The notes beneath the pieces are model-generated. The model saw nothing but the letters and a program-made list of their open reading frames with translations, was not told the DNA's origin and did no database searches. The translations under genes were made by a program, and so were the position numbers. A stretch of DNA of 64,000 nt from Nigrospora sphaerica (taxonomy: Eukaryota; Ascomycota; Sordariomycetes; Amphisphaeriales; Apiosporaceae). The DNA lies in contig JAGVVL010000027.1 of the NCBI GenBank assembly GCA_018287875.1, forward strand, positions 806,001-870,000, read 5' to 3'. Shown here piece after piece: positions 1 through 64,000 of this stretch. Positions within the stretch are counted from its first letter, which is position 1, and the number at the start of each line of letters is the position of its first letter.

Positions 1-1
1 G

Positions 2-1009
2 TTGCTGAAGAGCAACGCCAAGTCCTCCATAGAAGACTTGGGCCGGCGGTTCCTCGAAAGCCTGACGGCGTTCCGGACGAGCGACGGGGTGGGTTCGTCG
101 ACTGCCGCCGACACGGGGCTGGCTAACCACGATGCAGACCGAGCGTCGTTCGATCCTCCTCCTAGGCCACAGTCTAGGCGGCCTTCTCATTAAGGAGGCA
201 GGTTACCAGGTCCCTTACGCCGGTTGGTGCTGACCTGTCGCAGGCACTCGTCCACGCCTCTCGGAGCCCTGCCAGCAGTCCGACGCACCGGCTCCTCTCG
301 CGAACCTGCTGCGGGCTGCTGTTCTTCGGGGTGCCGCAGCTGGGTTTGCGGAACGAGAAGCTCGCCTCCGTGGTAGAAGGGCAGCCGAATCAGGCTCTTA
401 TCCGCGCTCTGGTCGTAGACGACGAGTCGGAACCTTCGGACTTCCTGGCCCGCATGGCCGACGACTTTGCGCGCTGTTTCCAAGACCGGCTGCGCGTGGT
501 CGCCTTCTACGAGCGTAGGCAGAGCGCGACCGTTGCAGTACGTTCCGCCCAGGTCACCCGACTCCGTCTGATTCTTTCTTGCTCATCATGGTGTCCAGAT
601 GCAACCCGACGGCACGCTGCGAAAGTCGGGGCCGCCCGTTCTGATGGTCACGAGAAAGTCGGCAACCAGCACCGGCCTGACCGCGGTGCCCGAGGAAGAC
701 ATCGTTCCTCTAGATGCCGACCACTCGGGTCTCGTCAAATTCGCGTCCCGGCGCGACGACGCGTATGTTGTGGTGAAAGAGCGGATCAAGAGTCTCGTGG
801 CGGGCGCGGCGTCGTGGACCGTGGACCGTAGGTGATCCCAACTTCCTGCCCAGACACGTCCGTACTGCGCTGACCTACGGTTCGGCCCCGCAGCCCCAGC
901 GCCTCACCAAAGAGCTCCACGGCAGGCTATCCAGCATGGCTCCACGTTCGGCGGCACCTACACCATCCACGGGGGGAACGTCTCGCAGGGCAACGTGATG
1001 CATCTCTAA
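2..1009 (+). CDS. SesB-like alpha/beta hydrolase with C-terminal amyloid-type motif (5' end outside window)
   Basis: Serine alpha/beta hydrolase of the SERAC1/DUF676-like type found in fungal death-signalling loci. Exons in frame: 2-88, 138-197, 244-537, 599-827, 894-1009. Visible are the nucleophile elbow GHSLGG (about 165-182), the FFGVPQLG segment (about 319-342) and the catalytic-His region DADHSGLVKF (about 713-742). Introns 89-137, 538-598 and 828-893 are GT-AG. Intron 198-243 keeps the frame only with a GC donor (GCAGGT); the GT three bases further on would shift it. The last exon ends in FGGTYTIHGGNVSQGNVM, a Gly/Asn/Gln-rich tail resembling the sigma (Ses_B) prion-like motif reported at the C-terminus of SesB proteins. 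Such motifs are thought to be templated by a partner NLR with a matching N-terminus; no partner carrying it is seen here. The start lies left of the window. Confidence 0.75.
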
Positions 1010-1667
1010 ACCACGTTGTGACCCTGCCAGGCCGGTGCCTTAAGGATCGTGGAGCGATAGGCGCCTAGTACGGGGGTTGTGCTGCGAAGTAGACTCTTCC
1101 TATGACCGATGCATGCAATGGATAGCTGGGCGTGGCGAGTCCACGGCGGCTGTATCGCCGCAGACTCAAATCTACCCATTTTCCCTATCTCCTGACCGAG
1201 ACTGTGAGCCCAAAAACGGGTCCGTGTGCTGTCTAACCTAGCGGGCTTAGAATACGGCTATCCCTTGTAGGCATGTTGGGACAGCGTAGCATGTCGTAGA
1301 GGCGCAGCGGACCTGGCTGCCGGGCGCAGCGCGGGGTAGCACCCACTCTGCGCCCTTCGAAGCCGAAAAACAGACCATACGGTGCAGCAGGCGACTCGCA
1401 GCGCACGTGTGCGCCCCGAGTCGACAGCTGTCCACCCGTGGGCATATCCACCACTGGTCCGTAAAGCGCGTCGCGATGCGCTACGGGCAGGTGGTGCGGG
1501 GCGTGGCTGGCCAGGTCGTCCTGCTCGCGACAAGCACGCGACGCATGGTGCTGCAAGACGTGCCCCATCTTCGCGCCTCCGGGCCGCGTCCTGGTATCGA
1601 GGGCACACCATGAACGTACCTCGACTATCAAGTCAGTTGAACACAATCACCGTCTTCCGAACTCGTC
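1010..1667. other. intergenic, no gene recognised
   Basis: GC-rich spacer between the SesB-like gene and the F-box gene. Several short open frames run here but none resembles a protein family I recognise, and no repeat stands out. Confidence 0.5.
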
Positions 1668-3215
1668 ATGGCTTCCGGCTCAAACCCACCTCGCTTGTTG
1701 GGTTCTCCCAATGAGCTGCTGTCCGCTATCGGCCGCCACCTGCCGAACCGCGATGTCAAAAGCCTACGTTTGACATGTTCGCGCCTCAAGGCCGTGACAG
1801 CGCTACGCCTCGACCGTGTAATCCTGTCCGCCAATCCACGTAATGTCGATGTCTTCAACGCCATCGCGCGCCACGACGTTTTCCGCCAGCAGATCACAGA
1901 AATCGTCTGAGATGACGCGCTTCTTACGGAGAGCGATCCGTCGGACCGGGGAGAGGCCTGGTCAGACTACTCAGAAGACCACGGTTCAGAGACACAGAGA
2001 GACTTTCCGGTTTGGTTTGGAAAGGCGTGCAGGGACAAACCTTTCGACACGATAGTGGCCAACATGTTCAGACCCAAAACCGGATTGCCAGATTGGACGA
2101 GGCGGCCCATGCTTTCGATTTCCGAGTGTTGGGCCCTCTATCAACAGCTTCTCCAGCAACAGCACGACGTACTACGATCAAAAGTGCATGAGCGTGCGTT
2201 TGAAGACTGCTGGCGATTGCGCCGTTTCCCGTCGGTCCGTACCATCACTATCACGCCAGCGGCTCACGGTCGCTTATTTTATCCCCTCTTCGAAACCCCC
2301 ATGATTCGAGCCTTGCCCCCGGGCTTTAATTACCCCCTCCCGCGTGGCTGGCCAGAGTCGGTGCTTATATTTCACCGAGCTCAGCCGTGGGACGATGAAG
2401 GAGGTGACACCGATTGGCCTGGCTTCCGTCTCGTAACATCTGTCGTCGCCCAGAACCCCCATGACCTGGTCGAATTACGGGTGGACAGTTTCCAGCTCCC
2501 GACAGGCCTGAACATGCGTGTGTTCGAGCAGCCTTGTCGCGCGTTACAGGACTTGACGAGTATTACAACCCGTCCATCATTCCAATGTCTTCACCTTGAT
2601 TTACACGTGGGTGGCCAACAGCATGATGGCTGGTCCGCTTTCACCAGTGGCTATCTCGCACGTATGCTCTCCGAGGCTAAGCTGCAGACAATCAGCATCA
2701 GAGCAGACCGTACAGGCCGCCTCTTTCCAGAGTCCCCGGAACCAGTCCCACTCAGTGCAGTGTTCAGGCCTTCGAGTCTGGTTAACTTACGCCACTTCAG
2801 CCTTTCTCGCTTTCATGTCCGAGAAAAGGAACTGATGGAACTACTGGCCGAAATCCCCACGGCGTCGCTTCAAACTGTCGAGCTCAGCTTTCTCAATCTC
2901 CCGGATAGCAACCTCCGGCACTTACTCGAGAGCATGCGCGAGGAGCTACCATGGGAGAATGTTAAGGTCACCATCGGCCAGCAACACGATGAAACGTACG
3001 GACAGGCTGTCTGGGTCGACGCGGACGACTTTCTGTACCGATGCGGTGATAATCCATTCCACGAGGTGGCAGTAAATTCAATCAATGATGGGTTCGGTAT
3101 AGAGAGAGACGTTTTTGACGAGTCATTCGAGCGCCCTCACCTGAGCTACGCCGAAATGGAAGAACTTGGATATGGGGATTGCGGTGATGAGCTAGACGCT
3201 ATAAAGTGCCACTGA
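1668..3215 (+). pseudogene. F-box protein gene interrupted by a single in-frame TGA
   Basis: One reading frame of 515 codons runs from ATG 1668 to TGA 3213-3215. It is broken only by TGA at 1908-1910. The N-terminal part has an F-box-like start (LPNRDVKSLRLTCSRLK) that in other fungal proteins recruits Skp1 of an SCF ubiquitin ligase. The remainder is a leucine-rich fungal F-box C-terminus of unknown substrate. The stop falls after ITEIV, where related proteins tend to have Trp followed by DDA; TGG to TGA is a single G-to-A change. No splice sites remove the codon. Either a recent pseudogene, an allele, or a sequencing error; natural readthrough is possible but unsupported. Confidence 0.65.
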
Positions 3216-3286
3216 TGGAGAACTCGACAAAGGCTAGCCAGAACCAATTTTGGAGCACATCATAGCTTACGATGTAATATTCTGCC

Positions 3287-3907
3287 CGTTTCATCCTCGA
3301 GGAGCTCGTGTAGCTGTTCCAATTCGCCCAGAAGACGTCGAAGCGGTACGTGTTCGGTGTGGATCTCAATGATCGGGCCGTGTGCCAGGACGGAGACCTG
3401 CAGCCTATCGCCCGGACAGTACATAAACACCTCGCCCAGACGATCCGTCGATTGCAGAAGCAGACCAGCATGGCTAAGAAAACGGCGTCGGCGCTGTACG
3501 ACGCGAAGCGCTTCACCCAGGTGGTGGAAGATATCACGGGGTTCGTGGACGACCTCGAGAAGCTGTGGCCTGTTGAGGCTACCTGTCGTGAGCTGGCGCG
3601 GGCCGATATTGAGGGCATCGATGAGGAGGCGTCCCTCGCCGGCATCCGCGACGTCGGTGAGGGGTCGACCGAGGCTTGGTGGAGGCAGCGAGGCAGAAGG
3701 GTATCGAGTTGGAGGGGAAGAACCACGCTGGCCAGGTCGGCACGCGGGACGAAGCGAAAGTGCGGATCGGCCATGAGTTTGCGGCTAGTTTTTCGCGGCC
3801 TTGCCACAGTCGACAAGACAGCCAATACTGCGGACTCGGTAGACGCCCAAAACAAGCCCAGAGTCCACATCGGCACGAGCTACGGTGGTACTAGCATGTT
3901 TTATTAG
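3287..3907 (+). pseudogene. HET-s-like HeLo domain plus two-repeat amyloid (HRAM) domain, truncated and broken
   Basis: Remains of a HET-s/HET-S-type gene, whose HeLo domain makes a membrane-active death effector controlled by a beta-solenoid amyloid domain. Homology starts abruptly at FILEEL (3290), so the N-terminal half of HeLo is missing. TAG at 3311-3313 sits where LEELVQLF would be expected (CAG to TAG). The HeLo end runs to about 3670. The frame then shifts by one for repeat 1 (core DEAKVRIGHEF, about 3745-3785). It shifts back for repeat 2 (core RVHIGTSYGG, about 3860-3890), followed by MFY and TAG at 3905-3907. The paired RV.IG cores and the aromatic end match the HET-s prion-forming domain layout. 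One stop, two compensating frameshifts and a lost 5' end make function unlikely. Confidence 0.72.
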
Positions 3908-4318
3908 CATATATGTAGGCACGACTGCGCTGACTGGTTGTTGTTCACGACAGAGGGAAGTGTGACCGTTATCCATAAATACGAGTGTAAAGAGGGGATT
4001 ACGGAACGTTCGTAAGTGGCCGAGTAACTGTGATTCTTTACGATAATTGGCGAGCCGGGAGATGACGTAAAAATAAAATAGCTAACGCCGGGTTGAAGAG
4101 AGGGATGAAGCCGGGGATAGAGCTGGCCCATGTTGCGTCACAAATGTGGGACAAATGTGGGTGAGATGGAACGAATGGACTGGTCTTGGTTCAGTTTGAT
4201 TTATATAGAACAAACTCGGCTTAAGAATGCCGAATAAGCTGAATTGTACCTCGGGTATCCTAGTGATTGCCAGGAAACGCCATGCTCCCTCGCCCGTACT
4301 GGGCCTTCTCCATGCGCC
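3908..4318. other. AT-richer intergenic spacer
   Basis: No coding signal or repeat recognised. Base composition is noticeably more AT-rich than in the flanking genes. Confidence 0.5.
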
Positions 4319-5263
4319 TCAGTTAGAGGACGAATCTTCGTCCACCAAGAACCAATCCGTCATGGCGTCCTTAAACGTGCCCTCGACCCACGCACGGGTG
4401 GCTTCCAGGCAGGCCAGCAGCTCATAGACGGACAGTACATTCTTGGTGTTGCCAATAGGCGTGGCGCCGTACAGGTCGATGCGCGAGCCCATGTCGCAGG
4501 CCAGGTACAGCTCCCACTCGTGACCGAAGACCGGGATAAGCGGTAGTGTGAGCAGGCACGGAAAGCGCTGCGGCCAGGCCGCCCGTTTGCCGGTCGAGGG
4601 ACTGACGAGGCCCGCGTGGAGCGTGTACATGCGGTCATGCCAGGCGGTCGCCTGGAGGCCGAGCTGGAGCAGGGCGTCGTCGTCGGGGCCGGGCCCTTTC
4701 GTCTGGGTCTCGATGAACACTGCGATGAGGATGTCCTTGAGCGGGCGGCAGGCCGTTGGATTGATGTACGGCACGCCGCAGCACGTCTGACACGCCGTCG
4801 GGGTGGTGATCCTCTGTCGGAGCCGGGCCGTGGGCGGCATGTCCACGGCCAGCACGTAGTCGGCTCTCTTACTGTCGCTCGGGCTGTTCTTGTCCGCCCC
4901 GGTGGCCTGGCTCAAAGCGTCGCTGGCCGTTACGCCGCTCCGCGACGATCGGACTGACGAGGCGTCGCTGTCGGCCTGGGGCGCGAGGGCGTGCTTTTCG
5001 ACCCGGGCTGACATGACTGGCACGGGGCGGACGCTGACGCCCCGGCGCAGCGGCGGCGGCCGGTAGTGGCCCGTGACGTCGTTCAGGTCGGTGAGCGAGG
5101 CGGCGGCGAAGACGGAGCGGAGCAGCGGCGTGTGTAAAAAGTTGTTCCTGGCCACCTCGTGGCTGTCCGTGTTGTGGGCCTCGACGGCCTGCTGCACGAG
5201 GTCACAAACGGTGCCGTATGTCGCCCGGGCGCGCGACGCCGCTTTGGCATCTGCGTCAGGCAC
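4319..5263 (-). CDS. PD-(D/E)XK nuclease-like domain protein
   Basis: A 314-residue open frame similar in layout to the fungal PD-(D/E)XK nuclease-like family found in many plant-associated ascomycetes. Features consistent with the family are a central DYVLAVD segment followed by an IETQTK segment (acidic-x-Lys type active-site strand). A C-terminal core has LPLIPVFGHEWELYLA and a YELLACLEATRAW helix. The cellular role of these proteins is not established. The ATG at 5261-5263 is the first in frame, but family members usually carry a longer N-terminal region, so the 5' part may be missing or lie in an unrecognised upstream exon. No stop or frameshift is seen in the body. Confidence 0.5.
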   Translation of the reverse strand: MPDADAKAASRARATYGTVCDLVQQAVEAHNTDSHEVARNNFLHTPLLRSVFAAASLTDLNDVTGHYRPPPLRRGVSVRPVPVMSARVEKHALAPQADSDASSVRSSRSGVTASDALSQATGADKNSPSDSKRADYVLAVDMPPTARLRQRITTPTACQTCCGVPYINPTACRPLKDILIAVFIETQTKGPGPDDDALLQLGLQATAWHDRMYTLHAGLVSPSTGKRAAWPQRFPCLLTLPLIPVFGHEWELYLACDMGSRIDLYGATPIGNTKNVLSVYELLACLEATRAWVEGTFKDAMTDWFLVDEDSSSN

Positions 5264-5964
5264 CTTGGGGTGATGGTCGCGTCGGTCCGCAAAAAGCTAA
5301 TGGAGCCATGGCAGCCGGCCGCATTCTGCGTCATGTCGCACTGCACAGCCTGGATGAAGCCGACCAAAGCCGGTCGTTCCTGCAACCTGAGCATCCGGGC
5401 CTTGGTGATTCGGACGGCGACCGTATCGGACCGGAAATACAAGACTTCTGTCCCATAGTCGGGATGGTGCTGGGTGTGGGGTGGAAAATCAAAGTGCGGC
5501 CTGCCTGTGATCAAGCAGCATCCCACGTGGGGTGGTATCAATTGGTGGAATGGTATGGGGCAGAACCAGGGGCTGGTGCCTAGGGCTGGGGCATCCACCA
5601 GTCTTGGTTCCCTAGAGGCCCCTCTTGCCCTCTACCACCAGCCCCGTTGTGGTAGCAGTCCAGGTGGCCCGGGGAGCACTCTCAGTAATAATATGGGAAC
5701 CACCCGGCGAAGGCGGGGTGATGGGCGGGATGACAGGGACAGCTAGTGCCGGACGCGACTCAGCACGTGTACAACTAATTGGCCATCGCCTGTTCACGCC
5801 TCGACTGCAGGCCATCTGTTATCGTACTGCGAAGGAGACTCGCAGCCAGCCGGAACCATTACTATCTAGATACATCCAGATGACACAAGGAGCGGACCAT
5901 TCCGGTCCTATATGCCGGGTCGGACGGCAGCGGCAACATGGCATCGCACCCAACGCGGCTTGGT
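5264..5964. other. intergenic region upstream of the AIM6-like gene
   Basis: Holds the presumed promoters of the divergent nuclease-like gene (minus) and AIM6-like gene (plus). No gene recognised. A TATA-type box at 5965-5972 lies just to the right. Confidence 0.45.
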
Positions 5965-5972
5965 TATAAATA
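5965..5972 (+). promoter_or_regulatory. TATA box of the AIM6-like gene
   Basis: TATAAATA lies about 110 bp before the ATG at 6083, a usual spacing for a fungal TATA box with a short 5' leader. Assigned by position and sequence only. Confidence 0.5.
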
Positions 5973-6082
5973 CCCACGCTGCACGCTATAGCGAATGGTT
6001 TGCCGTTCTCAGCAGCCAATCTCCCCTCCCTTCAGCGGCTCCAGTCCCGTGCCGTCAGGTCAATCAACGTTCGTTCGTTACG

Positions 6083-7030
6083 ATGCGGACCGGTTTCACC
6101 ATCGCCCTCGGCGCCTGGGCCGTCTCCGGCGTCTTGGCCAAAGACTACGCCTCGCCGTTGCTGCAGTCGGTCCTGGCCCAAGCCGACAACAACTCGCTGT
6201 ACGCGTACCCGACGCAGCTGACGCAGGGCATCATCCCCAAGAACTTTCACTCGCACAACGACTACTGGCGACCGTTGCCCTTTTTTAGCGCCTTGGCGGC
6301 GGGCGCCATGAGCGTCGAGGCCGACGTGTGGCTGTACAACGGCACGCTGCACGTGGGCCACGAGACAAGCGCCCTGACGGCCGAACGCACCTTTGACGCC
6401 CTCTACGTGCGGCCCATCCTCGACGTGCTGCGCCGCCAGAACCCTACCAGCCCCTTCGTGACGGGCAGCCCGACCCACAACGGCGTCTACGACACGGCCT
6501 CGGGCCAGACGCTGTACCTCTTCGTCGACGTGAAGACGGACGGGCACGAGACCTGGCCTTACGTGGTCAAGGCCCTGGCGCCCCTGCGTGAGGCCGGCGT
6601 CCTGACTACCGTCAATGGCAGTACCGTGCGCAGCGGCGCTGTTACCGTCATCGGCACCGGCAATACGCCGCTGGACCTTGTACAGGGCGTCCCAGGCTCG
6701 CGTGGTTTCTTCTGGGACGGCCCGCTGCCGGCGCTCGGCTCTTCTGCTAGTAACATCACGGCCGACGTGTCGCCTATTGCCAGCACTGACTTCGCCGCTC
6801 AGTTTGGCGAGATTAGGGGCCAGTCCTTCAACGACACGCAACTGGCCCTCCTCAAGAGTCAGGTCGAGACGGCCCACGCCAGAGGCATAAAGGTCCGCTA
6901 CTGGAACCAGCCTGCCTGGCCCATCGGCACCAGGAATGCGTGCTGGCGCACCCTGTGGGAGGCCGGGGTGGACCTGCTGAATGTTGACGATTTGGAGGGC
7001 GTCGCCGAGTTCTGGGAGGGCCGAGGATGA
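6083..7030 (+). CDS. secreted AIM6-like PLC-type phosphodiesterase-fold protein
   Basis: A single-exon, 315-residue protein of the AIM6 (altered inheritance of mitochondria 6) family, which has a GDPD/PLC-like TIM barrel. ATG 6083 is chosen because it starts a classic signal peptide (MRTGFTIALGAWAVSGVLA); the frame stays open further upstream without one. The barrel starts with NFHSHNDYWRPLPFFSAL, includes EADVWLYNGTLHVGHE (the conserved acidic and His positions), then LYLFVDVKTDG, and ends with VDLLNVDDLEGV. Secreted fungal members are commonly annotated as phosphoinositide-like phosphodiesterases, but the substrate is unknown. No disruptions seen. Confidence 0.75.
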   Translation: MRTGFTIALGAWAVSGVLAKDYASPLLQSVLAQADNNSLYAYPTQLTQGIIPKNFHSHNDYWRPLPFFSALAAGAMSVEADVWLYNGTLHVGHETSALTAERTFDALYVRPILDVLRRQNPTSPFVTGSPTHNGVYDTASGQTLYLFVDVKTDGHETWPYVVKALAPLREAGVLTTVNGSTVRSGAVTVIGTGNTPLDLVQGVPGSRGFFWDGPLPALGSSASNITADVSPIASTDFAAQFGEIRGQSFNDTQLALLKSQVETAHARGIKVRYWNQPAWPIGTRNACWRTLWEAGVDLLNVDDLEGVAEFWEGRG

Positions 7031-7424
7031 GACGCTCCGTTGGCTAGGGAAGCGTGGTTTGACGCGCTACGAGTTTTGACTGCAAGGCATATGAGAGGTT
7101 GATACGAAACCTCTCCTAAGCCGGTACATAAGCCACACTGAAGACCTGCTTTGCCGATCAGGTCTACCCAGTCTTTTGGCCTTGTGCTGGGTCACCCCTT
7201 CACACTGTACGATAGTTCCTTTCTTTCTCTAGCTGAGATTCTCGCGCCTTAATTGACCTCTACCGGCAACGTCCTGTCGCCAGGCCCTTATCATTCCTTG
7301 ACAGTTCCCTTCTTTTTTTGACTCTTGCTTTACACTTTCCTTAGCCATCTCCTTATCATATTCAAATATCTCCTCACCCGCCTATACTTCAAATCTGGCA
7401 CAGCCACTTCACCTTCTCTTCAGC
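7031..7424. other. intergenic, pyrimidine-rich leader before the OYE relic
   Basis: Contains T/C-rich stretches (about 7210-7420) typical of fungal promoters and 5' leaders. No gene recognised. Confidence 0.45.
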
Positions 7425-8030
7425 ATGACAACAGCAAAGAAAAGTCTTCTCAAGGCCGCCATGAGCGAGGGCCTCGCGACTTGAAATTTACACGAGCTTT
7501 CGCTCCGCGGTATTCCTACCGAGGCGATTCAAACTGTCTACAAGCGCTGGGCAGAGGGAGGGTACGGAATCATCCTGAGCGGCAATATCATGATTGAGCT
7601 AGATCAACTCGAGGCGGCAGGGAATATGATCATTCTCCCCGAGGCCCCTTTCAAGGGTGAGAGGTTTGAAGCCTTTCAGAAGCTCGCCCGGACTGCCAAG
7701 GCAGGAGGCTCTCTCTTCATCGGGCAGTTGTCCCAACCCGGCAGCTAGGTGTCGGCGAGTATCCAGCCGGCCCTCATTTCCGCCAGGGACGTGCCACTGG
7801 GGGAAAACGAGATGTCGCTTATGGCAGCAAAGCCCAGGCCGATGGCAGACCCAGAATTTGATCGGCTCGTCAAGGGGCTCGCCCATGCGACCCAGTTTTG
7901 CTACGAGGCCGGCCTCGATGGCATTCAACTTCACGCGGCGCAGTGAGTTACCCCCGTCATCGACAAGCTGCGACTTACTAACCAAGATATTGGCTATCTG
8001 TTGGCGCAGTTCCTGATTCGAGCATCGTGA
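7425..8030 (+). pseudogene. old yellow enzyme family (NADH:flavin oxidoreductase) relic
   Basis: N-terminal third of an OYE-family FMN oxidoreductase. From ATG 7425 the frame gives LLKAAMSEGLAT, then TGA at 7482-7484 where the family has Trp (TGG to TGA). It continues with LSLRGIPTEAIQTVYKRW and GGYGIILSGN, then TAG at 7746-7748 where the family has HPGRQV (CAG to TAG). After GLDGIQLHAA a donor GTGAGT and a CTAAC branch point suggest a former intron (about 7942-7997), but the exon after it (GYLLAQFL) does not rejoin in frame. Homology then ends; the C-terminal barrel is absent. Clearly non-functional; the original role may have been enone or ester reduction in secondary metabolism. Confidence 0.7.
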
Positions 8031-10124
8031 GCCACGGTCCTCCGCTAGTCCTGTACGGGAGAAGCCCACGAGGCAAGGGCCCACGTACGGGACGATATCA
8101 ACCCGGGGATGGCGTGGTCGATAACGATAAAGCCGGTATGTCTGCGAGGAAAGCGTAGCAAGCCAGGATATCGTGGGGCGAGGTGGCGAAGACAGGGCGG
8201 GCGATGCCCTAGGCCAGAGTACAAGCATTCCGTCGCCCAGCTGGCTTCCCACTAAAAGTAGTCAAAGGAAAAGGCGAGACAACTGAATCGACTGACGCGC
8301 CAATGACCTAAAAAAGCAGAAATGGCGGCCCCACACTGTACTTCAGCAGGGGAAATCAGGACAGAAGTCAAGCTTGGTCCCATTCCGAGCAGGGTTTCGG
8401 GCTTCCCACGGCTGTGGTCAAACTTGCAAAAGGAGGCCTGGTTGGGGCCAAGTATGTGTGTGTGTTTTTGTTCGGGGGGGAGAGGCTTAGCTAAGCGGCC
8501 GGATCGTGACGCGCGAGGGACGATGGGGTCGGCGTGGTTGGGAATCTCGAGATGCTGAGAGGCCTGGCTGTGCTCAAGGGTCAGCGGATGCCTGGAAGCG
8601 CGAAGACGGGGGAGGAGGGAAGGAGACTTGCCACGGTAACCACGTAGGCAGTTGGGCGGTGCGGGCTCGGCTCCCGAGAGGCGGGGCGTGGGAACGAGGA
8701 AGGGAGATGGTATGTTGGATATGGATATGATATAGAAGTGGAGGGAATAGACGGAAGACGATATTATAGATGGATCCCATCAGCGTCGAGATTGGGCGAG
8801 GTGGGGAAATGGATGAGTGACGTATTGTTGGGGAGGGAAACGAAGGCAACTGGGCAGGAACAGGTAAACACACTGGAAGGCATGGAGGGAAAATATGCGA
8901 TTTTTGCCTTCGCAAACGCGAAGGTTGCCTTCCCATGAGCAAGCAGGTTGGCGCTTGCAGCTACTGTTACGAGAATTGGAGTGGCGTATCTACATACGTA
9001 GGTTTGTACCCATATACCTCGTTTGCCCTTTGAATTGGGTGGGTTCACGCGGTACCTAGCAACCTGGTTGCCATGCGAGTGCCGGCTTGGGTTTTGTGGT
9101 GACTGCAGAGAACACGCCCGATGGGCTCAGAACGAAGGCGCGGGCGTCGTGGAAGCGGGAGTGGGTGCACCAAGATTAGCAGGGTCGACGAAGATGATGA
9201 TTAGGGGGCGGCAGTAATGCGAATGAGGAGGCCGGCAAAAGAAAAAGAACAGCTTGGCCAAAACATGGAGGGAGGACATGGCCAGACTGATGGGGTTCCG
9301 AAGATGATGAGATGATGGAGGATGAGTAAAGCTGATGAGGGTGGAAGATGAGCGACAGGTGGACGATGGGCAAAGTAAAGAAGAGATGGGAATACGTCAG
9401 GAGCTTAAGCTGATTTCTCTATTCCCCTCTACTCTCAGCAGATAAGTCTTATTGTATTCAAAAGTCGGTGCCAAGCTTATCCCGCCCCGTCAGTGCTCCT
9501 GTCTCGGCAATCGAGAGTAGGTAACAATACATTCATTGGGACCAAGAAACCCCGGACTATAGGGAGCCTGGTGGAAAGACACGGTCATGATGTCGATCCC
9601 AAGGGTTATTCGAGTGGGGATACCGTTGATCAAAGTGTTCCTCGACGTAAGACAGTAAAAGAAGCTCAAAATAGTCACAGAAATGAGTGTTAGACGCTGC
9701 ACCTAAGTGTAGCGGTGTGTTGAAGTGTTAAAGGAAGGGCAAATCGCATTGTCTTGTATACTATGAACTGGGCTACCGAAGCTTAACTTATACTTGCAAA
9801 TACTTGATCAAGGCTTACATAAAAGCCCTGGCCCGGTCTCAACATCTGTTAGGAACCAAGGGCAAGTCTACCGCCCGCGTCTGTTATTCTACGCCGAGGT
9901 ATGCCGGGGAAAGCGGGTCTTCGCTGTTCCTCACTATGCCTCTGCTGGCAACGGTGCCGCGTATCCCGGCTCCTGAGCATTGGAGAGCCACCGCCACACC
10001 CCCACCGGCCGTCATTTCTCTTCCCAAGACTTGGTCACGACCTCGCTCGTGATCTGCTTATGTGCGTCGCACAAGCGAGGCCGATACATGGCACGCGTAG
10101 CCTCGGCATTTTTAAGCGCCGTCT
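8031..10124. other. 2.1-kb stretch without a recognisable gene
   Basis: Long purine-rich (plus strand) low-complexity sequence at about 8580-9370 makes spurious proline/serine-rich frames on the other strand. A small inverted repeat (7-bp arms, 8907-8924) is present. No protein family, RNA gene or terminal repeat recognised. Confidence 0.5.
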
Positions 10125-10403
10125 TCAGCCTAAAAAGGGGCCGCCACTCCGCTGAAGGCGGACGTCGGCGAGACAGCTGAGCCTAACGGCGTCGTAAATG
10201 CCGCCGGGTGAAACAGGGTGGAAGCCGAAAACTGGGTCCTCGCGGTAAAAGGGGTTGTCGTAGTACTCCATGTCGGTGCCGTCGAAGACGCGGTACGGCC
10301 AGATGATCCAGAGGGGGGGCGAGGTGTCGGTGACGTCGACAACGGCTTCGAATTCCGATCTCTCGTAGTCCTTGGAGTGGTTCCCGTTGACAAGGGGGGA
10401 CAC
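10125..10403 (-). pseudogene. unrecognised protein fragment
   Basis: A 92-residue open frame on the minus strand with non-random composition, rich in Tyr, Pro and Asp (WIIWPYRVFDGTDMEYYDN segment). It looks like the end of a real protein, but I do not recognise the family. A neighbouring frame (10404-10545) could be a shifted upstream part. Both flanks are repeats or spacer, so it is more likely a gene remnant than an intact small gene. Low confidence. Confidence 0.25.
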
Positions 10404-10693
10404 GAGGAGCCGATTCAGGTGAAAAGACGTGCGATGGGAGGGCCGCTAGGGGCACCGCCGACGGCAGAGAGCCATAAGCCGAGAGCAAGTATACCGTCGC
10501 ATTTAAGGACGAGGAAAACGTGCTGTGGTGCGCCTCGAGGTTCAAAAATTTCTAGTGGGAGTCCTCGTGCCGGCTCGTGATATAGATATGGGGAATATCG
10601 AAGTCAAGCAGCAGCCGCTCTGTTTCTGTATCACACAGCGGCGCGTGGACGTATATCGGCTGAAGAAAGAAGGGATCGATGCACTCTTGTAGA

Positions 10694-10730
10694 TTCTTTT
10701 TCTTTTTTCTTTTTCTTTTTTCCTTTTTTT
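10694..10730 (+). repeat. homopyrimidine tract
   Basis: About 37 bases of T with scattered C, followed by a short GTT run. It lies in the spacer between the fragment at 10125-10403 and the LINE end. Confidence 0.6.
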
Positions 10731-10944
10731 GTTGTTGTATTATCGCCACATTGGGACATTTTCCCGCCTCCCAAGGGACATCTGGCGTGCAAGAGTCTAT
10801 CTACATGTACACGAGATATCCCGCATGTCGAGCCCAATTGCAAAAACTTGGTCTAACCGTCTCCGTGGCTCCTCCGTGCGAGCTCGTTCCCGGCACTTTC
10901 TCCGTATTTAAAGCTTCTGCTTCATGAAGAGTACCCTCTACGAC

Positions 10945-11705
10945 CTACCGGTGGGGGCATATGTCTTCATAGTACTTTGTCAGCTTCACGAAGAGCTGGA
11001 ACTTTTCGGGCTGTGTACCAGCCGTTGCCAGTATTCGTTTAGGGTTTCCGGTTCGGGCTCGGACTTCGGCCACCGGGCCTGATGCCTGCGCGTTTTCCGG
11101 CAGAAGACTAGATGTTCCGGTGTTCGCAGCATGCGGCATGCGCATCAATCGTTTTGGCGGTGTCGGAAATTCCTATGGTACCAGTCGAAGTCTCCATGTC
11201 CTGATCGGAGCGCGGGGAGATTATGAAGTGTCTGCCTAGGGAGGTCCAGCTCTATTGGAGCCTTGAGAGTAGCATCGGTGAACCCAAGTTCTCGGCAACG
11301 CTTGCACCCTTAAGAGGCTTCCTCCCACCATGCAGCAAACTGTTTCTCGATAATTGTTTTCTGAAGTCGCTTTATACCTGCATACGTAGCCTAGGCTGTG
11401 TGATCTGCTGGGAGCGCAGCCCCTTCCTTCGCCAGCCTGTCGGCCTCTTCGTTCCCTTGGATGCCCTCGTGGCCAGGTACCCATCGGACGTGGACGTCGG
11501 CTATAGTCGCTAGTCCTTGGAAGCTGAGGAAGGCCTCTTGTGAGCTTTTCGGCGCATTTTCCATGAGACCTTGGATTTCAGACGTATTTTCTAGGCAGAT
11601 GTGGATTGCCGCGCCTGGGTTAACTCGGTGGGATCGGCGTAGACCGTGCCACGCTCCCACGACCTCTCCGTCGAAGACCTCCGCAAGGCTTAGTCGGCCC
11701 TGCAT
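10945..11705 (-). mobile_element. 5'-truncated Tad1-type LINE, 3' end (RNase H and C-terminus)
   Basis: Read on the minus strand, the piece begins within a retrotransposon RNase H domain (LAEVFDGEVVGAWHGLR, then IHICLENTSEIQGLM and VRWVPGHEGIQGNEEADRL). It continues through the WW and IELDLPR-type region of Tad1-like ORF2 proteins, in several shifted frames, and ends with KFQLFVKLTKYYEDICPHR and a stop at 10945. The abrupt start at about 11705 inside RNase H is typical of 5'-truncated LINE insertions. Frames are broken at least twice (near 11390 and 11160), so it is an old copy. It abuts an amine-oxidase fragment on the opposite strand. Confidence 0.75.
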
Positions 11706-12210
11706 CACACTACGTGAGCCGGCTAAGGCCAAGTACGCCGCCTTCCGCGTCGGTGAGGCTCCGCGGCCTGACCGCCGTGTGTTTTCCATCGCCGTCGAGA
11801 GGGGCACGAGGCACGTGGTCGAAGTCATAGCGAACCTCACTAAAGGTACCGTCAAGGAATGGAAGCCCGTCAAGGATGTCGGCCATACCCTCAACCTAGA
11901 GGACCTCGATGTCTGTGAGAGACTTTGCCGCGCAGATCTGCGCGTCATCGAGGTGTGCCGTGAAATCGGCATTAACGTCATCTCCCAGGTTTATTTCGAC
12001 GCCTGGGCCATTGGCTACAACGATCCATGGGGCTTCGAGCGCCGCTTACAGCAGGGCCTAGCGTATTACCGTGCTTCTGAGTTCGATAACCAATACGCCC
12101 AATCTCTTGACTTTACCGTTATCCTTGACACGGAAAAGGAGGAGATCCTCGCCATTGACGTGCGCCGCGTGAACGGAGAGCGCACCGCCATGCCCCGGGA
12201 GCAGCATAAC
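11706..12210 (+). pseudogene. copper amine oxidase (primary amine oxidase) internal fragment
   Basis: About 170 codons of the N2/N3 domains of a peroxisomal-type copper amine oxidase. Recognisable segments are ITLREPAKAKYAAF, TLNLEDLDVCERLCRADLRV, QVYFDAWAIGYNDPWGFERR and LDTEKEEILAIDVRRVNGER. The catalytic domain with the topaquinone Tyr and copper ligands is missing. The left edge meets the truncated LINE and the right edge ends exactly where the foldback element begins (12211). No stop codon occurs inside the fragment. Intact enzymes oxidise primary amines to aldehydes. Confidence 0.8.
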
Positions 12211-12462
12211 TGTCACGGCCCCGTACCGGGACTTGACCACGTGACCTGCACCATCACTTAGGCAGCGGTTCAGTACCGCCCCACAATCGGAAAAGCCTTC
12301 CTTCCTGGTGCAACAAATTGTGGCGGCCCAATGGTATTGTCTCTATGGTAGGTTTGTTGTTGCACAAGGAGGGAAGGGTTTTCCGGTTGTGGGGCGGTAC
12401 TGGACCGCTGCCTAAGTGATGGTACAGGTCACGTGGTCAAGTCCCGGTACGGGGCCGTGACA
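12211..12462. mobile_element. foldback MITE with long terminal inverted repeats
   Basis: A 252-bp element whose two ends are inverted copies of each other over about 105 bp. The left end starts TGTCACGGCCCCGTACCGGG and the right end is its reverse complement. About seven mismatches separate the arms and most are C/T differences. It has no coding capacity. Flanks CATAAC and ATAAG do not form a clear target duplication, because other repeats adjoin it on the right. Superfamily not assigned. Confidence 0.75.
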
Positions 12463-12471
12463 ATAAGTACC

Positions 12472-12824
12472 TTGTCGCGCTGTGAAGGCATTCCCAAGGT
12501 CGACAACCTGTTAGTGGGGTCACGTGAGAAGCTCCACAGGAATCTTGGCAAGCTTCGGTATATAGTCCGCCATGTCTGGCATCTTTCCTTGCGTTAGTTT
12601 TCCTTTAATGAAGAACCTTGAAGTCCGTTTCTATCTTGCCAGTGCCGCTGTGGTGCGACATCCTTCGTGCTAAGGTCGAGGTTCTGTATCACGCGGAGCC
12701 ACAACTGCACCCCCTGGGCGTTCTCTTTCAGCTGGTCGCTTCCCATGCTCAGAGCGCGCAACGGCCGTAGGCCTGGTGTCGCGAGACGTAGGTGTGATCC
12801 GAAGGCAATGCTGTCAGCAAGCAC
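12472..12824 (-). mobile_element. Copia-family fragment related to the element at 37.6 kb
   Basis: From the terminal TGTCGCG at 12472 the sequence closely parallels 37641-37830: the shared block includes AAGGTCGACAACCTGTTAGT, the TATATAGT segment and CTTTCCTTG. About 190 bases align, then the two diverge. It is a terminal fragment of the same retroelement family, in the same orientation, with no intact frame. Confidence 0.7.
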
Positions 12825-13229
12825 TCAGTCAATTGAAGGTATCTAAACTTGGGGAAGAGAGAGAAAGGAAGACTAACTATCCTGGTCCACCAGGTAGTAG
12901 TAGGCCCACTCTCGCACGAACAACCCTTCCGTAGGTCCGATAAGATAAGGCCAGATGTGCGCCATCATAGGCGCCCATTACCGAAGTATAGCCATTAGGC
13001 ACAACAGCAGGCGTGAGGATGACAGGATGGCTCCGCTGAAAGCTAGCAGACACCAGGTGAATCAATCGACTAACCACAACCCGCTAAGACGCAGGCAAAG
13101 CGCCATATCAGCAAGGCGATGCCAAGAGCGAAGCCCGCTATTGCCTGAACGATTCTATCCTTCTTCAAGCCGTTGTGCCGAATCTGACCCCGGACCGTCT
13201 CTCACCCCTCTCGACTGCTCTGACCCGTG
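12825..13229. other. upstream region of the NLR gene
   Basis: About 400 bp between transposon debris and the HET-NB-ARC-TPR start. No motif is clear enough to call; it presumably includes that gene's promoter. Confidence 0.4.
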
Positions 13230-16200
13230 ATGCATCTCTTGCAGCTAGAACACGGCGGACGCCTGAGCCTGACCAAGGACTGGGTCGACAACATCCCCCC
13301 TTATGCAATTCTGTCGCACACGTGGGGCGACGATGACCAGGAGGTCACCTTCCAGGAGGTTCAGCGGCACATTGGTCAGCACAAGGCGGGGTATCGAAAG
13401 CTCACGTTCTGCGGCGAGCAGGCTGCCTCGGATGGCCTGCAGCACTTTTGGGTTGACACATGTTGCATCGATAAGCCTAACTACACGGAGCTTTCTGAAG
13501 CGATTAACTCGATGTTTCGCTGGTACCAGAACGCGGCCCAATGTTACGTTTATCTAACCGATGTCTCGGCATATGCCGGAAGCGGGGTGGAGAAGCCGCC
13601 CGACGCATCGTGGACTGCAGCCTTCCGGAAAAGTCGGTGGTTTTCGCGCGGCTGGACGCTCCAGGAATTGCTTGCTCCCAAATCTGTCATCTTCTTCTCG
13701 GTGGAAGGCCGACGCTTAGGCGACAAGACGTCACTGGAGGGTCTCCTGCAGGAAATCACGGGGATCTCAATCGATGCCCTTCGAGGGCAACCGCTGGGCC
13801 AGTTCAACGTGCACGAGCGATTCTCTTGGGTGAGGAGCCGTGCGACGAAGCGTCCCGAAGATCGAGCGTACTCGCTGCTAGGGATCTTCGACATTTACTT
13901 ACCCTTGATTTACGGCGAAGGGGAGGAAAATGCATTCATTCGATTACGTGGAGAAATTCAGAAGCGTTCACAAGGCACTGCTAGAACCATCCCAGGTTAG
14001 TCTAGCTACTAAGCGACGTCGCGACCTCTAATGTTTTTCGATAGATAACTGCGACACCCATTTCATCGTACCATTTGGACAGAATGAAAACTTTGTTGGC
14101 CGTGAGTCTATTCTACGGCAGCTTATCGGGAGACTGCCCCCAACCGCGTATCCCAATATGTGCCAACGGACCATCGTCGAGGGTCTCGGTGGCATTGGGA
14201 AGACGCAGGTCGCCATTGAGGCGGCCTACAGGGTCCACGACTCACACCCCGACTGTTCCGTCTTCTGGGTCCCGGCCGTGGATATGGTCATGTTCGAGAA
14301 CGCCTACCGCAACATTGGCCGAGCCCTCGGGGTGAGAGGAATTACGGATAACGAAGCCGACGTGAAGGCCCTCGTGAAAGCCGCCCTCAGTCGAGACGAT
14401 GCGGGACAGTGGCTCCTCATTATTGATAACGTTGATGATTTACGGCTCCTCGCCGACGGTCAGCTGAAGCCCTACCTACCTTCAAGCCGGAAGGGCTCCA
14501 TTCTCTTCACCACCCGAAATCATCAAGTGGCGGCCCAATTAGAGGCACGAAAAGGCTTGTTTCAATTAGGTCAACTGGACAATTCGGAATCCGCTTCCCT
14601 GCTGCACCAGGGTCTCCAGCTAAGCCAGATAGGTGACCCGCGGAGCACGACGGACCTATTGGACTACCTTGTCTATCTGCCGTTAGCCATCCGACAGGCA
14701 TCGGCATACATGGCGTCGAATTCGCAGACAACAGTGGCACGCTACCTAGGCTACTGCACATCTGGCGACCAGACCATGATCAAGATGCTTAGCCGGGACT
14801 TTAACGACCAAGACCGGTACGAAGCGATCCGGAACCCGGTGGCCACGACATGGCTCATTTCTTTTGAACAAGTCGCCCGGGATGATCCACTCGCCGCGGG
14901 CTATCTTCGGTTGATCTGCTACTTTGAGGAAAAAGACATCCCTATCTCTTTGCTCCCGGCTGGCGAAGATAAGATGGAGAGGGATGAAGCCCTCAGCACG
15001 TTAAAGGCGTATGCATTCATCATCGATCGGGACACGCCAGATCGGTTCGACATCCATCGGCTTATACGCCTCACGATGCGGAACTGGCTTCGTACTCGCG
15101 GAGAGCACAGACGGCAGGTTACAGACGTGATACGGCAGCTCTCGAAGGTGTTTCCGTGGCCGATACACGAGAGCCGAGACGTATGGACGTCATATCTGCC
15201 GCATGCACAATCGGCGCTCGGGTTCCGGGGCGAATGCATAGAAATCGAGGCGTTAGGATCGTTACAACACAGCATTGCCGAGGGATACGACTTGCTTGGC
15301 AAGTATGCGGAGGCGGAGGAGATGAATCGGGCGACGCTGGTACTGAGGGAGAGGGTGTTGGGCCGTGAGAACCCGGATACGCTCGACAGCATGAACAACC
15401 TGGCCAACGCGCTCAACAGCCAAGGGAAGTACGAGGCGGCTGAGGAGATGCATCGGACAACCCTGGAATTGAGGGAGAGGGTGCTGGGCCGTGAGAACTT
15501 GTACACACTCACCAGCATGAACAACCTGGCCAGCGTGCTCGCCAATCAAGGGAATTACGAAGCGGCGGAGGAGATGCATCTGGCGACACTGGCACTGAGA
15601 GAGAGGTCACTGGGCCGTGATAACCCGTCCACACTCGACAGCATGAACAACCTAGCCCTCGTGCTCAACAGCCAAGGGAAGTACGAGGCGGCGGAGAAGA
15701 TGCATCGGGCGACCCTGGAATTGAGGAAGACGGTGCTGGGCCGTGAGAACACAACCACTCTCGTCAGCATGAACAACCTAGCCCTCGTGCTCAACAGTCA
15801 GGGGAAGTACGAGGCGGCGGAGAAGATGCATCGGGCGACCCTAGAATTGAGGGAGAGGGTGCTGGGCCCTGAGAACCCGACGACACCCACCAGCATGAAC
15901 AACCTAGCCAACGTGCTCGCCAACCAAGGGAAGTACGAGGCGTCGGAGGAGATGCATCGGGCGACACTGGAACTGAAGGAGAGGGTGTTGGGCCGTGAGA
16001 ATCCAGCCACACTCAGCAGCATGAACAACCTGGCCAACGTGCTAAACAGCCAGGGGAAGTACAAGGCAGCAGAGGAGATGCATCGGGCGACCCTGGAATT
16101 GAGGGAGAGGGTGTTGGGCCGTGAGAACCCGGCCACGCTCACCAGCATGAACAACCTGGCCAGCGTGCTCGCCAACCAAGGGAAGTACGAGGCAGCGGAG

Positions 16201-17361
16201 GAGATGCTTCTTGCGACACTGGCACTGAAAGAGAGGGTGCTAGGCCATGAGAACCCGGTCACGCTCGACAGCATGTACAACCTAGCCGACGTGCTCAACA
16301 GTCAAGGGAAGTACGAGGCGTCAGAGAAGATGCATCGGGCGACCCTAGCACTGATGGAGAGGGTGCTAGGCCGTGAGAACCCGGCTACACTCGACATCAC
16401 GAACAACCTAGCCAACGTGCTTGACAGACAGGGGAAGTACAAGGCAGCGGAGGAGATGCATTGGGCGACACTGGCACTGAAGGAGAGGGTGCTGGGCCGT
16501 GAGAACCCGGCCACGCTCGACAGCATGAACAACCTAGCCCTCGTGCTCAACAGCCAGGGGAAATACGAGGCGTCGGAGAAGATGCATCGGGCGACCCTAG
16601 AATTGAGGGAGAGGGTGCTGGGTCCAAAGCATCCCGACATACTCGACAGCATGAACAACCTGGCAATTGTGCTTCTGCAACAGGGGAGGTACGCGGAGGC
16701 GGAGACGATGCAGCGGCAGACATTGGCATTGAGGGAGACGGCGCTTGGCTGCACGCACCCCTCCACACTCGACAGCATGAACAACCTGGCAGAAACACTT
16801 CGGCAACAGGGGAAGTGCGAAGAAGCAGAGATGATGCATCGGGAGGCACTGGGTCATAAAAAGATCGTGTTAGGTGGACAGCACCCATCAACACTCATTG
16901 GCCTGAACAATCTCGCACTCGTGCGTCAACGATTAGCGAAGTACAAGGAAGCCGAAAAGATGCATCGGCAGACAACTGAGTCGAAGAAGACGATGTTAGG
17001 CCGACATCACCCTTCCACGCTTACGAGCATGAACAACCTGGCGACCGTGCTTCACAGGCGGGGGCAGTATGACGAAGCAGAGCAAATTCATCTTCAGGTG
17101 CGCGAGTTATGCGAGGAAACACTAGGACGGCACCATCCTTTCACGCTCGGCAGCATGAACAACCTCGCGGAAGTCCTTTGTAGTCGGGGACGGTACGAGG
17201 ACGCGGAGCAGCTCCACCAGCAGACGCTGGCGCTGTACGAGTTAGCATTGGGACGAGAGCACCCCGCCACGCGCAAAAGCAGTCACAACCTGGCAAGCAT
17301 TTTGGACAGGCGGCAGAGAAGCGAAGAATCGACGCGGTCAAGGAATGACAATGATGTATAG
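13230..17361 (+). CDS. HET-NB-ARC-TPR NOD-like receptor (incompatibility type)
   Basis: Two exons, 13230-13995 and 14045-17361, joined in frame across a 49-bp GT-AG intron; 1360 residues. N-terminal HET domain (about 1-255) has YAILSHTWGDDDQEVTF, WVDTCCIDK and RGWTLQELLAP. It is followed by an NB-ARC NTPase with P-loop GLGGIGKTQ and Walker B LLIIDNVDD, and an MHD-like region (FDIHRLIRLTMRNW). A TPR sensor array of sixteen 42-residue kinesin-light-chain-type repeats closes the protein. HET domains trigger cell death in non-self recognition; NB-ARC-TPR proteins sense ligands and oligomerise. ATG 13230 follows an in-frame GTG and gives the usual HET start. No stop or frameshift, so it appears intact. 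Confidence 0.85.
15301..17316 (+). repeat. sixteen 126-bp (42-aa) TPR repeats, first eleven near-identical
   Basis: Each unit follows the pattern (K/R)Y.AAEEMHRATL.LRERVLGRENP.TL.SMNNLA plus a short linker. Units 1-11 are strongly alike at DNA and protein level and units 12-16 are diverged. Near-identity among neighbouring units points to recent duplication or gene conversion. Confidence 0.9.
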
Positions 17362-18337
17362 GTTTATGACAGCATGAGCATGGAATGATGGATGATCCGA
17401 GCACACATCCGCCCGTTGCGCAGTGGAGGTCGCTTCCGTCCTAGCTCGTTGGGAACACACGGGTGTGCGTTTTGGGCACTATAGGTGGGTCGACGCCAAA
17501 ATCGCCATTTTCTGAGCCTGTTGAAATAGTGTAACATATCGCTTCCGAGATGTCCTATAGGATGCTAATGAGGACCGCCAACAGTGGACTACGTAGAAGT
17601 ATCTGAGATAGAACGTATGACGCATCAAGCGTTTCTATGGCCAGATTCGCACTGCGCCTCGGCTACGATATGCTACAATAGCTAACACGACTACGTTTTA
17701 TAAAACGACCCTAACAAGGTCTACAGGTTCCTTGACCTCCTCATCTTATTAATCTGTTCCGACACTTCACCGAAGCTACCCCCGAGCCCGGGGTCTCCGA
17801 GATCATACCCACAAGCGACCGCCAGAACGAAGACGCAACAAATGCGCCGGACGAACACACGTCGCCGTCGCGGGGAGGCGATGGGCAGCGAAGGCCGACC
17901 CTAAGCGGCCAGCCACACACGCACACCTACGAAGCTTGCATTTGCGTCGCACGGCACACAAAGAAAAGGGTCACGGGCCTTAGGCCCCTAGGTGAGTATG
18001 TACGACGTTAATGGTTTTACGTTCTCTGATTTTGCATAAAAGAAGTCGATCATCTTTTATGCATCCGTGTTCTTCCCTAGGAGGGCACGCTAACATAGGC
18101 CGGGCAGGCGCATACACTAAGAATCTCCCGCACATCCCAGTTCCTAATCAGGAAGGTCCATAACTGCTTCTCGATATCTTCCGAGGACAGGGATAGGAAT
18201 ACCCACAAGCCCCCACAAGGATGGTGGAGTGTGTGTATCTGTCTCACTATATAGCTCCGTCTCTCGTTTGCCTCTGACCTGGACCACCCACGCCATACCT
18301 GCATGAAAACACCAAAACTCGGATCCCGAGCCCGGCC
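17362..18337. other. intergenic, no gene recognised
   Basis: About 1 kb between the TPR receptor and the NACHT gene. Parts at 17500-17760 and 18000-18060 are AT-rich. No effector domain (SesA, HeLo-like, lipase) that could belong to the NACHT protein was found here. Confidence 0.45.
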
Positions 18338-20535
18338 ATGCACCAGCAGTCCCTCTTGCTCGCCTCACCCTCGGATGGGTCCATCTCCACCGACCAGGCC
18401 ATCGGGCAACGCATCGTCTCGAGCCTCAACTTCGACAGTCGTCCCGTGCGCCAAGAGTCTGTACCACAGGCCCACAAGGAAACCTTTAAATGGGCTTTCG
18501 ATTCGCATTTGTCCGACTGGCTCCGTGCCGGCGACGGCACCTTCTGGATTGCCGGCAAGCCAGGCTCGGGCAAGAGTACTTTCATGAAGTTCATCGTAAA
18601 CCAACCCCAGACGCGCCATCTTCTGGCTACCTGGGCCGCCCCCACTTCCATCCTCGCTACCGCAAGCCACTTTTTCTGGATTAACGGCACGCCTATTCAA
18701 AAGTCGTGGCAGGGCTTGCTCCAGTCGCTGCTGTTTGACGTCTGCCGCCAACTCGCGGCGCTAGTTCTGCCCATCGTCAGCCCGGCGCGGTGGGCTGCCG
18801 CTCAAAGGGGCGAATGGCAAGTCGCCACGGAGCCTTGGTCCCTCACGGAGCTGACAAATGGCTTTCGGCGCCTCGCGAGCGCCCACGCAACCCCGGTGCG
18901 CCTCTGCTTTTTCATCGACGGCCTCGACGAGTACGATAGCGACCATGGCGAGCTGTGTCGGGTCCTCAGAGATATGGCACGGTCGCCACATATTAAGCTG
19001 TGTGTGTCGAGCCGCCCCTGGGATGTCTTTAAATACCACTTTGGAGAAGAAACGAAGCAGAGACTCGACATACATGATCTTACCAGTCGAGACATTCAAA
19101 ACTTTGTGGCAAGTCAACTCCGTGCGCATCCGCGGTGGAAGGGTACCGCCTCGGACGGCAACCCTGATGATGAGACGCGACTTATTAAACGCATCGCCGC
19201 CCAGGCCGACGGGGTTTTTATCTGGGCCTTTTAGTCATCAGGTCCCTCAGTAACTATCTCTCCGATGGCGACAAAGTCCGCGACTTGAGAGCACGCCTCA
19301 GCGAGCTACCGGCAGACCTCGAGGCCCTGTTCAAGCACACGTTGGAGAAAGTTCGCGGGGACGCGCGAGCGCAGATGGCGGGTATTCTCCAGACAGCCGC
19401 CCACGCGTCGGAGCCTCTTCATGTCGACATCTATTGGCACATCGAGAGGGAGCTCGTTCAGCCGGGCCATGCACTCGACTGTCCTCTCGAAGCGGCCTCG
19501 CCCGAAGACATCAAGGCCCGGAGGGAAGAAACGGTACGGAGCGTCGCGGAGAAGACCAACGACCTCTTGAAACTGGTCGATAACCGCTTCGAGTTCCTCC
19601 ACCGCACCGTCCGAGACTTTGTCTTTAGCAAGGACATGACCGATACCCTGCATCGCGACCTGCCCGAGGACCACGACGGGTTCCGTCTTATCGCCACGGC
19701 CTATCTCGGCTTTCTCAAAACTACTAAGATGGATCACTACCTCGTCGCGGGCATCATGCGTGTGGGGCCGGGTCAAAACAGCGGCCCGTTCATTTCTCAT
19801 CTCAATCGTGCCCTCATCTACGCCGCAGTAGCAGCGAACTCGGGCAAGTCTAACCGGCAAATTCCCCCCCTGTTGGAAAACTACGACCGGTCAGTCGAGA
19901 AGATGATCAGCACGGGACACGTGACCGTCCGAGATCCTCGCGACTGTGACGCCAGGCTCCCGTTTCGCGAGGAGCTGCTGCGGCACGATCTTGTCCCGTT
20001 TGTCTCCGCCAGGCTTAAGCAGGACCACCGTTTCTTCCAACTGTTTGACAAGCAGCCCCTTTTCCCGGCGCTCACGGCCATGTCACTGAGCAGCGGCGAA
20101 AGCCCGGCTCCAGTGCTGGGGATGCTCCGCCTGATCCTCGACCGAGGGCACGACCCCAACGCCGTCCCCCTGTCGACTAGCCCGTCGGCGGATAGTGCAT
20201 CGCCCTGGGTCGCCTTTTCCCGCAGCGTTATGGCCGCCTTCAACATACTGTCTGGACCATGCATGTTTCCCGCGACCAGATGGAATGAAACCTTGGATAA
20301 CGGCATTTTCGGCCTCCTCCTTTCCCACGGCGCCCACCCAAACGCGCTGCTACTACCGGGGCGCTCTGGTTCGCATACCGTCTTCTCCCATTTTCTGCAG
20401 ATCGCGCTGTCCAAATTTCTTGGCACTGAGTGCTTCAAGGGCTACCTCGAGGCTCTGGACGCATTCATACAGGCTGGTGCCAGCCTGGGTATTCCTAAGG
20501 CTCTGCCGGGGGCCGAAGAGGCATCGGAAACCTAG
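18338..20535 (+). pseudogene. NACHT NTPase (NLR-type) gene with a single-base frameshift
   Basis: NACHT-family STAND NTPase. The first part (18338-19231) holds Walker A GKPGSGKST, Walker B FFIDGLDEYD and VSSRPW sensor segments, ending at GVFIWAF. There TAG (19232-19234) appears because the T run in GCCTTTTAGTC is one base short of restoring the frame. The second frame continues directly with LVIRSLSNYL, RLSELPADLEALFKHTL and a helical C-terminal region with ankyrin-like segments (LLSHGAHPNA) to 20535. The N-terminal effector domain usual in the family is absent; the protein starts about 60 residues before the P-loop. Homopolymer shortening could be a real mutation or a sequencing error. Confidence 0.75.
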
Positions 20536-21108
20536 CCAGAAACCAACCGCGCCAGACGATTCTCGCATCTTTCTGTGGCGAGTTGAAAACTTTGACCGTG
20601 CCGCTGACGGGCGATCCGCAAAGAGCCGAGTTCGTGGCGTCCGTGGTGCAGAGGCTTGTATCTTATTGCGTGGGCCAGCATGAAAGCTTGTCTTTGCTGC
20701 GCGGCGCCGTCTCTGCAGGCCTTGTCGGTCCTCCGGCGCAGGGCGTCTTGAGCCTTATTGGCATGCTGGATAAGAACAGCGAAGGCCTGGGGACGAGAAC
20801 GGGAATGAAAAGAAACAGGATTAGCGACGGGGGCATGACAAGTGGGCGTGAGAAACAGGTCAAATATGCGCAGTAATTGTTGGAATCGTTCTGGCCACGG
20901 TGACGGTCACTATCGTGTGTATTGAAGTAGTCTCCACCCTTCTCTGGTTCTGTCCTTCTCTTTTCTCTCCAATAGATCTCTTCACCTTGAACCTCGTCAC
21001 CTTCATTATACAGTAATATAGTTAATAAAATCTCTGAGGGTGGCTCGTGTGTTTCGCACATGAACCGCAGAAAAGCGGCTTTAGCGTCATGTCATCAACC
21101 AGAGTGAG
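20536..21108. other. intergenic / possible decayed tail of the NACHT gene
   Basis: An open frame of 97 codons at 20583-20876 (plus) follows the NACHT stop but resembles nothing I know. The region to 21108 is AT-rich before the end of the UstYa-like gene. Confidence 0.35.
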
Positions 21109-21940
21109 TCACTCGGGTGTCCCAGGGAGCCAATTCCACAATTTCCTCCGGGACCTCGGCCCAGAACCTCTCCCAACCGTGCGGTACATTGACAACGCTG
21201 TTTTCTCCTTCCAATCTAACACAGCGTCAAAGTTACGACACTTGCGATCGACGGCGAAATTGGCGAAGGGACCAGCCACACCCGACACCTTGTTATAGGT
21301 GACGACTTCCACGTCAGCGTGGCACATAAGTGCCTGCAGAAAGATTTACTGGCAGTGCAGCAGATGGTCATCGAAGGGAAAGGGATGGCCGACGAAAGAG
21401 GCCCGAATAGCGCTGATGTTGTAGTACGAAGGGAAGGCCACCCGCCGCAAGTTATCCAGACAGTGCGCCTGGTGGAAGAAGTCCACCATGCCCATGTATT
21501 CGCGCAGGCCGGACCCGTCCCGGGGCCACGACCACAGTGTCTTGGGATCCCTTTCCATCTTGACAACCTCTTCATACGTGAGCCTGAAGGCGTGCGTGTC
21601 AGAGATGCGGGCCCACGCCTCGTCGACCTCGGGGCTCGGAGCCCGTTGGTAAATGGAAGGGCTAAGCCCGAGGGGCCAGAAGGTGTTGTTGAAGTGCTGA
21701 TCCGAAGTAATGACATCCAGGCGATCGTACAATGGTGCTTCTAGCGATTAGTTTCCGAACTACTCCTGCTGCCATATTTCATCGCCAGCACTTACAATAG
21801 GTGCTCAGCGCCTTCTCACTGCAGTCGCAAACCGCATTCGCAGCCCAGAGGTGCCAAGCGAAGGCGACAAGAAGTAGTAGGAAGACTATGTTGATGAATG
21901 TGAGGATGCAACCTTGACGCAGCATTTGCCACTTCGACAT
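21109..21940 (-). pseudogene. UstYa-like oxidase (DUF3328) with one in-frame TAA
   Basis: UstYa-family membrane oxidases cyclise or hydroxylate peptides in fungal RiPP and NRPS pathways. Exon 1 (21796-21940) encodes a cytosolic start and one membrane segment (ILTFINIVFLLLLVAFAWHL). Intron 21738-21795 has donor GTAAGT and splices in frame. Exon 2 (21109-21737) has SPSIYQRAPSPEVDEAW and both His-Cys motifs, HQAHC and HLLHC, the HxxHC pair typical of the family, then ALMCHADVEVV and RNFDAVLDW. TAA at 21346-21348, just after the second motif, interrupts the frame; homology resumes at once on the other side in the same frame. CAA to TAA would explain it. The gene is either recently inactivated or misread at one base. 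Confidence 0.75.
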
Positions 21941-23097
21941 GTTGGCTGGTGCCTCGTCTGTGTCTCAAAGCAGGCGCGCCTCTTCGACGCATTCCGCGTC
22001 CAGCGATTGCTTTTCAACGGCCTCTTGCAGTATCGCCATGGATTCTATGGTCACGAATCGCACGCCGGATAAGCACAGGTGGTCGGTATACCGAAAGAGA
22101 CCAGCATTGTACTTTTAGACCCGACTTTTCCGAGTGGAGCCGTTTCGATACGGGCGCTTGGCAACGGTCTATTATGAAGCCACTTTGTCAGGCTGATAGG
22201 AGGCCAAGATAATGGACGCGGCGATGATGCCTAAGGTGGAAGGTGACCTGAATCGTGCTATAGACGTGGACAGCTCGTTTCGCACCCAGGGACCGCATCC
22301 GACGGGGGCTACCGGGCGAGGCGTGACACAATTGGGTACCGTTCACTTGGGCCGCTCCGCTGGTTGTTGTTACCTGATTTGACACCGTCTGTTCGCCCTG
22401 CCCATTGTGGGCCGTGTAATCTCACGTATGCGGTGTTTCCTCAAAGAGGTAGAAACGGCGCGGCCTGGGAGTCAAGAAGCAGAGATACGATAGGAGTTAG
22501 GGCAACATCGCCGTCGCCTTACCCCTCCTTAGTGGATATACATGCGTGGGTGCAGATGTGAAGGATGGACTGAGGGGGCGCTGCGCGCATATTGCTTCAG
22601 CAAGCGCGGCTAAGCTACGCTGAATAGCCGACGAGCCGGAACGGGGAACGGAGGGATAAGCGAAGCCAGACCTCCTGCCTAACACGAATATCCCAATAGG
22701 CCCGGAAAACATCCATTCTGGCGAAAACTTGATGAGACCAATAAAAAGCCGCCAAATCAACGTCAGGGGCTAAGGAGTACTTACAGAGTACTTTCTTTTC
22801 CATAGAAATAGAGCTCAACAGGAGGTTTGGTTCATGCTATGCTATGTACTATGGGTCTGCGCGAAAATGGACGTTTTCAGACCCTATCAGGATAAGGACC
22901 GTCTTGGAATCGCCGGAAACCGGCCGTATTACCACCAGTGATACGCGACAGTGGGTTAATGGAACTCGGGGTTCTCTCAAGGCTAACCGAGCAGCAGCTA
23001 GGCATTAGTGATGGTTCTCATTTAGGCCAGCATGACTAAGCGAGGTATTCAACTACTTTTCTCGGCATCGATCGTGGAATTCGGCCTTAGGAGTGAC
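21941..23097. other. divergent intergenic region, UstYa-like / repeat-peptide genes
   Basis: No gene recognised. It separates the minus-strand UstYa-like gene from the plus-strand repeat-peptide gene and must contain both promoters. Confidence 0.4.
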
Positions 23098-23104
23098 TAT
23101 ATAA
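23098..23104 (+). promoter_or_regulatory. TATA box of the repeat-peptide gene
   Basis: TATATAA about 137 bp before ATG 23241, with no ATG-initiated frame recognised in between. It supports the small gene as a transcribed unit. Confidence 0.5.
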
Positions 23105-23240
23105 GTAGAAGCTAACCGCACTCCAGCTGTTCATGCATTCCTCCTGAGCATCACCGGAGGCGAAGATCCCCCAGATATCTCAACACCACCACCGCCCCTT
23201 TCGTACCCCGATTAATCTGCATCAACGATCCCCATTCATC

Positions 23241-23432
23241 ATGTACACTGCCAAAAGCCCCTTCAGCCTTATGGCGTTGTTTCTTGCCACCACAATCCTC
23301 GCTGCCCCCGTCCCTATCACTTCCGACTACGTCGGTGCCGGTGGAAAGTCGATTCTCAACTACGAGAAGAACACCGTTTCCGATTACGTCGGGGCCGGCG
23401 GAAAGTCGATCCTCAACTACGAGCAATCTTAA
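23241..23432 (+). CDS. small secreted peptide with two identical 15-residue units (candidate RiPP precursor)
   Basis: A 63-residue protein with an N-terminal signal peptide (about residues 1-21, hydrophobic core SLMALFLATTILA) followed by APVPIT. Two exact copies of SDYVGAGGKSILNYE follow, separated by KNTV and ending in QS. The two units differ at four codons, all synonymous (third positions), so the peptide sequence appears to be held by selection. Each unit has two tyrosines. Signal peptide plus repeated core near a UstYa-like gene is the layout of dikaritin precursors (ustiloxin, phomopsin type), where Kex2 frees each core. Here dibasic KR sites are absent; only single lysines lie between units, which argues for caution. 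Alternatives are a repeat-containing secreted signal or effector peptide. No similar named protein is known to me. Confidence 0.65.
   Translation: MYTAKSPFSLMALFLATTILAAPVPITSDYVGAGGKSILNYEKNTVSDYVGAGGKSILNYEQS
23322..23423 (+). repeat. tandem 57-bp-period repeat encoding the peptide units
   Basis: Unit 1 spans 23322-23366 and unit 2 23379-23423, start to start 57 bp. The 45-bp units differ only at synonymous third positions: GAC/GAT, GGT/GGG, GGT/GGC and ATT/ATC. Confidence 0.9.
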
Positions 23433-23880
23433 CAGTCATTCGTGAATAGCGACTGGATGGCCCGGCACCGAACGAAAGGCGGTGCTCACACCCCAAGAAA
23501 GGAAAGGAAAAGAGGCTAACCAGGCCTATAGGAGACAAGGCTCGGAGGATCGAGAAGTCGCGAAAGAAGAGCATGGCATGATTCAGCCCAGGTGGCAAGA
23601 CAAGACAATACCGGAAAGACGGGGCAGTAAAATATATCTACCTAGAAACGTGCTAGTCACGTCTAGTGTCCCCTTGGGGATGTAGTGGCCGCCGCCGAAG
23701 GCGGCGGCCTCAAGACGAACAAAACTCATACGCATACGCATTCGCCATGGCCACGCATCAATAAACCTAGCGTATGTCACTACGTTTTATCCACCCTGTC
23801 ATCTACGTAGGAACAGTTCGGCAACTCTAAACAGCATTCAATTCAGAAACATTACTGGCCCGGTTATGCCGGACTTGAAC
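23433..23880. other. intergenic with a perfect GC hairpin
   Basis: Convergent spacer between the repeat-peptide gene and the methyltransferase. It holds a hairpin with 10-bp perfect arms and GAA loop at 23687-23709 and a 12-bp palindrome TCCCCTTGGGGA just before it (about 23668-23679). Either could mark transcript ends; no gene recognised. Confidence 0.5.
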
Positions 23881-25446
23881 CTAGACTTTTTGAAAAGCCA
23901 TAACATGTGTGCCGGCATCATCTTCTGATGATCCCACCGTCCCATAAACACGCTCGTGCGCGACGCATAACAGGCCCGCCCCTTGTGCCATCTTAATCAA
24001 GTGCCGAGGGTGCGTCTTCTGCTCGACCTCATAGTCAAGGCCGGCGACCAGGGCTTGGAGCTCGAGCCACTGGAGTCGCCAGAATGCGAGCCGGGGATCC
24101 GACACCTTGGTCGTGAAGCCGTGCCGGCGAGTGCGTGCCAGCAGGCCGCGGCAGAGACTTTCGGCGGCGTCGAGATGCCCATTGTCGGCATGGAACTTGG
24201 CTAGCGGGACGGTTCGGTTGTAGTCGTCAACAAATGCTCGTTCCGACTCAGTACGGACATCTTCAGCGTCTTTGTTGCCGTCCATTACCATGGACCACGG
24301 GAAGCAGAGTGGCACCATATAAGAGAGATGGTGGCGTAGCAAGTTGAGACTGCGCTGTGAACGCGTTTCAAAAGGCGAAATCATCTCGTCGGCAATGAAC
24401 CAGAACCCCCCAGGCTGCAGCCACTCTACGCTTCTCTGCAGGAAGTTTTCCGTGTTGAAGTGATGCGAGGCACCCGTCGACATAATGTAGTCGACCTTCT
24501 CCGGGTCTGGAGGCACAGCCAGGAAGTCTTCTTGGAGGCATGTCATCATCTTGTTGCCCTTGAGATGAGCTTGAAGGTACTGGAACGCCACATCGCTTGG
24601 CTCGATGGCGAGAACCTGGGTGTTCGGCATCAGCTCCTGGAAGGCCAGTAGGTTCGTTCCCGGACCCGGCCCGACATCAATGGCCCTGGGGCGTGATGCC
24701 TTGACGAAACGATTTACCAAACCGGCCAAAGCCACTGTCTGACGGAAGTAGGCCGGATGTGTCAGCTCGAAGAAGTTGTAATCGTCCACGTTGATCCTTT
24801 TCTCGAACGTGGCCGCTACGTGCTTGGGGCCAACACTCGGGTAGAGAGCCTCCCCGGCCTCCTGTTGGGATTTCAGGACGGCTTGCATGGGCAAAGTCGG
24901 AAGCCCTTGATTAGTGAGAATCTCGGCTGCCAGTGCGGCCGACAAGATTTGGTCGCCATTCGCGACCATCATGAGCTTCCGTGTAGCCGAGCTGTACTTT
25001 TCGGGCAGGACATGGCGGAGAGATTTGTTGTCAAGCTCAAACGCCAGCCGGTAAAGCGTGTCGTTGGTGGGTTTTGGAGTCTCCAGTTGAGATAGCGATT
25101 CAAGGAGACCGCTGTGCGACGACTCGTACGATTGATATCGCCGGGTTGATAGAACAATCAGCACCGGCTCGTCTCCATCGTGGTGGACCCAATGGCATCG
25201 GACGGCCCAACGATAAGAATTCGCGAAGGCACTCTCAAACGCCTGTTCCAACCCGGTCCAACGCGAGTGGTTGAACGGGCCCAGGGAGTCGAAGAAATGC
25301 AATCTGTCGGCCAGGAGTCCATTGCTGACCTCTATAAGGGACTGGTAAATTCGGTTTTGGACGACATCCCACGACAGAAGGCCAACATCGACCTTTCTCG
25401 TTGCCGCTTCTGAGGCAAGAGCTGAATTTAGCTCCTCCAGCCTCAT
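23881..25446 (-). CDS. SAM-dependent methyltransferase, 521 residues
   Basis: A single-exon class I methyltransferase. The N-terminal about 150 residues have no recognised function. A lid-like region (FFELTHPAYFRQTVALAG) precedes motif I IDVGPGPGTN (about residue 252), which binds S-adenosylmethionine. Then come AIEPSD (ribose-binding acidic strand end), VDYIMSTGASHHF and a WLQPGGFWFIADEM strand. The long C-terminal extension (about 150 residues) is helical. Substrate unknown. It lies between the repeat-peptide gene and an MFS gene, so a tailoring role in the local pathway is plausible. ATG 25446 is the first in frame. No disruption seen. Confidence 0.75.
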   Translation of the reverse strand: MRLEELNSALASEAATRKVDVGLLSWDVVQNRIYQSLIEVSNGLLADRLHFFDSLGPFNHSRWTGLEQAFESAFANSYRWAVRCHWVHHDGDEPVLIVLSTRRYQSYESSHSGLLESLSQLETPKPTNDTLYRLAFELDNKSLRHVLPEKYSSATRKLMMVANGDQILSAALAAEILTNQGLPTLPMQAVLKSQQEAGEALYPSVGPKHVAATFEKRINVDDYNFFELTHPAYFRQTVALAGLVNRFVKASRPRAIDVGPGPGTNLLAFQELMPNTQVLAIEPSDVAFQYLQAHLKGNKMMTCLQEDFLAVPPDPEKVDYIMSTGASHHFNTENFLQRSVEWLQPGGFWFIADEMISPFETRSQRSLNLLRHHLSYMVPLCFPWSMVMDGNKDAEDVRTESERAFVDDYNRTVPLAKFHADNGHLDAAESLCRGLLARTRRHGFTTKVSDPRLAFWRLQWLELQALVAGLDYEVEQKTHPRHLIKMAQGAGLLCVAHERVYGTVGSSEDDAGTHVMAFQKV

Positions 25447-26668
25447 GTTTGTAGGTCCGAAAGACCTCTGGTGTTTTTAAAAGGAGCAGCAACAAACAAA
25501 TACGAAGGGGCTGTCGGGGAGCTGCAGAAAGCGCTGTACGATTTGATGGACGGTACAACGAGGCAGAGAGTTTAGATCCCTTAGACCCTCCATGTTTTCC
25601 CCCAAGAAATATTGTCATGGTACTTATACGCGCCGGTGTTCATATCTTCAGCTAACTTAAGAGTCGCTGGCCTAGTGGTCACAAGGCTATACCGCCCCGA
25701 CATCCATGGCAACGGTAAGGATTCCACTCGGGCCTGGAGCTTTAGGCTCACATGATCCTTTCTTCGCTTACAAAGACTCCCCGCATATCTTACAAGGCCA
25801 GAGTAACGCCGTTTCCCTATGTGGCGAGAGAGGCGTCAGCAGAAAAGGCCTAGAACAAGTTGAACAGTAGATAAATGGCGGGATAAATAGATTCGCACCT
25901 GTTATGGTTGCCAACCACCTCGCCTGTGACTATGAATGAGTGGAATACGATGCACACCAATCACTGCAGGAAGGACATCCTGCTGACACGCGTGCCGAAC
26001 TGAGCAGGACAACCCCTGGCCGGGTCAGTGGCACGCCATCGCCACCAGGCTTTAACAGGACATGGCGCATTGCGAGACTGAAACTGTGTGTGGTAAGCTA
26101 AGACGGCTTACATTGGTTCAGCCCACGCTTGGTACGGCGCAGGATGGTAACCAGGCTAAAAACGTTACTGGATCCTGCAGGGCGGCAAAATTAGCGGAGG
26201 CCACATGAATGTGGGCACCATGCAGGTCACCCGTTCCGGGAGGAGAGCGGACTGTTGATGGGTCTAGCCCTTTAATTACGGGTCCCTCGACAGTGGACAG
26301 GGATCGTCTTGCAGACCGAGGTCCCCCGCAAGAATCTAGCGTATCCAGCTTGGAACAACACCACAGGCCGGTGTAACATCCGTCTTACCATAGCACACCT
26401 TCTCGTCAAGCACGCCCTGGATGACTGCCTTACTAAGAAAGTGCGAGCGATTCTGCTGCTCCAATGGGGATCAGACTTATTGTTCTGTGCTTACTCACAC
26501 CTGTCTTGTTTTGACCGTCCGGGCTTCAGGCCAGTGTGTTCAGTACTGTCTTTTGACACTGTATAAATACAGGCGCCTATGGGGCATGTTGCATGCGTTT
26601 TCGTGCATGCACAATCCGCGCGCACCAATCCGAATCGTAGTGATCTCAGGCAGCTCCCCGACCGGATG
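25447..26668. other. 1.2-kb intergenic region, no gene recognised
   Basis: Contains the methyltransferase promoter side and the region 3' of the MFS gene. TATAAATA occurs near 26561 on the plus strand but no coding region follows it. Nothing else stands out. Confidence 0.45.
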
Positions 26669-28783
26669 TCATCCCCGGGCTATACATCTTATCCCGTAAC
26701 CCTCCCCGCCATGAAGCCCTTGGCATGTGGTGGGTAGCCTTATCGGTAGACCCCCCCCTCCCTCCCCCTGTCTCGCCCATGTTAGGTAAAAGTCGTTGGT
26801 AACATGCAAAGGTTTACTGGTAGGTGATTTCCTAAGCTCCCTCGTTAGTCTTATGCGCATACAGCTGGAGGCAATCTGGATTACCCTCGCAAACTTACTA
26901 CGAGCCCGGATCCGCGGACCGTAGAAAACAAGCACCCAAGGCACGGCGGTCAATAGTAAGCTCTGCCTAGAATTTCAGCTTCGGTGTGCCACGAGTTTTA
27001 TGATTTCTCACGTACCACTCCGCCCAGCAAGCTCGAAGCCCCTGAAAACGTCAACCGTGTAAACATGGGTGTGGCCAGGAGAGGGAAGGTGCCTGCAAGC
27101 ATGTTGCGGCCTTTGACACGATTAGCCACCGCCAGGAAGCCGCTATACACGGAGAAGGGACGCTAAACAGTGTGAGAGACGTACAAAATGACTGCGCAGC
27201 AAGCGCGGAGCTGGCGTAACGGTGATACGTGTCGGCTAGGTAATTAAAAACGGCGAGGTAGATGGAGAAAAGCCCCATTGTCGCGCAGCCAATTGCGAGC
27301 GTCGGGGCGATCCAGTGTACGGATGGAACCAGGGTCCAGGCGAACCAAAAGAGCCCAATGGGCAACAAAACGCATTGCACGCAGCTGAAGTACAGCCGGC
27401 CCTCGGGCGTTGAGGAAAATTTGCCAAAATGCGTTGCGATTTTTTCCTGGAACATGCTGATTAGGGTGGATAAGGCGGACCCTACACACATGGCTATTCG
27501 AGGTATTGTTAGCACTGGGCATTGCTACCCGTGGCCTTGCTACCCCTTTGGTCTTACCTGAGAAAACGGCACCGCTCTGTTCGAGGGTGAAGCCGTGGTT
27601 TGTCGTGAAGACAAGCGGAACAATGCTGAACGTAAGATACAGAACCGCCCAACTGAATGCGGCCCAGAGAGAAAAGAAGAACACGACAGGTTCCGTGCAA
27701 AGGAGGTCTGCGAACGCATGCATAAGTGGAAAGCTATAGCCGTGACTGCGCAGAAGGGAATTACTCACGGAATGGCCGGTACACACTGATTCCGAGCATC
27801 TTGGCCAGTGTCTCTCGTTCTTCGTCCGACTTGACCTTCCACCTGATTCTCTGGCCCTGGGGCTCGCCTCTTTTCTCGCCGGTTGGCATCTCGAGCCCCG
27901 TCACCCCGCACTGCTCTCTTGTCTCGTACCACTTGTTCAACAAAGCCGCTTTATGGCTCAGTATGACACTGCCTCTGGTCTCGTTGAAGAAGGCGACTAC
28001 GGCCAAAATGGAAAGTCCGCAGGTGATGACCTGCACCCAAAAAACCCACCGCCAGTTGAGACGCTGGGCCACAAATCCAGAAACAAGGGGCCCGAGACCC
28101 GTTCCGAAGAGCGCCGATCCCGAGAACAAGGCCATCGGAGTGTTGCGATCTTCCTTGTGATATATGTCGCTGATGACGCCACCTATTGTCGAGCTGAAGG
28201 TCGAGCCGCCGATTCCGACGAAAAGCCTGGCGACAAGCAGGCCAGGAAACGACGTCGTTAGGGCGCAGGCCAGCTGCGCGGCACAGAAGATAATTCCGGT
28301 CACGACGAAGATGGGCTTGCGTCCATTGAGCTCCGAAAAGGGGGCGAGGACCATTGGCGCAATGCCGAAGCCGATGGTAAACGTCGTGATGCCCAGGGTC
28401 GCTACCGTGTTATTGACATCCCACTGCGCCATAATGGGCTCTAGACCGGCATCATAAGACCCAGCCGCATAGCAGACGACCATGGAGCAGATGCAAGACA
28501 GAATAATAATGGTGCGCTTCCGGGATTCTGGCCAGGTGAAGGGGGAGACATAGGCGGCGAGATTGGGCGGTGCAGGTGGCGACAAATGGCCGTCTTGTGG
28601 AGAGAGCGGGCTTGGCTGTGGCAGGACCGAATCGAAAGTCAGGTAATGATAGGTTACCGGAACATTGTCGATTCTGACCACGTCAGTATCTGGCTTTTGG
28701 TCTGGAGGCACCACCAAGGTTTCTATTCCAACGTTGAAACTGGATTTGTCCTTGGGAGGCGTCTGTTGCTCGTAGATAGGCAT
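26669..28783 (-). CDS. MFS multidrug/toxin exporter (DHA1-like), five exons
   Basis: Exons (minus strand) 27769-28783, 27558-27707, 27185-27493, 27016-27110 and 26669-26962 join in frame, 620 residues. ATG 28783 is the first true ATG of the frame. After a Pro-rich cytosolic N-terminus come membrane segments with typical MFS signatures: LNGRKPIFVV (loop 2-3), GLGPLVSGFVAQRLNWRWVFWVQ (antiporter motif C area), RPFHLLCTEPVVFFFSLW (TM7) and the ending LLTAVPWVLVFYGPRIRARSKFA. Introns are 74 bp or shorter with GT-AG borders. The residues after RSKFA are unlike the family, so the true 3' end may involve another small intron. It likely exports or takes up a small molecule, and the context suggests product export. 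Confidence 0.85.
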
Positions 28784-29541
28784 CGTGTCAAGCCAATCGG
28801 AGAAAGTTGCACTGGATGTTTTCAAGCATTGCAGGACGATATTTCATCCAGGAAGACTATTTAGAGGATTATCATTGTCGAACTATTGCTTCGAGCACAC
28901 GTGGCTCATAAGCGGTACCAAACTCACCATCCCGAGACACGGACTCGGTAAGCCGTCAGTAACTCCCCAGGGAAGTGGCAAAATACGAATCCTGTGGGGG
29001 CCAGAGAGAGCCCGCAGGCATCCGCTTTCGCTGACCGTCTTTTTGATTCAGCTTTCAAGCCACAGCCCACAAACCACCAATGGGCGAAAGGTTGGGCTTA
29101 AGCAGGGATGCTGCGAGCATGGGTATGAAGCCTTGCGAGGCAGTGCTGACGCATTTTAGTATCAGCGTAAAGATGGCAGACGGACGGTACCAAACGCTCT
29201 AAAACAGCTACAATACTGTATGACTAGCTTGGATCCCCCGCGGGATGTCTTATCTAGGAGTTGCCCCATCGGACCTGGCAAGTATTTACCTTGCATCAGT
29301 TCCAATTCCTTTTTTTGCTTGACGGGGAATTGATGTGAAAGTTTCCCCGCTTACTTGGCGGGTTGGTCTTAGTCGGAGGATTCTTTTAGTAATTTTCTGC
29401 ATCACGGATAGTCTCAGCACGCGGAATGAGGCTGGCAGGTTCGCGGTCTAAACTTGATCGCGTCCGTTCCGTCGCCACACGGTAGGCGAATGCGAGACAA
29501 CACGGCGTGGCGTGCTTGTATTCGTTGTATTGAGGATGAGC
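28784..29541. other. intergenic, MFS promoter region
   Basis: 760 bp between the two minus-strand transporter genes; the left part is the presumed promoter of the DHA1-like gene. No gene or repeat recognised. Confidence 0.45.
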
Positions 29542-31048
29542 TTACAGTCTGACTACACGTCCCGTGGCCTCGACTCCTGCTTTCGTTCTGTCATACCTCA
29601 CGACAGCGACGAGCGGACTCAGTAAGCACACAACGGTGCCTACAGCAAATGCACCAGCGAATACCTGCGGCGGCGTAAAGGAAACCTCACCAGGAGTAAG
29701 ACGGACGAGCGCCCCAGCGATAGGCGCACCAATGAGAACGCCGACACCGGCAAACATCCAAGCCATGCCCATCCGCGTGCCAATGACTGACATGGTTGGT
29801 GAAAAGACTGGATGGGACACGGCAGCGCTGGGGCTGGCAACCTGTGCACCAGACACGATACCGTACACGACGCAGAATGTGACGAAGCCCGCCGTTTCGC
29901 GCACGGCAATCCACGCGAAAAAGACGATAACGGTTCCCACCGTCGCGACAAGGTAGACCTGGAGGGAACCGAGGCGGCCAGCCGCGAGCATGGGAAGGGT
30001 ACGGCCCACAAACGAGCCGATGCTCATGTACACCAGAGACTCCAGGGCGAAGCTGCGAGGCAATCCCAGGGCAGTGGTGGCGTACACGGTGACATAGAAG
30101 GGCGGAATATAGAAGGCGACATAATTAAGCAGGAGGGCAAGCGAGAAAAACAGGAAGGAGGGCTCCCGTAGCGCAGCGAGGTCTAACACCGCGCGGCGTT
30201 GCTCTAGCACCCGGGGCCGGGGAGGGAGGAGGATGGCCAGAGCAACGACAGACAGCACAAGGGCAACCAAGGTTATGGACCTCACGGTCCAGGCAAAACC
30301 GATGCTCGGCACCAGGCTCCTCAGCATAAAGGTGTAGATGATGCCGCCGGCACTGCCACCCCCGTTCACGCATCCGATGGCCCAGGGGCGAACCGAGTCG
30401 CCGAACTGGATCGAGACGAGGGCGAGGGCAGGCACGTACAGGAGGCCTGAGCCTAGGCCGACGCACAGCCCCTGGGCGAGGAAGACGTGCCAGTACGTGG
30501 CGGCGAGGGACAGGAGGCCCATACCCAACACCACGAGGGCGCAGCCAGCCAAGAGGAGCGGTCGGAGGTAGCCCGAGTCGAATAATGGCCCGGTGAACAC
30601 GCCAGGAAAGACGACGAGGAAGACCTGGAAGCTGCCCACCCACGAGATGGAGCTGGTTGACTTGTCGGAGAGCATTGTGCTGACGTAGTATTGGTTGAAC
30701 GCGCCGAATGCCTGTGTAAGACCCCTGGTGCGCAGTCTTGGGTCAGCCTTCGTAGGGCACAGTACCCCCGCGCGTCAGAGGCGGGGTTTGCCCACAAGCT
30801 AGAACAAAAGGTACAGCCGGGGTCACATCGGCTGAGGGGCCTGACCGAGCCTGGCCAGCTGAATGCATGACTCACCATGCGTTGACGAATAAGAAAAAAG
30901 AGGCGAGGACGCAGAGCCAGGCTCGAGGTCCCCCCTCTGAACTGCCATCCAGCGGGCTCTCTCCAGCGACGGGCGCCGCTAATGGGTCGGGGATTCCGTC
31001 GCTTCTATTGTCCTGGTTGGCCTCTAGCAGGTCTAGGGAGATCGCCAT
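29542..31048 (-). CDS. MFS monocarboxylate-transporter-like permease, two exons
   Basis: Exon 1 (30876-31048) encodes a hydrophilic N-terminus and the start of TM1 (PRAWLCVLASFFLFVNAW). A 151-bp intron (30725-30875, donor GTGAGT) follows. Exon 2 (29542-30724) resumes with GLTQAFGAFNQYYVSTM, the usual MCT-type continuation. The acceptor at 30725-30726 was chosen because it alone completes Trp and restores the family sequence; the total is 451 residues. Segments such as GLGSGLLYVPALALVSIQF and CVNGGGSAGGIIYTFML fit fungal MCT-like transporters (TM4-5). Twelve membrane segments are expected. Substrate unknown; such genes are frequent in fungal clusters. Confidence 0.8.
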
Positions 31049-31852
31049 GACAGGCCTGGGGGTGTTGATTGCGGCGGGTTAGGCTTCGGCGCGCCTGGAC
31101 TCAGGAAAGGATGTTAGGCAGCGGAAAGTAGCTATAGTAGAAGGAGTTGCACCGCCCAGGAAAGTTATGAGTCCCGTTAGAACGGAGATTGTGGCCTGGG
31201 GTGGGGTAGCCGCCGATGGCCGGCCCAATCCTATCACCAACCAACACATGCAGGGGGGTGGCCATCTTGCCGCGCTCCCGTCGCGGCACGGTACGAGCTG
31301 CTCAATGTTTGGGGTTCCCTGGGTCAGACGCTGACCACCTCGGCTTGGCGTTCTGCTTAGAACGGGAGCCCCGGCTAAAACGGTCCGCCTTGTATGCAGG
31401 GATTCTACCGGCGGTTCCAGGCTGCCGACGCCCAAGCGGTAAGAGACCGTCCCCTGCGCCAAGATGTAAGACTAGGTACCTACACAGTATATAGCCAAGC
31501 TCCAGATCAAACGAGGACGAATGGCACAATAGACCAGGGTCTTAACAAATCCCTGAAGATTATGTGAGAGACTTCGTAGGTTAGATCTAGCAAGTAATTC
31601 CTTCAAATTACGTGGCATGGATTTGTCGACGCGCCTTGGGTATGGTAGCAAACATATTGACTTGATGCCGTGATTTGTCATATACCGTACGGTGTACATT
31701 TATTCATCCTTGTCTTCCGCGCGTTCGCCACTCGGCTACCGTACCGCCTTTACCAATCAATAAGGCGTATCTGGTCTTCTCTCCCTTGCATGCGTCACGA
31801 ATCAATGCTGGCCAAGCAGGCACACTCATCTTGCCGATTCCCGTCCCTTTGT
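31049..31852. other. intergenic, no gene recognised
   Basis: 800 bp between the MCT-like gene promoter and the 3' end of the aminotransferase. No feature identified. Confidence 0.45.
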
Positions 31853-33153
31853 CTAGTGGCTTACCTCGCTGACCGCCCTGCACCATCCCCATTGGTCCTC
31901 GAGCGTCCCTTGCTGCACGCCCTTCAGTATCGAAAGAAGCCTGGCGCAGCAAGGCCCCGGGAGGTCGCCGTCGTTTTTGTACGTATACATGTCACCGGTG
32001 GACTTCCGCGTGATGCTCTTGATCGGCACCAGTGTGCCGGCTGTGCCCACAGCAAGGACCTCGTCGAAGCTGGGAAGCTCGCTATAGAGGACTGTCCGGT
32101 GCTCGATCCCCCATCCGAGGTCTTTGGCAATTTGACAGATGGAATCCGAAGTGACACTCTCAATGGTCCGCTTGGGGTAAGGCACGACAAGGGTGTACTT
32201 GTCATTCGTGCTTGTGGTACTGTTGCCTTCCGCCAGGCCATTCTTGATCCCCACGAATCCAGCCATGGAGAACTCGTCCACCTCCGTTCGCGTCTTACTG
32301 TCGAGATGAAGCAAAATCCCATAATTGGTGGAGCCTGCAGTTCGGATATGGCGCACAAGTGGCGAATAGTTGCCCCCGACCTTGGCGGGGCCGAGTCCAT
32401 CGGGTGCAACACGGTCATAATCCTCGAGGATCAGTGCCTGAACAGCCTTGACACCATATGCAGCCCCGACAGGGGTGACGAAGACGCAGAAGGAGTACCC
32501 GTCCGGCGCCGTCAGACCCAGTGTGGGAGTGGTACCGAAGACAATCGGTCGGATGTACAATGCCGCGCTAGCCCCGTGCGGTGGAACGAAGGCGGCGTTC
32601 CTTGCCACGGCCATGTTGAGACAGTCCAGGAAGTGGTCTTCCGGCACAGGTGGGATTGAGATGTAAGCCACAGAGCGCATCATCCGCTGGGCATTCTTCG
32701 ATGGCCGGAATATTTGGATCTCCCCCGAGGGTCTGCGGTATGCCTTGAGGCCTTCGAAGGCTTGTTGCGCTGAAAGAGGCTGTGTCAGAATAGGTCGCTT
32801 CAAGAGGCGTTCATTTCACGGGTGGGAACATGTATTACCATAGTTCAGGGCTGGGGAAAGCCCATGGATCCGTAGAAAGGGGTCGCTGACGAACTTGGGT
32901 GCACTCCACACGCCCGATTCCTTGTCATAATGGGATTCGACATGGCCATTGACTGCCCGTGCGCTTACAGTCAGCGTTCATGGCGTAGCAGTTATGTATG
33001 AATCGGTTCTTGGCTCACCTTCGGAGACGGCGAAGCCCAGGGTTTCCCAGCCTAAACGAGAACGAGCAAATTGTCAGCATTGTGCCTGATTGAAATATGC
33101 ATCACGGTCATCAGAGACGCACTAATTGACGAGGTGGGGTTGGGTGGGAACAT
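31853..33153 (-). CDS. branched-chain amino acid aminotransferase, four exons
   Basis: PLP fold-type IV transaminase converting Leu/Ile/Val and their 2-keto acids. Exons 33123-33153, 33019-33051, 32839-32952 and 31853-32769 join in frame to 364 residues. The N-terminus MFPPNPTSSI, then VNGHVESHYDKESGVW, FLRIHGLSPALNY and QQAFEGLKAYR are standard BCAT segments. The PLP lysine lies in AKVGGNYSP, and GTAGTLVPIKSI is near the substrate site. An acceptor inside CGGGCAG (32953-32954) is needed to produce VNGH. The ending LEDQWGWCRAV is typical. Placed in a putative cluster, it may supply an unusual amino or keto acid rather than serve housekeeping; that is inference. Confidence 0.88.
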
Positions 33154-34477
33154 CTTTTTGGTGTTTGCAGCGTTGCGAGGAAGGTTCCAGGAAAGGCTAA
33201 GCAGATGTGAGATGATTTACTTATTTATACATCGATGCTGTTTGGTTTCGTGTCCTTCTCTTGCATATTCCCTACACAAGGTACGAGATGGACTCGTAGC
33301 CCAAGAGTGCAGTTTAGGGGCCCCGTTACTGCATTGGTGGGAGCCGCACCCACTCCATACCGATACCGAAGCATTATGCTCCAAGTCCACATACACGCGA
33401 TGGAGCTGCACGCCACACAGCTGCATTGACGGATTCTGGTATCGGGGGGAAACCCCGCAAAGAAGCACGCAATCTGACATCCCCAAAGGCATGCAGTCAT
33501 ACTTGTTGACGGGCCCGCAGCCTTGTATCGTTTAGCGCCCCCATGCCGTATACATTAGAGGGTAGCATAATTGGTCTAGATCCCCGATACGTAGGCAATG
33601 TAAGCTCGCATGACATCCGCCCTAGAGGATTCAGCATATGAGGGCTTGCATCCCACTCGTTAACGACCAGGCAAGGCTTCAATAGTCTGGGCCTTTCTCA
33701 TGTACATGAAACAGAAAATCTCTGGACCTTCTCAAAACGGAGCCGGCTGCATAAGGAGGTGACGCTCAGCTTACGAGAGCCATGTAACGTTGCCAGATGA
33801 TTGCTTCCAACATACAATTATTCTACCCTCCCTGTCATTTTGGATGTAAGTTTAAGGGGAAAAAAAGAAAACGGCCGGTAAAATTGACGAAATTTTATGG
33901 GTGGTCAGCGATCCATCTTTTGTTGGGGCAACGGTAAGGTTCTTTAGGAACAGCAAAGCTCACACCGACACGAGCGAGAGACCTCATGTGAGAGGGTGGG
34001 CCAAATCGCCTTGACCAGGATAGCTCTTTATGTCAGTTACAGCCTAATTAGAGTAAGCCCAATATCTGCACAGTGCTATCAGAAAGGGATTTGTATTGTC
34101 CATTGAAATTATTGAACCTGTTTAACGGTGGTGCAATCGTCCCCCCCCCTCCTTGGGCTGCGACCTATGTAAAGCCTGCTTACGGCGTAGAGGGGTGGTC
34201 TAGACCGCAGGTTGAGTGTCATATGGACGATAAGTCTAAACTGGAACAAGTTCCCGCCATGCCAGGAAAATACAACTTTTTTCGTGCGTTGGTGTGTTAT
34301 CGAGCCAACAATTGCGAAGGTGGCGGAAAAACTATCTTCATGGTTGTTTTACATGAGCTTGCTGCTGTTATATATAGCTAGGCACGTACCGGAGTGGATT
34401 GAGAAAGTTGGGTCAGTATACCAAGGGCACATATACATGCATCCAAGAAAAGTCTGCCCAGAGTGCTCGTCGCGATA
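33154..34477. other. divergent intergenic region, BCAT / P450
   Basis: 1.3 kb between divergent genes, so it includes both promoters. A TATATATA run at about 34369-34376 lies roughly 100 bp before the P450 ATG and may be its TATA box. No coding sequence recognised. Confidence 0.5.
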
Positions 34478-36109
34478 ATGGAGTCGAACAACTATACCTT
34501 GTCAAGCGCGACGCTTCCTCGTTACCGTGATTATTTCGAGGATCTCCCATTTTCGCCCAGAGCATTCAAATTGTTGTTTCTATCCATCTCTTGCCTTGTT
34601 GCCGCCTTATGGCTGCTTTACACTTATGTTATTCGGCTCTATCTTTTGCGTCGTTTCTACGAGAGACAGGGGATTCCTTTTGTCGATAACTGTTACGCCG
34701 TCATCGGCGCCGAGATGCGTGTCACAGATCTCCATCACAACAACAAGAGTCATGACTGGCTGTATACCGATAGGCCAACGGATATTTACGGAACCATGAG
34801 AGGCTTCTCGCTGCAACTTTACACCACCAATGCGGACGCATGCGAAGCCTTAATCGCCAAAACCGGTCACTCAGTCGACCGGGACACGCCTGCGCTCTTT
34901 TCTTTTGGGCGCCTGAGCCCCTATGCACTAACTTTCCTATCCACCCGCAAGTACAATTGGCGGGAGAGGAAGGCAACATTGATTCGCGCCATGACCGACA
35001 ACAAGCGCCTATTTGATATTGTCAGCAGGCAGGCCGAGGAAGCACTGGCGCGCTTCCAAGTACGAAACGGTTCTGGCGCAACCATCAACATCCGCGAGCT
35101 GCTCAACTCGTGGACGCGCGAGTCAAGTGGAGAGTTCATCTGGGGAAGGAACAACGTCAACCGCACCATAGAAGTGTACGATGAGAACCATCAGCTCAAG
35201 GCCACTCCCTTCATGACTGCACTGAACCTGACCTTCACCGACCTCCGATTTAACGCCAGCCGCTTCTGGCACCGCGTGTCCTTTCCCCTGGCCGGCTTAC
35301 CTCTGTCGAGGGAAACGCGCAGGCTGACCTACAACATCAAGCAGCTACACAAAGCAACCGCAGAGATGATGAAGACCTGCGAGGCTGACACCGTTGCCTA
35401 CATGGTCCAGAGTGCCAACGACAAGCTCGGGATCCCGCCTCAGATGATGCAAGACGACCTCGTGGCCGCTACGATTGCTGGCCTGGACACGATTAAGGCG
35501 ACGGTTATGGGCGCCCTCTTTCATCTGCTTGAGCCAGCCAACGAGTCGTGGAAGCGGCAGATTCTGCAGGAGATTGAAGAGCTTAAGGCTGCCCCCGGGG
35601 ACATGTACCTAAAGTTGTCACAGGCGCCTAAGCTCAACGCCTTCGTGCTCGAGGCCATGCGGTACGAACCGCCGGGGTCACTCATCAATAACGCCGCCGT
35701 CAAGGACTTCCAACTATCGACCGGCGGAAAGCAGTACAACATCAAGGGCGGGACCCGGATCGTGAGTTCCATCCACGCGTTACATTTGGACGAAGGCAGC
35801 TGGCAGAAAAGAGTGGCTTCCAGCATGGCCCCCCTTGAGAAATTCGATCCGAGTCGGTTCCTTGAGCACAAGGACGCCATCGCTGGGTCGTTCTGTTTTA
35901 TGCCGTTCGGCAAGGGCCTGCGACGATGTCCCGGGCAGGGCGCAGGCCTGATGATGGTCAAGGTCTTTTTGGCGACCTTCATATCCCATAACTACAACTG
36001 CACCATGGTGACGCCAGCAGATCAAACAGTCGATGCGTCTTGGTTCAACATCCACAGCAAAGCCACATTTGACATCGTGTGTGGTGATGAAGCTACCACC
36101 AAGGTATAA
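34478..36109 (+). CDS. cytochrome P450 monooxygenase
   Basis: A single-exon, 543-residue P450. ATG 34478 was preferred over an upstream in-frame GTG. One N-terminal membrane anchor is visible (LLFLSISCLVAALWLLYTYVI). The I-helix has AATIAGLDTIKATV (AG-x-D-T pattern for oxygen activation), the K-helix EAMR (ExxR), and the heme loop FGKGLRRCPG supplies the cysteine ligand. It is likely bound to the ER membrane and works with a P450 reductase. Substrate unknown. It is divergent from the aminotransferase and forms the right edge of the putative cluster. No introns or disruptions were seen, which is unusual for fungal P450s of this length. Confidence 0.88.
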   Translation: MESNNYTLSSATLPRYRDYFEDLPFSPRAFKLLFLSISCLVAALWLLYTYVIRLYLLRRFYERQGIPFVDNCYAVIGAEMRVTDLHHNNKSHDWLYTDRPTDIYGTMRGFSLQLYTTNADACEALIAKTGHSVDRDTPALFSFGRLSPYALTFLSTRKYNWRERKATLIRAMTDNKRLFDIVSRQAEEALARFQVRNGSGATINIRELLNSWTRESSGEFIWGRNNVNRTIEVYDENHQLKATPFMTALNLTFTDLRFNASRFWHRVSFPLAGLPLSRETRRLTYNIKQLHKATAEMMKTCEADTVAYMVQSANDKLGIPPQMMQDDLVAATIAGLDTIKATVMGALFHLLEPANESWKRQILQEIEELKAAPGDMYLKLSQAPKLNAFVLEAMRYEPPGSLINNAAVKDFQLSTGGKQYNIKGGTRIVSSIHALHLDEGSWQKRVASSMAPLEKFDPSRFLEHKDAIAGSFCFMPFGKGLRRCPGQGAGLMMVKVFLATFISHNYNCTMVTPADQTVDASWFNIHSKATFDIVCGDEATTKV

Positions 36110-37640
36110 CAGATAATCCATGGGCACTATTATTTTTGAGCGGCAGCTTTGTATCAGCGTCAATTAGGTACTAGGCTTTCATTGAAGTGACACTCAGCTA
36201 TCTTTCGTGTTTATCCCAACAACCTCAGAAGTTGTGCATTTCAGTGCCGATCCACTAATACAAGATAGGGATTAGGCGAGACCGTCTCCTAATCATGCGT
36301 ATAGGGTGTCTTTAGGTACTATTAGTATGGTCTAAATACTCCTCAACCCACGAAGCTTGATATGCGTCCAACCATTGGCCTCTTTAGAGTTTAACCAAAA
36401 TGGACAACTTTTGAACCTGTTGAGGTACTGCGTTAAAGCAAATGTTTTATGCATCCCCCGCGGCTAAGTAAAAGCACAAGCTGGTGCACGAGGGATGCCT
36501 GCAATTGATAAGCGGATAAACTGGAGATCATATAGCCCCATGGCTAATATGTACGGGAAAGCGGTTCCCCGATGTGCCTCCTTCCTAACTAGGTGATCGG
36601 ATCTAAGACGTGTACAGGTCCCGAGACTGCCTGACCCACGATTTCTACAGCTCTGGAAATATCACTGTGACTGGACCAAGGTACTGCGCACAACCCGCAC
36701 CTAAGCAGCGCCGAGGCTCGTTCCAGAGCCAACATGCCTAGTGGGCTCTACGGTTGCGGCTCGTTGGGAGACTTCTATCAGCACATAAAGGGCCATTCTT
36801 GAAGCCAAGGCTGAAGCCGAAGCGGCGGCGCCGACCCAGCGTCGATACCTCAGCCCGGCTGGCGAAGTCGGACTTCACAGCCTCCCCGCGGCGCCGGCTG
36901 GAAATCTTCCTGGGTCAATTGACTGAGGGAGAGCCGATGTAGAGACGCATTCTGCACGAAACTGCAGCGAGGCGCTATTGCTGTGTCGCTGTGTCGCTGC
37001 TCGGGAGGGAGTTGTGCTGATACGGTCTGTGATGCAGGATTTTCGGGCGTCGCACGACCGAAAAGTTTTTCGCCCTCGCTAAACGCAGCAAGCAGCCTCG
37101 AAAATCGACACCACGCGACGCCGGATCGACGACAAATCAGCCGCGCAGCGAAGGCCCTTGTCTCTATAGAGGGATTTGGGTAGAAAATCATCCGACGTCG
37201 ACTCGGTTCTCTAAGCGACGACAGGACACCCTCGGCCCTGCCGAGCTCTGAGGCGGCTTACAGCGGACAGCTGCGAGGGCATCGAACGAATACCTAAGTG
37301 GACGTGCGTACAGAGTAATGGAATTTGTTAAGAACACGGGAACAGAGTCGTTAAGGCAATAGTGGCTACGGCTGGCCGCCCGTGTCGCCCTTCAGGGTGG
37401 CAGCGCACTGCTCCGGAGACGGACATATGGTGGATCAGGGCAGATTAGTCGAGGCCTTACGGGGTACCATGCCGGCGTGGGGGTACCCCTTACCGAAGGC
37501 CTACGGCAAGACATGGTCGGCTCGCCGGCAGAGATGGCGGCGAGCAACGGGAAGCCGGTCTAGGGCTCGCCACCCTAGGACACCGGTGGGCCATAGCATA
37601 GCACGACGACCGCGGGACCGGCAGAAGAACAGGGTAGCCT
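36110..37640. other. 1.5-kb intergenic region up to the Copia terminus
   Basis: No recognised gene. The left half is AT-rich, and the part at 36750-37200 is GC-rich with spurious frames. The right end meets the Copia terminus TGTCGCG at 37641. Confidence 0.45.
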
Positions 37641-37771
37641 GTCGCGCCGTGAGGGTATTCCCAAGGTCGACAACCTGTTAGTGGGGTCACGTGAGAAGCT
37701 CCACAGGAGCCTTGGCAAGGTTCAGTATATAGTCTGCCATGTCTGGCATCTTTCCTTGTGTTAGTTTTCCT

Positions 37772-38356
37772 TTAATTAACAACCTTGAAGTCCGTTTCTA
37801 TCCTGCCAGTACCGCTGTGGTGCGACACATGCCCTTCTCCCCGTCGTGCTTGAGGACACAGAGGTGAAGGTCGTAGCATCTCAGGATGCCTTTCGAAGCT
37901 TCTGATGATCTTGAATAGCTGGGTATGGCTCTTCGATGGCATCGGAAAGGACCAAAGCTTGCCTCTGTAGTCTTCCTTCAGCACTAGTAGCCACTGGGAA
38001 CCGTCGTATCCTCTGGGAAAGTCGAACAAGTCCCATAGGGCTTTGAAGAACGGCCTTGAGGCCCTTTCCGTGGGCTGTCGGCTAACAACCCTACTGGCAT
38101 GCGCCAGTCTGCAGACCTCACATGCCCCCGTAGGTTCACCCGCGATACCGACATTCCTGCTTCGCTTTGGAAGCATCCTCAGACCGTCACACCAAGATGT
38201 CCAGTCCTGGCGTGCCATATGGCCTGTCACGGCACGCAGTTGGGCAAGTCGACAACTGATCGTAGATTGACTGAGGATAGCAACGTGAGGAAGAAAAGAA
38301 GGAAAACACACGATGGCTCTGGCGGTCTCAAGGTATCTAAGTACCCTGAGACGCAC
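37772..38356 (-). pseudogene. Copia gag-pre-integrase / integrase fragment
   Basis: Contains CEVCRLAHASR (the CxxC half of the integrase zinc finger) followed by DLFDFPRGYDGSQWLLVLKEDY, the first Asp strand of the integrase core. The remaining catalytic residues are missing because the frame leaves homology near 37870. Confidence 0.65.
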
Positions 38357-38416
38357 AGGTCCTCCCTTCTGCCAGTGTCCACCACCTGTTCCATCAGTGT
38401 ACAGTTGCCAGCGCCG

Positions 38417-40102
38417 TCACATGGCCTCTGAGTCCTTTCTCACTGCTGGTCTCTTGTCCTGCACACAGCTTGTAGGGGCTCTTCTCACGACTGCAAACGA
38501 TCGAACCGTTCCTGGCGGTGCTGAGAGGCGTTGTGGAGAAACGGAGTTAGAAGAGTAAAGAGGCTTGCATTCCATGAAGACTAGGTTGCCTACTCTTTGT
38601 AACTGTCGCACCACAGCATTGTTCGTAAGCGAACCGACTCTCAATGTGAAATCCTTGCCGCAGTACCAGACACTTGCGTCGTTTAGGAGGGCCTCTGAGA
38701 TAATATTGGTGGGGAAACCCTCGACCAAGTCCACGTTGCGTAGCGTGAGATCCAGCTTGACACTGCCAACACCAAGGAGCGCCTCCTTAATAACGCGTGT
38801 GCCGGTGCCTCTGATGCGAAAGGCCAGAGACCCGGCCTCCACCACCCTCCCAGGGGGTGCCGGAACGAAAGACCCCTCCTGAAGCATTGAGAGGTCGTTC
38901 ACAATGTGAGATGACCCGCAGCTGCCGACGACCGTGGATTGCGATAGCGTGTGAGGGCCCGTGCGCGTCGCTACCGCCAGGTCGATGGGTGTATCCAGCT
39001 AGAATAGGCTTGGGTTGATGACAACTCCCGAGACGTGGCTCGTGAGCTCATCTGTGGAGTTGTTGGTCCATCCTAGCTTGTCAAGCTCATTGTGGAGCGA
39101 CTTCCACTTGTTGTCCTTCAGGCGCTCTAGGATCTTCTTGACCTCCGACTGCGGAATAGGGTTGAAGGCCCTCCCGTCTTTGAGAGGGCCTGCAGAGCCC
39201 CTGACGGCGTATTCCAGTCTTCTGCACTCTGTGGGTTTCCACTTGTGAGGCCGTCTTAGATTGCAAGGGCATCTTGGCTTGCCGTTAGCTGACGAGGAGT
39301 CTCGGTCTGCGACACCGGCTCCGCCTAGCGCTGCGAACGATGGTTGTTCAGCTCTTGGTAGCGTCCCAGAGCTAACCTGTTCCATGAAGATGGCGCTTAG
39401 CTCAAGTAGCTTAAGAGGGTCCTTGCCAGTGACTTCAGCTGTAATGAAGTTGTCCAGTTGGTTCTGGGCCCACTGGGGAGCGAGTCGCTCTCCAACGGCG
39501 TTGAGGAACATCCTAGCGGCAAAGTTACCCTCCACTTCTGGTATCTTGTAGGCCATGGCGAGCGAATGGGCGTGCGTGAACTCCTGATGCCAGGCTTTTG
39601 GGGCTACACCACCCTTTAAAGCGCTTGCTAGAACCGCGTGATAGTGTTCGCGAACGGCTGACTTGACCAAAGGTTCGTACTGGTTCTTTAGCTCCCTCAG
39701 GAGATTCTGAAGCGTCTTCTTCGTGTTTGGTTGTTCTTCGATTCGGCTCTCAGCAGCCCAGAGGTACTCCTTCCTGACGGTGTTCTTTACCCAGTCGACG
39801 ATAGTGAGGTAGTGGTGCTGAACAGCGTTCCAGTCGTTGGTCTTGACCGAGTAGGCTTCAAGCTCGCGTGTGAAGGTGCGGTCTGCTAACTCAAGAGCCT
39901 CCTCATTCTTCGCTTCGCTCTCTGGAGGAGCCACGTAGCTAGGTATTACTGGAGGCTTCGTGAGGTAATCGGAAGTTGGCGCTTCAGGATCGATGTATTG
40001 CCAGATGCGTCGGTACTCGGTGGCGCCGCGGAGCATCTTGTACCATTCAGGCCAGTCGTACCTCGTGACTAGAGCGACCCGTGGGATCCTGACGTCGGCC
40101 AT
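38417..40102 (-). pseudogene. Copia gag and protease region, split by an in-frame TAG
   Basis: Gag frame of 367 codons (ATG 40102) ends in TAG at 38999-39001. The same frame then continues without other stops to 38417 and contains GSCGSSHIVND, matching the Copia protease active-site area, where D-(S/T)-G-x-SS-HI is expected. The catalytic Asp seems to be lost. Gag contains a helical capsid-like region (LLRELKNQYEPLVKSAVREH) and ends with a poor zinc-knuckle area. CAG to TAG would account for the stop. Confidence 0.65.
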
Positions 40103-41097
40103 TATTAACGTAGCTTGTCAGGCTGGCTGACCTGCTTAGGGGATTGGAAAGAGGTGGACGAGTTGGTTGGACAGTGAGAAAAGTAGATTGAAGGTGACTG
40201 CCACGCTTTTCAGGCATCCTGTGCAGCGCCTCTACTATGAAGTAGAGGTGGGCATGCAAACCGGGCTCGTAACTGTCGCACTGGAGGAGGCGCGGCAAGC
40301 TAAAGGTTCAAGGTTATCCATTAGAAAGGACAAAAGAAAGAGCCAGAGATGGCAGTCTATATACTCGTAGCTGGGGATCGCTCCCCGCATGCTCCACAGG
40401 ACCTACAGCAGATCCCTGTAGCTCCTCGCGTGACTTGATACTGTGGTCGCCATCGATAGTGAGGTATCCATGTCTGGGTACCGACGCATGGATCGCCACT
40501 TCCCTCGTTCGACTTACTTTTTCATAATCCTTCCATAACTCGAGAGCGCTACACTCAATGTGGCTGGTATTTGAAGCCATGCTAGTCAGAACTAACTCGA
40601 AATGGCTTATCAAGATAAAAAGAAGCTATACTTCAAGTAGCTAGTCTTATGCATATATCCACTCATATATATGCATGGACACCTCAATAACCGTGGAGAC
40701 CTCAGTAGGGCTAGCACTTATGTCGCGCACGCTAGAGATCGTAAGTATGGGTACATAAGAGAGTTGATAAATGACCTGACCTCCCAGAGATGTCCGGGTG
40801 GTCACACTATGGATAAATACAAAAGAAATGTGTGTTCTTTGCCCCTATCTGATCTCTGGCTTCGCATCACGTGATATATCGGCTTGGATCTCTACTTGAG
40901 AGATCGCTCCTATCGCGACAGCCTACCTGTTAGAATTATGGGTGGCAGGTCCAGGCAATTATTGCGCCACCCCATCAACACCAGGACCTCCACCCAAAGT
41001 CAACGCCAGGAGTTTTGGCGCCGATACCCACGCGCATTTGGTCCCAGAGACCCAAGAATAGGTTAGTTGCAATTCCCTCATTCTACCAAATCGAAAG
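40103..41097. other. element-derived spacer with inverted copies of the Copia end
   Basis: A block at about 40303-40376 (plus) resembles the minus strand of 37716-37792, including ATGGCAG.CTATATACT. The sequence ending CGCGACA at 40914-40920 matches the Copia terminus in the opposite orientation. A second, oppositely oriented element end is therefore likely here. An open exon-like frame starting ATG 40939 may be a 5' exon of the gene at 41098. Confidence 0.45.
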
Positions 41098-43148
41098 ATG
41101 CCGAGATCGCGTGGTTTAGAGTTCTTGCCATTGTTGTGTGGTCACGCACCATGGTACGTGCGACTTGCTGACTTTATTCCTTCAGACCAACCTTTCGCCA
41201 CGCGCTTCCGAGAGTTCGAGATCGCTAGGATGTCGTCTCCTAGAGTTCAGCTTAGTCCTACGCCGGATCGAGATTTCAAGAACGTCGTTCCAGCTCCTGG
41301 TGCCAAGTTCTTCATTTCCAGCGCCAAAGGCTAATCTGTCCGTTGGTTCGAGGTCGAGGTAGAGAACCCAGAGCCCTGCCTTGCCTGCATCAAATCCGTG
41401 GCCGCTGGGAAAGGTGACGGCGTCTGCTGGAGCCTTCTCAATGAGTCCCGATGCAAGAGATGCGTCAACGGTGGGAGATGCGATGAGGCGTGAGTTTTCC
41501 GGTTTCTTTGCATCTCGGGCTTGTGCTGACTTCTCCTAGCTCGCCCGTCTTACTCTTGACCTTCAATAGGGTCAGGGACCATGCTTCTCGGTTCTCTAGG
41601 AGTGCATCAACCGCAGAGTACTGGAATCTCGTTGCCAGGCAGGCTCGTGCCGAGGAGCGTGCAATCAAAGCCAAACAACGGCTTAAGATCAATCCCGAGC
41701 TTCGGAACTATTGGTCTTCCATTACTGTCTTCGGAGACCACGAGAAGAGTATCATTCGATGGAACTTTCCAGAGTTCAAGAAACATGGGAACCTCTCGAC
41801 GTCGGGTGACCCTCTCGCGGTCTCCAATGCACTCGCTCCTGCCCAGGGAGTTCCGGGAAAGCCTCTCAAGCGAGTACATCCAGTCCTGGTCCAGTCTCCC
41901 GGCGGGGACGTCCCTGGAGAATCTCGATCCTTTCCAGTGGACCTCTCCACCTGTTTTAACGTCCCGTCGGGAGTTGGTCAAAAGAGGCCCATTCCCAACG
42001 GCAGTGAGGTCTCGCAGTCGAAACTCTTGAAGCTGGAGAAGATCAGAGATACGGTTTCAGAGGAACACCTTGACGTTTTTCTTGAGTTCCTCAAGCGGAG
42101 GCCTCTTCCTCAATCTTCCGGGCCCGACCCTTCGAGCAGTTCCCAGGGTGGTGAAACCGCCCGCAAATCTCTACCCAGCTCTCGGATTAAAGAGTTTGTC
42201 CGTTCTTCTCCTCCTATTAGAGAACAAGATGCGCCCTATCATCTACAGGAGACAGTTCAACACGTGTTTTCGTATCCCTTGGCGATATACAACCTCGAAA
42301 CCCCCCAACCTGGTCTCCAGAGCTCGTTCATGGGACCTCCCGCCGCTCAAACCAAAGCCAAGGCTTCCTTCTCTCAGAAACTGATTAAGAAGAAGGCCTC
42401 CGAAGTTGTGGCTTCTAAGGAGCCATAAGATGTGGTAGATCTCCTGCACATGTCTAGTGAGGGTACCTCCGAAAATCTGGACCTCAGTAAGGACGATCAT
42501 TCAGATCCGGGCGAGGACCTGGAGGACTTTGTTGTGCAAGGGATCTCTGATCTCGAGACCGAGCGCGCTGAAGTTTTGGGCCTGCGCGAGTACAACAAGA
42601 TCCGTACGCAACGCCAGTCTCAACGAAGAACTCATCTTCAGGGGGTGACGCCTGAACTTGAGAGAGGTATCGCGGATCTCCCTGAGTCCGAACGTCGTAA
42701 GATTGGCTTGTCGAAAGTTCCTGCGCCTTTTGTGGCGTCTCGCCGGTGTTCGTGTGTTCCTGCCTCCTCCCTAGCGCCCGTCTCTGCGGCTTCGGTCACA
42801 GTCGAGGCTCCCTTTCCTCCTGAGATCCCGTCCGCATCCGAAACTCCAGTCGCCGCTCAAAACCCGAATGAGCCCAAGGCTTCCGTGATCTCTAGAGTCC
42901 CTGCCGTCGCTTCGGGCTTGGGGACTGCTGCAAATACCGCTTCAACTGATGCTCTTCGCCGACCTCGCGCTGCGATTGGGGTGCCTGAAACTCCGGTGGG
43001 GCGAGAGAATCGGGCGCGTCTCGCCGGTGTACGCATTCTCGCCTGAGAGAAGCTTTTTGAGATCGGTCTAAAGCTCATGGTCGCGACGGAGAATGACATC
43101 GACGAGTTGTATGACGAGGCCAAGGCACTTAAGGCCCGGATTGGCTGA
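41098..43148 (+). pseudogene. TE-linked cysteine-motif protein, three in-frame stops
   Basis: A long frame split only by TAA 41332-41334, TAA 42426-42428 and TGA 43044-43046. Each could derive from CAA, CAA and CGA by C-to-T change. An intron at 41490-41539 (donor GTGAGT, TGCTGAC branch point, CTAG acceptor) joins in frame. Just before it lies a cysteine module PCLACIK...C...RCKRCVNGGRC, spaced C-x2-C-x12-C-x8-C-x2-C-x5-C. The rest is Ser/Pro/Glu-rich with a basic, possibly coiled segment (ARQARAEERAIKAKQRLK), ending at TGA 43146-43148. Function unknown. The spacing resembles the antisense gene inside the chromovirus (59761-60668), and it lies divergent from Copia gag. The upstream start is uncertain. 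Confidence 0.55.
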
Positions 43149-44790
43149 ACTTTAAGGCGGAAGTCTTTCCGATGAGCATTTGCATGCGCGGAGTTGTGGC
43201 GTGAGAACGTCTTTTTACTTCTTCTGGGCTTCTGAGTGAGTCTGATGTCACTAGTATGAAAAGATGTCATGAGAGTAGAAGTGAGTGTATGTGTGTACTG
43301 TAAAAGAGTATAAGTCTCACTATCAAGTTGTCGCTCACTAAGATATCTTTCATCTCGAGATGGCAGCCGCACAGGCTATAGGTAATGCTCAACCCTATCA
43401 CTGAGACACCTGCGGCTGCCACCACCTGCCTTGTGCAACCAATACACAATCCTTATGCACTGTATCACAGACGCTACATAGGATGACTCTGTGTGTCGAC
43501 ATGTGGTCGTATCGGGCTTGCTCGAGGAGTTCAGTGATCACCTCGTTCGAAGGTGCCGGCGTCGTTTCTGCGAGTTAGGCTCGGATGGAGCTCCTAGAAG
43601 GAGGGGGGGTCCCGCGAACAGGAGGAGCTCTGTTCGCTCCTTCTGGGTCGATGAGGTCCCAGAATCCCTTGAACTTGGCATGGAGCTTGAGAGCGGAAAA
43701 CCATGTAATGCGTAAAAGGTAGGGGACCTGCCAGTTGGCAGATCCTGCTCTTAATAGCCTATGTATGTCCACGGTATCCAGTTTAGCAGACTAGGTTATT
43801 GTCCCCTCCCCCGTGGTGGCACGCATCAAGAAGCCTCAGAAACGTCGGAAAGTCCAGCAGACAGCGTAGGAACGTTTCTTCCGACCAATTGACGTGCGAC
43901 GTACGCAACAGGAGTCCGAGACAGCCAGTGTGGCAGGCCTGTCTATCACTGCTTAATCTAATGACCTAGAACCGGAAACTTCCGAGGAAGAAACTGACCG
44001 CGCTGTAGAGGACCGCATAGAGGTTTCTTGAATTTAATCTGTTCATTCGTAACTGTCTTGATTGTTAGGATATATAGACATATATAATCAATAGAGTATG
44101 GGCGTTGTTGTTTTTCAGCTGGTGCGGTGTTGGTGCGGTGCGCTGACTGATGTCGGAGTTTACTTTCATTACCTTTGCGTACGTCTGGCAGGCCCACCGA
44201 CCTTCCTTAAACAGTTGGATCAACTTCTCTGCATTTCTGAGGCCTTTCTTTTATCTAGAGCAGCCTTGAGATAGTCTCTTTCGTGTGTCAGGCTAGCACA
44301 TTGCCGGGCCGTAGGGAATTAAGTTTTCCGACTTTAGATCGGAGAAATTACAGCCTTTCTACTAGTTTCAGTGTTGACGGAAACCCCCGATGTTCAGACC
44401 GTTGGACTGCAAATTCGCTTGTCAGACTTTCCTAAACACATGGCAGGACATATGCTTCAAGTCGTTGATGAGAGAGGGGGCACGCCTAATCCACGGTGAC
44501 TCGTCGCGAACCTGCGGACTGCATTTTGCGTGTTATAAATTGAAAGTAGCGCCTCACGACGCCGATGCGTTCAAGCTCAAGGTGGCGTGAGCGTATCACC
44601 CAAGTAGTTACAAAAATGGAAAGGAAGCCGATAAAAATTATATAAGCGAATTGGGATTACCAAACAGAGCAGCGCGGCTAAAACATGCTTTTGAATATGT
44701 ACATGGTATTTCCATCCATTAGCTGGGATGCAAAATGCATCGAGTACCAGGGGGGTCCAAGAGGGGCTCGGCCCCGTCACTCCATCACCC
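43149..44790. other. 1.6-kb intergenic region with a 10-bp inverted repeat
   Basis: Perfect arms GGCAGCCGCA (43362-43371) and TGCGGCTGCC (43411-43420) could form a hairpin with a 39-base loop. The rest, including AT-rich 44030-44100, shows no gene. Confidence 0.5.
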
Positions 44791-47338
44791 TTACTGCTTT
44801 CGGGCCTGCTGCAGGACAAACTTCTCTCCACCCGTCACAGCAAACGACTGGCCCTCTACGATCTCTCCGTTAACGGTGAAAACCGAGTCGTCAAGCGCGA
44901 CACGCAGGTCGGCCGGCAGCTGCACCGTGCCCGAGATGCCGACGGGCGCCTCGACCGTCATGCTAAACAAGCCGCTAGCGCAGGCGAACGCCCACTCGAT
45001 GGCGACGGCGCCCACGGGGGTCGGCACGCGGCCGCTGGCCGACTTGAGGCCCAGGGTGAGGGGCGCGACGACGAAGCTCTTCCAGCCCGGCTGCGTGGGC
45101 TGCGCGCCCAGCACGAAGCGGCTCAGCTCGGCCGTGGGTCCCGCGGCCCAGCCGTGGCAAAGGCTTGTAACAAGGCCCAGGCCCGGCTTACCCTCGCCGT
45201 CCAGGGTCTCCCAGTAGGTGCCCGTGTAGTTGGCGTTGGACGGGTCAGCCATGGGCGCCCACAGGCTGTCGAGCAGCTCGCGCGCCACGTCGCTGGCGTT
45301 GGCGGCCATGGCGGCGCGCAGGTGGTACGAGGCTGCGTAGGGGCTGATGTACGGCTGGAAGCCGGTGGCGATGGCGGCCGAGGAGAAGGCGTGCGGTCCG
45401 GCGGGCGTCATAAGGCCCTTGGATAGCGTCGACAGGATGGTCTCGGAGGAGTGACTGGCGTCCATATTCACGCCGGCCAGGATGGCAAGTGCGTTGGCGT
45501 CCTGCGCGAAGGCTGTCGGCAGGTCCTCGGACACGACGTACGCCTGCAGCTCGTCGCTCCACAGCTGGCTGTCGATGGCCTGACGGAGCTTCTCGAGGCG
45601 CGTCTCGTAGACGCTAGCGTCGACGCCGGCGGTGGCGAGGATGGTCAGGCTTTCCTGGAGCGAGTAGGCGTAGAGCGTGTTAAACTTGGTGACCACGCCG
45701 GATTGCTGGGGGTCGTAGTAGTTCCAGTCGCCGCCAAAGGTGGGGTTTGAAATATTAAACAGGCCATTCTCCAGCGTCTGCGAGTCGGCCCAGTCCAGCA
45801 TCCGCTGCATCTTGGGCGCCCAGTTCTTGGCGAGCTCGGCGTCGCCCGTGTGCATGTAGGTCGAAGCCACGGCCGACAGGAAGTTGAACGAGTAGCCGAT
45901 GAGGCCGGTGATGTCGACGTCGAGGCCACCCGTGAGCGGGGCCTGCTGGGTTTTGGCTGTCGGGATGAAGAAGCCGGGCCTGGCCTGGTACGAGCCGAGA
46001 AGATCGAGCGAGCCGAGGAGGGTCTCAATTCTATGGGTGCTGGCGAGCGCTGCGGGGCCGGCGATGTCGAGGTCGCCGGCGTACGCGATGCGGTCGCGGC
46101 GGGAGCCGTCGACGACAACGCTCGCGGGGTTCGTGCCCATGAAGAAGTCGGCGAGGAAGCTCGGGTCGGTCATGGCGTGCGAGTAGATGGCGTCGCCCGT
46201 CGGGCTCGTCAGGGCGAAGTCGCGGAACACGGCGCGGTGGCCGAACGAGGCGCCGAGGCCGGCCGAGCCGTAGAAATGCGACATCTGCGAAAGCTGCATC
46301 ACGTCAAGGCCGTTGATGGAGACGGAAATTTCCGTCATGGCCACGACGGCGCGGACCGTGTACTGCTGGCCGAGCTCGACAGTGAGGTTCGCCGGCAGCG
46401 CCGCCTCCGTCAAGACGGGGTTGACCGTCGTGGACCCCGAGTAAGCCGTCATGCGCTTGCCGGCAACGTCGCAGGAGAAGTAGATGCCGTCGTTCAAGGT
46501 ATCACCGAGGACCAGGAAGCCAAACCCCCCCACGACGGGCTTGACCTTGAACTCGAGGTTGTAGTGGGTGAGCTGTGCGGCCGCCGCACTTCCCAGGACC
46601 TGCGGCGCGAGGCTGTCGACCACAGCGCCTTCCGAGGTGACCTCCCAGAATTCCGGAGTCGAGCCGGCCTCGATCTCGGTCATCTGGACGGTGCGAGCCC
46701 CGGCAGCCCAGATGGCGTTGAGCTGCGCGTCGGAGCTGTTGAAAGAACCGGGCAGCTCGGTGAGGGGCGTGTTGTCAGTCTTTGAGGTCACTCCGACGCC
46801 GCGGAGTTTGAGGACACCGGGCGAAGAGAGGTTGAGCTTCTGGTAGCGGAAGGCTCCCTGGATGAGGCGGTTACGAATTTGGCCGGGCTCCGTGACGTTG
46901 TAGCGGTTAACACGGTAGGTATCCATGGCGGCGGCCAGGGGAAGGGGCCCATCGGACTAGAGTCGCCATCAAAAGTCAGTAACGGTACAGGTTTCTGGTG
47001 GTCTACGGGCGTCAGCCGGGATCGCTTACCATGTATGACTTCAGCGCGGCGCTGCTTTCTCCGTAGGTAATTTCGAAGACGGACGTGTCGCCTTCAGCCG
47101 AAACAACCTCAAAGGCGGGTACACCATCGACGCCGCGGCCATAGTCAAGAATTCGGATGGCAGAGCCGGTCGAGGTGGCGTCCATCACGATAACATCGTC
47201 GGAAATGCTGATGAAATCATCGGATGCACCCTTGGCCTGATTGATGTGGCGGTTGGACAAGGGTGAGGAATCCAGAACCGCCCTCGTCTCCGACAAAGAG
47301 ACGAGTGGCAGAACTACCCAGGGGAGAGTGGCCCGCAT
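44791..47338 (-). CDS. alpha-L-rhamnosidase-type (GH78-like) six-hairpin glycosidase, two exons
   Basis: Exon 1 (47030-47338) starts with a likely signal peptide (MRATLPWVVLPLVSLSETRA). A 73-bp intron (46957-47029) and exon 2 (44791-46956) follow; 824 residues. After an N-terminal beta-domain (GDTSVFEITYGESS, YRVNRYNVTEPGQI) comes SSDAQLNAIWAAGARTVQM. An inserted concanavalin/laminin-G-like region and the (alpha/alpha)6 barrel follow, with TGGLDVDITGLIGYSFNFL, WNYYDPQQSGVVTKFN and YTGTYWETLDGEGKPGLG. A C-terminal beta-sandwich ends the protein. Such secreted enzymes release terminal rhamnose from plant glycosides or pectin side chains. The exact acid residues cannot be assigned by eye. Intact. 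Confidence 0.8.
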
Positions 47339-49086
47339 AGCCGCGGCAGAGACCAAGGGGTTCGGAATGAGAGAGGGAGGGGTTAAGATATGAAAGGAGT
47401 GTAGACAGTGAGTGATAAAAATTGATTAAGAGGGAGCGGAAGCTAAGGTGAAAGAGTGAATATAGTTAATGACAACAATACGGCGGGACAGAGAGCCGCG
47501 AGTACAGTGCCTTATAAGAGTCAATCCAGCAGCAGTATGAGGACTGTGAGAGAAGCCATGGTGATTAGTGCGAAAGCGGAAAAACGGACGTGCAGCATGG
47601 ACACCCGTTTGTCTTTGCCCTATTCAGCCTGGTTGGCCGAATGCCGAGTAACGATGTTCTTGATCTCCGCTCAGGGGGGAGCCGTTCGGGGGGGCCGGGC
47701 GGGGGTCGAAGCGCGAGAAGGCAAAGTGGACAAGTCTTGGACGAATGTTGATGAATCCGAAGAAACCGAGCAGTTCCTTAAAAAAAACGAGACCAAGCCC
47801 GAGCCTAACTTATTCAGACGCATGGCCGACCCACCCACACAAGGCACACAAGGCACACAAGGCCAACCAAACTGGAGCACGCGGCGCCCCGCCTGCCGGC
47901 AGTCCATCTAGGGTGGAATCCGCGGGCGGGCTCGGCCGCAATATCAATGCATGATGCGACGCTGTGAGGTGAGTCTCCCTCCCCCCCACCTCTTCCGCGG
48001 TGTATGCGTAGGGTCGAAGAGGCACGTACGGCGGGCTGAGCGGGAAGCTAGGACGGAAAAGGTCCCGAGATCTCGTAGGGCAGAAGCACGGCAAAGGGCC
48101 CAGTCACGATGAAGAAGAAGGAAACGGGGCTGCCGTAAGGGGTTCGTCCATTGCAGTTTCGGGGAATAGTGCCTCCCTTATTGTTAGAGCGGTATAGTTC
48201 CTCACCACGTTGCCGGCACCGCCCCCGGCGATCGCCACCCCCCGCATTGCCGATACCCGAGCCGAGTTGCTTCGCTTTCCCGTCGGTCTGGGTTGAGCAT
48301 GAAGCAGTACGACAAAGAAGTAACCGCGTGGGACCGGAGCTTGGCTGCTGGGCGAGACGGCAGCATAAGACATGCAGCGCGGCCGAGGCCCCCGAACCAT
48401 GCGGCGCTGCTTTCCCGGATGCCAGACCCGCCAGTTCAACGAGTTATCCCCTTGCTTGCTCAGCCGCGTTAAAGGGGCGAACTTCGGAGAACGCTTGGGT
48501 TTGCCTTGAAGAGATACAGCTTTGTGCCAAATGCTGCTAGCCCCGGGCGAAACGCGAGAAGTCCGATGAGAGATGGCAGAGAAGTGCGAATTGTGCGAGC
48601 TGATGCGGGCCACTCCACTGGTGCACCGCTGCCGCACAGCCCCGCGTGCCCGCACGAGTCGTGTAGTACGACGATAGCGCAGCCCCCCAAACGCTGGCCT
48701 TCGACTCAGTACGTGCCGAGAGCGCCGCGCGTGTTTATTATGATGGACTTTTCCTACTCAGGTGGCTCTCACGTTAAGATTGAACCGACTCCCCACCTGT
48801 TCGACTATTTGTCCGCAATGACCGACTCGAACGGGGCTTCCCGACAAAATTTCCTAGCCGACGGCCAAGGCAAGGACATCTCCGCCAGCATCACTTTTTC
48901 CGCGGCCGGCTCTGCTTTTATCCCTTTAGACATCGTTAAAGCACTGGGCCGACTTGTCTCGCACGTTTCCGCATACTCGCCACCATCGAACCTCTTTTTG
49001 GCCCTCGTCTCCGTCCGTCTTCGCTCATCGGTCGGGTCGAAAAGCACAACTTGCACAGCTTGCCGCTGCCGCTGCGCGCAGCCACC
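47339..49086. other. 1.7-kb divergent intergenic region, rhamnosidase / sterol glucosyltransferase
   Basis: Includes both promoters. A short run of AGGCACACA units lies near 47838-47862. No gene recognised; long open frames here are GC-driven and without family resemblance. Confidence 0.45.
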
Positions 49087-52000
49087 ATGAACCCCCAAGA
49101 CGCGCATGGCCGTGAATGGGCTACCGAGGCGCCCCCGCTCTACGAACTGCACTCCACCGGCGATATTCTTGGCAGCTCGGCGGCCGTTACGGGTACTTCC
49201 ATCGCGGCCGAAGCCGATGGGGTTTCGAAGCTAAGCAGGATAACGCAGATGAGGGCTTGATCGAAATCGCCTTCAAGTCGACTGCGCCGGCCGAGGTCAG
49301 GCCGTTGATTGATCGTCAATCGCAGCACCAACAATCTCATCCCGATGCGCCGTCGGCGGCCTTGGCCCCGTCACCACCCGTAAATGTCCCTCGCTTGAAT
49401 ATTGTTATCCAGGTTGTGGGCAGCCGAGGTACGATTTTCGCCAGTTGCACTCGTCGAAGCACCCATAGACGCCGTGACGCTGACACTTCGTATCCCAGGC
49501 GACGTGCAGCCCTTCATCGCTCTCGGCGCGGCGCTCAAGCGATTCGGCCATCGCGTGCGTCTCGCCAGCCATGACACCTTTGCCCAGTTCGTGAGGGACG
49601 CCGGGATCGAATTTTACCCCATCGGCGGCGACCCTACCGACCTCATGGCGGTGCGTAGCAGGCGTGCACATTGGCTGTGGCTTTTTTTTCCAGCTTGCTG
49701 ACGCCCTCCTGCTGTCTAGTACATGGTCAAGAACCCTGGTTTGATCCCTTCGCTCGAATCTCTTCGAGGCGGCGACATCGGACGCAAGCGGCGCATGATC
49801 AAGGAGATGCTTCATGGCTGCTGGCTCTCCTGTGTCGACGCCGACCCCGTATCCGGGGCCCCGTTCGTCGCCGACGCCATCATAGCCAACCCCCCCAGCT
49901 TTGCCCACGTGCATTGTGCTCAGGCGCTGAGCATCCCTGTGCACATCATGTTCACGATGCCGTGGTGCGCCACGAGGGCGTTTCCCCATCCGCTAGCCAA
50001 CATCAAACAGAACGAGCTCGAACCGGCCGACGCCAACTGGCTGACCTACGGCGTCGTAGAACTCATGACATGGCAAGGGCAGGTGTATCCCCGTCCTCGC
50101 ATCTCCTGTGCCCTGCTAACCACACGTATGCCACCAGGCTGGGCGATGTCATCAACGCGTGGAGGAAGCAGGAACTCGAACTAGAGCACCTGACGCCCTC
50201 TATGGGTCCTGGAATCACGAGTTACCTTCGCCTACCGCACACCTACTGTTGGTCGCCCAGTCTGGTCAGCAAGCCGAAAGATTGGGGTCCCGAAATTGGT
50301 AAACCCGCCCCTAACGTTGGCTTCGTTTCGGCCGCCGGCAAGTCCTAGTCGCGCTAACGACGTGGAATAGATGTTTGCGGATTCTTTATGCGTGAAGCGC
50401 CCGCGTACGAGCCTCAGCCAGATCTGGCAGCATTTCTTGCCGCCGGCCCCCCTCCCGTCTACGTCGGATTCGGAAGTATCGTGCAAGACGATCCCGTTCG
50501 ACTCACTAGCGCCATTATCGAAGCGACAAGAAGGTGCGGCGTGCGCGTCGTCATATCGCGAGGATGGAGCAAACTCGGCGGGGACTCCCCTAGCAACGAC
50601 CATGTCTTCTATTTGGGAGACTGTCCACATGGTACGCCGCCTGGCTCACGGCGCGCGTGGCACGTTTGCTGACGTAATTTAGAGTGGCTTTTCCCAAGAG
50701 TCGCGGCTGTGGTGCATCATGGCGGCGCAGGTACGACGGCTTGCGGTCTAGCAAATGGCCGACCGACGATTATCGTACCCTTCTTTGGCGAGTAAGGCGG
50801 CCGCTTCAGCTTTTTTCTTTTTCTTGTAAAATACGACAACCTGTACTAACTGGCGTCGCAGCCAACCTTTCTGGGCCAACGTGGTTGCAGCCGCCGGCGC
50901 TGGGCCCAAGCCCATCCCGCAAAAGGAATTCACCGTGGAACGGCTAACGGAAGCCTTGCAGTTGGCCCTGTCTCCCGAGGCGGGCCGGGCCGCTATGACG
51001 CTAGCACATCAGATGAAGCAAGAGGACGGCGTCAGTGCCGCCGTCGAGTCTTTTCACCGCTGGCTTCCGCTCGAAAAGATGCAGTGCCAGATTGACCGCA
51101 GCCAGACGGCTCGGTGGGTGCTGAAAACGGACGGAAAACATCAGATACGACTGTCTGATGCGGCTGTTTCCGTTCTCGTGGCGAACAAAAAAATCAAACT
51201 GGACGGGCTGCGGCTGTGGGTACTATCAAACGAGTAAACCCGGAATACTAGTGTGCATTACTGACGATACGGCAGACTCAAATCTAAGGAATACAACACC
51301 GATGTAAATCGATGGGACCCTCTGACCGGAGGCGCGGCGTCGACTCTGGGAATCGTAACCGACTTCACCACGGCACTAGGCGGCACGTTCGTCGATCCTT
51401 TCCGAGCTTACAAGAGCAGGAGAGAGGATGGCGGCGTCGCAGCCAGCGGCGCCGCGATGAAAAGCGTAGCTGGCGGCGTCGGGTCCATGGCCGGAGTCGT
51501 TACCAAAGGAGCCTTGGTTGATTTGCCTTGCGCTCTGGCTGAGGGCTTCAGAAATGCCCCGCGACTATATGGCGAGAAGCCCAAAGACCACGGACGTGTG
51601 ACGGGATGGCAAAGTGGCGGTGTGGTTGCTGCCAAGGTAAGTGTGGCTTTTCCTCGGCCGGACCAGCGAAAAGGGGTGTTCTGCATTCTGACCATGGACG
51701 CAGACCTTCGGCTCCGGCTTCTATCACGGCATCACAGGGTTCGTAACCCAGCCGTACAAAGGGGCAAAGGAGGAGGGAACGGTGGGATTCTTAAAGGGCG
51801 CCGGCAAGGGCACGGCGGGACTGTTCGTGAAGCCGGGGGCAGGTAAGTGCAACCTACGCGAAAGAGTGGCTGGGTAAGAACGGTACTGACAGGTGCAAAC
51901 AGCCATGTTTGGACTGATGGCCTATCCGGCGCAAGGAGTCTATAAGTCGATCAAGGCTGCCAAAGGGCGCCAAGCCGCCGTCACTAAATCTAAGCAGCTG

Positions 52001-52093
52001 ATGCTCGCGTCGCAGGCGGCTTTGGGTGGCCCGCAATTGGACAGCACGAGGGTCTGCGCTGAATTCGAGGCTCAGTCTCGAGCGGTGAAATGA
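49087..52093 (+). CDS. sterol 3-beta-glucosyltransferase-like GT1 enzyme, eleven exons
   Basis: Transfers glucose from UDP-glucose to sterols or other lipids. Exons: 49087-49192, 49249-49428, 49499-49650, 49720-50078, 50138-50298, 50371-50631, 50683-50791, 50862-51215, 51276-51636, 51704-51842 and 51903-52093; 2373 bases, 790 residues, no stop. Key segments are [17 protein letters not shown] (acceptor domain start), [30 protein letters not shown] and [20 protein letters not shown]. The last, with FFGDQPFWA, binds UDP-sugar. The C-terminal half ([50 protein letters not shown]) is the standard fungal tail. Intron 50079-50137 needs a GC donor (GCAGGT) to keep frame and the conserved WQGLGD. ATG 49087 has a good ACC context. 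Confidence 0.88.
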
Positions 52094-52184
52094 CGGGCCA
52101 GTAATGAATAGCTCTCGGCCATAGCGAACGGGGCGTTGGAGAATGCTAGATCGATAGTGTGCCCCGCCGCGCGTGTCGGGACTC

Positions 52185-52690
52185 CTATCTCTCCCACGTA
52201 GCTGAGTCCATTCGCGACGAACTAGTCGTCGATCTCGAGTCCCGCGTTCCGGGTTTGCCCGATGCCCGGATCCCCTGCGTCGTAATATCCGTTAAAAGTC
52301 CCCCGCGACGACACGGTGGGGTGGCGGTTTCAGAGCTGGGAGGAGTCGTGTCGCCCGGCTTAGCGGCTCGTCCGGGGGGTCTGTATACGTTAATGAAGGG
52401 GAAGTGGTCGATCTCGGGCCATGGAGGATCTCTGGTCTGCCATGGCCTCTCCAATCTTGTCTTTAGCCTGCTGTCTTTCCGGACGTAGGTTATGGCGCGG
52501 GGCTGGGCGGAAGTGCTGTCCCGGTGGTCGACCGGGACGTAAGCGCTGTAGCTTGCCTGGGTGCGGGTTAAATCGGTTCCGGCCATCGTTCGTGACGGAT
52601 GGTTCCTGCGCGAGCACCACGTCTACGTGGTCCTCCCAGCATTGTTTTAGTAAGGCCGTGTGTGCCGGTGGCGATTTGCCTACGTTATTA
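52185..52690 (-). mobile_element. Tad1-type LINE endonuclease fragment
   Basis: On the minus strand, two shifted frames give NVGKSPPAHTALL, DVVLAQEPSV and then YSAYVPVD, PRAITYVRKD and FINVYRPP. These are the order and motifs of the apurinic-type endonuclease domain at the start of Tad1-like ORF2. The catalytic QEP segment is seen. No reverse transcriptase follows. It lies against the 5' edge of the broken rhamnosidase and appears to have truncated it. Confidence 0.65.
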
Positions 52691-52694
52691 GCCT

Positions 52695-54464
52695 CGATAG
52701 GGCGGCGTGGGAACGTCTCCTTTTGCACGGAGGGGGCGAGGCCCTGGTGCTCCCCGCCGGCTCCGAGCACCAGTTGGATCTCGAGATAGCGGTGCACACG
52801 ACGGCCTTCATCCGTTACCGCTTTTCCAGGGCGGGCGCCGAGGGAAGCGTCTTGCGCGTAGTCTACTCGGAAGCCTACGAGGACACCACGACGCTCGTTC
52901 CGTACCTCCGTCGCAAGGGGGACCGAAGAGACACGGCCAAGTCCCTTCTAGAGCCCTCGGATACGTACTGGCTGGAAGGCCCACGCAACGAACCGCGCCA
53001 CTGTGACGACGAGGAAGAGGACGAGGTCTACACGCCCTTCCATTTCCGGACCTTTCGCTTCCTCCGCGTCAGCCTAAAGGTCGGTGCTTCCGATCTGGTG
53101 CTCCGAGGGTTCCAAGTCGAACCCGTCAGCTATCCGCTCGATGTCCAAGCGAGGATTGAGTGCCCGGACGAAGACGTCAAGCTCTGGGACACGAGCATTC
53201 GCACGTTGCGGAACTGCATGCACGACTGCTACGAGGACTGTCCCTTCTACGAGCAGCTGCAGTATGCCATGGACACCCGAAGCTCCATCTTATTCACGTA
53301 CCGCCTCTCCAGCGACGACCGTCTGGCCCGCCAGGCTATCATCCAGCTGCACAACTCGTTCCAGCCGCGCCTTGGCCTCACGGCTAGCCGGGCGCCCTTG
53401 CACACGCCTCAGGTCATTCCTAACTCCTCGCTCTTCTGGGTTTGCATGGTGGCCGACCATTACGAGCACAACGGCGACGCCGCGTTCCTCGCGCCCTTCT
53501 CGCACGTCGTCGACGCCGTCCTGGGCTACTTTTGGTCACGGCTCGGCCCGCTCGGCCTGGTCGTCAACGACTCCGGGCCGGGCCTCTGGAACTTTACCGA
53601 CTGGGCGGACGCGTGGCGTCCGTACGGAATCCCCCCGCCGTGGAGCGCACGGGGATATCGACGTACACCAACTGCCTCTACGCGTACGCGCTCCGGCACG
53701 CCGCGACGGTGGCGGCTGCCACTGGTCGCGAGGCGTTGGCCTAGGAGTATCTGCACCGAGCGAAGCGCGTCGTGAGCGCCGTGAGGGACCACTGCTTCGA
53801 CGGCCGGTTCTTCGCCGACAGCGTAGCCGCTCATGCCGACGAGGACACCGACTACAGTCAGATGGCGCAGGCGTGGGCTATACTGGGCGGCGCCGTGTGC
53901 GATACGGACGCCCAAGCCCTCATGCGGAGAACCCTCGACCCGTCCCGCGGCCGACCCTTGGTCGGCAGCTCCATCTCCATGTCCTTCTACACGCTGAGAG
54001 CCCTCAGCGCAGCGGGGGGGTCCGTGTACAGCGACTTGTTCGGCCGGTTCTGGGACCCCTGGCGCGCACAGCTAGCGCTCAACGTGACGACGTGGGAGGA
54101 AGACGACGTTTCGCAGCGCTCCGACTGCCACGCTTGGGGGAGCGCGCCAATTTACGAGTTCACGGCCGAGGTGGCCGGGATCCGGCCGGGCGGGCCTGGC
54201 TGGTCGTCCGTCGTATTTGCGCCGCGTGTCTGGCTCTACCGCACGTTTCGTGCAAGCTGCCCGATGCGCATGGCCGGTGGGGAGCTCACGGGCATGGCTC
54301 AGGCATCCTGGTTCGAGGCTGAGAGCGGCGAAACGGAAATCTCCCTGCGATTCGACATGAAACTAGAAAAGGCCATCCCCGTTCACGTTCAGGTGCCGAC
54401 ACAGGACGATAGCATCATGGACACAACGCGCGAAATCGTGCTGCGCGTGAAGAGGCGCGAGTAG
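52695..54464 (+). pseudogene. second GH78-like alpha-L-rhamnosidase, truncated and broken
   Basis: Homology begins abruptly at about 52695 beside the LINE fragment, so the N-terminal domain is missing. The frame runs through SVLRVVYSEAYED, YTPFHFRTFRFLRV and the conserved barrel entrance CYEDCPFYEQLQYAMDTR (catalytic region) to FTDWADAWRPYGIPP. At the C run near 53629 it shifts by one base to VERTGISTYTNCLYAYAL. TAG at 53742-53744 follows, then the same frame continues through DYSQMAQAWAILGG, SDCHAWGSAPIYEF and the beta-sandwich to 54464. One frameshift, one stop and 5' loss make it a pseudogene. It is only distantly like the intact enzyme at 44791-47338. Confidence 0.75.
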
Positions 54465-54677
54465 AACGCAATGAACGGTAAATAGACGGAGGCGTTGCCG
54501 GGATGATTTGCAAAATCACGTTCTGAAGTATGAGGGTCGCTAATTAGCCCATCATCTTTGCTTTTTGATGGCCAGGCCCATGACGGCCTCTACCTGTGTC
54601 CTCTTTGCACTAGAAAAGCGCAGACGACGAGCGGAATAGGTACGGTCATCGCTACGTTATTGAAACGAATTGGCGCC

Positions 54678-54939
54678 TGTCAGAGACACAACTGGAAAGG
54701 ACTCGGATCCAGGACAAAGGATAAATGGAAGATCTCAGAGCAAGGCCCTCAACAGGAAAACTGGCGAGGCAACGGACAGGTAGCGGCAGGCTACAAATAA
54801 GGGGCAACAGGCCCAGCAGATGGATAGAAGGACAGAGATTAATGCCATTCAACCTCTACCCCTACCTACTCCCTCGCCATAAGCTTCGACAGTACCTACG
54901 TGCCCCTTCTTGCCTATACTCCAAGGGCCCCCTCTGACA
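54678..54939 (+). repeat. 5' LTR of the chromovirus
   Basis: 262 bp, starts TGTCAGAGAC and ends CCTCTGACA. The gag ATG lies only 17 bp after it, at 54957, so the leader and any primer-binding site are very short, as in self-priming Tf1-like elements. Confidence 0.95.
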
Positions 54940-54956
54940 CGTTAATCTCTCAATCT

Positions 54957-57900
54957 ATGACGGAGACATCTCAAGAACCGCACCAGGACTGTCGAAACAT
55001 ACCGCGAGAGATGCCACCTAGCAGCAACTCAGAAGCTCCCCCTACAACGGAAGACGGAACCTCCCCGGGAATCTGTATGGACATCATAGAGGACCTTTCT
55101 GAGGCGGAGCTAGATCGTAGGATCTTAGCCATAAAGAAGACGAGAACGCTCAAAAGAAAACGCGAGGAACTGAAGGCCTTACAAAGGGGAGAAAGCCCCC
55201 CAGGAGACACCCAGACCTCAACTAGTTCGCGGGAACCTAGCCCGAAACGCATGAAAACCTCGGATTGGGGTAAACTCACCTACAAGGGAGGAACCAAGGG
55301 GGACCTACACCGGTTCCTATTTCAAGTCAAGGCTCGATTCGACAATGTCAGCGACCTATCCACAGACCTACAGAAGGTAGCATGGGTTACCAGCTGCCTA
55401 GAAGGACCTGTGGAACGAAGATGGATCTCCCAGGTCCGAACCACCTACCAGGACAACATCAAAACAGTGACCTGGGAAAACATGGAAAACTGGCTCAAAA
55501 GAAGAGCAGGAGAAGGAGAAGACCGAAGCTACGACGCGACCTCGAAGTTACGTCGTATGTACCAACGACCATGGGAGAAATTCGACGACTTCCTTAACCG
55601 ATGGGAAGAAACAGAAATGGAAGTAGTGGACATCCTCCCAGAGAGCCTACAGGTAGCTCACCTGTTAGCAGCCATGACGGGAAGACTTCGAGACACTATT
55701 GCTCTCAAAGGGATCCCAAAAACCAGGGAAGAATTGATCCTCGAAGCTCAGAGGGTGGAAGTGCTGCTAGGACCCCGCGACCGGTCCGTGGACAGAGACA
55801 GCACTCAAACCTCTCAACGAAACCACTATCAGACATTAGACCCACGGCAACCCAGCAGCGAAGCAGCCGCCAACCGGAAAGACGAGTGTCTCAAATGCGG
55901 CAAACCACACCACCCCACTTCGCGATGCCCAGACATCCAGTGTTACCAATGTAAAGAGATGGGGCACATCTCACCCTTCTGCCCAAAGCGCCGGACCCAA
56001 GACACCGACAAACCGCGAGCCAGCCGTGCACAATAGGGAGACCCAAAGCCGAAGTGCCGACTTGAGACCAATATTGAGGTCCAAGTTGATGGCCAATGGG
56101 TGACATTCAAAGCACTAATAGATTCAGGGGCCGACATCAACCTAATTAACAGAAGGAAGATAGCCCATACAAAGACACGAGTCACCGGCAACCCAACGGC
56201 TATCGAAGGAGAGTTCGGAGGAAAGACAATCACCGTGGGCACCACCGAACTAGATACCACTATCACCGACCCTCAAGGAACCATAAGGAAACAACAACAT
56301 ACCTTCGAGGTAGCGGACACAGACACCTGGGACATCATCCTAGGACTACCATGGCTTGAGAAAGCCAACCCGAAAATACTAAACTGGAAAACTAAGACAT
56401 GGAGGCATGAGATCTGCAAGGATACCTTCGAACTATGCACGACTAGGAAGCAGGTTAGAAGGGCACAACGAACCTCGAGACATGTCCTTACTCTCAGAAA
56501 ACAAACAACAAAACCCGAAATCCCAAAGGAATATGAGGACTACATCGATGTGTTCGACATAGAAAAAGCCCCAACCCTCCCTGACCACCATGGGCTAGAA
56601 CACACCATCGACCTAGAAGCAGGCAAGCAACCACCATGGGGACCACTCTATAATCTCGCAGAATCAGAACAACAAACGCTGAGAGAATACCTAGACGACG
56701 CCCTAGCTAAAGGATGGATTCGAAGCTCCAGGAGCCCAGCAGGAGCAGGAGTCCTATTCGTCCCAAAAAAGAATGGCAAGCTCAGACTCTGTGTGGACTA
56801 TAGGGGTCTCAACAGGATAACTATCAAAAACCGAGCCTCCCTCCCCCTCCTCAGCGAAACCCTAGACCGCTTAGGAAAGGCGAGGATCTGGACCAAATTC
56901 GACCTGAAAGACGCGTACCACCGAATACGTATCAGACAGGGCGACGAATGGAAGACAGCTTTCAGAACCAAATACGGACACTTCGAATATCTCGTCATGC
57001 CATTCGGTCTCACCAATGCACCAGCTACCTTCCAGACATACATTAACACAGCACTGACAGGACTGATTGACGTTATCTGTGTCGTCTACCTTGACGATAT
57101 CCTCATCTTCAGCAACAATATGGAAGAACACAAACTACATGTCAGAAGCATCCTCGACAGATTAAGAGAATGGAAGTTGTATGCCAACGTGGATAAGTGT
57201 TATTTCCACCAGACCGAAGTAGGGTACCTGGGGTTTCGCGTCTCACAAGCCGGCATCTCCATGGAAGAAGAAAAGATCCTAGCTATCAAGGAATGGCCTA
57301 CACCAAAGACGATACAGGAGATCCAAACCTTCCTAGGATTCACGGGGTTCTACCGGCGGTTTATCAGGGGGTACGCCAGGATCACGAAACCCCTAACCGA
57401 TCGACTACGACAAACCGGCCCAAAGCAATTCACCCCATCCATCGAAGAGGAAGCAGCAACACAGCAGCTAAAACAACAATTCATTGGCGCCCCTGTGCTC
57501 CGCCATTTCAATCCAGAACTACCCACCAGGATCGAGACAGACGCTTCCAACTGGGCCATCGGTGCAGTTATCTCCCAGAAAGAAGACGGCAGGTGGAAAC
57601 CTGTAGCCTTCAGATCCAGAAAACTCCAAGGACCAGAGCTAAACTACAGCACCCCGGACGGGGAACTACTAGGTATCGTCGATGCTTTTCAAGCCTGGAG
57701 ACATTATTTAGCCTATAGCAAAGATACAGTAACCATCATCACAGATCACCTAAACCACCGCTACCTCTCCACCAAGTCGACGCTTACCAGCAGACAAGTG
57801 AACTGGCTACAACAACTAGAACCTTTCAACTACGAAATCATTTTCCGCCCTGGGAAAGAAAACCCTGCAGACGGACTTTCAAGGAGGCCAGACTACGAAG

Positions 57901-59707
57901 ACCAACCTGGCAGACAAGAAGCAAGGCAGACGCTAATTCCCGGCTTTGAAAAGAAATTCAAAGACCCATCTAAGCGAGAGCTTGAAGAACTAGGGACCCA
58001 CAGGCATGAGCCGCCGGGCACCCAGAAGTTAGCAGTTGAGAAAGCAGAGGGAGCAGCCGAGCGAAAGCTTGAGGGCACCCAGAGAAACATAAAGGGAGCA
58101 GCCGAGCATGAGCTTGAGGGCACCCAGAAGACAACCCAGGGCACAGCTGAGCATGAGCTTGAAAGCACCCGAAAGGTGGAAGCAGCCAGAGTACGCGTCG
58201 TCTCGAAAACCCAGATCCAAGAGAGACACAAATAGACGTTTAACGGAAACGACCTCGAAGCAGCTATTCAAAAGGCTCAAGGGGAAGACGAATTCGTGAG
58301 ACAACGCAAATGGAGACGACTGAAGACAACAAGAGGAACAAAGTGGACAACGGACGGAAACAACCTACTCTTAAGAAACGGAGCCACTTACGTCCCGGAC
58401 AGACACCCCATCACTCGAGACATCCTAAAACTATGCCACGACGAACCAGCGGCAGGGCACCTGGGGAGGGAGAAAACACTTAGCAGGATCAGGAAGAACT
58501 TCTTTTGGAACACCCAACGGAAAGATGTCCTAAACTACGTCAAAACCTGCACTAGCTGCCAGAGAGGCAAAGCAAGGCATCATCGACCCTACGGCGAACT
58601 CATGACATTACCCATACCCTCCAGACCATTCCAGGAAATCTCCCTTGACTTCATTACCGGAATCCCAGAATGCCAGACTCCTAGCGGCAAGGTCGACGCT
58701 ATCCTAGTGATTGTGGACAGACTCACCAAATACGCGCAATACATACCAACCAGAAAAGACGCCACCGCAAGGACATTCGCTGAGATCTTCCTAGATACCA
58801 TCTTCCGAAGGTTCGGCCTACCAGAAGGTATAGTATCGGACAGAGGATCCCTATTCACCAGCAAATTCTGGGAAACCATGTGCCGTTCCCTAGGAACACA
58901 GAGAAAACTAAGCACGGCATACCACCCCCAAACGGATGGACAGACGGAAAGGATGAACCAGCAACTGGAACACTATCTGCGAACCTACTGCTGCTACGAA
59001 CAAACAGATTGGGCCGAGAAACTAGGAATGGCCGAATGGACCTACAACACATCGGAACATAAATCACACGGCAAATCACCAGCGTACCTCCTGCTAGGAT
59101 ACGACCCAAAAGGTCCCACGGGGATAGCACACACGGAACCCGGCTCAGAAGAAGCAATTGAAAGAACCACCAGGATACGAGAAGACAGGAAGGCAGCCGC
59201 AAGCCTCCTAGAGAAATCAAATCAAGCCCATGCAAAATGGTATAACAAAAAAGAAAACCCATGGATTTCGAGGTGGGATCTGAGGTCCTCATATCAGCAA
59301 AACACATCAACCAACAAAGACCAAGCCGAAAGCTCGCGGATAAGTACCTAGGCCCGTTCCGCATAACAAAAAGGATTAACGGCATGGCCTTTGAGGTGAA
59401 ACTCCCGGACCAATACAAGATCCACAACACCTTCCCTATCAGCCACCTAGAAGCCTACCATCGGAGGAACGGAGAAGACCCCATGGAACAAGACGTCCAA
59501 CCAGAGGAAGACACCATATATGAGGTAGAAAGAATCCTCAGACAAAGAGGAAAAGGACAGAAAACACAATACCTCATACAGTGGAAAGGATGGACCGAAG
59601 AACACAACTCATGGGAACCTCGAGCCAACGTGGGACTAGAGGCAATCCAGGAGTTCGAAGAAGGACAGCGACAGAAGGAATCCCAGGGCCAGAAGTTTCT
59701 CAATTAA
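54957..59707 (+). pseudogene. chromovirus gag-pol: one frame split by two TAGs and a late frameshift
   Basis: Gag (54957-56036) has a capsid-like core and two CCHC knuckles (CLKCGKPHHPTSRC and CYQCKEMGHISPFC). TAG 56034-56036 is followed in the same frame by protease (DSGAD), reverse transcriptase (YLDDILIF) and RNase H (TDASNWAIGA). A second TAG sits at 58233-58235. The same frame then gives the integrase HHCC finger (H...H...CTSCQ), core LDFITG / SDRGSLFTS / GQTERMNQQLE, up to an A-run at 59247-59252. There one missing A moves the frame to the integrase tail and a chromodomain (YEVERIL, YLIQWKGWTEEHNSWEP), ending at 59707. Both TAGs could be CAG mutations or readthrough sites. The copy may depend on helpers. 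Confidence 0.85.
58053..58187 (+). repeat. three 45-bp repeats in the RNase H-integrase linker
   Basis: Three 15-codon units starting at 58053, 58098 and 58143, with consensus near AAEHELEGTQK. A more diverged unit precedes them. They form a charged linker between RNase H and integrase. Confidence 0.75.
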
Positions 59708-59760
59708 GGAAAAACCAGGAGAAAGACCGCGAAACAACAGCGGCGAGGGGGGCACAGAGA

Positions 59761-60668
59761 TTAGCCAGCGGCCACGCCCTTGCCGGTCTCCTTCGCGGTA
59801 CCGACGGCATCCTCCTCCTCGTCCTCCTCCCCCTCTTCCTCCTCCTCCAACTCCCCCAACTCCTGGTCCTCGACGTCGGTGTCGGCGACGGCATCGCGGG
59901 TCTACAGCAGCGAGTAAGCGGCGAACTAGTAGACGACAGAAAAGAATACTCACGACAACGCGGTAAATCTCCAAGGCATCCTTGGAGGCACCGGCAATAG
60001 CCTCAAGGGCAGCGGCAAGGCGGCGAGTCTCCTGGATGAGGGTTTGTTGGCCCTCCCACAAACCCGCGACGGCGTCGGTGAGCCTCTCCTCGCGCTCGAA
60101 GCGAGCTTCCTGCATCTCCGCCTCGGCTGCGGCGGTATCCTCTTTAGCCTTCGAGGCAGAACGAGACTTGGCGTTCTTATTGCCCTGAAGGGACTTCTTG
60201 GCCAGGAGCTGCTGCTTCACGACCTCAGCCTGGAAAGAGGTTAGCAGCGACCTACTAAGCTGGCGGGAAAACAGGAAACATACAGGATCAACACCAGCCT
60301 TCTGCATAGCCTTGTGCAGAGTCTTCAGCACCTGCTTGTTGGCAATGCCCGAGACCTACCGGCGACTTAGCGGCGACCCCAAGAGGGGAACCAAGCAGAC
60401 TCACATCGGCGCAGGGCTTGCCCAGCTTCTGGCAGTAGTCGCACTTAACAGAGGCAGCTAGCAACCGGTTAGCACCCAGCGACCCAGCGGCGACCCTGCG
60501 GCAGCACCCACAATCGTTGTCCTCACAAAGAGAAGGAGCACCATCATCCTTCGACCACGCCACCAGGCGGGCGGCACAGCGACAGCAGGGCAGCTTGCGC
60601 ACACCCGTGACCTCGGGATCGGCCCTGGTCGCCTTCTTCTTGCCTACCCTGGGACGGGGGGGGGCCAT
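59761..60668 (-). CDS. five-exon antisense gene carried inside the chromovirus (cysteine module, coiled coil, acidic tail)
   Basis: Exons (minus) 60512-60668, 60405-60457, 60284-60355, 59954-60229 and 59761-59901 total 699 bases, 232 residues, every junction in frame. Introns 60458-60511, 60356-60404, 60230-60283 and 59902-59953 are GT-AG with TGCTAAC, CGCTAAG or CTTAC branch points. ATG 60668 has a good context (ATCATGGCC). The basic start PRPRVGKKKATR is followed by a cysteine module (PCCRC...C...KCDYCQKLGKPC). A Lys/Ala/Glu helical, probably coiled-coil region comes next (EAEMQEARFEREERL, LIQETRRLAAALEAI), then a Glu/Asp-rich tail. The function is unknown. Position inside the LTRs means it moves with the element; antisense introns would not be removed from the genomic transcript. 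A similar cysteine spacing occurs at 41098-43148. Confidence 0.8.
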
Positions 60669-61233
60669 GATGGTTATGTGACTACTAAGAAGCGAGTCAG
60701 CGTCGCCCCAGTGGTGGCCAAGATGCGAGAGAAAAAACGAACTCACGAAATGTTCAATTAGAACTGAAGACACCAACAAATCAGCAAAACCGCCACTCAA
60801 AACAACCCAGGACTCCAAGGACTCACTGTTAGATCAAGGTATCTGCGGCGAACTGTCAGCAACCAAGAAAACACCAAAAGGAACCAGGAGAAGAGCACAT
60901 ACCGACTGAAAATAAGCCTGCTGAAAGGGAAGACAGTTAGCAGAGGGGTCGACAGGAACCGCTGACCAGAGCACCTACAAAACAAAGCTTAAAGGTCTGA
61001 AGAAAAGAAGAGGAAGAAGAGAACTGACAGGACCGAAGATCTATTTATCCAAAAAAAACCAGGAGCACCAAAATGCCTCAAGAACAACAATCGAAATCAC
61101 AATAACCAGCACCTACTAACTACCTCACCACATATTAACTACACAATCAACGATGGAACAATAAGGAAGCAGAACAATGAACAATGGGAGAACAATGAAC
61201 AAAAGAGACCCCTGCAGAAGCAACAACCAAAGA

Positions 61234-61447
61234 GGACACCACGAACCACCAGCGAGGAAGCGGAACATAAAGGGAATCCAATAGAGTACATTGTTTTCTG
61301 AAATCCTATGGTAAAAGCCTAAGATTTCATAAAAAATTACCTAATGGGGACACCACGAACCACCAGCAAGGAAGCGGACCACAAAGGGAACCTGATAGGT
61401 TACATTGTTCTGAAATCCTATGGTAAAAGCCTAGTATATCATAAAAA
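61234..61447 (+). repeat. two-copy 114-bp tandem repeat in the 3' region of the chromovirus
   Basis: Copy 1 starts at 61234 and copy 2 at 61348, both beginning GGACACCACGAACCACCAGC and sharing GAAATCCTATGGTAAAAGCC. They differ at scattered positions. They lie between the antisense gene's promoter side and the 3' LTR, so they could serve either transcript. Confidence 0.8.
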
Positions 61448-61511
61448 CAATCGACCCAGGCCACCTGACACCGAAACTACCTACCGGCTGCATTGTAGGA
61501 ACAATGCCATC

Positions 61512-61523
61512 GAAGAGGGGAAA
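61512..61523 (+). other. polypurine tract of the chromovirus
   Basis: GAAGAGGGGAAA, three bases before the 3' LTR: the expected plus-strand primer site for reverse transcription. Confidence 0.7.
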
Positions 61524-61526
61524 CCA

Positions 61527-61788
61527 TGTCAGAGACACAACTGGAAAGGACTCGGATCCAGGACAAAGGATAAATGGAAGATCTCAGAGCAAGGCCCTCA
61601 ACAGGAAAACTGGCGAGGCAACGGACAGGTAGCGGCAGGCTACAAATAAGGGGCAACAGGCCCAGCAGATGGATAGAAGGACAGAGATTAATGCCATTCA
61701 ACCTCTACCCCTACCTACTCCCTCGCCATAAGCTTCGACAGTACCTACGTGCCCCTTCTTGCCTATACTCCAAGGGCCCCCTCTGACA
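61527..61788 (+). repeat. 3' LTR of the chromovirus
   Basis: 262 bp; no difference from the 5' LTR was found by eye. Followed by the GCGCC target duplication at 61789-61793. Confidence 0.95.
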
Positions 61789-61899
61789 GCGCCGAGCGAA
61801 GATCTGCTACTACCTACCCGAGGGTGAGTTCGTGAAACTTGTTAGACCAAGCCACTTGCGGCGTCACAGGCCCTCTTTCATACCGCATGTGCAAATCCT

Positions 61900-63161
61900 G
61901 TGATATCATCTCTCAGCTGCCTGCGTCCAGGTGAGACGCACGAAGTACATCTAGAACCAGCTGCCGAGGTTCTCGGAGGTATACAGCTGCCCGCCATCGG
62001 GCCCCGGGTCCGGCAGAATCGGATTTAGGTCGTGGGGCTGATATCTTCGACCACGGATGGCACAGGTACGCCGGGAAAAATGGGATCGATCCGCGCCTAG
62101 TTCTCCAGCTAACACATGTCACGCGCCAGTCGGCCATTATGCCGAGGAGTCGACACACCTCGCCACCCCCCGTTCCAACCAGCAACAACCTCCCAACCTC
62201 TTCGCACGACCATTCTAACCGCTACATATGGCCATTTCGGCTAGGATCGGTGGTATTCTTTCCGGAAATCGTAAGGCTAACGGCCAGTTCGCTCCCGAGG
62301 CGAAGGCGGCGATTGCTTCGTTCGCGGCAGCAGGGCAAAGACCGCCCCGAACAAGACGTGAGACGCAAGGGACGGCTGTCCCGCGGGGCCCTGGTCCGTC
62401 AAGACGTGTCGGGCATCCAGGAACGGCAGACAGGGGTGAATGTGGCGAAAGTAGAGGGACGTCGGCGAGTACACCAGGTCCAGAGAAGCCGTTGCTTTCT
62501 TGATTCTCTGCGTCCGGATTAAGGTCCCTAACCGACCCGCCGCGTCCCCAAAGAATGATTCGGGTCCGGGCTGATCATGGGACCCACCTAATCGCGATTG
62601 TGCTCCCGGGGAGAAGGGATGGTTCGGCTCCCTGGGGGAACTTTGCGGTGCTTGCGGGCTCCTCTACGCTCGGTCCTGGGGTGTGGTCGCTACCGCTGCC
62701 TTGGTATCCATGACCGTTGGTCACAAGGCTCGCCAATTTCCACCCCAGGTTCCCCGGCCAGTCAAAATGACCAGCTGTGTCTCCAGGAAGGGCCAGCCGT
62801 GGAGCGAGGATCAGGCAGGCTGCGTATAGGATACACACTAATACTGATTTCCAGGCCCCGTTTTGTGGCTGCTGGAAAAGCCCGGCCGTTTCCGGGCTGC
62901 CTACTTGCATCGACTACCAGTGCGCCGGTATTGGTAGCACTCTGGCAGCTGACGGTCGCACTTCTCCTTGAGTGGGTTACAACGCCCACAGTTACGCGGC
63001 ACAGGATCCGAATCCGCGGCGGCACGTGGACGCCACCAAAGGCACCGTGGCAGTAAAAGCCGGGGATGCAGGAAGATCGTAAGCGACTTGTCAATACCCC
63101 GCGGGGCAATGTCCGCTCCCTGGGGCCGGAGTGGACCCTTCATCGTCGACTCCGTCCACAC
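61900..63161 (-). pseudogene. Zn2Cys6 transcription factor relic
   Basis: On the minus strand, a binuclear zinc cluster CGRC-x6-C-x6-C-x-x-Y-x6-C is recognisable (about 62899-62990), but the fifth cysteine is Tyr (TGC to TAC, a G-to-A change). A stop follows at once. Further along, in other frames, LYFRHIHPCLPFLDARHV (about 62395-62450) matches the start of the fungal-specific transcription factor domain. Many frames are broken. The relic lies upstream of, and divergent from, the sugar transporter at 63721, so it may once have been its regulator; that is inference. Confidence 0.6.
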
Positions 63162-63720
63162 TGGGCTGGCGTTAACCTCGCGTCTTCCAGAAAGTCGGGC
63201 CTAGAACGTGATTCCGCGCAAGAGCGGGAAGTGGGTGGCTGTTGAAGGTGCAGCAGCTGCAAGCGGGGTCTTCGGGCCATGTTACACCTTCGGGGGCGGC
63301 CAAAGCCCTCCACACCTTCGGGTTAATATGGTCCGAAGGGATCCGCCCTGGCACGTGGAGACGTGCCCCGAGACTACTGATGAGGGGCACATGTCGATGG
63401 GGACGCATCCGGGGACGCCCCGGACTTTTGCCTGCTTCAGCTGAACTACAGGAGTCCAGGGGCATAGAGCGCGTCTGGACTTTGGCCCCAGGTCCGTCCA
63501 TTCGGCCTACCCCTTTCCCAGTACCGTCTGCCTCTTGGGCATAAAATCGCGTTTGTCTTTGCCTTGCGTCCCGGCTCTGCAGCCTCAAGTGGAACTCATT
63601 CAAGGCCTGGGGTCGTCAATCACCTCGCATCCCGGTTAGGAAGGCAGAAGCCTGTTGAAGGCCCGTTCGTCCTCCCCCTCCGTTCGACTCCCGCCTGAAT
63701 CGAGATTCCCAAGCAACATC
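63162..63720. other. intergenic, upstream of the sugar transporter
   Basis: 560 bp holding the presumed promoter of the transporter. No gene recognised; the region is GC-rich. Confidence 0.45.
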
Positions 63721-64000
63721 ATGGGTGCCCGAGACCATGCCACTGCTCCCGAGCCGCCCTTGGGGGGCCTTAACGATGCAAGCCTACCGAAAATCGGCCT
63801 CAAGCACTGGTGGCGACACAAGAACCTGCGCGCCTTGAACCTATGGCTGATTATCCCCCTCCTGTCCATCTTCTCCCAGGGGTAAGTCCATCGGCCCAGA
63901 AAATGAGCCGGCAACGTTCACCGGGTTGACGATGGGTTGTACGGCAGTTTCGACGGCTCCATGATGAATGGCCTCCAGTCCGTATCGCACTGGCGCAATT
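63721..64000 (+). CDS. MFS sugar transporter, 5' part (continues beyond window)
   Basis: Exon 1 (63721-63881) encodes a cytosolic N-terminus and the start of the first membrane segment (LWLIIPLLSIFSQG). A 66-bp GT-AG intron (63882-63947) and exon 2 (from 63948) give FDGSMMNGLQSVSHW, the hallmark loop of fungal hexose/lactose-permease-like sugar porters. Frame is kept across the junction. ATG 63721 is the likely start. The rest of the protein is outside the window. Confidence 0.85.

Follow-up and report, generated by a model that had tools for sequence, protein, structure and literature searches.

We found that a chromovirus in the window (the whole 64,000-nucleotide stretch of DNA analyzed) carries a multi-intron gene antisense to gag-pol, placed just before the 3' LTR. 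We also found, as a new result, a second chromovirus lineage in the same genome with a predicted intronless antisense gene, here called class A, at the same place and on the same strand. The structure and position of the window gene, the two copies of its element, the other class, and the cysteine spacing of that class are read directly from the sequence. The explanation that we put first, at close to an even chance, is that the window element has a complete antisense unit encoding a regulator of the element itself and that this regulator is a relative of class A.

A young chromovirus hosts the antisense gene

The initial annotation called the element a chromovirus. Pfam searches with the pol pieces agree: reverse transcriptase, RNase H, and integrase are followed by a chromodomain, all between LTRs, in a Ty3/gypsy element with the following parts.

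54673..54677 (left copy) and 61789-61793 (right copy), strand not applicable: target-site duplication GCGCC (5 bp)
54678..54939, plus strand: 5' LTR, 262 bp, 100% match to 61527-61788
54957..56036, plus strand: gag ORF with two zinc-knuckle-like stretches and a TAG end before the pol frame (ORF and cysteine pattern; no Pfam match)
56037..58235, plus strand: protease, reverse transcriptase, and RNase H frame with a TAG end (Pfam PF00078, PF17917, PF17919; protease matches weak)
58236..59351, plus strand: integrase frame (Pfam PF17921, PF00665)
59246..59707, plus strand: SH3-like domain and chromodomain (Pfam PF24626, PF00385)
61527..61788, plus strand: 3' LTR, 262 bp, 100% match to 54678-54939

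The identical 262-bp LTRs and the 5-bp duplication indicate that this is a young, recently inserted element. The LTR has three CGG triplets on the plus strand and no CCG, a count from which we propose no binding site. The chromodomain frame differs from the integrase core frame in the window copy. The TAG codons at 56034-56036 (gag/pol) and 58233-58235 (RNase H/integrase) are both unchanged between the window copy and a second copy described below. Because both are kept and the integrase frame downstream has a pN/pS of 0.06, this suggests that a stop is read through or bypassed. Upstream of the element, at 52654-54464, a gene-like reading frame is broken into two frames around 53650-53775; it is possibly a decayed glycosidase-like gene, a name guessed from its sequence. 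Gene content and introns suggest that the window DNA is fungal.

The antisense gene has five exons and a cysteine module

A five-exon, 232-codon gene had been described at 60668-59761 on the minus strand, between pol and the 3' LTR. We found that its exons sum to 699 nt including the stop, which gives 232 amino acids.

60512..60668, minus strand: coding exon 1; ATG, basic N-terminus, C28, C29, C31, and C48
60458..60511, minus strand: intron 1, 54 nt, stop-free in frame
60405..60457, minus strand: coding exon 2; C58, C61, and C68
60356..60404, minus strand: intron 2, 49 nt
60284..60355, minus strand: coding exon 3
60230..60283, minus strand: intron 3, 54 nt, stop-free in frame
59954..60229, minus strand: coding exon 4; charged and, on visual inspection, coiled-coil-like
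59902..59953, minus strand: intron 4, 52 nt
59761..59901, minus strand: coding exon 5; acidic tail and stop

The four introns (54, 49, 54, and 52 nt) all have GT..AG ends, as expected from the earlier description of proper splice sites, and the cysteine module and acidic tail noted at that time are both present in the 232-residue translation. A Pfam search with the protein returned only WH_GTF3C1_N (E = 0.039), which is below the cutoff and was left unused. Since introns 1 and 3 are stop-free and 54 nt each, the frame requires only introns 2 and 4, and retaining both of the others would yield a longer protein. Starting at the same ATG, the longest spliced path covers 809 nt and has two introns; in our reading, introns 1 and 3 would be the ones retained in it.

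We compared the model with dinucleotide shuffles. A spliced ORF of 699 nt was reached in none of 200 shuffles (the largest was 602 nt), and four introns in the coding part were reached in none of 1,000. Under a single intron rule (GTRNGT donor, branch-like site, YAG, length of 45 to 90 nt), we found eight nonoverlapping introns on the antisense strand and none on the sense strand. Dinucleotide shuffles (n = 1,000) had 0.2 introns on average, and none had eight. These counts are the strongest evidence here pointing to an antisense transcript.

The antisense unit is predicted to be larger than first described, with four further canonical intron candidates upstream of the ATG.

60921..60978, minus strand: candidate intron A of the 5' leader, also present in the second copy (contig C13)
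60843..60902, minus strand: candidate intron B of the 5' leader, also present in the C13 copy
60764..60826, minus strand: candidate intron C of the 5' leader, also present in the C13 copy
60685..60746, minus strand: candidate intron D of the 5' leader, also present in the C13 copy
about 61042..61047, minus strand: TATA-like stretch upstream of leader intron A, then CT-rich DNA; one base different in the C13 copy

The leader exons between introns A and D are 16 to 18 nt long. The TATA-like stretch may be an antisense promoter. Between this putative promoter and the 3' LTR lies an imperfect twofold direct repeat (61229..61447, spacing of 112 to 114 bp). We also noticed that the 3' halves of five introns (59902-59953, 60230-60283, 60356-60404, 60458-60511, and 60843-60902, minus strand) share a motif resembling TCGCCGCT or TCGCTGCT close to the branch-like site and that the five look as if they are related.

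The frame is kept in a second copy, with a neutral-like pattern of change

We searched the genome (51.6 Mb, 33 contigs) and found a second full copy of the element on contig C13 (G000:C13:4296781-4303890), with a GGATA duplication and 98.5% identity over 7,114 aligned columns. Both LTRs of the C13 copy carry the same four differences from the window LTRs, and 87 of the 109 differences between the copies are transitions. The in-frame pol stops of the C13 copy are of the type that RIP makes. Neither copy is fully intact, because of the chromodomain frame shift in the window copy and the pol stops in the C13 copy. LTR matches in the genome number 36. Our genome search found the full antisense stretch in no copy but these two, with six further matches that are short and low complexity, and all nine matches of another search lie within the two copies.

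The initial annotation had proposed conservation of the frame in other copies as a check. The frame, the eight introns, and all the cysteines are indeed intact in the C13 copy. However, the changes within the frame are indistinguishable from neutral. We counted 7 synonymous and 12 nonsynonymous changes, a pN/pS of 0.52 (binomial P = 0.13 and Fisher P = 0.17 versus neutral). The same ratio was 0.12 for gag, 0.08 for PR-RT-RH, and 0.06 for integrase, with codons that are stops in either copy excluded. The nonsynonymous rate of the antisense gene exceeds the gag-pol rate by a wide margin (P = 1.5e-5), and the synonymous rates agree (P = 0.83). As a control, we shifted the joined exons; one base also gave 0.52, and two bases gave 2.63. 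Exon and intron divergences are about equal (2.7% and 2.4%). The two-copy changes would be compatible with a protein that is weakly constrained, fast evolving, or unconstrained. A protein search with the window protein gave 2 of 2,907 candidates at an E value of ≤0.01, with 82% identity over 44% and 64% identity over 39% of the query. Each resembles the unspliced reading of a close relative, and two sequences do not suffice for a test of selection.

Other chromoviruses of this genome carry antisense frames past pol

We examined the 3' parts of seven loci, chosen from 110 scored integrase matches (199 candidates). At two of them, L053 and L056, an antisense frame that lacks introns lies past pol. 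The encoded class-A protein starts with MSGRIEK and combines a cysteine module with a charged helical segment and an acidic tail. Zn2Cys6 domains have the spacing C-x2-C-x6-C-x5..12-C-x2-C-x6..8-C; the L053 spacing, C-x2-C-x6-C-x9-C-x2-C-x7-C, is Zn2Cys6-like. PF00172, a DNA-binding domain of transcription regulators, was the Pfam family matched most often among class members, with weak matches in 18 of 70. The cysteines are kept among class-A proteins, and dN/dS is <1 between lineages.

The L053 protein has 14 genome matches, 11 of which have an opposite-strand integrase match 500 to 647 bp away; for the remaining three, none was nearby among the 110 scored of 199 candidates. By our own arithmetic, the window gene is ~500 bp from its integrase, counted from residue 342. 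Class A has 127 database relatives, and all those with a species name are Sordariomycetes. Precomputed Pfam annotation was empty for all 120 relatives listed (of 127), and a literature search under Pyricularia locus tags found no papers. A PDB sequence search with the class profile gave 11 matches up to an E value of 10, and we regard the best (0.022, TAL-effector repeats) as chance. Foldseek against PDB gave two matches (best E value, 8.7). The match to HAP1, among 12 chains compared, was weak.

A third kind of antisense frame is found at L051 (1613-4433, minus strand, in G000:C10:1435900-1440400), where GC-rich frames of 408, 257, 125, and 121 amino acids lie past pol. This chromovirus family has twelve integrase matches of equal score. 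The 408-residue frame has 42 matching pieces in the genome, and three others, at 98% identity, stay open from end to end. The L051 frames have no Pfam domain, their open state varies among copies, and no LTR pair was found for this type of element in the stretches examined. No class-A- or L051-type gene was recognized in the other four of the seven loci; L050 and L052 have antisense frames of 105 to 141 amino acids past pol. Elsewhere in the window, 41377-41481 (plus strand) encodes C-x2-C-x12-C-x8-C-x2-C-x5-C, which, with its enlarged first loop, resembles the window antisense protein. This module is in a broken gene with a single occurrence in the genome, and a frame that we tentatively call gag-like adjoins it on the other strand.

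The window gene is plausibly related to class A

The window gene shares with class A its position, its strand, and the order of basic end, cysteines, helix (coiled coil by eye), and acidic tail. Class-A genes are intronless frames starting with MSGRIEK or similar, whereas the window gene is split and has a different start. Removal of intron 1 gives C48-x9-C58, which matches C49-x9-C59 of L053 and so favors splicing of this intron. The window spacing, C-x2-C-x16-C-x9-C-x2-C-x6-C, has an enlarged first loop, and the protein gave no match to PF00172.

We aligned the window protein with class A by using hhalign. Over 45 columns, five of the six class cysteines fall on window cysteines, the sixth is one residue off, and the G-(L/I)-x-x-x-Q stretch that comes next is aligned. 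The score was 24.7; 1 of 150 full shuffles scored as high (33.9), as did 1 of 150 cysteine-fixed shuffles (26.0), and the reversed protein scored 18.5. The E values, each for a single comparison, were 0.002 with a smaller profile (31 columns; probability, 14%) and 0.005 over 45 columns (probability, 7%). In an integrase tree of 20 rows, the window element groups with the L024, L043, L022, L035, and L042 rows (support, 95/92), apart from the nine class-A rows, which are not one undivided group themselves. No class-A gene was recognized in three of these five grouping types, those with the 3' part examined. We consider it plausible that the two genes have a common origin and that the window protein is a divergent, intron-rich relative of class A.

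A self-encoded regulator is the favored explanation

According to our model, a recently inserted chromovirus carries a complete antisense unit between its chromodomain and 3' LTR, consisting of a dedicated promoter near 61040, four introns in the leader, and the five-exon, 232-amino-acid gene. The protein would enter the nucleus, dimerize via the coiled coil, and bind DNA via the zinc-cluster-like cysteine module, and the acidic tail would contact the transcription machinery. It would adjust transcription from the LTR or from its own promoter, and the element would thereby limit or time its own expression. The antisense introns would persist because reverse transcription copies the sense RNA, where they are not introns, as had been argued at the outset. 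Transcription, splicing, the promoter, zinc and DNA binding, the target, and the class kinship of the window protein are all predicted in this model. A nucleic-acid-related role, as first suggested, is still probably the best reading of the cysteine module and tail. We favor a self-encoded regulator on the basis of the architecture and by analogy with Grande gene23, Retand, and HBZ.

It is also possible, but unlikely, that the protein is real and acts in the replication cycle, where it would bind element nucleic acid or integrase and aid nuclear entry or target choice. The basic N-terminus and cysteine module suit nucleic acid binding, the integrase distance is nearly constant in class A, and such a role is discussed for antisense ORFs in the available portion of PMC7264820. 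In contrast, the weak PF00172 matches of class members speak for a regulator, and a promoter of its own would suit expression apart from gag-pol.

We give slightly less weight to the idea that the antisense RNA, not the protein, matters, either by pairing with genomic RNA and feeding RNA silencing or by blocking sense transcription. This idea is raised in excerpts from PMC7264820. The gene is complementary to the sense RNA, and the neutral-like coding pattern, with the same ratio in a shifted frame, speaks for this idea. However, the frame is open in both copies, class-A cysteines are kept with a dN/dS of <1 between lineages, and splicing would remove part of the complementarity.

The gene had been labeled a passenger, and a host gene captured recently and carried neutrally would explain the host-type introns, the promoter-like region, the restriction to two copies, and the weak or absent constraint. 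We consider this improbable. We found no homologue outside the two elements in this genome, and the label is doubtful because further chromoviruses of the genome have antisense genes at the same place. That the open frames and splice-like sites arose by chance in a spacer is very improbable given the shuffles (0 of 200 and 0 of 1,000), the contrast of eight antisense introns with no sense intron, and the frame kept in the second copy, even though the gene model is known from sequence alone and, with introns 1 and 3 stop-free, is not unique.

The self-regulator explanation may extend beyond this element, a suggestion that we make more tentatively than the explanation itself. Filamentous-fungal chromoviruses might commonly carry miniature zinc-cluster, coiled-coil antisense regulators past the chromodomain, an undescribed class. 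The window gene would be an extreme eight-intron form of it with a microexon leader, kept only as antisense, and its two stop-free introns would allow isoforms.

Regulators of the zinc-cluster type dominate fungal gene control. If our model is true, fungal elements bring their own regulators of this type. A regulator-like class at one place in several copies, with relatives in many fungi, makes function testable with simple reporters. The class may account for some "hypothetical proteins" in Pyricularia, Fusarium, Cordyceps, and other fungi, and the intron-rich form shows cleanly how an element copied through RNA can keep introns. For plants, the function of retrotransposon antisense accessory genes is stated to be not known (PMC7264820, in part).

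Comparison with known systems

Antisense genes of this general kind are known; the window gene is unusually intron-rich and appears to belong to a broader set. It is antisense to gag-pol and between pol and the 3' LTR, as aORF-3R is defined, and is kept in two of two full copies (pN/pS of 0.52 versus 0.06 to 0.12 for gag, PR-RT-RH, and integrase). The initial annotation knew of no described fungal case, which was incorrect. Botrytis cinerea has Boty-like elements in which an antisense gene, brtn, lies past pol and before the 3' LTR (Zhao et al. 2011, Virology, as cited in PMC8365987, PMC7264820, and PMC4227169). The available parts of PMC7264820, PMC8365987, PMC4227169, PMC5987419, and PMC11963269 place such genes in plants and, among fungi, in Boty of B. 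cinerea and Sclerotinia sclerotiorum. As described there, Boty is like the window element in being fungal, with a chromodomain in gag-pol and an additional antisense gene that follows pol and precedes the 3' LTR. The window gene may differ in needing at least two introns and having eight good candidates, judged against brtn as the citing papers describe it.

Gene23 of maize Grande and the RIRE2/Retand ORFs likewise lie antisense in the interval from pol to the 3' LTR; gene23 is expressed from a promoter of its own and yields a nuclear product, and Retand TRP28 has predicted DNA binding (excerpts from PMC7264820 and PMC11963269). Unlike the window element, these are in plant hosts, Retand is of a non-chromovirus lineage, and the same excerpts describe no cysteine cluster. 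The HTLV 3' LTR has an antisense promoter (PMC7264820, in part), and antisense transposon lncRNAs are reported in Blumeria (PMC10648671, in part). Our literature search, with subscription papers mostly outside its scope, found no other fungal LTR element with an antisense gene, no intron-rich antisense gene in a fungal element, and no class like class A.

HBZ of HTLV-1, a retrovirus of people, is a spliced antisense gene near the 3' LTR that encodes a coiled-coil nuclear regulator of the bZIP type. The window protein has a cysteine cluster instead of a bZIP, and we note the likeness without a claim of homology. The Zn(II)2Cys6 regulators HAP1 and Gal4 are like class A in having a cysteine cluster followed by a coiled coil. 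Compared with them, class-A and window proteins are small (about 200 amino acids), and the window protein has an enlarged first loop.
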